From: Alienimonas chondri
Lineage (GTDB): Bacteria > Planctomycetota > Planctomycetia > Planctomycetales > Planctomycetaceae
Reading direction: 5' to 3'
Length of the DNA: 39,864 nucleotides
NCBI RefSeq assembly: GCF_013036045.1
Contig: NZ_WTPX01000031.1
Coordinates: 1 to 39,864 of the forward strand
Every line of letters starts with the position of its first letter. Within the stretch, counting starts at the first letter, position 1. Positions 1 to 39,864 of this stretch are shown here, one piece after another. The translations under genes were made by a program, and so were the position numbers. Below the pieces are notes generated by a model that was given only the letters and a program-made list of their open reading frames with translations, was not told where the DNA came from and made no database searches.

Positions 1-156
1 CCCAAACCCTCCCCCGCCGCCGAACCCGCCGCCCTGCGGCAGGACGACCTCCTCGATCAGGACCGAACCCGGCGGGAGACCGAGTAGATCGCCCCCGCCC
101 GGCGGCTGCGGAGCGACGGCGGGGGACACGAGCAGCGCGGCGGCGAGGGCGAACAT
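1..156 (-). CDS. Secreted Gly-rich protein, N-terminal part only (runs off the window)
   Basis: A minus-strand reading frame starts at ATG 156-154 and stays open to the first base of the window, giving 52 residues of an incomplete protein. The start encodes a signal peptide: a short hydrophobic Ala/Leu core (MFALAAALLVSPAVA) ending in a plausible signal peptidase I site. After it come a Pro/Gly linker, a short hydrophobic stretch (GSVLIEEVVLPQ) and the beginning of a Gly-rich run. Nothing identifies a family. The upstream neighbour is a divergently transcribed kinase. The signal peptide supports export, but the rest of the gene is outside the window, so function cannot be given. Confidence 0.6.
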   Translation of the reverse strand, partial: MFALAAALLVSPAVAPQPPGGGDLLGLPPGSVLIEEVVLPQGGGFGGGGGFG

Positions 157-478
157 CGGAGAGTTCCGGAACGGGAGAGGGAGGGGTTCACGATACCAAT
201 GCGACGTTCGTGTCGGGGCAGGCTCACCCGTTCGGCACGCCGCCGGTGAAAAAGGCCGCCCCGGCGGCAGTGCGTCCGTCGCCGCCGACGATTCACGGCC
301 GCTCCCCTCGCGATCGACCGCCGTGAGCCATCCCGAACTGTTGCCGGAACAACGGGCGTCGTCCCAGCGGAACGAAACCGTCGCAGCCGCGGAGCGAACC
401 GCGGCTCGACGGGGTCGGACGGCGATCCTCCGAGCGGTACACTGAGCGACGCGTTCGCCACTCGCCCGCAGTAGATTC
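157..478. other. Divergent intergenic region, 322 bases
   Basis: This gap separates the partial secreted protein (minus strand) from the kinase that starts at 479 (plus strand), so it must hold both promoters. I see no convincing -35/-10 pair and no small gene. The only structure is a short perfect inverted repeat, agccgcgg at 385-392 and ccgcggct at 399-406 with a 6-base spacer, lying about 75 bases before the kinase start. It could be an operator or chance in GC-rich DNA. Open frames here read antisense to the partial gene and look like shadows. Confidence 0.4.
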
Positions 479-1948
479 GTGTCCGTCGCTTCTGAAAATC
501 GCTGGATCTGGCCGTTCGAGTTGCTCGAACGAATCGGGCAGGGAGGAATGGGCGAGGTCTGGAAGGCCCGGTTCGTCAAAAACGACCGGATCGTGGCCGT
601 CAAACTCCTCCCCCAGGATATGCAGGACGAGACCGTCCTCGCCCGGTTTGAGCGGGAGGTCGGCTTGCTGCGGGACATGCGGCACCCGCACATCGTCCAT
701 ACCTTCGGCGGGATGACGGACGGGGAGAAAGGCCCCGGCAACACCGCCAACCGGCGGTTCTACGCCATGGAGTACCTCACGGGAGGAACGCTCCAGGATT
801 TGCTCGAACGCAATGAACGTCTCTCGCCGGCAACGGTGGTGCAGTACGCCCGGCAGATCTGCGCAGCGCTCGCCTTCGCCCATGACCGCGGCGTGATCCA
901 TCGCGATCTGAAGCCGGGGAACTTCCTGCTGGCGGACGACGGCGCCTTGAAGCTGGCGGACTTCGGCCTCGCCGCGGTGCGGGAGGGGAACAAGCTCACC
1001 GCGGAGGGACGCACGATGGGCACCTTCCGCTACATGGCTCCGGAGCAGATTCGCGGCCGACCGCCGGCCTGCCCGCAGACCGACCTGTATGCGTTGGGCG
1101 TGGTGCTGTTCGAGCTGTTGACGGGCACGCCGCCGTTCGCCGGCGCAACGCCCGCCGAGACCCTTCAGATGCATCTGAAGAAGCCGGCCCCTCGGGTCGT
1201 CTCCCGCGAGCCGCACTGTCCGCCGGGCTTGGACGCGCTGGTCGCGAATCTGTTGGAGAAACGGATCGAGGACCGGCCTCCGAACGCCGTGGAGGTCGGC
1301 GTGCGGCTGGGCGGACTGGACGATCAGATCACGCTCCGTACGCGGCCGGCAGCGACCGCGGATGTCCCGCCGAAGATTCGTCCCGCCGCGAGCGCGGACG
1401 ACGACGACCTGACCGCCCCCCCGCCGCCGCCGCCGCGACCGGCGGCCGCCCGACCGGACGCCTGGGTCAAGTGGACCGCCGTGGGCGCGTTGGGGCTGTG
1501 CGCCGCCCTGCTTCCGCTCGCGGTCTCTTGGCGGGAGGGCAGCGCCGCGTTGGATCGGGCGGAAGGTCGCTGGATCACGAACCTGCAGCAGGGTTCCCCC
1601 GCAGACCGTGCCGCGGCCGCGACCACGCTGGGGGAGTTGGGGGAGGACGGCGACGCAAACTACGCGGCGCTGCGGAATGCGTTAGACGGCGATGAAGACG
1701 AGTTGGTCCGCGCCGCCGCGGCGGGGGCGTTGGCTTCGTTCCCCTCGGAACAGGGGGAGCTGGCCTCGGTACTCACGAAGGTGGAACGAGTTGAAGCCTC
1801 GGAACGGGTCCGCACCGCCGCGCGGTCCACGAGACAATCGCTGGAGGGCGACGCCGACGTCCCTGGCGGCCGCGGTTCGACCTTATGGGCGTGGGTGCTC
1901 GGCCTCCTGGCGGCGCTCGGCGCCGCGTTCGTCGCCTTCAAGGGCTGA
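479..1948 (+). CDS. Membrane-anchored Ser/Thr protein kinase with C-terminal HEAT-like repeats
   Basis: A eukaryotic-type (Hanks) kinase of 489 aa starting at GTG 479. The kinase domain spans about residues 13-280. Visible motifs are the Gly-rich loop GQGGMGEVWKA (20-30), the ATP-anchoring Lys in AVK (K42), the catalytic loop HRDLKPGN (141-148), DFG (161-163) and the APEQ segment (187-190), so it should be active. A Pro-rich linker with eight Pro/Arg residues near 314-322 leads to a transmembrane helix at about 333-350. Residues 374-456 look like HEAT/armadillo helices (ALDGDEDELVRAAAAGALAS), and a second hydrophobic helix lies at 469-486. The HEAT-like part therefore sits between two membrane segments and may lie outside the cytoplasm. 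Kinases with extracytoplasmic sensor parts usually phosphorylate cytoplasmic targets; the target here is unknown. Its 3' end faces the minus-strand gene at 1969-3129. Confidence 0.93.
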   Translation: MSVASENRWIWPFELLERIGQGGMGEVWKARFVKNDRIVAVKLLPQDMQDETVLARFEREVGLLRDMRHPHIVHTFGGMTDGEKGPGNTANRRFYAMEYLTGGTLQDLLERNERLSPATVVQYARQICAALAFAHDRGVIHRDLKPGNFLLADDGALKLADFGLAAVREGNKLTAEGRTMGTFRYMAPEQIRGRPPACPQTDLYALGVVLFELLTGTPPFAGATPAETLQMHLKKPAPRVVSREPHCPPGLDALVANLLEKRIEDRPPNAVEVGVRLGGLDDQITLRTRPAATADVPPKIRPAASADDDDLTAPPPPPPRPAAARPDAWVKWTAVGALGLCAALLPLAVSWREGSAALDRAEGRWITNLQQGSPADRAAAATTLGELGEDGDANYAALRNALDGDEDELVRAAAAGALASFPSEQGELASVLTKVERVEASERVRTAARSTRQSLEGDADVPGGRGSTLWAWVLGLLAALGAAFVAFKG

Positions 1949-1952
1949 GGCG

Positions 1953-1967
1953 GCGGGGCAGCCCCGC
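1953..1967. terminator. Short GC hairpin between convergent genes
   Basis: A palindrome of seven bases (gcggggc at 1953-1959, gccccgc at 1961-1967) lies in the 20-base gap between the kinase stop (1948) and the stop of the minus-strand gene (1969). It is followed by ttc on the plus strand but has no real T-run. Its position suggests a compact bidirectional terminator; in this GC content a hairpin of this size could also be chance. Confidence 0.4.
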
Positions 1968-1968
1968 T

Positions 1969-3129
1969 TCACTCCTCCCGTGACGTGCCGATCGGCTGGC
2001 CGAGTTGCTCCCGCAGATCGCTCGGCGCGGTGAACGTCACTTTTACCACAGCGTCCTCGGTCGTCTGGCGGGCCGATGCAGCGACCGATTCGATCAAGGC
2101 TCCGAACGCGGGCGGCAGGCCGTCGCCGGCGGCCGCCGTGTTGATCGCCGTCGTCTTGAACTCCGAGACCCACCCCGAGACCGCCGTCTCCAACTCCGCG
2201 AGTTCCTTTGGCTGATCGGGGTGGAGGGCCGGGAGCGTCACCGTGACGGTCGGCGGGTCCGCCTTCAAATCGAGGGTGAACGCGATGCCCGCCGCATACC
2301 GCCGAACCGCGTCGTAGCGTTTGAGGGCGGCGGCGAGCTCCGGCGGCGGTTCGCCTGCTTCTAGCACCGCGATCGACTCGTCAGTGGGAAGTATCGACAA
2401 CCCGTCCCGCGGGGCGAGGATCAACTGAAGCGTTCCCTCGGCCAAGCCGGCGAAGCCCGGCCGCGTCAACGGGGTCTTCGCGTTCGATTGGAGTTCCAGG
2501 ATCCGCTGTTTCTTCCCCACGGCCACGGTGCGGGCGTCCGGCTGCCAGAGGTACAGGCCGGCGCTCCACACCTGCGTGCCCGTGCGGCCGACGAACAGCG
2601 AACCGGCGACGCCCTTCCGCTCGACTTTGACGAACGCCGGCTCGCCGTCCGGCGCCGTCACGGCGCCGAGATCGAAGTCGCGGCTCAACCGGATCACCCC
2701 CACTGTCTGGGCGTAGGCCTGCTCGCCAAGTTTCCGCCCGTAAGCCTGGGCCGCTTCGGCCTCCGCGGGCAACTGCTCGAACCCCGCGGCGACGTACGCC
2801 ACGACCGGCCCGGTGAGGGTCAGCGATTCGACCTCCGCGAGGGTCAACCCGTACAGGCCCGCCATCGAGTCGCCGGCGACCCGCACCGCCGGGGGCGTCA
2901 GGTCCGCGAGGGTCGGGTCGTTCCAAGCGTCGGCGACGCGGAGGTGCAGGAAGAAATCGGCGTTCTCCAACAGCGGCGAGCCGGGGAACGGCGGGGCGAC
3001 CGCCGGCCGGGGTACGGGCGCCGCGGCCGGCTCCTGCGCCGCGAGTCGATCGACGCAGCCGACAGCCGACAGTGAAGCGGCCATGCCTACCGCAACCGAA
3101 ACAAGAGCGATACGAGACGCGAAGAACAT
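1969..3129 (-). CDS. Exported protein of unknown function, possible lipoprotein
   Basis: A 386-aa protein. I chose ATG 3129 ([10 protein letters not shown]...) over an upstream GTG because it places a clean signal sequence at the N-terminus. The hydrophobic stretch ends in SLSAVGC, so Cys25 could be a lipid attachment site, though the -3 Ala is not the best lipobox; ordinary signal peptidase cleavage near AAQEP is the alternative. The mature part starts with a Pro/Ala-rich linker, then a globular region with alternating hydrophobic strands ([47 protein letters not shown]). I do not recognise a family. It is divergent from hisF, with 139 bases between the starts. Confidence 0.75.
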
Positions 3130-3268
3130 GGCGGGAGGAACCGAACCGGGCGGGGCACGCCTCACGGTGCGCTGCGATTCGGGCGTTCACAACCGCTCTT
3201 TGCGGTCGGCTGGTTATCCTGCCGCCGATCGAACGTCTTCGCCGAGCTTCTCTTCGCCCGTCGCGCCC

Positions 3269-4186
3269 ATGCCTGCTGCCCGGATCATTCCCTGCCTCGA
3301 CGTCCACGGCGGGCGGGTGGTGAAGGGGGTGAACTTCGTCAACCTGCGGGACGCGGGCGACCCGGTAGACGTCGCCCGCCGCTACGAGCAGGACGGGGCG
3401 GACGAATTGGTCTTCCTCGACATCACGGCCAGCCACGAGGGGCGGGGCACGATCCTGGACGTCGTCCGCCGCACCGCCGACCAGGTGCACATGCCGCTCA
3501 CGGTCGGCGGCGGCGTCCGCACCTGCGACGACGTGCGGGCGCTGCTCAACGCCGGGGCGGACAAGGTGAGCGTCAACAGCGCCGCGGTGCGCGACCCGGA
3601 CTTCATCAGCGAAGCCTCCAAACGCTTCGGGGCGCAGTGCATCGTGGTGAACATCGACCCGCGCAGGGTGATGTGGGATTTGGGATGTCGGAAGTCGGAT
3701 ATGGACGGGCGTGCGATCCCCGAGCGATTGCGACTCGTCGAACGGCCGGCTCCCGAGCAGCCCGGCTTCCGCGAGCGCTGGATCGAACAAGCATCGTCAA
3801 ATCCGACTTCCGACATCCCCCATCCGCCATCCTGCGCCTGGGACGTCCACATCAACGGCGGGCGCCTGGCGACCGGGTTGGACGCCGTCGCCTGGGCGAT
3901 CGAGATGGCGGACCGCGGCGCCGGCGAGATCGTCCTGACCAGCATGGACGCCGACGGCACCCAGACGGGCTACGATCTGGAGATCACCGAAGCGGTGAGC
4001 CGTGCGGTGAGCATCCCCGTCGTCGCCAGCGGCGGCGCCGGCGGCCCGGACGACCTGTACGACGCCCTCACCGCCGGCCACGCGGATGCGGTCCTCGCGG
4101 CGAGCATCTTTCACGACGGCACCCACCCCGTGCCCGACTGCAAACGAGCCCTGGCCGGGCGGGGCGTGAACGTGCGGGTCATCTGA
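3269..4186 (+). CDS. hisF: Imidazole glycerol phosphate synthase subunit HisF, with a 55-residue in-frame insertion
   Basis: HisF is the cyclase subunit of histidine biosynthesis: with ammonia from HisH it turns PRFAR into imidazole glycerol phosphate and AICAR. The start ATG 3269 gives [11 protein letters not shown], which places catalytic Asp11 at the canonical number; the second catalytic Asp is D130 in VVNID. Other (beta/alpha)8-barrel landmarks are present: [36 protein letters not shown] and LAASIFH. The protein is 305 aa, whereas HisF is usually about 250-258. The excess lies entirely between VMWD (134-137) and WDVHINGGR (from 191), in the loop just after D130. Removing 55 codons restores a normal HisF. 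The frame is intact and the rest looks functional, but an insert so near the active site could alter activity. No hisH or other his gene is adjacent, so this copy is unlinked. No clear Shine-Dalgarno site precedes the start. Confidence 0.95.
3674..3844. repeat. Palindromic heptad-repeat element inserted in frame in hisF
   Basis: The insertion is flanked by a near-perfect direct repeat, tgggat (3674-3679) and tgggac (3839-3844), both coding Trp-Asp, as a short target-site duplication would leave. Between these, 3683-3700 (ggatgtcggaagtcggat) is the exact reverse complement of 3801-3818; with two mismatches the arms extend to 25 bases (3676-3700 and 3801-3825). Each arm is a run of degenerate 7-bp units: tgggatt, tgggatg, tcggaag, tcggata on the left and atccgac, ttccgac, atccccc, atccgcc, atcctgc on the right. 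The net gain is 165 bases, exactly 55 codons, without a stop. No transposase gene lies inside, so if it is mobile it moved by an enzyme encoded elsewhere. Confidence 0.75.
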
Positions 4187-4230
4187 CCCCCGCCGTTCGA
4201 CAACGAGAGCGACAGACCTTGGAGAGAGCG

Positions 4231-6273
4231 ATGCGTCACGGTTTGAGAACGTACGGACTCGGTCCGCTGTGCCTGACAGCAACCCTCTTCACGTGGGGCA
4301 TTGAACGGGCGCCGGCGCGGCAGGTCGCCCCGCCGACGTCGGAGGAAGCCGCGGCCGAGGACGTCGCGGCGCTCCCGCTCGTCGAACGGACAGGGGAGCA
4401 CGCCCCGCGGGCGGTCGAACGCCTGGATCGCGGACTGGTCGCGATTCCTCAGGGCGACGGCGTCTTTCTAAGTTGGCGGATGCTGGGGCGTGATCCGGAA
4501 GCGGTCCGCTTCAACCTCTATCGCACGACCGGCGACGAGACGGAGGCGCGACTCAATGCCGAACCGCTGCGCGAGACGTGGTTCGTCGATGGGGATTGGA
4601 ACCCGGCCGAGGATACGACGTGGCGAGTCGAGGCCGTGGGGCCGGGGTTGGAAGCGGATCTCGGGGGCACCTGCCGTCGATCGGCGGCGGCCCCGTGGGA
4701 TCCCTTCCTCAGCATCCCGCTCCAGCGACCCGAGGGCGGCCGCAGCCGGGGCGGGCGGCCCTTCGAATACCACGCCAACGATGTGGCCGTCGCTGATCTG
4801 AACGGCGACGGCGACTACGAATACGTCCTGCGGTGGGAGCCGTCGAACACCCGCGGCGGCGGCGGAGGTACGCCGCGAAGCGGCACCGGGCCGGTGCTGA
4901 TTGACGCCTACACGCTGGAAGGCGAGCAGCTGTGGCGGATCGATCTCGGCCCGAACGTCAGCGCCTCCGCCCATATCACGCAGATGACCGCCTACGACCT
5001 CGACGGCGACGGCCGGGGCGAAGTCGTCCTGAAGACCGCCGACGGCACGGTCGACGGGGCGGGGCAGGTTCTCGGTGATCCGGACGCCAATCACCTGGGG
5101 CGTGACGGTTCGATTCTCCGCGGGCCGGAGTTCCTCACGGTGTTCGACGGTCGCACCGGCGAGGCGCTCGTTTCGACGCCCTTCGTCCCGCAACGTCATC
5201 CGGAGACCGACAGCCCGACTCGTGATCAGATCTGGGACGTGTGGGGCGACGACTACGGCAATCGGATGGATCGCTTCTCCGCCTGCGTGGCCTATCTGGA
5301 CGGCGAACGGCCGTTCCTCGTCACCGGCCGCGGGTACTACAGCGGCCGCGGGGGCCGCGGCGGACGCACCTGCCTCGCCGCGTGGCGGTGGAGCGACGGC
5401 CGGTTGGAGCAAGTCTGGATCTTCGACACCCTCGGCGATCCGGCGCTGGCCGGGTACGTCGGACAGGGGAACCATCAGGTTTCGGTCGCCGATCTGGACG
5501 GCGACGGCCGCGACGAGATCGTCTACGGCGCCTGCGCGATCGACGACGACGGCACCGGCCTCTACACCACCGGTCTGGGCCACGGCGACGCCCTGCACGT
5601 CACAAATATGGACCCGGAACGCCCCGGGCTGGAAGTGTTCGATATTCACGAGGGCGAAAGCCACGACGCCGGTATGGAGTTTCGAGCCGCGGACGGCACG
5701 GCGATCTGGAAGAAGTTCCCACACCGGGACGTCGGCCGCGGCGTCGCCTTCGACGTCGATCCCGCCTCCCCCGGGTTCGAGTTCTGGAGTTCCGGCGGCC
5801 GCGGCGTGTTCGACGTGCACGGCGAGATGATTCACCCCCGCAAGCCCCGCTGGACGAATATGGGGATCTGGTGGGACGGCGATCTGATCCGGGAACTGCT
5901 CGACGGGACGATCATCGACAAATGGGACCCGGAGACCGGCGACGAGATTCGGTTGGTGACCGGCTACCGGGAACCTTATTTCGCCTCCGCGAACAACGGC
6001 ACAAAGGCCAATCCCTGCCTGGCCGCCGACGTGCTGGGCGATTGGCGGGAAGAACTGATCCTCCGCTCGCGGGACGACAGCAAACTGCTGATCCTCGTCA
6101 GCACGATCCCGACGCCGCATTGTCTGCGGACGTTGATGCACGACCCGCACTACCGGGTGTCGGTGGACTGGCAGAACGTCGGCTACAACCAATCCGCGCA
6201 CACGGGATTCTACCTCGGCGCCGGCATGCCCCTGCCGCAGCCGCCGTATCGGGTGAATTACGTCGTGCCCTGA
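4231..6273 (+). CDS. Secreted rhamnogalacturonan lyase, polysaccharide lyase family 11
   Basis: A 680-aa secreted enzyme. ATG 4231 is preceded by a good ribosome site (ggagag) and encodes a signal peptide (MRHGLRTYGLGPLCLTATLF..., cleaved around AxA near residue 30). The family hallmark follows: LDRGLVAIPQGDGVFLSW-R, the start of the N-terminal beta domain in YesW/YesX-type PL11 lyases, then an eight-bladed propeller rich in calcium-binding D-x-D-G-D-G segments (DLNGDGDYE, DLDGDGRGE, DLDGDGRDE) and the conserved ends GYNQSAHTGFYLG and PQPPYR. PL11 enzymes cleave the rhamnose-galacturonate bond of rhamnogalacturonan I by beta-elimination. Whether it is endo or exo cannot be read here. It stands alone: no transporter or sugar-catabolism gene is adjacent, and hisF lies only 44 bases upstream. 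Confidence 0.93.
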   Translation: MRHGLRTYGLGPLCLTATLFTWGIERAPARQVAPPTSEEAAAEDVAALPLVERTGEHAPRAVERLDRGLVAIPQGDGVFLSWRMLGRDPEAVRFNLYRTTGDETEARLNAEPLRETWFVDGDWNPAEDTTWRVEAVGPGLEADLGGTCRRSAAAPWDPFLSIPLQRPEGGRSRGGRPFEYHANDVAVADLNGDGDYEYVLRWEPSNTRGGGGGTPRSGTGPVLIDAYTLEGEQLWRIDLGPNVSASAHITQMTAYDLDGDGRGEVVLKTADGTVDGAGQVLGDPDANHLGRDGSILRGPEFLTVFDGRTGEALVSTPFVPQRHPETDSPTRDQIWDVWGDDYGNRMDRFSACVAYLDGERPFLVTGRGYYSGRGGRGGRTCLAAWRWSDGRLEQVWIFDTLGDPALAGYVGQGNHQVSVADLDGDGRDEIVYGACAIDDDGTGLYTTGLGHGDALHVTNMDPERPGLEVFDIHEGESHDAGMEFRAADGTAIWKKFPHRDVGRGVAFDVDPASPGFEFWSSGGRGVFDVHGEMIHPRKPRWTNMGIWWDGDLIRELLDGTIIDKWDPETGDEIRLVTGYREPYFASANNGTKANPCLAADVLGDWREELILRSRDDSKLLILVSTIPTPHCLRTLMHDPHYRVSVDWQNVGYNQSAHTGFYLGAGMPLPQPPYRVNYVVP

Positions 6274-6293
6274 ACGCCGTCACCGAAGAGCGT

Positions 6294-6370
6294 CGGCAGC
6301 CCGAGGCGCGAGCCGAGGTCGTGTGAGCCTACGATTGCCGCTCGGCCTCGGCTCGCGCCTCGGGCTGCCG
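6294..6370. terminator. Perfect 25-bp inverted repeat between convergent genes
   Basis: The arms 6294-6318 and 6346-6370 are exact reverse complements over 25 bases (core ccgaggcgcgagccgagg), separated by 27 bases. The repeat fills the 114-base gap between the lyase stop (6273, plus) and the stop of the membrane protein gene (6388, minus), so it may end transcription from both sides. A stem this long without a T-run is unlike an ordinary intrinsic terminator and may instead be a dispersed palindromic repeat. Confidence 0.6.
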
Positions 6371-6387
6371 GGCGACGGGGGCGCTCC

Positions 6388-7695
6388 TCAGTCGCTCTCA
6401 CCCGGCATGCCCGGCAGCGTGCTGCCGTGCTTCAGTAGCGCCCAGCGGACGACCGCGGCGGCCTCGGTGCGGGTGGCGTCGCGGAGGTAATCGCCGGTGA
6501 CCGGGATCGCCAGATGCGGGGTGAGGGCGCACACCTTCCGCGGCTCGCCGACGCCCTCCTGACGGTGGCCGGGACGGATCGTGTTGCCGCTGATCCAGAC
6601 CGCCCGCACGTCGCTGACCTCGGCCCGCCACGTCAGGCCGATCGGGCCGATGTGCCACCGGGAAACGATCTCCGCAGGGGGCTTCGGTTCGAACGGGTCC
6701 GCCCCGGCCGGCGTGCCGATCGTTACCGTCACCCGGCCCAACCCGGCCCACACGCCGTAGACCAGCGGCACGACCGTGAACAACGCCGCCGGCGCCGCCG
6801 CAAGGCCTAATTGGAACCACAGCGGCAGACCGCCCACCAGCCCCGCAGCGCCGAGGCACATCAGGATCAGCGTGCCGACGACGCCGAAGCCGATCAGCAC
6901 CATGCCGGTCGCCAACCGGTCGCCCCAGCGTTCGTAGGCGGGGGTGCGGATCACCACGCGCGTCCCGACTTCGTCGGCCTCCTCCGAGACCCGCAGCCGC
7001 CCGCGTCGCCCGCGGCCCGGCAGGGATTCCGGGCTCATCGCCCGCCGCACCGCCCAGCCGCCCTCCAGCGCCGTGCGAACCGCGGGATCGAACGTCGCCC
7101 GCATAACCACCGCCGGGGGATTCGGGGAGAGCAACCGACCGTTGAGGAGTTCGACCAGTCGTCGCTCTTCCTCCGGCGGCAGCGCCGCGGCGACGGTCCG
7201 GCCGGGACCGCCGGCGAAGATCTGCACGGTGCGCACCGATCCGCCGGGCCACCACCACACGCCGCGGCGACGAGCGGCGGCGTGGTCGGTCGGGCCGCGG
7301 GGGTCGCGGACGACGGTCGCCCTTCGCGCGAGCCAAGGCAGAGCCCAGCGGGTGCGGACGACGACGGACGATTCGTCCACCAATACCAGGGTGCGGGTGA
7401 ACGCTCGTTTGGCCCACGCCCACAGAAACGGGATCGCGACCGCCAAGCCGCCGGCGCTCATCAGGCCCAGCCCGATGATCGCCGGGCCGTTCCAGGCGCC
7501 GGGCTTCTGCGTCCAGACGGCCAATACCAGACTAAACACGAACCCATTGAGAACGAGCGCGAACACGCCCGACCGCGCGGTCCGCAGCGGCCCGGCGGCG
7601 GCGACCGCGACGATCAGCCGACCGGGCGCAGCGTCGCCGTCACGGGCGCGGTCGGCCCTCTCTTCGACGACGGTCACTCGATCCGAACCGATCAC
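6388..7695 (-). CDS. Membrane protein of unknown function
   Basis: A 435-aa protein with two hydrophobic helices near the N-terminus (about 43-62 and 72-95), a soluble stretch of about 165 residues, then another pair of hydrophobic segments (about 262-288 and 293-318), and a soluble tail. This two-plus-two pattern with repeated soluble halves suggests an internal duplication: each half has a helix pair followed by a beta-rich segment (TLVLVDESSVVVRTRW and VTVTIGTPAG). No catalytic motif is evident. The start is GTG 7695; it is uncertain, since the first 25 residues are charged and a later start is possible. It is convergent with the lyase and divergent from the PilT gene. I cannot name a family. 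Confidence 0.7.
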   Translation of the reverse strand: MIGSDRVTVVEERADRARDGDAAPGRLIVAVAAAGPLRTARSGVFALVLNGFVFSLVLAVWTQKPGAWNGPAIIGLGLMSAGGLAVAIPFLWAWAKRAFTRTLVLVDESSVVVRTRWALPWLARRATVVRDPRGPTDHAAARRRGVWWWPGGSVRTVQIFAGGPGRTVAAALPPEEERRLVELLNGRLLSPNPPAVVMRATFDPAVRTALEGGWAVRRAMSPESLPGRGRRGRLRVSEEADEVGTRVVIRTPAYERWGDRLATGMVLIGFGVVGTLILMCLGAAGLVGGLPLWFQLGLAAAPAALFTVVPLVYGVWAGLGRVTVTIGTPAGADPFEPKPPAEIVSRWHIGPIGLTWRAEVSDVRAVWISGNTIRPGHRQEGVGEPRKVCALTPHLAIPVTGDYLRDATRTEAAAVVRWALLKHGSTLPGMPGESD

Positions 7696-7870
7696 CGTCG
7701 AGTTCGCCGGCGAAACGGGGCGGGAACCATCAGAGTCGGAACGAACGAATCAGGGAGCGAAAGACCGCCGGGCGGCGCCGAGGGGGACTGCATTCTACCC
7801 GCCGACTCGCCCGATCCCGCCCCTCGTGCGGGCCTTCGGGCGGCGGTAGACTGCTCGGCCCGTCGCCGAC

Positions 7871-9085
7871 GTGCTCATCGTCGCCTCGTCGCCCGTTTTT
7901 TCGCCTCCCTTCGTCCTTCCGCGAGACCCAGCCGTGCTGCCCCACGAATGGACCGAATCGACCTTCAAGCACGGCGCCCCGCTGGAGGTGGATCGCATTT
8001 TTAAGGCGGCGATCAAACTCAAGTGCAGCGACATTCACTTGCAGGTCGGTCGCCCGCCGGTGTTTCGCATCCGAGGGACGCTGCGGGAACTGGATCAGGC
8101 GCCGCTGACGGAGGAGGGGATCGTCGACTTGCTGTTCCCCATGATGGACCAGCGGAACCTCGATATTTTCCACCGGGACGGCGGGGCGGACTTCGCCAAA
8201 ATCATGGAGGTCGACGGGGACAGTTGGCGTTTCCGCGTCAACCTGCTGACGCAGATGGGTAAAGTCGGCATGGTCGCGCGGCGGATCGAGCGATTCATCC
8301 CGGACTTCGAGAACCTGAACCTGCCGCCGGTGATGGAAAGCCTGTGCAAGTTCGACCAGGGCATGGTTCTGCTGGCGGGCGTCACCGGTTCCGGCAAATC
8401 GACCACGATCGCGTCGATGTTGAACTGGGTGAACCACAATATGCGGAAGCATATTCTGACCATCGAAGACCCGATTGAATATATTTACGATGCGGAGAAA
8501 TGTCTGATCAACCAGCGGGAGATCGGGCAGGACGTGATCGACTTCGAGGTCGCGATGAAGCACGCGGTGCGTGAAGACCCGGACATCATGCTGGTGGGCG
8601 AGCTTCGCGACCGGGAAACGTTCGAGACCGCCATCCACGCCGCTGAAACCGGTCACCTGGTATTCGGCACGATTCACGCCAGTACCGCCCCGTCGACCAT
8701 CGGCCGTATTCTCGACCTGTTCCCGATGGATATGCACGCGGCGATTCGCAGTTCAATGGTCTTCAATATGAAGGCCATCGTCGCTCAGAAGCTGTTGCCG
8801 ACGATTTTAGAAGGCGAGGACGACCCGAAGCGGGTGCCGATCGTGGAGATCATGACCTTCAATCCCACCGTCCGAAAACTGATCATGGAAGAGCAGGACG
8901 AGAAGTTGGCTCAAGCGATCTCGCTTGGGAAACAGGAGGGGATGCAGAAGTTCAACGACAGTCTGCAAAGCTTCGTCGAACGGGACTTTATCTCCCGCGC
9001 CGTCGCTTTCGAGGTCAGCCCCAACGCCGAGGAATTGAAGATGGCGTTGAAGGGCATCAGCGTGAAGGGCTCTTCGATCCTCTGA
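7871..9085 (+). CDS. PilT/PilU-type type IV pilus retraction ATPase
   Basis: A secretion/retraction ATPase of the GspE/PilT superfamily. PilT hexamers at the base of type IV pili depolymerise pilin and drive twitching and DNA uptake. Seen here: an N-terminal PAS-like domain (CSDIHLQVGRPPVFRIRG, 52-69), Walker A GVTGSGKST (170-178), the Asp box LTIEDPIEY (197-205), Walker B DPDIMLVGELRD (236-247) and the His box GHLVFGTIHAST (261-272). The order and the absence of a GspE-type N-terminal domain or Cys4 zinc motif point to PilT rather than PilB. The GTG start at 7871 gives 404 aa; an in-frame GTG at 7934 would give 383, nearer the usual PilT length of 345-380, and is equally plausible. No other pilus genes are nearby. 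Confidence 0.93.
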   Translation: MLIVASSPVFSPPFVLPRDPAVLPHEWTESTFKHGAPLEVDRIFKAAIKLKCSDIHLQVGRPPVFRIRGTLRELDQAPLTEEGIVDLLFPMMDQRNLDIFHRDGGADFAKIMEVDGDSWRFRVNLLTQMGKVGMVARRIERFIPDFENLNLPPVMESLCKFDQGMVLLAGVTGSGKSTTIASMLNWVNHNMRKHILTIEDPIEYIYDAEKCLINQREIGQDVIDFEVAMKHAVREDPDIMLVGELRDRETFETAIHAAETGHLVFGTIHASTAPSTIGRILDLFPMDMHAAIRSSMVFNMKAIVAQKLLPTILEGEDDPKRVPIVEIMTFNPTVRKLIMEEQDEKLAQAISLGKQEGMQKFNDSLQSFVERDFISRAVAFEVSPNAEELKMALKGISVKGSSIL

Positions 9086-9199
9086 CGAACGCTCGGAGTT
9101 CTCGACCTTCTGCCGTCGCGTCTCCTGCGGCGGCGGATCGGGGACGAACCGTGGGGATCGACCGGTCGCCTTCTGTCTTCGTTCTTATCTGCGCAAAGA

Positions 9200-9237
9200 A
9201 CACGCCCGCCCGCACTAAGACGTGCGGGCGGGCGTGT
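9200..9237. terminator. Strong hairpin terminator between convergent genes
   Basis: Bases 9200-9215 and 9222-9237 form a perfect 16-bp stem (cacgcccgcccgcac with its complement) around a 6-base loop. It lies 114 bases after the PilT stop (9085) and 55 bases before the stop of the minus-strand Gly/Tyr gene (9293). Only short A/T tracts flank it (aaagaa before, gtagt after), but stem length and placement make it a convincing bidirectional terminator. Confidence 0.7.
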
Positions 9238-9292
9238 AGTCAATCGTTCGCCGCCGGGTCGGGGCGATCGCTTCAGCTCACTGCGACGAGCG

Positions 9293-9700
9293 TTAGCGAA
9301 GCAGTTCGCGGACGCCTCGACGAATCAGGACGTCCTGCAAGCTGCCGCCGCGGTTCGAGCCGTAGACGCCGTTGTACCCGTAGCCGGTGTTGTAACGGCC
9401 GGTTCCGTAGGTCCGTCCGCCGTACAACCCGCTGTTAAAGCCCGGGGAGTAACCGCCGCGATACCCGTATGAAGAGGAGTATCCGCGGTTGTACCCGTAG
9501 GACGGATAGCCGTAGGAGGGACGCACGCCGTACGACGGCTGGACCCCGTAACCGTAGCTGGGGCGGTAGCTGTTGGAGTTGTATCCGCCATAGGCATAGC
9601 CGCCGTTCCCCACGCTGATGCGGAGCTGGGCGTCGGCGGTGTCGGCGGTGCCGAACCCGGCCAGGCAGGCGATCGCGGCGGCTGTGATGAAGGACTTCAT
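9293..9700 (-). CDS. Small secreted Gly/Tyr-rich repeat protein
   Basis: A 135-aa protein starting at ATG 9700 with a clear signal peptide (MKSFITAAAIACLAGFGTADTADA). An upstream in-frame ATG at 9727 would add nine residues before it and spoil the signal sequence. The mature part is low in complexity: many GY, YGY and PSYG units with Asn and Ser (GVQPSYGVRPSYGYPSYGYN, then GYSSSYGYRGGYSPG). A short non-repetitive tail (SLQDVLIRRGVRELLR) is probably a helix and may be the conserved functional part. Gly/Tyr-rich secreted proteins are often surface or matrix components; Tyr cross-linking or aggregation is possible but is inference. It is convergent with the PilT gene and shares the terminator between them. 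Confidence 0.75.
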   Translation of the reverse strand: MKSFITAAAIACLAGFGTADTADAQLRISVGNGGYAYGGYNSNSYRPSYGYGVQPSYGVRPSYGYPSYGYNRGYSSSYGYRGGYSPGFNSGLYGGRTYGTGRYNTGYGYNGVYGSNRGGSLQDVLIRRGVRELLR

Positions 9701-9869
9701 GGTGATGTTCCGAAGGTGAGTTGTCAAATTCCTGTTGATGCATCACCTAGCAGTGCAATCCCTGCGCCAATGCCCCGGAGAGCCACGAAAGCGGTCGTCG
9801 GCCCACCGGGCCGATCGCACGGCGTTCATCGATCGCCGTCGACTGCGGTCTGGACGAACGAACGTCGCG

Positions 9870-10874
9870 TCAGGCGGAGAAGGCCCGACGCGCACACCCA
9901 GCCGCCCCGACCACGCCCGCGTCGGCGCCGAGACTGGCGAAGCTGATGTCCAGATGCTCCGCCACCGTCGGGAACGCCCGCTGTTGGACCTCCTCGCGGA
10001 TCCTCTTGAGGAACAGATCGCCGGTCGTCGTGCCCGGCCCGCCGAAGGTCATCGCCCCCGCCAACAGCACGCAATCCGGATCGATCGTGTGCAGCACGGA
10101 CACGGTGCCCACGCCCAACAGGCGGGCCGTTTCGGTAAGGATCTCCGTCGCGAGGTCGTCCCCGGCGGCGGCGGCTTCGCAGACCAACTTCGGCGTCAGC
10201 TTCTCCCCCTGCGCGATTTGCTCGTGCAGGCGGGAGGTCCCCGGGTCCGCGGCCAGGGCGTCGCGGGTGCGGGCGATCACGCCGCGGGCGCCGCAATACG
10301 CCTCCAGCGTGCCCCGCATCCCGGTGCCGGGATGCTCGCGGGCGTCGGGCCGGGAATCGACGATGATGTGCCCGCACTCGCTGCCGTGGCTGTGTTCCCC
10401 TTCGATCACGGCGTCCCGCAGGATGATGCCGCAACCGATTCCGGTACCCAACGTCCACAGGACGAGACTGTCCGCATCGCGGCCGGCGCCGGACCAGTAC
10501 TCGCCGTAAGCGGCGGCGTTCGCATCGTTCTGAAGCGTCGTCGGCTTACTGAACCTCGCTTCGACCGCCTCCCGAATCGCCCAGTTTCGCCAGCCCGGCA
10601 GGTTCGACGGGCACAGCAGCTTGCCGAGCTTGAGATCCATCGGCCCCGGCGTGGCCAAGCCGACCGCCGCGATCTCCGACAGGCTCACGCCCGCGTCGGT
10701 CAGCGCCTGAGTCGCGGAGGCTTCGATTCGGTCCAAGCCGGCGGCGGGACCGAGTTCCTGCTCCGTCGGCACCGATCCACGCCCCCGCAGCACGCCCCCG
10801 GCATCCACGACGGCGGCCTTGATGTTCGTACCGCCCACATCGATTCCCAGCAGCGGCGGGGCAGTGGAGGACAT
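9870..10874 (-). CDS. ROK-family sugar kinase lacking the usual cysteine motif
   Basis: A 334-aa ROK protein, probably glucokinase-like (ATP-dependent phosphorylation of a hexose at O6). ATG 10874 begins MSSTAPPLLGIDVGGTNIKAA, the phosphate-binding loop (residues 10-20). Also present are ATPGP (75-79), the catalytic base in NDANA (D118), GTGIGCGII (143-151), GHI (168-170), EAYCGA (191-196) and the adenosine region LAGAMTFGGPG (271-281). The family's CxCGxxGCxE zinc motif should lie just before EAY, but the sequence there is DAREHPGTGMRGTLE, with no cysteine. Catalytic residues are kept, so activity is plausible, but specificity or stability may differ. It is divergent from the SDR gene (173-base gap). 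Frames extended further upstream give no sensible N-terminus. Confidence 0.9.
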   Translation of the reverse strand: MSSTAPPLLGIDVGGTNIKAAVVDAGGVLRGRGSVPTEQELGPAAGLDRIEASATQALTDAGVSLSEIAAVGLATPGPMDLKLGKLLCPSNLPGWRNWAIREAVEARFSKPTTLQNDANAAAYGEYWSGAGRDADSLVLWTLGTGIGCGIILRDAVIEGEHSHGSECGHIIVDSRPDAREHPGTGMRGTLEAYCGARGVIARTRDALAADPGTSRLHEQIAQGEKLTPKLVCEAAAAGDDLATEILTETARLLGVGTVSVLHTIDPDCVLLAGAMTFGGPGTTTGDLFLKRIREEVQQRAFPTVAEHLDISFASLGADAGVVGAAGCARRAFSA

Positions 10875-11047
10875 GGTCGAGCGTTTGTGTGGAAGGGGAC
10901 GACAGGCGCGCGGACTGTACCGGGCTGCTCCGATCGCTTGAAGGTCAGCCCCCCTTGGATGGGCAAGGAATGCGCGACGGCCGGGGGGGAGCGAGGCTAA
11001 GATTTCTTGTCGCCTAGAAACTTCCAACTCGTTCGCTTCGCCCTCGC

Positions 11048-12115
11048 ATGTCGTCGACTCCCGCCCGTCTAGGTTCCGCGTTGGCCCGTACGGCCGTAGC
11101 GGCGACGCTCACCGCCGCGGGGACCGCCGTCGGCTACAAGCTGACGACGCGTGCATTGCGGGGCCGGTACAGCTTCGCGGGGAAGACCTGCGTGGTGACC
11201 GGCGGGTCGCGGGGATTCGGGCTGGTGATCGCTCGCAAACTGGTGCGCGCCGGCGCCGCCGTGGCGATTTGCGCCCGCGACGCCGATCAGGTCCGACGCG
11301 CCGCGGACGAGCTGGCCCGGCGGGGCGAACCGGGGCGGGTGGTCGGCGGCGTCTGCGACGTGACCGATCGGGAGTCCGTGCGGCGATTCCTCGCGACCGT
11401 GACCGAAGCGCTCGGCCCGGTCGATCTGCTGGTGAACAACGCCGGGCTGATCTCGTTTGGTCCGCAGGCCTCGTTAACGCCCCAAGACTACGAGGACAGC
11501 CTCGCCACGCACTTCTGGGGGCCGTACTTCTTCACGGAGGAAGTGTTGCCGGCGATGAAGCGGCGGCGGAGCGGACGCATCCTCAACATTGCCAGCATCG
11601 GCGGCCGCGTTCCGTTGGTGCACGGCAACGCCTATACCGTGGGTAAACACGCGCTGGTTGGCTACAGCGAGGGGCTGCGGACCGAGGCGGTGAAGTTCGG
11701 CGTGTACGTCACCACCGCTTGCCCGGGGCTGATGCGGACGGGCTCCCCGCGTCATGCGTTGATTCGCGGGAAGCACGAGGTGGAATACGCAGGGTTCAAG
11801 ATCCTCGACAGCCTGCCGGGCCTGAGTTGCAGCGCGGAGTACGCCGCCGACGCGGCACTCGGTGCGGTCAAGGAAGGCCGGGCCGAAGTGATCCCGCCGT
11901 GGCCGTTCGCGGCGGTCGCCACGTTCCACGACACGTTCCGCAACTTCAGCCTCGACCTGCTCGGCCTGTTGGGACGGGCGATGCCCGACGCCCCCGGCCC
12001 GATCGGCGCTCAAACCACGCCGGCCGTGAAGGGGTACGAGGTCGAAACCCCGCTGAGCCGCTCCGCGTTGACCGGACTCACCCAGCGGGCCGCGGTGCGG
12101 AACAACGAAGTGTGA
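11048..12115 (+). CDS. Short-chain dehydrogenase/reductase with N-terminal membrane anchor
   Basis: A 355-aa classical SDR. An Ala-rich hydrophobic helix (about 10-30, TAVAATLTAAGTAVGY) precedes the Rossmann fold and probably anchors it to the membrane. Motifs: TGGSRGFG cofactor loop (51-58), NNAG (130-133), catalytic S183 in NIASIGG, Y196 and K200 in AYTVGK, and the CPG turn. Arg77 after the second strand (AICARD) suggests NADP(H) preference. A C-terminal region of about 100 residues extends beyond the usual 250-aa core. The oxidised or reduced substrate is unknown; such anchored SDRs often act on lipids or sterol-like molecules. ATG 11048 is the first start after the ROK promoter region. 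Its end is 54 bases from the stop of the minus-strand caspase-like gene. Confidence 0.9.
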   Translation: MSSTPARLGSALARTAVAATLTAAGTAVGYKLTTRALRGRYSFAGKTCVVTGGSRGFGLVIARKLVRAGAAVAICARDADQVRRAADELARRGEPGRVVGGVCDVTDRESVRRFLATVTEALGPVDLLVNNAGLISFGPQASLTPQDYEDSLATHFWGPYFFTEEVLPAMKRRRSGRILNIASIGGRVPLVHGNAYTVGKHALVGYSEGLRTEAVKFGVYVTTACPGLMRTGSPRHALIRGKHEVEYAGFKILDSLPGLSCSAEYAADAALGAVKEGRAEVIPPWPFAAVATFHDTFRNFSLDLLGLLGRAMPDAPGPIGAQTTPAVKGYEVETPLSRSALTGLTQRAAVRNNEV

Positions 12116-12169
12116 ACCATGGTCGCGGCCTGACCCGAAGGGCCCGACGGGAGGACTCTTCGCCGGGAG

Positions 12170-14170
12170 TCAGGCGCCGCCGTCGCTCGGTTCGTCCGCC
12201 GGAGCTGCGGGCGCTCCCGAACTGGGGAGCAGTGCCTGAGCGACCTCCGCCGCGTTCGGACGCAGGCTCCGTCGCGCCACGTTCTCCGCCACGGTCAGCA
12301 GTCGGAGCACGCGATCGAGCGCCTCCGGCGATTCGGATTGAATGCCTGCCGTCCGCATCTTGGCGGAGAGCGAGCCGAGCGACGCGGATCGTCCTCCCAG
12401 CGCCCGTTGGATCGACGCGGGCATCGCGGTCGGATCGTAGATCTCCGCTTCCGTGACCTTCGTTACCGGCACGGCGACCGTGTACTGAACCTCTTGCGTG
12501 CGGGCTTCCGTCCGCTCCCCGCCGGCGCCGTCCGGCACTTCCGCCATGTAATTGACCACCTTCGTACGGACCTCTTGACGCATCGTCGTGTACTCGCGCA
12601 GCACGGTCTTCCGTCGTCCCGCTGCGAAGGCGGAGGGTTGTTCGGCGACGATCGTCGCGATCTTGACGAGAGCCCTTTCGCGGGCGGCGGCGTCCCGGCT
12701 TTTGTCTGCCGCATCGAGGGCCGAGATCGCGGCCTCGATCTCCCTGTCGGTGAATTTCGGCGGCGGGGCGACCGCCGGACCGACGGCCCCCGCGTTGGAG
12801 ACGAGCGGCACATCGCCCGACCCGGAGTTCATCCCGCCCACCGCTCCGGTTCCGGACAGCTGGGCCAGTTCCGCGGTCATCGCGGGGACGAAGAAGCGAT
12901 CCGGCTGCGTGGCGAAGCGATCGGCGAGCCGGCGCAAATCGACCGGCGCCCGACCGTCCACCAACACCGCGGCAAGCTGCAGATGAAGCTGTCTCGTGTA
13001 CCCGAATAGTCCGATCCGTCGCGTCAACCGACCGACGAGATCGGAGGCCACGTCGTCGGGGTCCGGCGGGAGCGGCGCGATGGAGAACCCCGGCACGACC
13101 GTTCCGCCGGGACCGACGATGACCGGCGGAGACGGTCGGCGTGCGCCGAAGCCGATGCCGCCGATGGAGGCGCTGGTTCTCGCCAGCGGCAATCGCAGCG
13201 TCGCGGGACCGGCGGTGCAGCGAATCGTCTGCTTTAACGCCGGCGTCCCCGGCAGTTTCTGCCGCTCCGCCCGGAGAAGAGCGGCGACGTTGAGGTTCGC
13301 CCGCGCGGCCGTCTCGGCCAATGTGAGGACCCCGTCGCGATCGACGTCCGTCTCCGCCTGTCCGAGCGCCGCCGCGAAGCTCCACGCCGTGAGTCCGATC
13401 CCGCCGGTTGTCGATTCGATCTCGAAGCTGGATTCGCCCGAGTCGAAACCGGTAATGAACGCTTCGTTGCCGCCCGATTGGAGAACCTGCCGTCGCTGGG
13501 CGTCGATCGCGACCGCCCCCGGCACGTCGATCGCGGGGCTGACCATTTGCGGGGTCGAACGATCGAGGGACGCATCCCAGAACGTGAGTCGGTGGGCGGC
13601 CGACGAGAGAGCCATCTGAGCCCGCACCTGCGGGACGGAGATGCCCTCGAGGCCCAGCCGCCTGAGCGTCGAATCACTGGCGGCGAAGTAGGGGAGACCG
13701 TTCTCAGTCGTCCCGTAGCCGAAAGCCGCGAACACGCAGACCGTCGGACGTCGATCGGCGGCTCCCCATCGCGAAGCGGCGCCGGCGACGTTCGACAGCG
13801 CCTGCAAGAGTTCGTTCCGCGAGGTGCCCAGGAACTGCACGCCGCTCGTCCGCAATGCGTTCATCCGCTTGACCGACGCCGGACTCTGCGGGATCCGGTC
13901 GATCGCCACGACGCAGTTCGCGGGGGGAATCAGGCCGTATTCCACGACGAACGTGTGGGCCAACAGAACCGCATCGTCCGGAGCCCACGTCGCTCCGGCC
14001 GCCGCCGGCGGCACGTCGGCGGGATGACTGACGCCGACGAACAGGCCGGCGCTGCCGCTGGGCGGAGTCGGCGCCAGTTTCGCCGTCGCGTCCCTCTGGC
14101 GGGCGACCGCTTCGGGAGCGGCAGGCGCCAGCAGCGCCAGCAGGAGGAGGAAACGCGCGAAACGATCCAT
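12170..14170 (-). CDS. Secreted caspase-fold protein with both catalytic residues replaced
   Basis: A 666-aa exported protein starting at ATG 14170 with signal peptide MDRFARFLLLLALLAPAAPEAVA. Residues 40-300 follow the pattern of bacterial C14-type caspase-like peptidases: GLFVGVSHP (first strand), APDDAVLLAHTFVVEYG, a strand ending VFAAFGYG (147-153) where active enzymes have YFSGHG, FWDASLDRS (197-205) where they have LLDACxSG, then a GG..LTAWSFAAALG helix followed by an EF-hand-like DVDRDGVLTLAE (275-286), as seen after many such domains. The His is Phe150 and the Cys is Ser201, so peptidase activity is unlikely. The C-terminal part contains a segment like the YTV motif common in planctomycete secreted proteins (QYTVAVPVTKV). 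It lies 145 bases after the last HSP90-cassette gene, on the same strand. The fold call is by motif pattern only. Confidence 0.72.
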   Translation of the reverse strand: MDRFARFLLLLALLAPAAPEAVARQRDATAKLAPTPPSGSAGLFVGVSHPADVPPAAAGATWAPDDAVLLAHTFVVEYGLIPPANCVVAIDRIPQSPASVKRMNALRTSGVQFLGTSRNELLQALSNVAGAASRWGAADRRPTVCVFAAFGYGTTENGLPYFAASDSTLRRLGLEGISVPQVRAQMALSSAAHRLTFWDASLDRSTPQMVSPAIDVPGAVAIDAQRRQVLQSGGNEAFITGFDSGESSFEIESTTGGIGLTAWSFAAALGQAETDVDRDGVLTLAETAARANLNVAALLRAERQKLPGTPALKQTIRCTAGPATLRLPLARTSASIGGIGFGARRPSPPVIVGPGGTVVPGFSIAPLPPDPDDVASDLVGRLTRRIGLFGYTRQLHLQLAAVLVDGRAPVDLRRLADRFATQPDRFFVPAMTAELAQLSGTGAVGGMNSGSGDVPLVSNAGAVGPAVAPPPKFTDREIEAAISALDAADKSRDAAARERALVKIATIVAEQPSAFAAGRRKTVLREYTTMRQEVRTKVVNYMAEVPDGAGGERTEARTQEVQYTVAVPVTKVTEAEIYDPTAMPASIQRALGGRSASLGSLSAKMRTAGIQSESPEALDRVLRLLTVAENVARRSLRPNAAEVAQALLPSSGAPAAPADEPSDGGA

Positions 14171-14315
14171 GACTCGGCCCTTGTGAAAGATCGGAAAATC
14201 GATCTTGTCAAGTCGGCGCAGGCCCAACAAGCGGCGGTTTCCACGGCGCGAGCTGATATTTCAATATATTCCCGATGCGGCGTCCTTGTCGGCCCCCGAC
14301 TGTCACGAATGAGGC
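14171..14315. promoter_or_regulatory. AT-richer gap upstream of the caspase-like gene
   Basis: This 145-base gap is markedly richer in A/T than its surroundings (gatatttcaatatattccc near 14255). On the minus strand it holds a consensus-like -35 hexamer TTGACA (bases 14211-14206), but no good -10 box lies 15-18 bases further on. A palindrome gatcggaaaatcgatc sits at 14189-14204. It probably holds a promoter for the caspase-like gene, so that gene may be transcribed apart from the HSP90 cassette. Confidence 0.35.
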
Positions 14316-15422
14316 TTATCTCCCCTCCGTCGCAAACGCCCGGCTCGCGGCCTGCCGGCGGGAGACGGCGTCGTTGCCGTTGCGGGCGTCGAATTGTGAG
14401 GCAAGGTCGTCCGCCGCCGCCGTGAACATGGCGCCAAGCTCGGAGGGACGCACCGGGTTCTCGAACTCTTCGATCGGGAAGTCGGTCGGCAGGCGCATCA
14501 CCCGGCGACGATCGGAGTTCCCCGAAAGCCGCTCCAGCGCAACGCCGGCCGCGGACAGATATTCGCGGCGATTGTCGTCGGACGCTCCGCCGACGGCGTC
14601 GGCCGTTCGCTTCAAGAGAGCCGGAACCTCTTTGGCGGCCCCCGTCCGGGCGAGGTAGAGGAAGTGTCGGGCGGCGCACCAGGTGAAGTGCGGGAAGCGA
14701 TTCAACGCGTTCAACCCCAGCCGGTGCTGCTCCGCCGCGTCCTCGTCACGCCCGAGTCGCAGCAACGGCGCGAGCAGTTCGCTGTGGGTGCGTTCCGGCT
14801 CTTCGGCGCAGCTCAGGCACCCATTCAATAGCGGCGCGGCGCGGTCGACGGCTCCGGCGTCGTCGCCCAGCCGGACGGCGTGCGTGACCGTTCGACTGGC
14901 CTCGCAGGCGTGGCAATCGCTGAGGGAGTCCCGCGGGGCCGCCTCGAATCGGGCGAACGCTTCGCCGGCGGCGGCTTCGTCGCCCAGCATCCAGAGAGTA
15001 TTCGCCCGGTAGTTCTCCGCCGGCCGCGGGCTGAACCCGTGGGCCTCGCAGCGGGCGGCGAAGTCGTCGAGGACGGACATCACCCGCTCGACCGGGAACG
15101 CGAGGTAGTCCGCCAGCGAATCCGCCAGCCATTTGTACTTCCACAGCAGGCTATGCCAGTCGACCCATTCGGCTTCGGGGTCGCGGTCAGCCTCGCCCAG
15201 CACGACGGCGAAGGGCGTCAGCGCCCGGTCGTACTGCTTCGCCCCCATCACGGCCTCCCGCACCACCGCGAGCCGCGCCTGCATCCGGAACTCGACGTCG
15301 CACCCGGCGGCGTCGGCCTGCTGCACGACCTCCTCCCACAGCCCCACCGCCGCCGCCCCGGACGGAGCGGATCGAGCCAAGAGGAAGGCGAACTGCACCT
15401 CGGGCGGCAGGTGATCGAACAT
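14316..15422 (-). CDS. HSP90-cassette helical protein, copy 6 (RNGN family)
   Basis: A 368-aa, mostly helical protein, the last of six tandem paralogues downstream of the HSP90 gene. ATG 15422 begins MFDHLPPEV. Family landmarks: YDRALTPFAVVLGEADRDP (64-82), the helix VLDDFAARCEAHGFS (117-131), CHAC (170-173), C205 followed by EEPERTH (H213), LGRDEDAAEQHRLGLNAL (223-240) and the C-terminal FDARNGN (344-350) then RAF. The four residues C170, C173, C205 and H213 could bind a metal. It is closest to copy 5 (15487-16617), sharing long identical runs. Alpha-helical hairpins resemble TPR-type repeats, but no canonical TPR consensus stands out. The gap to copy 5 is 64 bases, the widest within the cassette. 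Function unknown; an adaptor or client-binding partner of the HSP90 protein is my inference. Confidence 0.82.
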   Translation of the reverse strand: MFDHLPPEVQFAFLLARSAPSGAAAVGLWEEVVQQADAAGCDVEFRMQARLAVVREAVMGAKQYDRALTPFAVVLGEADRDPEAEWVDWHSLLWKYKWLADSLADYLAFPVERVMSVLDDFAARCEAHGFSPRPAENYRANTLWMLGDEAAAGEAFARFEAAPRDSLSDCHACEASRTVTHAVRLGDDAGAVDRAAPLLNGCLSCAEEPERTHSELLAPLLRLGRDEDAAEQHRLGLNALNRFPHFTWCAARHFLYLARTGAAKEVPALLKRTADAVGGASDDNRREYLSAAGVALERLSGNSDRRRVMRLPTDFPIEEFENPVRPSELGAMFTAAADDLASQFDARNGNDAVSRRQAASRAFATEGR

Positions 15423-15486
15423 CGCGGTACGGCGTGCGGAAAGGCGAGTCGGACCCGGCCCTCGGCGGACCGGTTCGGGAAGGAAG

Positions 15487-16617
15487 TTACCCGGCGCCTT
15501 GTGCGAAGGCCCGCGCCGCCGCTCGGCGCCGGGTGAAGGCGTCGTTGCCGTTGCGGGCGTTGAACTTCGCCTCGATCGCGTCCGCGGCGGCGCCGATCTG
15601 AGCCGCCAGGTCGGACGGCTTCACGGGGCCGCCGGCGTCCGGCCCGTTGGCGTAGGGGACGGGAAAGCCGGCCGGGAGGGCGAATCGTTTCGCTTTGTCG
15701 GACTTCGCCGCGACGGCTTCGAGGAACACCTCGCTCGCCCCGAGGAACCGCCAGCGGTCGTGATCGGGAACGGCCGGGACCGAGCGGGCGAACCGCTTGA
15801 ACACCCGCCCGCCTGCCGTCAGATCGCCGGTGCGGGTCAGATAGTCGAGGTGGTCGGCGCCGCGGGACACGAACTGCGGGAACCGTTTCAGCGCGTTCAA
15901 GCCGATGCGGTGTCGCTCGGCGGCGTCTTCGTCGCGGCCGAGGCGAATCAGCGGGGCGAGCAGCATGCCGTGCGTGTTCTCCGGCTCCTCCGCACAGCCC
16001 AGCCGACCGGCGGCGAGGGGGATGAACCGTTCGACCGCGCCTGCGTCGTCGCCGGTTTGCACGGCGAACTGCACCGCCCGCGCCGTCTCGCAAGCGCGGC
16101 AGTCGCTCAGCCCGTCGCGGGGGGCCGCTTCGAAACGCTTCATCGCCGCCGCGGCGGCCTCGACGTCGCCCAGCAGCCAGGCGTTGTTCGCCCGGTAGTT
16201 CTCCGCGGGCCGCGCGGAGAACCCGTGCGCCGCCGCCCGGTCCGCGAAGTCGTCGAGGATCGCGAAAATCTTCTCCCGCGGGATCGCCGCGTACTCGCCC
16301 GTCGAATCGCTGAGCCACTTGTACTTCCACAGCAGCTGATACCAATCGACCCACTCCGCGTCCGGATCGCGATCCGCTTCGGCCAAGAGGGTCGCCCAGG
16401 GGCCGAACGCCCGATCGTATTGCTTCACGCCGTCGGATGCGGCCGCTTCGACCAACTCCTCCCGGAACGACATCCGCACCTCCGCGGGGAGGTTCGCCGC
16501 ATCGGCGCGGGCGACGGCGGACTCCCAAAGCGCCACTTTTGCGGGGCCGTCTGGCGCGAAGTAGGCCGCTTCCGCGGCCTCGAACACGTCGGGCGGAAGA
16601 TCTTCGGCGGAGAACAT
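15487..16617 (-). CDS. HSP90-cassette helical protein, copy 5 (RNGN family)
   Basis: A 376-aa paralogue of copy 6. ATG 16617 (MFSAEDLPPDVFEAAEAAYF) matches the start of copy 6; a longer upstream frame only overlaps copy 4. Shared landmarks: YDRAFGPWATLLAEADRDP (67-85), AEWVDW then LLWKYKWLSDS (87-105), the DDFADRAAAHGFSARPAENYRANN region (122-145), CRAC (173-176), C208 with EEPENTH (H216), and FNARNGN (352-358) followed by RAFAQG. Its identity to copy 6 through the middle points to a recent duplication. The cysteine/histidine set is intact. Copy 4 ends 16 bases upstream of this start, so the two are probably on one transcript. No enzymatic motif is visible. Confidence 0.83.
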   Translation of the reverse strand: MFSAEDLPPDVFEAAEAAYFAPDGPAKVALWESAVARADAANLPAEVRMSFREELVEAAASDGVKQYDRAFGPWATLLAEADRDPDAEWVDWYQLLWKYKWLSDSTGEYAAIPREKIFAILDDFADRAAAHGFSARPAENYRANNAWLLGDVEAAAAAMKRFEAAPRDGLSDCRACETARAVQFAVQTGDDAGAVERFIPLAAGRLGCAEEPENTHGMLLAPLIRLGRDEDAAERHRIGLNALKRFPQFVSRGADHLDYLTRTGDLTAGGRVFKRFARSVPAVPDHDRWRFLGASEVFLEAVAAKSDKAKRFALPAGFPVPYANGPDAGGPVKPSDLAAQIGAAADAIEAKFNARNGNDAFTRRRAAARAFAQGAG

Positions 16618-16633
16618 CGCGGGGCGACTTTCG

Positions 16634-17782
16634 TCAGGGGTTAGCGGGGACGGCTGCACCGAACACGAAGGTCCGTGCCCGGCGGTGCAGGCGAAGATGG
16701 AAGTCGTTGCCGTTGCGTCGGTCGAACGCGAGCGCCAACGCTTCGGCCTCCGCATCCATCGCGGCGATCAACGGGGCCGGGTCCGATCGTCCCGCGGCCC
16801 CCGCCAGCGGAGCGAGCGCGTCCCCCTTCGGAAACGCCAGCGCCGGGGCGTCGCCCGTTCTCGCCAACGTTTCCAGCGACGGCGACGCGGCGGAGAGGAA
16901 CTGCATCCGGTCGTCCGGGGCGACGTCCCCGAGGAACGGAACGGTGCGACGCAGCAGACCTTGGAGATCCCGCTTCGCGACCTCGGCGGAGCGGGCGGAA
17001 ACGCCCCCGCGGGCGACGACGTGACCTAGGAACATGGCGCACAGCCCGGCGGCGTGAACCCGGTGCGGCTCGGATCGCAGGATTGCGGCGCAGTTTCCGT
17101 AGTAACGCACGGCCGTCTCGTCCTCGCCGGCATCGACCAACGCCCGTAGCACGAACGGTTCCCGCAGGCCGTGGCATACGTATTCCACGCAGGTCAATCG
17201 GCCGTCGATCAGTCGGCGGCCGTGTTCGCGGATCGCCGGCAGGTCGTCGGCGTACCAGGCGAAATCCAGCCGCTGTCGGACTCGGCAGTGCTCGCAGAGA
17301 GCGAAGTGCCCGTTCCAGGGATGCGACATGCGATGCAGCAGTTCCGCGGCGCGATCGAGATCGCCGGTCGCCTGGGCGAGGTTGAGCAGTCCGTCGGTGA
17401 TCTCCGCGTCGGCCAAGCCCTCCGCCTCGCCCCGGCGGGCGAACTCTTCGCCCAGCTCTCGGAGTCGACTGAGCGGGACGTCCGGGAAACAGGTCGCTCC
17501 GGTCAGCAGGGAGGGGAACGTGACCATCAATTGACCGCCGTCGTCACAGGCGTCCGGATCGGCGTCCACGTCCTTCAACAGGCGTGGGAACAGGGCGAGT
17601 GCGACGTGATATTGCGACGCCATCATCGCCGCATCCAGCTGCCCCATCCGCGCCCAAAACGAAATGCGCTCGTCTCGCTCGGCATCGGCGCGGCGGGCCA
17701 CGTCGGCGAACGCCGCGGTTCGTCCCGGCCCGTGGCAGTGAGCGTCGGCGGCGTGGAGCAGGGCTTCGAGATCGTCGTCCAT
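16634..17782 (-). CDS. HSP90-cassette helical protein, copy 4 (RNGN family)
   Basis: A 382-aa paralogue starting at ATG 17782, two bases after the stop of copy 3. Landmarks: YHVALALFPRLLKDVDADP (58-76), the LRELGEEFARRGEAEGLA helix (107-124), CEHC (163-166), C198 followed by C203-H204 (TCVEYVCH), and FDRRNGN (353-359). In place of the EEPxxTH of copies 5 and 6, this copy has a Cys-His pair at the same place, so four metal-binding candidates remain though their spacing differs. It pairs with copy 3 in sequence (LLxRMSxPWxGHFAxC shared). Tight spacing implies translational coupling. An extended upstream frame (to 18112) is antisense-free but overlaps copy 3 and is rejected. Confidence 0.83.
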   Translation of the reverse strand: MDDDLEALLHAADAHCHGPGRTAAFADVARRADAERDERISFWARMGQLDAAMMASQYHVALALFPRLLKDVDADPDACDDGGQLMVTFPSLLTGATCFPDVPLSRLRELGEEFARRGEAEGLADAEITDGLLNLAQATGDLDRAAELLHRMSHPWNGHFALCEHCRVRQRLDFAWYADDLPAIREHGRRLIDGRLTCVEYVCHGLREPFVLRALVDAGEDETAVRYYGNCAAILRSEPHRVHAAGLCAMFLGHVVARGGVSARSAEVAKRDLQGLLRRTVPFLGDVAPDDRMQFLSAASPSLETLARTGDAPALAFPKGDALAPLAGAAGRSDPAPLIAAMDAEAEALALAFDRRNGNDFHLRLHRRARTFVFGAAVPANP

Positions 17783-17784
17783 CG

Positions 17785-18948
17785 CTAGGGATCCTTCCCG
17801 GCTGCGGCGGGCGGCGCCAATTCGCCCAGGGCGAATGCTCGGTGCAGGGCGTGATGCCGTCGGTGGAACGCGTTGCCGTTGCGGCGGTCGAACGCCTCCG
17901 CGAGCGCCTCCGCCTCCGCGTCCATCGCCGCGGCCAGCGCATCCGGGTCGGCCTGCCCGGGCTCGCCGGCGAGGTCCGCGAGCGGATCGCCGGCGGGGAA
18001 TCGCAGCGGGGGCGGGTCGCCGATCTCCGCCAGCGCCGCGATCGCGGGAGCCGCGGGCGTGAGCAGTTCCATGCGATTGTCCGGGCTGATTCCGTCGGCC
18101 AGCCCGACGCATCGCCTCAGCAGTGCGGAGAGCGCGGCGCCGGCCTCCGGGACGGTCAGTCCGTCCGCTCCGCCGCGGTGAATGACGTGGGAAAGGAACG
18201 ACAGATGCAGCCCCGGCATCACGACCCAGAACGGACCGGACCGCATTCCCGCCGCCGCGACGCGGTAGCGCCGAATCGCTTCGTCCAGTTCCCCCGCCAG
18301 CGTCAGCGAGCGGAAAATCAGCGCCTCGCGCGGGCCGCAGAACTCAAAGCGAACGCATCGCAGGTCCTCGTCGATCAAGCGGCGGACCAGCCGGAGGATC
18401 GTCGGGTGATCCTCGGCGCACCAGGGCAACATCAGTTCGTGCCGCAACCGACAATGCGTGCACTCCGCAAAATGCCCGCCCCACGGCTTCGACATCCGCT
18501 TCAGCAAGCGCTCGGCCCGGGACAGATCGCCGGTCGCGGCGGCGAGGCGAAACAGGCCGCCGGCGATCTCCGAATCGTGTCGCCCCGCGGCGGCGGCGCG
18601 ACGGGCGAAGTCCTCGCCGAGTTCGCGGAGCCGTTCGAGGGGGATCTCCGGGAAGCTCGTCGCCCCGCCCAGCAGCATCGGGAAGGCCAGCAGGAGTTGA
18701 TCTTCCAACTGGAATCGGCCCGGCTCGGCGTCCGCATCGGCCAGCAGCCGGGGGAAGGTGGAGAGGGCGATGTCGAACCGATTCGTCATCACCGCCGCGT
18801 CCAACAGGCCGAGCCGTGCATTGAACGCCGCTTCGGCGTGGCCGTCCGCTTCCGCCCGCCGGGCGAGGTCGGCGAACGCATCCACTCGCCCCGCGTCGTA
18901 CGGCCGGGAGGCCGCCTCTTCCAGCGCGTCGTCGAGCGCCGTCGTCAC
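17785..18948 (-). CDS. HSP90-cassette helical protein, copy 3 (RNGN family)
   Basis: A 387-aa paralogue. The start is GTG 18948, whose last two bases belong to the TGA stop of copy 2 (GTGA overlap), a classic coupled arrangement. Landmarks: FDIALSTFPRLLADADAEP (58-76), LRELGEDFARR (107-117), LLKRMSKPWGGHFAECTHC (148-166, with C163 and C166), C198 and C204 (RCVRFEFCG), PDNRMELL and FDRRNGN (353-359) then RAFALG. The C-terminus is Pro/Ala-rich. Sequence, spacing and motif arrangement make it the sister of copy 4. As in the other copies, helices dominate and there is no signal peptide, so a cytoplasmic place is expected. Confidence 0.83.
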   Translation of the reverse strand: MTTALDDALEEAASRPYDAGRVDAFADLARRAEADGHAEAAFNARLGLLDAAVMTNRFDIALSTFPRLLADADAEPGRFQLEDQLLLAFPMLLGGATSFPEIPLERLRELGEDFARRAAAAGRHDSEIAGGLFRLAAATGDLSRAERLLKRMSKPWGGHFAECTHCRLRHELMLPWCAEDHPTILRLVRRLIDEDLRCVRFEFCGPREALIFRSLTLAGELDEAIRRYRVAAAGMRSGPFWVVMPGLHLSFLSHVIHRGGADGLTVPEAGAALSALLRRCVGLADGISPDNRMELLTPAAPAIAALAEIGDPPPLRFPAGDPLADLAGEPGQADPDALAAAMDAEAEALAEAFDRRNGNAFHRRHHALHRAFALGELAPPAAAGKDP

Positions 18949-20228
18949 GTCCGCGGCCCCCGATCGCCTGGCTCGTCGCTGTAGTCGTCGCCGTTATCGT
19001 CGCCGGGAACCTGGTCCGAGGCGTCGGCCAGCGGATCGGCGGACGATTCGGCCGCTTCCCACAGCGCCCGCAACCGCTCGCGGCGCGGCGCCGGCACGCG
19101 ATCGATGCCGGAGCCGGGACCGAACACGAACGCCCGATTCCCCGCGGTCTCGACCGCGAGGTACTCGTTGCCGTTGCGGGCTGCGAAGGCTTCGTCCAGA
19201 AGGTCGGCCTCGGCAAGCAGCGGGGCGACGACGTCTGAAGGACTGCGCAACGGCGGGGAGGTCGAATCATCCTCTCCCGGCAGCAGCAGTCGCAGCGGTT
19301 CGTCGTGCTGGGCGGCGAGCGCCTCGCAGGCGAAGCCGCACGCCTGATACGCCTGCCCGCGGAAGCTCGGGCCCATCTGCGGCGCCGCCTTCAACAAACG
19401 GCGGACGCGGGTCCGCAATCGCTCGACATCTTCCTCGCCCATCCGCTCCGGCTGGCGGGCGAGTCGGCGGGAGGCGTACTCCGCCAACAGGATGTCCCCG
19501 AACAGCCAGGAGCCGGAGCGGGCGTCGGCCTCGGCGAAGTTTCGGTCGGCTTCCTCCTCCTCACCGGCCCAGATCAGCGGTCGCAGCGACCACTCCAGAA
19601 AGGAACTCCGCCACATCCACGCCCCGGGGATCTGGTTCGCGATGACCGGCCGCATCGCGGCCAGCGATCGCTCCGGCTGGGCGGTGTAGATGCCGGCGAG
19701 GGCCTCGGCGTCCCAGGATCGCGGGAGGCCGGCGCGTTCCCTCGCCCGGATCATCGCCACGCACATCGCGGGCACCGCTTCCAAATCGCCCAGCGTGCCG
19801 CGGGCATGGAGGCGCGTCTCGTACATGTCCGCCTCGTCCCCGCCGAGCGCGTCGACCCGCCGGGCGAAGTCGTCGAGGAGCGATTCGACCCGCTCCCGCG
19901 GAATGGACGGGTAGCGGGTCGTGTACCGCAGCACCTCCGCGTAGGCGGTGAGAACGCGGTCGGGCGGGGAGCCGTCCGCGGCGGCGGCGTCGGGATCGGC
20001 GTCGAAATCAGCCAGCAGCGCCGCGAAGGTCGGCAGGACGCGGTCGTCGCCCAACTCCGTGCCCGCCGCGGCGATCAACAGCGCCCACCGCACCCGCCGC
20101 AACCGCCCCGGGTCGCCGGTGGCCTCCGTACGCCGGGCCAGATCCGCGAGCGCGGCGACCTTCGCCGGTCCCGAGGGCATGACCTCCAGCTCGAACAGCT
20201 CGCGGTGGAAGGCGTCGCTTTCGCTCAT
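18945..20228 (-). CDS. HSP90-cassette helical protein, copy 2 (RNGN family, no CxxC)
   Basis: A 427-aa member starting at ATG 20228. It keeps the family frame: GDDRVLPTFAALLADFDADP (60-79), RERVESLLDDFARRVDALGG (111-130), the middle helical region and the C-terminal FAARNGN (348-354) followed by NRAFVFG (364-370). The CxxC and third cysteine present in copies 3-6 are missing. It has an extra acidic tail (SDQVPGDDNGDDYSDEPGD) of about 55 residues after the RNGN block, which the others lack. Two acidic, disordered-looking ends in this cassette (this tail and the end of the HSP90 protein) might interact with basic partners; that is speculation. It overlaps copy 3 by 4 bases. Confidence 0.82.
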   Translation of the reverse strand: MSESDAFHRELFELEVMPSGPAKVAALADLARRTEATGDPGRLRRVRWALLIAAAGTELGDDRVLPTFAALLADFDADPDAAAADGSPPDRVLTAYAEVLRYTTRYPSIPRERVESLLDDFARRVDALGGDEADMYETRLHARGTLGDLEAVPAMCVAMIRARERAGLPRSWDAEALAGIYTAQPERSLAAMRPVIANQIPGAWMWRSSFLEWSLRPLIWAGEEEEADRNFAEADARSGSWLFGDILLAEYASRRLARQPERMGEEDVERLRTRVRRLLKAAPQMGPSFRGQAYQACGFACEALAAQHDEPLRLLLPGEDDSTSPPLRSPSDVVAPLLAEADLLDEAFAARNGNEYLAVETAGNRAFVFGPGSGIDRVPAPRRERLRALWEAAESSADPLADASDQVPGDDNGDDYSDEPGDRGPRT

Positions 20229-20264
20229 GCGGCGGTGTCGGCGCGGGGACGGACGGGCGGGGAC

Positions 20265-21290
20265 TCACCAATGGTAATCGCGGCCAAGAACGAACGCCCG
20301 GTCCCGCCGCAGCCGGGCCGATGCGAGGCCGTTTCCGTTGCGCCGGTCGAACGCCGCGGCAAGGCGGTCGGCCTCAGCCGACAGTGCCGCGGCGGCTACG
20401 GAAAAATCGGCCGGCTGGTCCCCCTGAGCGCCCAGGCCGGGTGGCAAGCGAAGTCGGACGGCTCGTGGGTCGGCCGCTTCCAGCACCTCGCAGGCCGCCG
20501 CAGCCGCGGGCCACAGTTCCAAGCGGATGCCGACCGGCGCGTGCGGCCCCAACCGGAACGCCCTTCGGAGCAGCGGAGGGAGGGTATTCGCCACGTCTCG
20601 CTTCCTCCCCACGCCACGCGAACAAGCCTCCCGCACGGCCCGCCGCAACCGGGCCGCCACGTCGTGCGGCATCTCGTAGGCGCTCGCTCTGAGCGGTCGG
20701 TCAGGAATCTCCCACAGCTTCGGTACGGGAACGGCCTTGGCCAGTCGGAACGCCCAGGGGCCAGCCAGTTGGGGAATCCGGCGATCTGCCGCGGTAGCGA
20801 GCCGGTGGACCAGTCGATCCGCCGTCGGCAGACGGCTCTCTCTTCCGAGATGGTGGACCAAGAGCAGGCGGATGCCGGTGAGATCGTCATCGCCTCGACC
20901 CCACAGCTTGACGCGGGCGGCGAAATCATTCGTGAGATCAATCAGTCGGCCCCGGAAAACGGCGGGGTCCATCATCGCGCCCCACAGCGCGAGCGGGTAA
21001 AACCTGACGAGCGTCGCCGCGGAGACTCCGCCGGCGCGGGCCGGGTCGCGGTCGTATTCGGCCAGCAGCCATGCGAACGCCGGCAGCACGCGGTCGGCCC
21101 GGTTGAGTCCCGCCCCGGTCGCCGCGTCCAATAATCCGATCCGAGCTCGCACCTGGTCGTCGCGAGCGTCCCCGGCGTCCGCCAGTCGGACCGCCTCGGC
21201 CCAGCCGAGCATTCGGCCAAGGTCGTGCGGCCGAGCTTCCAACTCCGGGAAGAGTCGCCGCAACCGCTCTCGGGCGACGGCATCACCCAT
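20265..21290 (-). CDS. HSP90-cassette helical protein, copy 1 (RNGN family, no CxxC)
   Basis: A 341-aa member, the shortest and most diverged. ATG 21290 lies inside the end of the HSP90 gene: the HSP90 stop occupies 21285-21283, an overlap of eight bases, so translation is probably coupled. Landmarks: ADRVLPAFAWLLAEYDRDP (65-83), RGRLIDLTNDFAARVKLWGRG (113-133) and FDRRNGN (314-320) then RDRAFVLG (329-336). CxxC is absent. A basic helix region (RLRRAVREACSRGVGRKRD) occurs in the middle. Being directly coupled to the HSP90 gene, it is the best candidate for a direct partner in fixed stoichiometry. The next gene (copy 2) starts 36 bases downstream. Confidence 0.82.
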   Translation of the reverse strand: MGDAVARERLRRLFPELEARPHDLGRMLGWAEAVRLADAGDARDDQVRARIGLLDAATGAGLNRADRVLPAFAWLLAEYDRDPARAGGVSAATLVRFYPLALWGAMMDPAVFRGRLIDLTNDFAARVKLWGRGDDDLTGIRLLLVHHLGRESRLPTADRLVHRLATAADRRIPQLAGPWAFRLAKAVPVPKLWEIPDRPLRASAYEMPHDVAARLRRAVREACSRGVGRKRDVANTLPPLLRRAFRLGPHAPVGIRLELWPAAAAACEVLEAADPRAVRLRLPPGLGAQGDQPADFSVAAAALSAEADRLAAAFDRRNGNGLASARLRRDRAFVLGRDYHW

Positions 21291-23238
21291 CGTCGCTCTC
21301 TTTGCCGGCCCCGTCGGCTCGGCCCACGCCGCGGCCATCGACGGCGGCGGCGATCAGGCCGAGCAGACTGTCGCCGAACAGTTCGAACTCCGCCTCGCCC
21401 AGCGGATAATGGCCGAGCATCAAACTCTGAACGTACAGCAACTCCACGGCGGTGCGGACCGTACCGCGGGCCACGGCACCGCCGCGGTCGTCCGGCGTCG
21501 CGGCGGTCGCCGCCAGATTCCGGATCAGCGGGTGCGACCAGTTCAAACAGAGGCGCGGCCCCTCGACCTGCGGGCGAGCCTTCTGCATCTCGTTTAGCAG
21601 GCCGCCCCAGAGCTCGTTGGCCTGTTCCTTCGACCGTTCCATGTCTCGCAGGAAGCTCGCTTCTTCCCCGATGGCGTACAGCGCCGGCAACGTCTTCGGC
21701 TCGAACCGACGCACGTCCGGCGTGCAGTCCAGCGGGGTGAGGGCGTCGGACGCGACGTTCAGCAGCGTCGAGGCGGCGTCCCAGGCGTCATCTTCCAGTT
21801 CGGTGAAGTCCTCCGAGAGGTCCGCCGCGGTGACCTTCTCCGTCGTCACCGGCAGCACGTCCGGCAGCGTTTCGAGCAATTCCTGCTCGTCCGTGTAGCA
21901 GGCGTTGACGACGACCATCCCCTGAGCGCTGGCCACCGGGGCGAGCTGTCGGAACTGGTCCATCGTCGAGGCGAATCGCAGCCGATCGTCGGACCGCTTG
22001 CGGATCTCCTCCAACCGCAGCCGGCCGGCGGTCGTCTCGAAGGGCAGCCAGTCCGCGGCGAGTTTGCGGAACTCCTCGTCCTCCACGGCGAGCCGCTTCA
22101 CGGCCCGGTAGTGGACGTCGATCAGTCGATGCAACCGATCGCGGTCCTTCGCCGCCCACCGCAGCAGCGTGCGACGCAGGCTCATCCCGAGTTCGTCGCG
22201 GGCCTCGGCCAACTCCGCGTCGTCCCGCAGTTCCTCCCGGCTGGCGGTCGGATGCAGGCCGTCCGCGTTCAGCACGCAGGTGACGAAGAACGCCCAGTCC
22301 GGCAGCAGACCGTCCGCCTTCTCGCTCAGCAACATTCGCTTGAGATAGACGCGATGATCGCCGGTGCGGCTGCGGACGGTCGATTCCGGCCGGACCAGCG
22401 CCACGCCGCGGACCTTGCCGGCGTCGGAGGTCACGGGGAAGGCATCGAGGAACTTCTTGCCTAGCGCGGCCTCCGCCCACTCCAACAATCCTTCGCGGTC
22501 GGCGGGCGAGTCGGTCGGGAATTGCTCCCAGGGCGGAACCTCGTTGAGCGGCTCCTCCCCCCCGTCGGGACCGGATCGGCCGTGCTTGAAGGTCACGGGG
22601 AAGGGCAGCAGCGAACCGTAGCTCGCGGCCCGTTCCCTGACCGTCTCCGGCTCGAAGTGTTCGAGGCGATCCTCACGGGCCCGCAGGAAGACCTGCGTGC
22701 CGGGAGCGAGGTCCGCGTTCAGCGTGCGAACGGTGTACGTCCCGTCCGCCCGGCCGCGCCACTCGACCGGGCGGGCGTCCGGCTCCACGCTGCGAGTGAT
22801 GGCGACGATCTCCTCCGCGACGAGGAACCCGGCCAGCAAACCGATGCCGAAGCGGCCGATGAACGTGTCCTCCTGAATGTCGCCCCGCTTGGCGCTGCGG
22901 CCGATCTTGGCGAGGAACTCGTGCACCTCCGGCTCGGTCAGGCCGACGCCGTTGTCTCTGACGGAGAGCGTCGGCGGGTGATTCGTCCCGTCCTCGGTGG
23001 TGCGGGCCGGCAGCAGTTCGAGCGTCACCCGACCGTCGGACAGTTTGAAGTCTTCGTCCTTCGCCGTGCGAGCGGTGAGGGCGTCCACGCCGTTCTGCAG
23101 CAACTCCCGGACGACGACCCGGGGGCCGGAATAGAGGTGCTCGCTGAGCAGTTCGATGACCCCCCGCAGATCGACTTGGAATCGGTGATCCGAGCTGGCG
23201 GGACCCGCGGTCGCGGGATCGGCGGCGGTGTCGCTCAT
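21283..23238 (-). CDS. HSP90-family ATPase (HtpG paralogue) heading a seven-gene cassette
   Basis: A 651-aa protein of the HSP90/HtpG family, starting at ATG 23238. The GHKL ATP site is complete: RELLQNGVDA (44-53, catalytic E45, N49), DNGVGL (95-100), IGRSAKRGD (112-120) and the GRFGIGLLAGF lid region (128-138). The middle-domain segment LLPDWAFFVTCVLNADGLHPTASREEL (311-337) matches the HtpG segment with the catalytic Arg (here R334). Sequence is far from standard HtpG, especially in the C-terminal third, and the end is Asp-rich (KESDDG). It fits the diverged group called simply HSP90 family protein rather than housekeeping HtpG. It should be an ATP-driven chaperone; clients are unknown. The six RNGN-family genes follow on the same strand, the first overlapping its stop. 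It is divergent from the ThuA gene with 89 bases between starts. Confidence 0.9.
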   Translation of the reverse strand: MSDTAADPATAGPASSDHRFQVDLRGVIELLSEHLYSGPRVVVRELLQNGVDALTARTAKDEDFKLSDGRVTLELLPARTTEDGTNHPPTLSVRDNGVGLTEPEVHEFLAKIGRSAKRGDIQEDTFIGRFGIGLLAGFLVAEEIVAITRSVEPDARPVEWRGRADGTYTVRTLNADLAPGTQVFLRAREDRLEHFEPETVRERAASYGSLLPFPVTFKHGRSGPDGGEEPLNEVPPWEQFPTDSPADREGLLEWAEAALGKKFLDAFPVTSDAGKVRGVALVRPESTVRSRTGDHRVYLKRMLLSEKADGLLPDWAFFVTCVLNADGLHPTASREELRDDAELAEARDELGMSLRRTLLRWAAKDRDRLHRLIDVHYRAVKRLAVEDEEFRKLAADWLPFETTAGRLRLEEIRKRSDDRLRFASTMDQFRQLAPVASAQGMVVVNACYTDEQELLETLPDVLPVTTEKVTAADLSEDFTELEDDAWDAASTLLNVASDALTPLDCTPDVRRFEPKTLPALYAIGEEASFLRDMERSKEQANELWGGLLNEMQKARPQVEGPRLCLNWSHPLIRNLAATAATPDDRGGAVARGTVRTAVELLYVQSLMLGHYPLGEAEFELFGDSLLGLIAAAVDGRGVGRADGAGKESDDG

Positions 23239-23327
23239 GGCGGCGTCGGCGGAGGGAAGTAGGCGGGGGCGGCGAGCCTCGGACCCGGGTAGGATAACGG
23301 GCGTTCGCCCCGCCCGGACGTCCCCAC

Positions 23328-26303
23328 GTGCTCGCTTCCGCTCCGCTGTCTCTTTTCCTCTCCGCCGCCCTGTTGGGCGCCGCCCTCGCCCCGCCGCCGG
23401 ATGACTCCGGCGGCGCCGAAGCCGACGCCGGGGAGGACCGGGTTCGGACCGTGCTGCTGATCGCCGGGGAGGACGATTCTCACGCCGCCGGCACGCACGA
23501 GTACGCCGCGACCGTCGCCGCGCTCGCGGAGTATTTGAAGGACTCGAACGTCGGCGAGCGCCTGCGGGTCGAAACCGCGGTCGGCTGGCCGAAGGACGCC
23601 GCGGCGCTGGACCGGGCCGACTGCGTGTTCCTCTATTCCGGCGGCGGCGATCGCGACGAGAAGAACCATCCGCTGTTGGTTGGCGATCGCTGGTCGCAGC
23701 TCGAAGCCGCCGCGGCGCGGGGGTGCGGCGTGGTGCTGCTGCACTGGTCGACGTTCCTGCCGGACCGCCTGCACGACTCCGCGATGGCGGTCGTGGGCGG
23801 ACGGTTCGACTACGAGGGCGGCGAGCACCCCAAGGGGTGGGAGAGCCGCATCAACTTCGCCCAACCGACCGTCACGCCGACGGCCGATCACCCGGTCACG
23901 GACGGCGTCGAACCGCATCACTTACACGACGAGTTCTACCACCACCTCTCGTTTCCGAAGGCGAAGGCCGGCTGGACGCCCCTGCTGACCGCCCCGCTGC
24001 CGGAGGACGACGGCACGACCTCATCGCAGACCGTCGCGTGGGCGCTCGAGCGGGCAGTGACGTCCGGCGGGTCGATACATCGGGCCGTCGGCTTCACCGG
24101 CGGTCACTTCGAGAAGAACCTCAAGGGAGAGGGGACGGAGGCGAACCACCGGCGGTTCCTGATGAACGCGATCGCCTGGTCCGCGGGGCTGGAGATTCCG
24201 CGGGGCGGCGTGCGGACGTTCGACGAACTCTGGACCCCCGTCAGCCGAACCGACGCCAAGCTGCCCTATGAAGTCGAGAAGGAGCCGGACTGGATCGACG
24301 ATCGCATCCGCGACATGGACCCCGGGCCGTTCTTCTTCAGCAGCCTCAGCCTGCCCGACGGGGAGAAGATCTTGAAGGGGGTGGCGATCACCGTGCCGGG
24401 GGCGTCGCCGGAGGAGCACGTCGCCGTGGACACGCTCACCGGCGTCGCCCGTTGCGGCTGGGGCGGCCGGTTCCTCGAACACACCGACCGCCGCTACGGA
24501 CTGATCGATCTGCCCAAGGTCGGCGGGGAATGCGTCTGGAGCCTGCCGAAGACCGCGCGCTGGACGGTCCGCGACGAATCAGGCGAGGTGACGCCGGCAG
24601 AGGTCAAATACGATGCCCTGACGGTCGACGGCCCCGACGTGACGCTGCACTTCACGATCGCCGGCGAGGTGGTGCGATTCCTGGCGGATGAGAACGGGAC
24701 GCGCTACGAAAGCGGTCTCGGCGGGGAGAAACTGTCGCCGCCCGCCGGCGGGCCGGGGCTGCGGGTTCGGTGGCAGTTGGGGGCGCCGTACGCCGACCCG
24801 GCGCCGCGATGGACGCCGCTGGTCACCGCCGGCCGGCTGGGCAAGCCGCTGGCGGAATCCGCCGAGGCCTTCGCCGTGGATACGGTCGATCTGCCGTTCG
24901 ACAACCCGCCGAACGCATTGCTGTTCCTCTCCGGTCTGGGCTTCACGCCGGACGGGACGGCGTACGTCGCCGCGGCCCATGGCGACGTCTGGCAGGTGCG
25001 GGGATTGGACGGCGACCTGTCGCAGATCGAGTGGCGCCGATTCGCCACGGGCTTCTACCAACCGCTCGGGATGACGGTACGTCTGACGGCGGAGAGCGAA
25101 CCGGAAATCTTCGCGCTCGGCCGCGACCGGATCACGAAGCTGATCGACGTGAACGGCGACGGCGAGGCCGATCGCTACGAGAGCTTCAACGCCGACCTCG
25201 ACATCATCGGCCAACCGCACGCCTATGCGATGGGGTTGGAGACGGACGCGGAGGGCAACTTCTATTTCCTCAAAAGCGGCTCCGCGAGCACGAAGCAGGG
25301 CGGCTGCCTGGTGCAGGTGACGGCGGACGGGGCGGAGATGAAAGTCGTCGCGACCGGCTTCCGGCACCCCAACGGCATCGGTTTGAGTCCGGAAGGTTCG
25401 TCGTTCGCGGGACTGGTGACGGCCGCGGACAACGAGGGCAACTGGGTGCCGGCGACGCCGCTGCACCTGATCGATCCGTCGGTCGCCGTCTCCGACGCGG
25501 CGGCGGCGAAGTATTACGCCGGGTTCGTGCCGACGGCCCACCGGGAGGCGACGATCGCCTTCGATCAGCCCGCCCTCTGGATGCCGCGGGCCGTCTGCAC
25601 CAGCGCCGGCGGTCAGTGCTGGGTGCCCTGCGACGATCACTGCGACGAGGCGTGGGGTTCGCTGGCTGGTTCGATGCTGCACCTCTCGTATGGCCGCTGC
25701 ACGGCGAACCTCGTGCTGACCGAAGACCTGCATGTCCCCGGCGCCCCGCGGGCGCAGGGTGCGGTGATGCCGCTGCCCGGCGTGACGTTCCAGGCCGGCG
25801 TGTGTCGCGGACGCTTCTTCCCGGGCACGGCGGACCTGTGGGTCTGCGGCCTGGACGGCTGGCAGACCGCGGCGGTGAAGGACGGCTGCCTCCAGCGCCT
25901 CCGACGCACCGACGCGCCCGTGCGGCTGCCGACCTCCCTCAAGGTCCACCGCGACGGACTCGAATTGCGCTTCGCCACGGAACTGGCCGAAGAAGCCGCC
26001 GACCCGGCGAACTGGGACATCGAAGCGTGGACGTACAAACGCACCGCGGACTACGGCTCGCCGGAGCTGCGCCCGTCCGATCCGGAGCAGGAGGGCCACG
26101 ACGTCTGGCCGGTGGCGGCGGTGTCGCTCTCGCCGGACCGCCGCGGGGCGTACCTGTCGATCCCCCGGCTCGAACCGGTGATGCAGTATTCGCTGCACGC
26201 CGACCTGACCGCCGCCGACGCGGCGCCCGTGCCGGTGCGGCTGTTCGGCACGATCCACCACGCCGGCGATCGCTGGCTGGGCTGGGGAGGCGAAGGCGGA
26301 TGA
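23328..26303 (+). CDS. Secreted ThuA-domain / beta-propeller protein
   Basis: A 991-aa exported protein, GTG start at 23328, with signal peptide MLASAPLSLFLSAALLGAALA. Residues 40-290 form a ThuA-like (glutamine-amidotransferase-fold) domain: VLLIAGEDDSHAAGTHEY, FLYSGGGD, GVVLLHWSTFLP and HLHDEFYHHLSF. A middle region (about 320-460) with ILKGVAITVPG and VDTLTGVARCGWGGRFLEHTDRRYG is conserved in planctomycete secreted proteins. Residues 520-900 look like a sorbosone/glucose-dehydrogenase-type propeller (LGFTPDGTAYVAAAHGDVWQV, FYQPLGM, ITKLIDVNGDGEADRYE, FRHPNGIGLSPEG). Relatives often end in a c-type cytochrome; no CxxCH is present here. Predicted role is periplasmic carbohydrate handling, but neither reaction nor substrate can be read from sequence. 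A kinase gene starts 31 bases after it. Confidence 0.85.
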   Translation: MLASAPLSLFLSAALLGAALAPPPDDSGGAEADAGEDRVRTVLLIAGEDDSHAAGTHEYAATVAALAEYLKDSNVGERLRVETAVGWPKDAAALDRADCVFLYSGGGDRDEKNHPLLVGDRWSQLEAAAARGCGVVLLHWSTFLPDRLHDSAMAVVGGRFDYEGGEHPKGWESRINFAQPTVTPTADHPVTDGVEPHHLHDEFYHHLSFPKAKAGWTPLLTAPLPEDDGTTSSQTVAWALERAVTSGGSIHRAVGFTGGHFEKNLKGEGTEANHRRFLMNAIAWSAGLEIPRGGVRTFDELWTPVSRTDAKLPYEVEKEPDWIDDRIRDMDPGPFFFSSLSLPDGEKILKGVAITVPGASPEEHVAVDTLTGVARCGWGGRFLEHTDRRYGLIDLPKVGGECVWSLPKTARWTVRDESGEVTPAEVKYDALTVDGPDVTLHFTIAGEVVRFLADENGTRYESGLGGEKLSPPAGGPGLRVRWQLGAPYADPAPRWTPLVTAGRLGKPLAESAEAFAVDTVDLPFDNPPNALLFLSGLGFTPDGTAYVAAAHGDVWQVRGLDGDLSQIEWRRFATGFYQPLGMTVRLTAESEPEIFALGRDRITKLIDVNGDGEADRYESFNADLDIIGQPHAYAMGLETDAEGNFYFLKSGSASTKQGGCLVQVTADGAEMKVVATGFRHPNGIGLSPEGSSFAGLVTAADNEGNWVPATPLHLIDPSVAVSDAAAAKYYAGFVPTAHREATIAFDQPALWMPRAVCTSAGGQCWVPCDDHCDEAWGSLAGSMLHLSYGRCTANLVLTEDLHVPGAPRAQGAVMPLPGVTFQAGVCRGRFFPGTADLWVCGLDGWQTAAVKDGCLQRLRRTDAPVRLPTSLKVHRDGLELRFATELAEEAADPANWDIEAWTYKRTADYGSPELRPSDPEQEGHDVWPVAAVSLSPDRRGAYLSIPRLEPVMQYSLHADLTAADAAPVPVRLFGTIHHAGDRWLGWGGEGG

Positions 26304-26334
26304 ACTGCTCGCCGCTCCGCGACGTTTCGTCGTC

Positions 26335-28221
26335 GTGAGTCCCATCTCCCCCCGGCCCGGCGCCGATCAGACCATCCTCGACGTGGGGCGGACGCTCGTT
26401 GCCGGGGGAAATCGCTCGGAGTCGGACGACGACCGCGAGGATCGGCTCGACGCCGTTCTCGCGGAGTTGCTTGAGGACTCGACCCCCTCGGCACGAGACG
26501 CGGCGTACGAGCGCCACCCGGACCTCGCGGACGAATTGCGGGCCTTCTTCGACGGCCACGATCGACTGCACGAAGCCGGCGCCGCTCCGGAGGAGGCCGA
26601 TGCGCTCCCTCCGAAACGGTTCGGGAACTACGAGCTGATCGCCGAACTCGCCCGCGGGGGAATGGGCGTGGTGTGGGAGGCCCGGCAACTCAGTCCGCCG
26701 CGGCCCTGCGCGGTCAAGGTGCTGCGAGCCGACCCGGACGAGGCGACCGCGGACGATCTCGCCCGGTTCCGTATCGAGGCCGCGGCGAGCGCGGCGTTGT
26801 GTCATCCGCACATCGTGCGGGTTTACGAGGCCGGCGTCGTTCCGCCGAGCGAAGGAGCGCCCGACGGCACGCGACCGCGGGTGTTTCTCTCCATGGAACT
26901 CGTCGCGGGGCCGAACCTCTGCGATTACGCCGCGGGTTCGCCCCTTCCGCCGCGGGAGGCGGCGGCGTTTCTGGCGGACGTGGCGGACGCCGTCAGTCAC
27001 GCCCACGCCCGCGGCGTGCTGCACCGCGACCTCAAACCGGCGAACGTCCTGCTGGACCTCGCCGCGGATCGCCAGCCGTCCGGGTATCGCGGCAGCGGCT
27101 CCGCTCCCTACGGCGGGACCGGCGATTGCGATGAGACGACCGCCGGCATCCCCGTGGCGAAGGTGGCGGACTTCGGCCTTGCCAAGCGCTTCGGTCCGCC
27201 GGGAACCGACGAGCACGGCGCCGCGCCGACCGTCAGCGTCGGTCAGACCCGCACCGGGCAGATCGTCGGCACGCCCGGGTACATGGCCCCGGAGCAAGCC
27301 GTCGGGCACGACTCCGCCGGCGGGGCGGTGGGCGTCGCCGCGGATGTCTACGGATTGGGGGCGATTCTGTATCATCTCCTCACCGGTCGGGCGCCGTTCA
27401 CGGACGAGGGCGACGGGCCGATCGGCGTGTTGAAGCGCGTGATCGACGCCGATCCGCTGCCCCCCCGTTCGCTCAACGCACGGGCGCATCGCGCGTTGGA
27501 AGCGGTCGCGATGAAGTGTCTGCGGAAGGATCCGAAATCGCGGTACGGCGGGGCCGCGGAGGTCGCCGCGGAGATGCGTCGGTTCCTCGCCGGGGAGCCG
27601 GTGCAGGCCGCGGGCGGCGGAGCCGGCGGGCTGGCGTATCGCGTCGCCGGGGCGCTGACGGCCAGCCGGCATGAAGACCACTTCCGCTATTGGGGCCGCT
27701 CACTCCTGGCGTTCGCGGGCGTCGTCGCGGCGGCGCACATCGCGATCTTCTTCCTGGAACGGGCGGGGTTCGGGTTTCTGCTCGCTCATCTGCTCCCCGG
27801 CGCCGCGATGCTGCTGGGGCTGGTCGCCGTGCTGTATTGCGCCCGCCGTAAGGGGCACGGCGTATTGCCGACCGACAGCGTCGAACGACCCATCTGGGCG
27901 ATCTGGGCGGGGTACCTGATCGCCCGAGGACTGTTGACCGTCATGGCCTGGCGGCAGGGGTGGGATACCGGGGTGACCTACGGCGTGGCGGCGATGATGG
28001 CCGGGGCCGCGTTCTACACGCTCGGCGGACATGCCTGGGGCGTGTGTTATCTGATCGCGACCGTCTTCTTCTCCGCGGCCCTGCCGTTGGCCGCCCTCGG
28101 CGTCTGGGCCGTGCCGGCCTTCGGAGCGATGTGGACCGGCGTGCTGCTCTGGCTGGGTCTGCGGTACCGGCGGATTGACCGGCTCCGCAGCGCCGCGGCG
28201 ACCGCGAACGACGGCCGGTAG
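26335..28221 (+). CDS. Ser/Thr protein kinase with polytopic membrane C-terminus
   Basis: A 628-aa protein starting at GTG 26335. The N-terminal 80 residues (LDAVLAELLEDS...ERHPDLADELRAFFDG) are of the type found before many planctomycete kinases. The kinase domain runs from about 98 to 420: ARGGMGVVWEAR (106-117), K128 in CAVKVL, HRDLKPANVLL (230-240), DFGLAK (279-284), GTPGYMAPEQ (312-321). Between the catalytic loop and DFG is a roughly 35-residue Gly/Ser/Asp insert (241-275), unusual at that place. Residues 455-610 contain about six hydrophobic segments (for example SLLAFAGVVAAAHIAIFFLE and GAAMLLGLVAVLYC), so the C-terminus is a polytopic membrane domain, perhaps a sensor. It follows the ThuA gene by 31 bases and may share its transcript. 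Confidence 0.92.
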   Translation: MSPISPRPGADQTILDVGRTLVAGGNRSESDDDREDRLDAVLAELLEDSTPSARDAAYERHPDLADELRAFFDGHDRLHEAGAAPEEADALPPKRFGNYELIAELARGGMGVVWEARQLSPPRPCAVKVLRADPDEATADDLARFRIEAAASAALCHPHIVRVYEAGVVPPSEGAPDGTRPRVFLSMELVAGPNLCDYAAGSPLPPREAAAFLADVADAVSHAHARGVLHRDLKPANVLLDLAADRQPSGYRGSGSAPYGGTGDCDETTAGIPVAKVADFGLAKRFGPPGTDEHGAAPTVSVGQTRTGQIVGTPGYMAPEQAVGHDSAGGAVGVAADVYGLGAILYHLLTGRAPFTDEGDGPIGVLKRVIDADPLPPRSLNARAHRALEAVAMKCLRKDPKSRYGGAAEVAAEMRRFLAGEPVQAAGGGAGGLAYRVAGALTASRHEDHFRYWGRSLLAFAGVVAAAHIAIFFLERAGFGFLLAHLLPGAAMLLGLVAVLYCARRKGHGVLPTDSVERPIWAIWAGYLIARGLLTVMAWRQGWDTGVTYGVAAMMAGAAFYTLGGHAWGVCYLIATVFFSAALPLAALGVWAVPAFGAMWTGVLLWLGLRYRRIDRLRSAAATANDGR

Positions 28222-28331
28222 CGCGGCCGCAGCGGCGCTCGCTACGGGGCGCATTCGTCGGAGTCCCTCCGTGCCTCTCCGCGCGCGAACACGTCTTGAC
28301 CGCTCCGCCGGTTGTGTGCGACGCGCTCCGC

Positions 28332-29738
28332 ATGAGCGCCGCCCCGTCCGACCCGCCCGCCGCTGATTCGTCGTCGGCGACGTCCTCCGTCTCCCGCCTC
28401 GTGCAGCTCGGCCGACTGGTCGATCGGGGGAATTGGCTGACGGTCGGCGGGTGGAGTCTGTTCGCCGCCTCGACGCTGTTCGCCGCCCTGTTCGCCGGAC
28501 CGGAATCCGTCGCCACGGCCGCCGTCGAACCGCCGGCGCCCGTCGAGAGTCTGGCGGAGAGCCAGGACGAAGCGCCGACCGCGGATCAGGAACCCGAGAC
28601 GATGCCGTTGCGGGTCGCGTCGCTGCCGGGCGCCGGACCGATTCGCCAGTGGCCGGCGCCGCCGGCGGACTACGAGCCGCCGCGCCCAGACGCCTCGCCG
28701 GACTTTGCCGAAGCGATGGCGGAGCCGCTGCCGACGCCGGAGCCTTTCGAGGCGCCGACCGCGCCGCCGCCGCCGGCCGAGCCGTCGGACATCTGGACGG
28801 ACACCCTCGCCGATCTGCCGCCGGCCGCGTTGGACGATCTCACCGCGATGCGGGAACGGTTCGGCTCCGTCGTGCCCTTCGCCCCTTCGCATGGCGCCCC
28901 GCTGCCGGTCATGCCGGAACCGGCGCCCGCATCGCCGCGGCCGTCTGCCGAGCAGTCCGCGGAACTGGCCACTCTCCACGCGACGATCGCCGCGGCGCGG
29001 ACAAATCTCGCCGGCGCCTTCACCCCCGGCTATCGGCGGGTCGAATCGAATGGACCGACCGGCGACGTGCGGGTGAACCTCACGCCCGGTTCGCTGACGG
29101 AAACCGGCCGGCCGCTGGATCTGGCCCTCACCGGGCCGGGGTGGTTTGCGCTGATCGGTGACGGGGGGAGCGCCTCGGCGACGCTCACCCGGGACGGTTC
29201 GTTCCGCGTTCAAGACGGCTCTCTCGTCCTCGCCGCCGACTCCTCTTGGCGGGTGCGAGGCACGAGCGGCGGACCGATCGCGATCGAGGACGATCTGACT
29301 TCGCTCCACATCGACGCCGCCGGGCACGTCCTCGGCGTGCATGCGGGAGAGGCGGACGAGGTGATCGTCGGCCGCGTCGCCGTCGTCGCCCCGGCGGACG
29401 CAGCGGCGGTGGAGCCGCTGGTGGGTTCGCTCTATCGCCCACTGGGGCCGGTGCATCCGGTCGCGAACGCCCCCGCGAAGCCCGGGTTCGTGGAACAGGC
29501 GAACGTCGACGTGGCGGCGGAACTCGCCCGGATCGAGCAGGCGACGCAGATCCTCGCGTTGCTGGGAACGGCGCCGGCCCTGACAGCGCACCGCTCCCCG
29601 ACGACTGCCATGGCGGAGGCGTTCGAGGTGAGCGCCTCGCGTCCGTCGTCTATGCCGTCGCACACGCCCAAGCCCACGCCCACGCCGGCGGAGGAGATGT
29701 CGGCCGGGTGGTTCGGCGGGTGCGATCGCCCCCGCTGA
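28332..29738 (+). CDS. Membrane-anchored protein with a flagellar FlgF/FlgG-like domain
   Basis: A 468-aa protein; ATG 28332 (MSAAPSDPPAAD) is preferred to an upstream TTG at 28296. A hydrophobic helix (GWSLFAASTLFAALFAG, about 40-56) is followed by a roughly 130-residue Pro/Ala-rich stretch, which would place the rest outside the cytoplasm. From about residue 215 the pattern is that of flagellar rod/hook proteins: ARTNLAGAFTPGYRRVE, RPLDLALTGPGWFAL, LTRDGSFRVQDGSLVLA, IDAAGHVLGV and, near the end, GFVEQANVDVAAELARIEQATQIL, which matches the FlgG C-terminal helix with its N-V-D signature. True rod proteins lack a membrane anchor and a long Pro-rich spacer. No other flagellar gene is nearby. 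It may be a domesticated or orphan rod-like protein. Confidence 0.75.
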   Translation: MSAAPSDPPAADSSSATSSVSRLVQLGRLVDRGNWLTVGGWSLFAASTLFAALFAGPESVATAAVEPPAPVESLAESQDEAPTADQEPETMPLRVASLPGAGPIRQWPAPPADYEPPRPDASPDFAEAMAEPLPTPEPFEAPTAPPPPAEPSDIWTDTLADLPPAALDDLTAMRERFGSVVPFAPSHGAPLPVMPEPAPASPRPSAEQSAELATLHATIAAARTNLAGAFTPGYRRVESNGPTGDVRVNLTPGSLTETGRPLDLALTGPGWFALIGDGGSASATLTRDGSFRVQDGSLVLAADSSWRVRGTSGGPIAIEDDLTSLHIDAAGHVLGVHAGEADEVIVGRVAVVAPADAAAVEPLVGSLYRPLGPVHPVANAPAKPGFVEQANVDVAAELARIEQATQILALLGTAPALTAHRSPTTAMAEAFEVSASRPSSMPSHTPKPTPTPAEEMSAGWFGGCDRPR

Positions 29739-29843
29739 GGCCCGCACCGTCGCGCGCGAACCGGGGTGGACCGGGGGCCGCGGCTCGACCTACCAACGCT
29801 GCACTGTCGTACGTCCTCTCGACCCGCACTCCGGACTCGGCCC

Positions 29844-30923
29844 GTGATCGCCCGCCGCTCTCTCCCGTTCTCCCTGCCACGCACCGCTTGCGCGGCGCTG
29901 TCGGCGGCGATCCTGCTGACCGCGGCCGCGCCGGCGATCGGCGCCGTCGAGTCCGACCGCACCAAGCGGTACACGCTCGGCAGCCATCACGGGCCGTACA
30001 TGGTGATGGTCGCCGCGATTCATCCGCTGCGGGGCGGGAACGACACCGGGCTGACCCCCGCGGAGGCCGCCGATCGGGTCTGTTGGGAACTCCGGGACCA
30101 GGGCATTCCCGCCTACGTGTACGCGATGAACACGGAGACGCAGTCCCTCGTCACCCTCAGCCCCGACGGTCAGGAGAAAGAGCGCCTGATGGCCACCATG
30201 CGGGGCGGCGTCTGCGTGTTGGCCGGCAACTTCAAAACGGCTGACGACAAGATCGCCCAGAAGCTGCTCAAGCACATCAAAACGAAGGTCAAGTGCCCGA
30301 CGCTGGAGCCGGAAGCCGCCACCGGGGGCTTCGTGCGGACCAAGGGCGGCGGGTTCTTTCAGGCGACGAACGGCCGGCCCCGTTCGGCGCTGTCGCGGGC
30401 CTTCGTCACGGTCAATCCGCTGCTGGACTCCGCCCAACTCCAGCGGCTGCGCAAGATCAACGACCCGCTGCTCGTCCGGCTCAACAGCGGGGAGGAATAC
30501 GGCCTGCACAAGTGCAAGGGGAACTACAGCGTGGTCGTGAAGGAGTTCCGCGGGCGGACGCTCACGCAGGTCAGCGGCACGAAGAGCGCCGACGTCGGCG
30601 AGCGGGTCGACGTCTCCGGCGACCTCAGCGAGGCCGGCCGGGAGGCGTGGGAACTCTGCCAGATCCTGCGGAACCGCGAGAACCAGGAGGCCTACGTTTG
30701 GCATGATCGCCACCGCAGCGTGGTAACGATCGGCAGCTTCAGTTCTCCGAAAGATCCGGAGGCGGTCCGCACGGCCCGCAAGTGGGCCGCCAAGCCGGCG
30801 GACACCGGCGTCCCGACGCCCGTCACGGTCGCCGTTCCCAAGGGCGAAAGGGACATCCGCAAAGCCGAACGCTACTGGCTGCTGGAAGTCACCCCCTACG
30901 CGATGCCCGTGCCGAACATGTGA
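29844..30923 (+). CDS. Secreted protein of unknown function
   Basis: A 359-aa exported protein. GTG 29844 gives a signal peptide (MIARRSLPFSLPRTACAALSAAILLTAAAPAIGA); a longer frame from 29766 lacks one. The mature part starts SDRTKRYTLGSHHGPYMVMVAAIH and has several strand-like segments: GIPAYVYAMNTETQ, GGVCVLAGNFKTADDKIAQKLLKHIK, and later VWHDRHRSVVTIGSFSSPKDPEA. The two segments around GxFxSxxDxxA recall SPOR-type repeats (a strand, then a helix starting with Lys/Glu), but I would not assign the domain. It ends with RYWLLEVTPYAMPVPNM. Its stop is 19 bases from the stop of the convergent cytochrome gene. Confidence 0.8.
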   Translation: MIARRSLPFSLPRTACAALSAAILLTAAAPAIGAVESDRTKRYTLGSHHGPYMVMVAAIHPLRGGNDTGLTPAEAADRVCWELRDQGIPAYVYAMNTETQSLVTLSPDGQEKERLMATMRGGVCVLAGNFKTADDKIAQKLLKHIKTKVKCPTLEPEAATGGFVRTKGGGFFQATNGRPRSALSRAFVTVNPLLDSAQLQRLRKINDPLLVRLNSGEEYGLHKCKGNYSVVVKEFRGRTLTQVSGTKSADVGERVDVSGDLSEAGREAWELCQILRNRENQEAYVWHDRHRSVVTIGSFSSPKDPEAVRTARKWAAKPADTGVPTPVTVAVPKGERDIRKAERYWLLEVTPYAMPVPNM

Positions 30924-30942
30924 ACCGCGCCCGGCGCCTGAC

Positions 30943-33390
30943 TCACGGATTCGCCCCGGTCGTTCCGGCCGGGGCGCTTTCGTGCGCGTCGGCTTCGAGC
31001 GAGGCGGTCGGCGCCGGCGCCGCGTCACGGGAGACCATGCGGAACGGCACGCTGCGGGCGACCGCCTTCACCAGCGACCGAGCCGTGCCGCCCTCCGCTT
31101 GCACCTCGTCGACGATCCGGTCGATCGTGCAGTCGTCGCCGTCTTCCAGACTGCGGCCCAAGGCGTACCCGAGCATTTTCGCCGTGAGGTGACGCAGCAC
31201 CCGATCCTCCTGCTGCAACAACACCTCGCGGAGTCCGCCCGGTCCCTCGAACGTCTCGCCGGACGGCAGGTTCGCGGAGGCGTCGATCTTCACGCCGCCC
31301 TCCTCGGTGCGCCAACGCCCCATGATGTCGTAGTTGTCGAGCGCGAAGCCGAGCGGGTCCATCAGGTTGTGGCAGGCGGAACAGGCCGGGTCCTCGCGAT
31401 GCCGGGCCAGCTTCCGGCGGACGGTCGTCTTCTCGTTCTGGCCGACCTTCAGTTCCGGCACGTTCGCCGGCGGGGAGGGCACCTTCACGCCGACCAACGT
31501 CTCCAGCACCCAGGCGCCCCGCAGGACCGGGCTGGTGCGATGAGAATAGCTGCTGGCCAGCAGCACGCCGCCCAACCCCAGCACGCCGCCGCGGCGGTCG
31601 CGGTCGGCCTCTTCGAGCTCGAAGCGGCGGAAGGTCGGATCGACTTCCTTCTCGTGCATCCACTTCTGACCGCGATCGCGACTCCCGCCCACGTCGGGCC
31701 GGAGCTTCTCCGGCGGTTCGGCCAAGCCGTAGTGCCAGGAAAGCCGATCGTTCAGAACGACGTAGTCCGCCGCGATGATCTCCCGCAGCGGGCGATCCTC
31801 GCGGAGGAGGTACAGGAACCACTCCCGCGGCTGGGCGTTCAGATCCTCCAGCAGTTCGCTGCTGAAGATCGGCCGGAATCGGTTCGCATCCGGGGCAATC
31901 CGACCGCCCACGTCGCGGGTGCCGAGCCACTGGCCGGCGAAGTGCTCCGCGAAGCTGCTCGCCTTCGGATCTTCCAGCATCCGATCGACCTGTTCGTCCA
32001 GCACGGCGGGGTCGGACAGACGGCCCGCCTCCGCGAGTTCGAACAACCTCTCGTCCGGCATCGAACCCCACAGGAAGTAGCTGAGCCGCGAAGCGAGCGC
32101 GTGATCGTCCACCCAAGTCGGCTCGCCCTCCGCGGACTGGTCCGGGGCAGGGGGTTCGGTGCGGAACAGGAACCGGGGAGAGAGCAGCACGCCGCGGGCG
32201 GCGAGCTTGATCGCTTCCTCCCAGGGATCGCCGCGTTCCGCGGCGCGGTCGTAGAGCGTCATCAGAGCGTCGACTTCCGCCGAGTCGACCGGGCGGCGAA
32301 ACGCCCGCCGGGCGAGTCGGGCGAGAACCGACCGGGCCGCCGGGCGGAGATCCTTCAAACGTTCGCCCGGCGCCACGCCGAGCAGCGCCTCATGGGCGGC
32401 GGCGGTCGCGTCCGACGGGGTCTGCGGGCGTTCGTCCCAAGCCGTCACGCCCTCTATTTGCAGCGGCGTCTCCCCCGGGTTTTGCAGCTCGAGGGAGTGC
32501 ACGCCGCGGCTCAATCGCACGACGGCCCTGGCCCGAGGCGGGACGCCGCCGGCGGTGTCGGGGGGCAACGTGCCGACCTTCACGCCGTCCACCCGCAGCG
32601 CGACCGGGCCGGCGGCGCCTTCGACCAGCTTCACCGTCACGGCGACGTCCGCCTCGACGTACACCGTCACCGGCGCGGTGAGCGTCTCCCCGGGAGCGAC
32701 GGTGCGCGGGCCGGCGGCGGCGGTCTCGGGCAGTAGCTCGGAGGGGACGAACGCTCGTTCGAGCCTCGGCGTCACGATGGCTGCATCTAACACCGCGGAC
32801 GTCGCGGTGAGGTAGCGCTCCAGCAGAATGGGCGAGGAGAACAGCGTCTCCGCGTTGTTGTCGAAGCCTTCTCCGCCGGCGCCGTCGGCGGGAAAGTCCT
32901 GGGCCGGCTTGAGATCCACGAACAGCAGATCGCGAAGCGTGTCGTCGTATTCCTGTCGATTCAGGCGCCGGGCGATGACCGGCCCGGCGTACGGTCCGCG
33001 GTCGCAGGCGGTGTTTCGCAGAAATCCGTCGACCCAGTCGGCGAGCTCGCGGCGCTCGTCTTCGCTCGGTTGGAATAGAGAGTCCGCCGGGGGCATCGTG
33101 CGATTGCGGAGCTGCTCCGCAACGCTCTTCCACAACCCGCGATCCTCGTTGATGCCCTGTTCGCTCGCGGCGGCGAGAAAGTCGACGTGGTTCTTCTCGT
33201 CGTCCGGGTCGTGGCAGTCGCCGCAGTATTCGACCAGCTGGGGGCGGACGAAGTCTCGGTAATGCGTCGCGGACTCCGGCTCCGCGGCGTCGATCGGACC
33301 GGCCGGCGCCGTCATCGGGCACAGGAGCGCCGGGAGCAGAAGCGTCGCAAGCAGACGGAGCGCCGCGGCGGACGACGAAGCGAATCGCAC
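30943..33390 (-). CDS. Secreted planctomycete-type cytochrome protein with DUF1587/1592/1588/1585
   Basis: An 815-aa exported protein starting at ATG 33390 with a signal peptide ending near TAPAGPIDAAEP. Domains in order: a PSCyt-type c-haem domain with CGDCH (56-60) and a distal MPP methionine (M99); DUF1587 with RRLNRQEYDDTLRDLL (near 125-140); a carbohydrate-binding-like beta region (about 230-330); DUF1592 with ALASRLSYFLWGSMPDERL; DUF1588 with SYSHRTSPVLRGAWVLETL; and DUF1585 with a second CSACH motif followed by NLMDPLGFALDNYD. Families with this architecture are abundant in planctomycetes, often paired with DUF1552 genes; no DUF1552 gene is adjacent here. Electron transfer linked to extracytoplasmic polymer degradation has been proposed for them, but no reaction is established. 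Confidence 0.95.
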   Translation of the reverse strand: MRFASSSAAALRLLATLLLPALLCPMTAPAGPIDAAEPESATHYRDFVRPQLVEYCGDCHDPDDEKNHVDFLAAASEQGINEDRGLWKSVAEQLRNRTMPPADSLFQPSEDERRELADWVDGFLRNTACDRGPYAGPVIARRLNRQEYDDTLRDLLFVDLKPAQDFPADGAGGEGFDNNAETLFSSPILLERYLTATSAVLDAAIVTPRLERAFVPSELLPETAAAGPRTVAPGETLTAPVTVYVEADVAVTVKLVEGAAGPVALRVDGVKVGTLPPDTAGGVPPRARAVVRLSRGVHSLELQNPGETPLQIEGVTAWDERPQTPSDATAAAHEALLGVAPGERLKDLRPAARSVLARLARRAFRRPVDSAEVDALMTLYDRAAERGDPWEEAIKLAARGVLLSPRFLFRTEPPAPDQSAEGEPTWVDDHALASRLSYFLWGSMPDERLFELAEAGRLSDPAVLDEQVDRMLEDPKASSFAEHFAGQWLGTRDVGGRIAPDANRFRPIFSSELLEDLNAQPREWFLYLLREDRPLREIIAADYVVLNDRLSWHYGLAEPPEKLRPDVGGSRDRGQKWMHEKEVDPTFRRFELEEADRDRRGGVLGLGGVLLASSYSHRTSPVLRGAWVLETLVGVKVPSPPANVPELKVGQNEKTTVRRKLARHREDPACSACHNLMDPLGFALDNYDIMGRWRTEEGGVKIDASANLPSGETFEGPGGLREVLLQQEDRVLRHLTAKMLGYALGRSLEDGDDCTIDRIVDEVQAEGGTARSLVKAVARSVPFRMVSRDAAPAPTASLEADAHESAPAGTTGANP
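30952..30976 (+). terminator. Hairpin at the meeting point of convergent genes
   Basis: Bases 30952-30962 and 30966-30976 pair as an 11-bp stem with one G-U pair and a three-base loop, followed by cttt. It lies 28 bases after the stop of the secreted protein gene (30923), within the last codons of the cytochrome gene on the other strand. It may terminate plus-strand transcription; being coding sequence for the other gene, it is only a candidate. Confidence 0.4.
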
Positions 33391-33488
33391 GGGGGAACGG
33401 CTCGGCGGGGGGCGGGGCGGCGCCGGGGGACGGCACGCGGGAGCCGCAGCTTATGCCTTCGCCGGACTTCGCTCCACGGGCCGGGCGC

Positions 33489-34184
33489 TCAGTCGAGCTT
33501 CAGATCGCGGACCGCGTGCACGAGGTCCACGACGCTGTCGCAGTCCATCTTCTGAAGGATGCGACCCCGATGGACGTCCGCCGTCTTCGGGCTGATGCCG
33601 AGGTCCGCCGCGATCCGCTTGACCGTTTTCCCTTCGACGAGCAGCGGCATCACCTCTCGTTCACGAGGCGTGAGCTTGTTGTATCGGCGTCGCAAATCGC
33701 GTTCGGCGGCCACGTTCGCGCGGCGCTGTTCGTCCAACGCAAGACAGTGCGCGACGCGACTGCACAGCGTGGCCGGATCGACCGGTTTCACCAGAAAGTC
33801 GACCACTCCGCCCTGAACCGCCTGCACGACCGAAGGCACCTCCGCCTCGCCGGAGATCATCACGACCGGGCGCTCCTCGTGGCGGTCCGCTAACAGCGTC
33901 AGCAGATCAAGCCCGGTGTCCCCGCCCAATTGCAGGTCGAGCACGAGACAGCCGGCGTCCAGCGGTCCGACCGATGCCAGAAAGTGAGCCGCGCCCTCGA
34001 ACGCCTGTACGGAGAAGCCTGCCTTCATCAGGTGATAGGACAACTGAGCACGAGCGTCAGGGTCGTCGTCGACCAGGAAGACGGTGCCGGGAACGCTATG
34101 AGTCACGGCAGATTCGATGGAGCGTGGAGCCTGAGAAGGAGCGGGAGCCTGCGGCGGGGAAGTGAGCAGCTCGGTCGGCGTCAT
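33489..34184 (-). CDS. FixJ-type response regulator, no adjacent histidine kinase
   Basis: A 231-aa two-domain regulator starting at ATG 34184. After a Pro/Ser-rich leader of about 32 residues comes a receiver domain: FLVDDDPDAR (acidic pair D39/D40), phospho-acceptor D83 in LVLDLQL, S111 in MISGEAEV, and K133 in FLVKPVDP. A linker helix (about 150-165) leads to a LuxR/GerE DNA-binding helix-turn-helix: LTPREREVMPLLVEGKTVKRIAADLGIS (171-198) and KTADVHRGRILQKMD (200-214). This is the FixJ/NarL layout, closest to FixJ by the MISGEAEV and KPVDP signatures. It should bind DNA and activate transcription when phosphorylated. No sensor kinase lies in the window, so its signal and targets are unknown. 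The 228 bases upstream (34185-34412) hold its promoter. Confidence 0.95.
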   Translation of the reverse strand: MTPTELLTSPPQAPAPSQAPRSIESAVTHSVPGTVFLVDDDPDARAQLSYHLMKAGFSVQAFEGAAHFLASVGPLDAGCLVLDLQLGGDTGLDLLTLLADRHEERPVVMISGEAEVPSVVQAVQGGVVDFLVKPVDPATLCSRVAHCLALDEQRRANVAAERDLRRRYNKLTPREREVMPLLVEGKTVKRIAADLGISPKTADVHRGRILQKMDCDSVVDLVHAVRDLKLD

Positions 34185-34412
34185 TGGGTGCGAACTCCAT
34201 CATAGTCTCAATCAAAACCGGATCTGCGCCTGAGCTAAAGCTGAGGCCCCGGAAGTCTCTACTTTTATCGACGGAAAAGGTTTGGAACTCCGAACCATGA
34301 TCGATTTGATCCTGCGAATGCTCGTCAACCAGTCCCCGAACAGTCCTTCTCGCGAATATCCTGATTTCGTCGCGGATGTTTTCCGAGAGGCGTTCGACCG
34401 TGTGGTTTCGCC
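34185..34412. promoter_or_regulatory. Intergenic region upstream of the response regulator
   Basis: A 228-base gap, lower in GC than its surroundings, between the condensation-fold gene (stop 34413) and the regulator start (34184), both on the minus strand. A -10-like TATGAT (complement of 34199-34204) lies only 15 bases before the regulator ATG without a matching -35. A small plus-strand open frame starting near 34297 (MIDLILRMLVNQ) runs into the neighbouring gene in antisense; I do not treat it as real. Confidence 0.3.
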
Positions 34413-36008
34413 TCAAGTCGCCGGAATCGAGCCGTTCGATCCGGCGCTGCGTCGAACCCGGGCGGCGAGGTCGGCCAATAGGGCGTCAGCGGCCTCGGGC
34501 GAGATCTCCTGCGGGTCGGTGCGGAGGTAGAAGTGCAGCCGACGCCCGTAGCTCGCCGCCAGCACCGTCGCCCGGGTGAGCGGCCGGCCGGGCGAGCCGG
34601 TGGCGTACTCCGTGACGGTCAGCGTGCGACTTGGATCGGCGGCGGGGGCGCAAAGCCGGCCTTGATCGTCCCGCAGCGACGGGGGGATCACCCGCTCCAA
34701 ATCGCCGATGTTGGACAGTACCGCCGTCGCATAGCAGGTCTCCCCGAAGATCCGTTTCGGCGCTTGACTGGTGAAGCGGTACGCCAACTGGATCGCCTCC
34801 ACGAACCGCCGCCCGCGTTCGGTTTCCCGCACCCAGGCCATCTCTTTGTGGACCGATTGGAGGAGCGCCTCCGGGTCGTCCGCGAGTTCCGGCGGGCGGG
34901 TGACCAGGGCCATGCCGATCTTGTTGGCGATCGACAGCCCGCCGGGCCTCTGTCCGGCGCCGGCGTCGCCCGGTTTCCGAAGCGAGGCGGGAAGATCGGC
35001 CGGACCGCGGAGGTTCACCGGCACGTTGATCCGCAACGCCGTCGGCCCGTCGTCCGTCGGCACGGCGCTCGAAAGGGACTGGGCGTTGTGGTCCCGGATC
35101 GTGATGAACAGATCGCGGAGGGCGAGGTCGTTCAGCGTCATCCCCCGGGCCTTCGCGGCGGCGCGGAAGTTCGCCGTTTCCTCCTCCGTGAATGCGGCGA
35201 TTCGAGGGGGCGAGACGTCATCGACGGGCGTCGGACACTCCACGTCCCCGCCGGGCTCCGGCTTGGTGGAGACGCGCTTGCCGTCGCCCGCGGGGGCCAG
35301 CGGGACGGTCGCCGTTTTGTTCATCCGCCGGAGCCCGTCCAGCAGATGGCCCCACAGCTTGAGTCGCCCCTTCGGCAAGCCGGGCAGCAATCCCGGTTGA
35401 TCGAAGAACTCGCCGCGATGCAAGATTCGACTGGGGTTCGGAGCCGGCACCAGCGGCGAACCGCCGTTGAGCGAGGAGATCTCTCCGAACAGGTCGATGA
35501 GGAACGACAACCCCCCCAAAGCGTCCGCGACGCAGTGGTGAATCGCCGCCGACAGCCGACTGACGGCGACGCCGTCTTCACCCGGCGCCTCGTCACGCAC
35601 CCAGATCCTCAACCCGATCTCCCGTCGCACATCCAGCCAGTCCCCCTCGGGGTGGGTGCGGCGGACGCCGACCGCGGCGCGATCGACCGTCACCGTGGCC
35701 TGCGGCGGGGCGGGGATCCAGGCGGGGGCCTTGCCGGAGTCGTCGATGATCCGGCGGAGCAGCGGGTGCCGCAGGCGGGTCGCATCCAGCGCCCGCTGCA
35801 ACAGATCGGTCTCCAGCGGGCCGCGCACGACCAACTCGTGCACCCCGGTCATGGGGTGGGACGGACGATCGTCTTCGAGCATATATCGCTCGAGCGTCGA
35901 CAGCGGCAGACGCCGCGGGAGGCCGTCGCCCCCGGGGTCTGCGGGGCGGCTCGCGGCGCCGGGCGCGGTTTCAGGCACCGGCGGGGACGTGGGCGGCCGC
36001 TGGTGCAT
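34413..36008 (-). CDS. Condensation/wax-ester-synthase-fold acyltransferase-like protein
   Basis: A 531-aa protein starting at ATG 36008, with a disordered Pro-rich leader (1-30) and then LPLSTLERYMLEDDRPSHPMTGVHELVVRG, the usual beginning of the CoA-dependent acyltransferase superfamily (WS/DGAT, NRPS condensation domains). Typical segments follow: LLQRALDATRLRHPLLRRII (69-88), AIHHCVADALGG (155-166), FTEEETANFRAAAKARGMTLNDLALRDLF, LRINVPVNLRG and the late LSNIGDL. The catalytic motif HHxxxDG appears as HHCVADA (157-163): both His and the Asp are kept, the final Gly is Ala. It could join an acyl or aminoacyl group to an alcohol or amine; the substrate is unknown. Its start overlaps the end of the upstream gene by 38 bases, so the pair is an operon and probably one pathway. 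Confidence 0.8.
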   Translation of the reverse strand: MHQRPPTSPPVPETAPGAASRPADPGGDGLPRRLPLSTLERYMLEDDRPSHPMTGVHELVVRGPLETDLLQRALDATRLRHPLLRRIIDDSGKAPAWIPAPPQATVTVDRAAVGVRRTHPEGDWLDVRREIGLRIWVRDEAPGEDGVAVSRLSAAIHHCVADALGGLSFLIDLFGEISSLNGGSPLVPAPNPSRILHRGEFFDQPGLLPGLPKGRLKLWGHLLDGLRRMNKTATVPLAPAGDGKRVSTKPEPGGDVECPTPVDDVSPPRIAAFTEEETANFRAAAKARGMTLNDLALRDLFITIRDHNAQSLSSAVPTDDGPTALRINVPVNLRGPADLPASLRKPGDAGAGQRPGGLSIANKIGMALVTRPPELADDPEALLQSVHKEMAWVRETERGRRFVEAIQLAYRFTSQAPKRIFGETCYATAVLSNIGDLERVIPPSLRDDQGRLCAPAADPSRTLTVTEYATGSPGRPLTRATVLAASYGRRLHFYLRTDPQEISPEAADALLADLAARVRRSAGSNGSIPAT

Positions 36009-37173
36009 CGGAAGACGCCGACGGGTTGGGGGGGGCGCCGTCCGGGGTGATTTTCCCGGGGATCGGTTCGGAACCGGCGTAGTCGGTCCACGGCACGGAT
36101 TCGTTCTTGCGGACCGTATCGGTCCCGCGGATCACCACCGGACGCCAGTTCTTCAGGTCGTAGACCCGATTCATCTGAGACGATTTGTGGAACCGCTTGC
36201 CGGGATGGTACACCTGAACGTCGGTCGGTACGACGCGGAAGTTGAACGCCATGCGATTCGCATTGGAGCGATTCGCGTCGGATCCGTGGATCGCCCGTTC
36301 GGTGAAGATCAGCACCTCGCCGGGTTCCATTTCGACGTAATGGACGTCCTCCTCGTGCACGTCGTAGCAGGGGCCGTAGTTGACGGCGTGGAACCCCACG
36401 TCTCCTCCCAGCCGCATCCAGCGAGTTTTCTCGGTGACGCTGCTGGAATCGACCTTCAGGCAGCCGTTCTCTTTCGTGCTGGGATCCGCGGGGATCCAGA
36501 CGGTCAGCATGAATAGATCGTTGATGTCCGGGGGAAAGACGCTCGGTTTCCCGAACTCCTCCTCGAACATGTAGGTGCTCGCCTGGTGCCAGCCGACCGG
36601 ATTGTTGCCGGGCGGTTTGTGAAATAACTGGCTTCGCCAAGTGATGAGGTTCGGCCCCAGCAACTGAGCCAGTCGGTCGGTGATGGCCGGATGGGCGATG
36701 AGCCGCATCATCTCCGGCATTTCAAGATGGCGGTCGCGGTGCGGGTCGCCGCCGGGATAGACCTCGCTCTCGCGGTCGCACCGTTCCAACAGCCGACGAC
36801 CGAAGTCGCGGATCTCCTCCGGCTCGAACGCCTTGAACGGCTGGAGATAGCCGTTGTCGTAAAACGCGGAGAGTTCCTCCGTGGACAGCTTGTTCTCCGG
36901 CGCGACGTCGTCCGCCTTCGAGACCATCGGATTCGGCTTGCGGAGCTGGCAGATCTCGTCGTGCGGCAGCTCCGTCCCGCGACTGGAGATGTACCGCTCC
37001 ATCATCTCCCGGTTCCAGTACTGCCGAATGCCCTTCAGCTTTGTGGTGGGGGTCAGCGCCCGCGGCCAACCGATCTTTTCCGCGGCGAGAATCGAACGCA
37101 TGACGTTCGTGGAAATCGCCTTGTGGGCGGAACCCCCGGGTTGGAGGGTGCGGGGGAGCGACAGGCTCGCCAT
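35971..37173 (-). CDS. SyrB2-like PhyH-fold Fe/2-oxoglutarate enzyme with His-x-Ala: candidate halogenase
   Basis: A 400-aa protein starting at ATG 37173 (MASLSLPRTLQPGG). After an N-terminal extension of about 95 residues, the PhyH-type domain begins LSTEELSAFYDNGYLQPFKAFEPEEI (97-122). It then follows the chlorinating-enzyme pattern of SyrB2: RDRHLE (146-151), LLGPNLITWRSQLFHKPPG (171-189), GWHQASTY (194-201), FGKPSVFPPDIND, LTVWIPADP (223-231), ENGCLKV (235-241), MEPGEVLIF (282-290), AIHGS (294-298) and NRMAFNFRVVPTDVQVY (306-322). The iron ligands would be H196 and H296, with R307 for 2-oxoglutarate. The Asp expected two residues after H196 is Ala198, codon 36582-36580. In SyrB2 the same Asp-to-Ala change opens a site for chloride. 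No carrier-protein gene is in the window. Family membership is well supported; halogenation is inference. Confidence 0.85.
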   Translation of the reverse strand: MASLSLPRTLQPGGSAHKAISTNVMRSILAAEKIGWPRALTPTTKLKGIRQYWNREMMERYISSRGTELPHDEICQLRKPNPMVSKADDVAPENKLSTEELSAFYDNGYLQPFKAFEPEEIRDFGRRLLERCDRESEVYPGGDPHRDRHLEMPEMMRLIAHPAITDRLAQLLGPNLITWRSQLFHKPPGNNPVGWHQASTYMFEEEFGKPSVFPPDINDLFMLTVWIPADPSTKENGCLKVDSSSVTEKTRWMRLGGDVGFHAVNYGPCYDVHEEDVHYVEMEPGEVLIFTERAIHGSDANRSNANRMAFNFRVVPTDVQVYHPGKRFHKSSQMNRVYDLKNWRPVVIRGTDTVRKNESVPWTDYAGSEPIPGKITPDGAPPNPSASSDAPAAAHVPAGA

Positions 37174-37415
37174 GCGCGGGGCGTTGTGATCGAGGGGAGA
37201 ATACGGACGGGGCAGGGAATCGTTTGCCCGATGGTCGATCAGTGTAGGCTCGCAGGGCCGGAAGAGGGGAAGATCGCTTCGTCGCTCGCCGATTCGGGAG
37301 CCGGGCATCTGTCCTGAAGGCTATTCTCGCAGCGCTTCTCCGCGAAGATTTGGGGCGTCGCGGCGAAGTTCCGTCGCAGTTCGCCACTTTTCGTCTCCCC
37401 GCACGAACGTCGATC

Positions 37416-37886
37416 GTGTCCGGCTCTTCTTCCTCCTCCGCCGCAACTTTCGTCGAACGGGACGCCCGTTTCCCCTCGGGCGGTTGGTCCGGGTTCTTCC
37501 AGCAGCGGACCGACCGGCCGACGGAGCAGGACATGCACTTTCGCGGCGGTCGGCTGACCGGCGCCGGCGCCGACGATTGCGGGCCGTTCACGATCCGCGG
37601 CGTCTACGACGTCGCCCGGGGCACGGCCGAGTGGACGAAGAGCTACGCCCGCTGGGACGTGCTGTACCGCGGCTTCGCGGAGGACGACAGCATCTGGGGC
37701 ACCTGGTCGCTGGCCGGCGGCCTGGACGGCGGCGGCTTTCGCCTGTGGCCGGAGAAACATCGCCGGAAAGACGCTTCGGCCCATACCAGCCTGAACCGTC
37801 CCAAGGTGATCGGCGGGGACGTCGATACTTCAGACTCCTTCGCTGAGAGCTTCGCCGACGAGCTGGAACCGGCCGAAGTCCGCTGA
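37416..37886 (+). CDS. Small protein of unknown function, predicted beta-barrel
   Basis: A 156-aa protein with a probable GTG start at 37416; a longer frame from a TTG at 37350 is possible. The N-terminus is Ser/Ala-rich (SGSSSSSAATFVERD) but not a signal peptide. The body has evenly spaced strands with repeated G and aromatic residues: MHFRGGRLTGAGADDCGPFTIRG, VYDVARGTAEWTKSY, WDVLYRGFAEDDSIWGTWSL and GGGFRLWPE. The order of a central strand, a turn, then the IWGTW strand is that of a small lipocalin-like barrel that recurs in bacterial and eukaryotic proteins, but I give no family name. It is divergent from the candidate halogenase (242-base gap) and only 9 bases from the stop of the VanZ gene. 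Confidence 0.72.
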   Translation: MSGSSSSSAATFVERDARFPSGGWSGFFQQRTDRPTEQDMHFRGGRLTGAGADDCGPFTIRGVYDVARGTAEWTKSYARWDVLYRGFAEDDSIWGTWSLAGGLDGGGFRLWPEKHRRKDASAHTSLNRPKVIGGDVDTSDSFAESFADELEPAEVR

Positions 37887-37895
37887 CCCGGGCGT

Positions 37896-38339
37896 TCAAT
37901 CGCCGTCCGACTCAGTCCGACGCCACCAACGGATCAGCAGGAAGAACGCCGCGATTCCGATCGCGGCGCCGACCGCATCGGCCAAGAGATCCCACCAGTC
38001 GGAAGACCGGCTGGCGAGGAACGATTGGGTGAACTCGTCCGCCGCGCCGTAGAGCAGACAGAACAGGAACGCGATTACGGCGGCTCGCCGGATCGAATCG
38101 AAGCGAGTCGTCCGCCAGGCGGCGATCAGGAGGCTCATGCCGGCGAAGATCGCCGCGTGCACCAGCTTGTCGACGTGCGGCAGCCCCTTCGCGGTTCCCG
38201 GGGGAATCGGCAGGTGCGTCACGGTGAACGCCGCGATCAGATAGCCGGCGCCCATCCACGGCAATGCCCGCCGCAGCCGCATCCGCCATGGCGATCGTGC
38301 GGGTGAGGTCGAATCGATGGGCAGGGCGACTTCGGACAT
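37896..38339 (-). CDS. VanZ-like membrane protein
   Basis: A 147-aa protein starting at ATG 38339, with four transmembrane helices (about 28-45, 61-78, 86-103 and 122-140). The VanZ signature is present: the HxDKLVHAAIFAGMSLL segment (HVDKLVH, 55-61) and YGAADEFTQSFLASRSSDWWDLLADAVGAAIG. VanZ of Tn1546 confers low-level teicoplanin resistance, but most family members have no known drug role and occur as small single-domain membrane proteins. It lies 54 bases downstream of the 247-aa gene on the same strand, possibly one transcript. Its biochemical activity is unknown. Confidence 0.9.
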   Translation of the reverse strand: MSEVALPIDSTSPARSPWRMRLRRALPWMGAGYLIAAFTVTHLPIPPGTAKGLPHVDKLVHAAIFAGMSLLIAAWRTTRFDSIRRAAVIAFLFCLLYGAADEFTQSFLASRSSDWWDLLADAVGAAIGIAAFFLLIRWWRRTESDGD

Positions 38340-38393
38340 AAGGGGGGCGCTGCATCACCGGGCTTGCCCGGAGGGAGATGGCGAACGAGAGGG

Positions 38394-39137
38394 TTACTTC
38401 GCCGCGATTGCGTGGGAGAGCGGCCGCAGGATGCTCTCCGTGACGTGTTCGTCCATCAGCCGGTCGCAGTGCTCGCGGAGCGTCACGAGTCGTTCCTCGA
38501 ACGCGACGCCGGCGTCCAGGCTCCCGTATTGCCGGACCGTGAAGTACACGCTGATCTGATCCTCGGGGAACTCGTCCTTCCGCAACTGATAGGCGTTCGT
38601 GCGGGTCTCGACCGCGAGACGGGCCTGCAAGCGGCAATCGTCGTCCAGCACCACGGTGATGCCCGGTTCGTAGTTCAGCACGGAACAACCCGGCATGTCC
38701 GTCAGCGGTTCGACGCCCGCTCCGGCCCCCAACGCCTCGACGACCAAGGCGTCGTGATTGCCGCGGTAGGTGAAGTCGAAGCCGAGCGTGTAGTCCAGCG
38801 CTTCGCAGTCCAGCGGGCTGATCGACAGCATGTAGGGAATCTGCTGGAGCACGAGGGTGTGCTGCTCCATCGCCTCCTCGATGTCCGGCGGGTTGATGTA
38901 GCCGCTGCACACCCGGCGCGGCTCCAGGCTCACCCATCGCTGATGCCCGCGGTCCTTGTCCTCTTCCAGGACGAAGTCGCCGTTGTCGCGGGTGTAGAAG
39001 TTCCGCATCGTGTCGTACTTCTTGCGGATTCGCTCGAAGAACTGCAACGTCGTGTCGCGGCCCTCGGGGAGCCGCATTTCGGTGTTCAGGTTGCAGTTGA
39101 CGTAGAAGTCGTCGGCGATGGAGCTGTAGGCGTCCAT
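38394..39137 (-). CDS. Conserved-looking cytoplasmic protein of unknown function
   Basis: A 247-aa protein starting at ATG 39137 (MDAYSSIADDFYVNCNLNTEM) with no signal peptide or membrane segment. Composition is well balanced and unlike the shadow frames: strands such as FYVNCNLNTEMRLPEG and QISVYFTVRQYG alternate with helices (TTLQFFERIRKKYDTMRNFY, AFEERLVTLREHCDRLMDEHV). The region SLEPRRVCSGYINPPDIEEAMEQHTLVL and the phrase ISPLDCEALDYTLGFDFTYRGNHD look conserved but match no family I know. It lies divergent from ogt (152 bases) and just upstream of the VanZ gene. Confidence 0.82.
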   Translation of the reverse strand: MDAYSSIADDFYVNCNLNTEMRLPEGRDTTLQFFERIRKKYDTMRNFYTRDNGDFVLEEDKDRGHQRWVSLEPRRVCSGYINPPDIEEAMEQHTLVLQQIPYMLSISPLDCEALDYTLGFDFTYRGNHDALVVEALGAGAGVEPLTDMPGCSVLNYEPGITVVLDDDCRLQARLAVETRTNAYQLRKDEFPEDQISVYFTVRQYGSLDAGVAFEERLVTLREHCDRLMDEHVTESILRPLSHAIAAK

Positions 39138-39289
39138 AGAGGGCGGGGGCGAAGAACGGGGCCGACGGAACGAAGCGGGACGCCGGGAGTGTACGACGGG
39201 ACGGAGAACTTGGGGAACCGGCCCGCGTCGCCGCGTACGATGGCGCTCCTCCCGAACTAATTCCCATCCCCCGACGGCGGAGACGATCG

Positions 39290-39832
39290 ATGCCCTTTCA
39301 TGTCTTCGAGACCGACCTCGGCTGGTTCGCCGTCAGCGGGGCGGGGGAGAGGGTGACGAATCTCTCGATCGGGCATCCCACGTCGCTCGCCGCGGCGACC
39401 GCGGTTGGCGCAGACGCCAAGTCAGCAGGCGGCGAGGCCGCAGACGGCGTGGCGCGGGACTGGTATCCCGCGCTGACGGACGCCCTGAACCGGTATGCCG
39501 CAGGCGAACCGGTCGATCTCGCGGCCTTTCCCGTCGGAGAGCCGACGACGCCGTTCGCCCGGAAAGTCGTCGCATCGCTGCGCCGGGTGCCTCGCGGGGA
39601 GACTGTCTCCTATGCGGAACTGGCCCGGCAGGCCGGCTCTCCCAAGGCGGCCCGCGCCGTGGGCGGCGTGATGCGTTCCAATCGCGTGCCGCTGCTGGTG
39701 CCCTGCCATCGCGTCGTCGGCGCCGGCGGTCGACTGGGCGGGTTCAGCGCCCCGACCGGCGTGGAATTGAAGAAGCGGCTCCTCGCCCTGGAAGCGGCGC
39801 CGCACCAGTCGCTCCCGTTCAGTCGCGGCTGA
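39290..39832 (+). CDS. ogt: Methylated-DNA--protein-cysteine methyltransferase (O6-alkylguanine repair)
   Basis: A 180-aa suicide repair enzyme that moves the alkyl group from O6-alkylguanine in DNA to its own cysteine. The C-terminal domain is complete: TPFARKVVASLRRVPRGETVSYAELAR (87-113), the helix-turn-helix with the Arg finger R122 (KAARAVGGVMRSNRVPLL) and the active-site motif PCHRVV with C139, followed by GxLGGF. The acceptor is Cys, so it is not an alkyltransferase-like protein (those have Trp). The N-terminal domain is divergent and carries an Ala/Gly-rich loop (about 34-55). ATG 39290 has ggag upstream. No ada regulator is adjacent. It ends 32 bases before the window edge. Confidence 0.95.
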   Translation: MPFHVFETDLGWFAVSGAGERVTNLSIGHPTSLAAATAVGADAKSAGGEAADGVARDWYPALTDALNRYAAGEPVDLAAFPVGEPTTPFARKVVASLRRVPRGETVSYAELARQAGSPKAARAVGGVMRSNRVPLLVPCHRVVGAGGRLGGFSAPTGVELKKRLLALEAAPHQSLPFSRG

Positions 39833-39864
39833 CACGTCCCCCCATCGCCCCCTTTCATTCCCCC

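Follow-up and report, generated by a model that had tools for sequence, protein, structure and literature searches.

We analysed a window of 39,864 nt, the whole stretch of DNA considered here, from Alienimonas chondri (GCF_013036045.1, contig NZ_WTPX01000031.1). On its minus strand, a gene for an Hsp90-family protein of 651 amino acids (positions 21283–23238) is followed by six tandem partner genes, c1 to c6, encoding proteins of 341–427 amino acids. The first, c1 (20265–21290, 341 amino acids), shares 8 bases with the HSP90 gene. It is followed by c2 (18945–20228, 427 amino acids), which has a long acidic C-terminal tail, by c3 (17785–18948, 387 amino acids), which starts with GTG and overlaps c2 by 4 bases, and by c4 (16634–17782, 382 amino acids), c5 (15487–16617, 376 amino acids) and c6 (14316–15422, 368 amino acids). 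An earlier note had described this arrangement; all seven open reading frames were found, and the junctions recomputed from their coordinates (−8, +36, −4, +2, +16 and +64 bases, from the HSP90 gene through c1 to c6) are the same as those it gave. Partner lengths follow the starts chosen in that note; mechanical calling places longer starts on c1, c4 and c5, and the family alignments favour the former. The 89-base gap upstream of the HSP90 gene (23239–23327, minus strand) is shared with a divergent gene and contains a block, GTTATCCTACCCGGGTCCGA, that is kept in a congener and that, judged by eye, is a candidate promoter. A gene of 686 codons at 12170–14230 was considered as a further member of the operon and was ruled out, as it is absent from the congener between the same flanks.

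The HSP90 assignment made in the earlier note is borne out. The NF010683 model ('HSP90 family protein') matches residues 15–635 with 649.6 bits (curated cut-off, 455) and an E-value of 4.6e-195, and the model of an orthologue has a full N–M–C Hsp90 fold that matches TRAP1 and Hsc82 over residues 7–600 with Z about 30. The ATPase motifs are intact and comprise the GHKL ATP site and the middle-domain Arg motif (RELLQN within RELLQNGVD, DNGVGL, GRFGIG and SRE). The canonical HtpG model PRK05218, by contrast, scores 152.9 bits, far under its curated cut-off of 371 bits. The host genome has another, HtpG-type Hsp90 on contig C1 (G000:C1), which fits the Pfam HSP90 model far better, so that the window protein is a second, divergent Hsp90 of the genome. 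Residues fixed within its group differ from those fixed in HtpG, with RELxQN for RELxSN and, in the ATP lid, SSK for SGT. The protein is a distinct paralogue and not an HtpG with extra partners. Conservation of the C-terminal domain, which was checked as a clue to an interface, is no higher in this group than in HtpG, and a PADLOC search with the protein returned only a short ATPase-domain match to TmtA models.

Chen et al. (2006) recognised three groups of bacterial HtpG, named A, B and C; Actinobacteria and Firmicutes fall into groups A and C of that scheme, and two copies, of 638 and 615 amino acids, are listed for Streptomyces coelicolor (PMC1525184). The name HSP90-C used here is taken from this scheme. 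From the phylum distribution and the two copies of S. coelicolor, we infer that the window protein belongs to HTPG group C; S. coelicolor HTPG2 is probably a member of the same group and of NF010683.

Signatures and predicted fold of the partner family

The six partners share 26–56% pairwise identity, and the HMM E-values among them, from 1e-106 to 1e-166, reflect paralogy and not chance. RNGN, FA.R and L..D.P are invariant, so that the common motifs first noticed at this locus are those of true paralogues, although RNGN, which had been placed at the C-terminus, lies roughly 15–80 residues ahead of it. Signatures of the wider family are W.YKW, D-C-x2-C with a third cysteine some 32 residues further along, and D.RNG. 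These cysteines, which are C170, C173 and C205 in c6, are invariant in the family alignment (A3); c3–c6 have all three, and of 86 aligned proteins only c1 and c2 lack them. No Pfam, NCBIfam or PADLOC model matched the family above its cut-off, nor did a relative match any PDB sequence. Pfam TPR families likewise gave nothing above the gathering cut-off in the six window copies or in short-form relatives; in the Streptomyces form of the partner, only the C-terminal extension matches TPR_12.

A model of c6, predicted from an alignment of 70 relatives, is an all-helical solenoid of about 18 helices (mean pLDDT 96.3, pTM 0.92). Its Foldseek matches are weak, with a best E-value of 5e-4. Structural alignment gave Z scores of 20.8 to APC5 TPR, 20.3 to MalT domain III and 16–18 to the Rap/NprR receptors. 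The values of about 20 identify the modelled c6 as a TPR-like superhelix; on this model the partners belong to the TPR-like alpha-solenoid superfamily, and the analogy with TPR co-chaperones drawn in the earlier note is supported.

Co-occurrence and linkage across bacteria

HSP90-C was called where NF010683 exceeded its cut-off, and the partner where a strong full-length match to alignment A3 was obtained in the same genome samples; a few weak partial matches to the partner (E above 1e-5) were left out. Among 149 Planctomycetota genomes, six carry HSP90-C and the same six carry the partner (6/6 versus 0/143). The Actinomycetota sample (198 genomes) contains seven genomes with both and one with the partner alone (7/7 versus 1/191), and the two genes coincide fully in Bacillota (249 genomes; 4/4 versus 0/245) and in Bacteroidota (296 genomes; 2/2 versus 0/294). 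Pooled over the four phyla, the partner is found in 19 of 19 genomes with HSP90-C and in 1 of 873 without it. These counts come from the four phylum samples only; 2 of 14 named control genomes also exceed the HSP90-C cut-off. The window's own genome was the centre of the Planctomycetota sample, and each of the other three samples was built around a genome in which the pair had already been seen; without these four genomes, the counts are 15/15 and 1/873. A Fisher test over Planctomycetota, Actinomycetota and Bacillota, in which shared ancestry is ignored, gave p = 5e-32. The partner family is missing from a great many genomes that do have ordinary HtpG-type matches. The partner is thus essentially restricted to genomes with HSP90-C. 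The proposal of a dedicated system of an HSP90 and helical proteins, against which wide occurrence of the family without the HSP90 gene was to be counted, is strongly supported by these figures.

The one exception in the samples is the actinomycete G330, and a plasmid of Actinomyces oris carries one partner with no adjacent HSP90. These lone partners suggest that the protein may sometimes act alone, and they bear on the main rival explanation, according to which the solenoids are dedicated clients that HSP90-C folds or holds and that serve in their own right as scaffolds or in signalling. The lone copies fit a client slightly better than an adaptor. HSP90-C was moreover never found without a partner, while the partner is only rarely found without HSP90-C, a pattern that a function residing in the partner would predict; the partners of actinomycetes have an additional TPR array at the C-terminus; and a single chaperone for several duplicated clients would suit the tandem copies. 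However, a compact, confidently predicted repeat protein is no obvious hard-to-fold client, an ATP-driven Hsp90 devoted to one client would be unusual, and the same lone partners indicate that the protein can be retained in the absence of HSP90-C. We regard the client explanation as unlikely, albeit a serious competitor to the co-chaperone or adaptor role that we favour.

The neighbourhoods of 80 named HSP90-C loci were inspected. At 77 of these, HSP90-C has a family member no more than about 0.8 kb away, nearly always directly downstream and on the same strand. At one of the other loci (L042) the partner extends past the end of the contig, and in Flexithrix (L069) and a planctomycete (L078) it lies elsewhere in the assembly. 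Hosts of the pair belong to Planctomycetota, Myxococcota, Bacillota, Actinomycetota, Acidobacteriota, Deinococcota, Thermodesulfobacteriota, Pseudomonadota and Bacteroidota. Over 82 HSP90-C/partner pairs, the median gap between the final sense codon of HSP90 and the first codon of family-like sequence is 3 bases including the stop codon, and 65 pairs keep one reading-frame register; such tight spacing and common register are as expected for translational coupling. No third neighbour is conserved across phyla, the commonest other one being a Ser/Thr kinase-like cluster seen at 10 loci on mixed strands. Within Streptomyces and Paenibacillus, gene order is largely ancestral.

Such inherited order is also what adjacency without function, by descent or by hitchhiking, would produce. 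The order of the two genes nevertheless varies, with the partner upstream of HSP90-C in G079 and convergent to it in L084, which shows that the linkage has been rearranged without loss of either gene. Both genes are likewise present but apart in G107, in Flexithrix and in G018, a draft assembly in which they lie on different contigs. Together with the spread over nine phyla and the counts of 19/19 versus 1/873, this co-presence makes mere adjacency extremely improbable. In two genomes (G182 and G320) both genes have been duplicated, and each copy of HSP90-C has its own copy of the partner beside it. Streptomyces has two paralogous HSP90-C classes, each with a correspondingly distinct class of partner. 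Distances between HSP90-C proteins correlate with those between their partners (r = 0.87; none of 1,000 permutations as high), a value that operon co-inheritance alone would raise. Across nine bacterial phyla, the two genes are conserved and inherited together as a unit.

Copy number in planctomycetes and Listeria

The window genome has exactly six partners, all in the cluster described above. The six-copy set reported in the earlier note is real, but it is not the norm: one partner is usual, two occur in L033, L098, L114, G461, two relatives in the host's family and one Listeria strain, and the congener has four. The six window copies group together in a single, moderately supported clade (SH-aLRT 89), within which c5 + c6 and c3 + c4 pair at 99; c3 and c4 are about 51% identical. 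In the finished genome of the congener (G610), the same genes flank the locus and the four partners are orthologous to c2, c3, c5 and c6, with identities of 85%, 76%, 82% and 71%, respectively, and dN/dS of 0.17–0.29. The HSP90-C proteins of the two genomes are 90% identical (dN/dS 0.15). The dN/dS values of the partners reflect purifying selection and indicate that the diverged copies, at least c2, c3, c5 and c6, are maintained and not decaying. Neither c4 nor c1 has an orthologue in the congener, their best likeness to any copy there being 51% and about 37% or less, respectively. From this low likeness, c4 and c1 most likely arose before the two species diverged and were then lost from the congener.

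In Listeria monocytogenes NCTC7974, the gene order is fri, an HSP90 family protein, two partners annotated as hypothetical proteins, an SMI1/KNR4 protein, a low-molecular-weight tyrosine phosphatase and the lmo0937 protein; strain FDAARGOS_57 has a single partner. The gene lmo0942 is reported to adjoin fri (PMC3534079), and its position beside fri, with the gene order up to lmo0937, identifies the Listeria unit as lmo0942–lmo0941–lmo0940. A signal of selection has been described at lmo0941, the function of which was stated to be unknown (PMC6901971). A search for viral carriage with the single c6 protein as query gave no match. Matches in a phage collection were rejected as viral carriage; the records are short, lack annotation and mostly bear a Listeria label, and the simplest interpretation is that they are pieces of the Listeria chromosomal gene.

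The difference in copy number between the two Listeria strains, the tandem diversification and the selection signal at lmo0941 would all suit a signalling or conflict switch, in which the solenoid is a sensor akin to Rap/NprR or MalT domain III, its structural neighbours, and is held inactive by HSP90-C until a ligand or stress signal arrives. We consider such a switch improbable. Matches of the TPR-like kind are common among helical-repeat proteins in general; the short form has no output domain, the partners have no PADLOC match, no third gene is conserved, and the deep co-inheritance of the pair is not the patchy pattern of a mobile element.

Proposed role and comparison with known Hsp90 systems

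On balance, we lean towards a reading in which the divergent bacterial Hsp90 has the partner as its dedicated TPR-type co-chaperone or adaptor, with a local expansion of the partner. The two genes would form a stand-alone chaperone module, in which HSP90-C and the TPR-like alpha-solenoid encoded directly behind it are made from one transcript. The solenoid would bind HSP90-C as a co-chaperone or client adaptor, and might present substrates on its repeat surface, set the ATPase cycle, or both. The C-x2-C...C cluster, W.YKW and D.RNG are candidate structural or contact sites. The carboxylate clamp by which eukaryotic partners engage an EEVD tail is probably not used, given that no conserved C-terminal motif or EEVD-like tail was found among about 80 HSP90-C proteins, the tails of which vary in length and sequence. 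AlphaFold was applied to an in-frame read-through HSP90–partner pair as one chain (one HSP90 chain, 8 paired rows); the model has good local confidence but no confident interface, and its pTM of 0.64 is what would be expected of two halves without a defined mutual placement. With so few rows and a single HSP90 chain, the model weighs little for or against binding. In the planctomycete genus, the single partner gene appears to have been expanded to at least six diverged paralogues, and the simplest reading of the six window copies is that they would be alternative adaptors of one Hsp90. A more ambitious version, which we put forward tentatively and hold to be somewhat doubtful, is that this unnamed TPR-like family, present in at least nine phyla, is an obligate co-chaperone of bacterial group C Hsp90, independent of the eukaryotic TPR co-chaperones and elaborated in one planctomycete genus into a six-member set of client-routing adaptors.

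HSP90-C is already known as a named annotation family. By score, the window HSP90 is a member of NF010683 (presumably HTPG group C), which includes Listeria lmo0942, and the partner genes there are annotated as hypothetical proteins. No paper on the HSP90-C/partner pair was found in the open-licence literature. An analysis that left out hsp90B and hsp90C noted that no obligate Hsp90 co-chaperone had been identified in bacteria (PMC3708813), and no specific function was known for HtpG in a streptomycete (PMC3603443). Co-chaperones dedicated to a bacterial Hsp90 are what the field has so far been missing, and the partners are candidates for this role. A partner that tracks one Hsp90 lineage across nine phyla offers concrete, testable gene pairs for this question, some of them in organisms with established genetics, such as Streptomyces and Listeria.

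Among known systems, bacterial HtpG (hsp90A) shares with HSP90-C the full N–M–C fold and the ATPase motifs, but the partner goes with HSP90-C only, and HSP90-C stands apart by its score on the HtpG model (153 versus 371 bits) and by its RELxQN and SSK signatures. MalT domain III, Rap/NprR and APC5 TPR resemble the partner in their TPR-like superhelix (Z 16–21), whereas sequence identity to them is 7–12% and CxxC...C, W.YKW and RNG are specific to the partner family. A further parallel is eukaryotic Hsp90 with the TPR co-chaperones Hop/Sti1, FKBP51/52, PP5 and CHIP, where an Hsp90 likewise goes with specific TPR-type alpha-solenoids and, as in the window, with several different ones. The window pair differs in that no sequence relationship to that system was found and HSP90-C has no EEVD-like tail; moreover, a 3-TPR clamp domain in eukaryotes stands against a whole-length solenoid and bacterial operon linkage here. 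The pair suggests that the teamwork of Hsp90 with TPR proteins had an independent origin outside eukaryotes.

Genes on either side of the HSP90-C operon

The gene next after c6, the last of the six tandem partner copies, encodes a 686-aa protein (12170-14230, minus strand) for which no Pfam match was found. This gene is missing from the finished genome of a congener, G610, between the same flanking genes, a difference that reflects either insertion or loss, and it apparently lies outside the HSP90 operon. On the other side, a gene for a 991-aa protein (23328-26300, plus strand) is divergent from HSP90-C at a distance of 89 bases. The congener also has this gene adjoining HSP90-C, with 77% identity.

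Length, number and integrity of partner genes

In most actinomycete loci, the partner is approximately 650-1000 aa long (for example, L086, L091, L098 and L105), with the family domain followed by an additional region that has TPR matches, as in the TPR_12 match of the Streptomyces scabiei protein (L105 11842-14781). Fragmented partner genes were observed near HSP90-C in one planctomycete MAG, G613 (L177 and L178), and in locus L043. Those of G613 are fragmented by stops or frame changes, caused by either sequencing errors or decay. In Listeria monocytogenes, HSP90-C is followed by two tandem partner genes in strain NCTC7974, whereas strain FDAARGOS_57 has a single one (loci compared: L205 4178-7963 and L206), indicating a copy-number difference within the species.

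Partners and Hsp90-like proteins found apart

Lone long-form partner genes were found in G330 (L150 6805-10014), a genome from which HSP90-C is absent, and on an Actinomyces oris plasmid (L207 6001-9036), where no HSP90-C adjoins the partner gene. Separately, the relatives G024, G137, G120 and G065 carry a further divergent Hsp90-like family (L038-L041) without the partner; against NF010683, the model for HSP90-C, its members score approximately 240-270 bits, under the cut-off of 455 bits.

Follow-up and report, generated by a model that had tools for sequence, protein, structure and literature searches.

The locus and its features

The window, meaning the whole stretch of DNA that was analysed, comprises 39,864 nucleotides of Alienimonas chondri (contig NZ_WTPX01000031.1). 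Its minus strand carries a SyrB2-like gene, a candidate for a non-haem iron halogenase, followed by an acyltransferase gene, with the features listed below.

34413..36008, minus strand: acyltransferase of the PapA5 / wax-ester-synthase (condensation-like) type, 531 aa (profiles, PDB match)
35520..35540, minus strand: HHCVADA, the HHxxxD active-site motif of the acyltransferase (sequence; same motif in A. californiensis and at least eight family relatives)
35971..37173, minus strand: candidate Fe(II)/2-oxoglutarate halogenase, 400 aa, SyrB2-like, PhyH fold family (ORF and profile matches)
36235..36255, minus strand: Arg307 and Arg313, which correspond to SyrB2 Arg248 and Arg254 (alignments)
36286..36300, minus strand: Glu292 to His296, the distal iron-binding His with a Glu four residues ahead, at the position of SyrB2 Ser231 and HctB Glu223 (alignments; PMC6218459)
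36508..36579, minus strand: residues 199-222, a loop inserted after HxA that chlorinating enzymes have and HxD relatives lack (alignments)
36580..36588, minus strand: His196-Gln197-Ala198, HxA replacing the HxD iron motif (sequence; invariant in 10 of 10 clade members)
36895..37173, minus strand: N-terminal extension of about 90 residues, not in SyrB2 or CytC3 (alignment, hydropathy)

According to the ORF list and translation, the halogenase-like ORF opens with an ATG at 37173 and closes with a stop codon at 35971-35973. It sits within a longer open frame whose earliest in-frame ATG is at 37308, and despite this upstream ATG the alignment with homologues begins near 37173. An earlier note on this DNA had proposed that Ala198, in the context GWHQAST, takes the place of the facial-triad Asp of Fe/2-oxoglutarate hydroxylases; ORF and residue are exactly as it had described, with the His196 codon at 36586-36588, the Ala198 codon at 36580-36582 and residues 195-200 reading WHQAST. 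The SyrB2-like order of motifs that the note described also holds, as LLGPNLITWR, FGKP, TVW, NGCL, NRMAFNFRVVP and VQVY are all present and align with SyrB2 and CytC3. By hydropathy, the N-terminal extension has a hydrophobic helix in the copies from Opitutales and Thalassoglobus but not in those from Alienimonas.

Family assignment and phylogeny

Among the profiles searched, the NCBIfam chlorinating enzyme family TIGR01762 was far the best match (140 bits, E 8e-41), followed here by Pfam PhyH PF05721 (E 3e-20). The curated TIGR01762 cut-off of 226 bits was not reached by the A. chondri protein, and in a profile search it was exceeded in none of 392 planctomycete genomes; therefore we file the protein as a sister variant and not as a TIGR01762 member. 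All six aligned clade members tested matched the profile, with a best E of 3e-51. The closest PDB matches of the single sequence were CytC3 (3e-30) and SyrB2 (1e-25), and when a profile of six family members was compared with solved structures, SyrB2 (2e-41) and CytC3 (1e-39) again came first, with HxD enzymes at 1e-20 or worse.

Homologues with the HxA motif were found in the sister species A. californiensis (82% identity to the A. chondri protein), in two Opitutales MAGs of the Verrucomicrobiota (52-54%) and in Thalassoglobus (38-40%, for those copies that were compared directly). Ala replaces the iron-binding Asp, within WHQAST, in all ten clade sequences from Alienimonas, Thalassoglobus and the two MAGs. 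Furthermore, comparison of the gene between the two Alienimonas species (NG86 dN 0.116, dS 0.641; dN/dS about 0.18) demonstrates purifying selection. Since the Ala recurs in ten of ten clade members, from different genomes of two phyla, and the gene is under purifying selection, the change from Asp to Ala is not attributable to chance or sequencing error.

The gene is rare: it occurs in 8 of 170 Planctomycetaceae genomes, confined to two genera, and in 1 of 388 Verrucomicrobiota genomes sampled, that one being one of the two Opitutales MAGs. It was present in each of the six Thalassoglobus genomes examined, a genus that includes Thalassoglobus polymorphus Mal48 (6,357,355 bp; PMC7716918); the Alienimonas genomes measure 5,295,625 bases (A. 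chondri LzC2) and 5,475,215 bases (A. californiensis CA12) (PMC10509075). Two scans of viral contigs found no relatives.

In a tree of 52 proteins the HxA clade was supported at 100/99 and was sister, at 97/95, to carrier-linked chlorinating enzymes, including SyrB2, CytC3 and four HxV proteins. To avoid circularity we built a second tree after masking the alignment columns for HxA and for the loop behind it. The topology was the same, with the HxA clade at 100/98 and its sister relationship to SyrB2, CytC3 and the HxV proteins at 98/95. In both trees all HxD proteins fell outside the branch uniting the HxA clade and the chlorinating enzymes, and Asp occurred at the motif in no close relative. 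Two findings that would have spoken against the earlier note, grouping with HxD hydroxylases and Asp in close relatives, were thus both absent. In the masked tree the copies from Alienimonas are nearer to those from Opitutales than to those from Thalassoglobus, a placement suggesting either that the gene crossed between phyla or that it is old and was lost many times.

Several other sequences were recorded during this comparison. The four HxV proteins (match regions from Streptomyces, Nostoc, Nonomuraea and Burkholderia; L056, L060, L063 and L066) branch with the chlorinating enzymes and carry WHQV, His-Gln-Val; HxV is a feature that they have in common with HctB. One of them, L056, is annotated as a "chlorinating enzyme" and is adjoined by a carrier and an adenylation gene, in a region of genes for leucine-type biosynthesis. 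In addition, a planctomycete PhyH protein (L040, G245:C37:31752-32528) has His-Gln-Gly (LYHQGRDWPG) in place of HxD and branches just outside the SyrB2-like group, making it, by its sequence, another halogenase candidate.

What the sequences themselves show is the pattern of residues, the fact that it is conserved across a clade spanning two phyla, and an origin on the branch that also gave rise to the proven chlorinases. Accordingly graded, our reading is that 35971-37173 probably encodes a SyrB2-type non-haem Fe(II)/2-oxoglutarate aliphatic halogenase of a clade of its own, to which we assign a probability of roughly 0.75. The position of the HxA clade as sister to SyrB2 and CytC3, away from the HxD proteins, supports the halogenase candidate of the earlier note, with halide binding as a prediction.

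Gene neighbourhood and possible product

The acyltransferase gene begins within the 3' end of the halogenase-like gene. The acyltransferase has phthiocerol dimycocerosyl transferase as its best PDB match (E 1e-6), and its scores of 29.7 and 23.6 bits do not reach the curated profile cut-offs of 396 and 310, respectively. The two genes are adjacent in both Alienimonas species, overlapping in A. chondri and separated by a 22-base gap in A. californiensis, where the acyltransferase is 65% identical to the A. chondri copy. In A. chondri a FixJ-type response regulator (33489-34184, minus strand) lies downstream of the acyltransferase; A. californiensis has no gene at that place, and a DUF1592-type cytochrome protein directly follows its acyltransferase. 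The window also contains, at 38394-39137 (minus strand), an ORF for a 247-aa protein that matches nothing in Pfam and nothing significantly in NCBIfam (E 0.17); its GC3 is high, at 0.91, and it is likely a real gene. The halogenase-like gene stands alone in two Thalassoglobus neighbourhoods, and in both Opitutales MAGs it is followed by genes for an MFS transporter, a glycerophosphodiesterase-like protein and a HAD hydrolase (L004:11156-14251; L003:1412-4269).

Strain A. chondri LzC2 is reported to produce alichondrichlorin, in which 4-hydroxybenzoate and a chlorinated fatty acid are joined as an ester (PMC12078418). A halogenase and an ester-forming acyltransferase would fit both steps, which makes the pair a candidate for its biosynthesis, as judged from co-location and product type. 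In this proposal the overlapping pair would form the core of the pathway: a carrier-independent (or fatty-acid-ACP-dependent) iron halogenase would chlorinate the fatty acyl chain and the PapA5-like acyltransferase would join the chain to 4-hydroxybenzoate. The chlorine might also come from another enzyme, with the window gene making something else, and to this explanation we give little less than even odds. A. chondri also encodes a vanadium-haloperoxidase-like (VCPO-like) protein and a flavin-halogenase-like (FDH-like) protein. The former (597 aa, E 8e-27; frame L089:343-2190, contig 312, near 31831-32391) contains KYYYNYWRP, YPSGHSTFG and SRIYNGSHWPW, and its vanadate-site motifs look intact by eye; a PAP2 search of A. 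californiensis gave no counterpart. The latter (L093:6023-7498, minus strand, contig 332) has the motifs WxWxI (WFWYI) and FxxPxxSxG (FIDPVYSSG), finds halogenases as its best solved structures (8zop, 2e-54; PltA, 5e-50) and is also present in A. californiensis. A chlorohydrin is the classic product of the addition of electrophilic X+ and water to an alkene, and therefore the VCPO-like or the FDH-like protein could be responsible. Against this, the window pair matches both chemical steps, chlorination and esterification, and is kept side by side in both species. Because of the competing enzymes we regard the link between the pair and alichondrichlorin as tentative and rather unlikely, separately from the halogenase assignment, which keeps the probability given above.

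The absence of a nearby NRPS or carrier protein, to which the earlier note had drawn attention, was confirmed and extended: no carrier or adenylation gene was found near the HxA gene in the window, in A. californiensis, in two Thalassoglobus genomes or at the two Opitutales loci. PP-binding matches number just 3-4 per genome in the five planctomycete genomes with the gene, nearly all of them in short frames, and in a published antiSMASH survey neither Alienimonas species had an NRPS or type I PKS cluster (PMC10509075). For comparison we used plasmid-borne chlorinating enzymes from soil, cyanobacterial and Streptomyces relatives, leaving aside the Pseudomonas plasmids bearing CmaB, which belongs to a plant-toxin pathway, and a Salmonella plasmid match. 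In all six annotated plasmid loci that were readable, a carrier and/or adenylation gene lies within a few genes of the chlorinating enzyme. The protein could still be an ordinary carrier-dependent chlorinase whose ACP is encoded elsewhere, for example the 85-aa ACP beside a ketosynthase on contig 68 or the fatty-acid ACP, since all characterised relatives compared act on a carrier-bound group and small stand-alone ACPs exist in the A. chondri genome. Set against the six plasmid loci, the lack of any adjoining carrier or adenylation gene in the neighbourhoods read from three lineages weakens this explanation, which we consider a real possibility but a minority one. On contig 68 (L092:6251-7817) the ketosynthase-like gene is followed by that ACP and then by a phytoene-desaturase-like FAD enzyme; the ACP is a possible carrier source for the halogenase.

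The active site

Alignments showed that the HxA clade keeps, in SyrB2 numbering, H116, A118, T143, W145, H235, S237, R248 and R254, and has Tyr or Phe at the position of F121. Four clade-wide changes, E102 to Gln, T113 to Val or Ile, N123 to Phe or Val and S231 to Glu, affect positions that are uniform or near-uniform among chlorinating enzymes. Three of these residues, Glu102, Asn123 and Ser231, which we take to be part of the second-shell halide network of SyrB2, are therefore not retained in the clade according to the alignment.

Two glutamates deserve attention with regard to the iron site. Glu204, in the loop, is invariant in the ten clade members and found in the HxA clade only; Glu292, at the Ser231 position, is invariant as well. 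Either could in principle replace the Asp as a relocated carboxylate ligand in a hydroxylase or oxidase that binds no halide. For Glu292 as a gained substitute ligand the idea was set aside: all eight of the nearest HxD relatives, in which Asp is intact, carry the same Glu, so it was not gained to compensate and is probably ancestral. Moreover, the fatty-acyl halogenase HctB (His111, Val113, Glu223, His227 and Arg245), described as the sole reported halogenase with such a Glu, has it at the same spacing, and in a computational study Glu223 lies beside the halide and is held to favour halogenation (PMC6218459). As Glu292 matches the Glu of this acyl-group halogenase in spacing, a Glu at that position is compatible with halogenation. 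Considering also that the clade is sister to proven chlorinases, a relocated ligand seems improbable. Homologues often become inactive by losing a metal ligand, but an inactive or regulatory HxA paralogue is very improbable here, given that the His and Arg pairs, the Thr and the Trp of the site do not vary within the clade and that dN/dS is low.

Proposed mechanism and significance

If the protein is a SyrB2-type halogenase, His196 and His296 would hold Fe(II), 2-oxoglutarate would chelate the metal, secured by the two conserved Arg, and the position vacated at Ala198 would be taken by a halide. Reaction with O2 and 2-oxoglutarate would give a haloferryl species that abstracts a hydrogen atom from an unactivated C-H bond, after which the halogen would rebound to the carbon. 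In A. chondri the PapA5-like acyltransferase encoded next door might then take over the halogenated product. Halide binding, catalysis and the substrate of the A. chondri protein are inferences. The substrate would most likely be an acyl chain, whether as the free acid or esterified to CoA or to a stand-alone ACP, and not an aminoacyl group from a neighbouring adenylation domain. The adjacent acyltransferase and the chlorinated fatty ester reported for the strain (PMC12078418) provide circumstantial support for a lipid, one of the options raised in the earlier note.

In a literature search covering papers other than the primary alichondrichlorin paper (PMC11848864), none was found that joins SyrB2, halogenase and Planctomycetes. 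The clade, its phyla, the absent carrier neighbour and the acyltransferase pairing appear to be new; the enzyme chemistry itself is already known. If our reading holds, SyrB2-type halogenases gain a clade that has no carrier neighbour and, next to the halide site, a Glu like that of HctB. On the rather unlikely proposal that the gene pair makes alichondrichlorin, this clade would have been taken over for lipid-like substrates, away from NRPS/PKS assembly lines, in two PVC phyla. SyrB2-type enzymes are limited by their need for a carrier, and carrier-free members of this branch would thus be attractive biocatalysts. Furthermore, a cultured marine strain would then come with a chlorinated product to which no genes have been assigned and with a pair of candidate genes, and the question of how the product is made would become accessible to knockout.

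Comparison with known systems

The neighbouring acyltransferase resembles PapA5 and wax-ester synthases in its HHxxxD motif and in its matches to the PapA5 and WS/DGAT profiles, but differs in scores that are weak (E 1e-5 to 1e-7) and far under the family cut-offs. With the HxD PhyH proteins of other planctomycetes (L041-L048) the halogenase-like protein shares the PhyH fold family, WRSxxF and the Glu four residues before the distal His. In contrast to it, these proteins all have Asp, lack the loop insertion and lie outside the halogenase branch; the A. chondri protein does not contain their His-x-Asp motif and has HxA instead. The carrier-dependent Fe/2-oxoglutarate chlorinases SyrB2 and CytC3 are alike in HxA, both His, both Arg, Thr143/Trp145, the loop insertion after HxA and the order of motifs. 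Nevertheless, identity to them is about 28-34% over some 270 aa, and the A. chondri protein has an N-terminal extension of about 90 aa, a shorter central region, the clade substitutions E102Q, T113V/I, N123F/V and S231E, no carrier or adenylation neighbour and a score below the TIGR01762 cut-off. HctB, which was compared through its published residue numbers (PMC6218459), differs in having HxV and three domains. It is similar in the small residue in place of Asp, the Glu four residues before the distal His, the Arg about 17-18 residues after that His and, as proposed here for the A. chondri protein, an acyl rather than an aminoacyl substrate.
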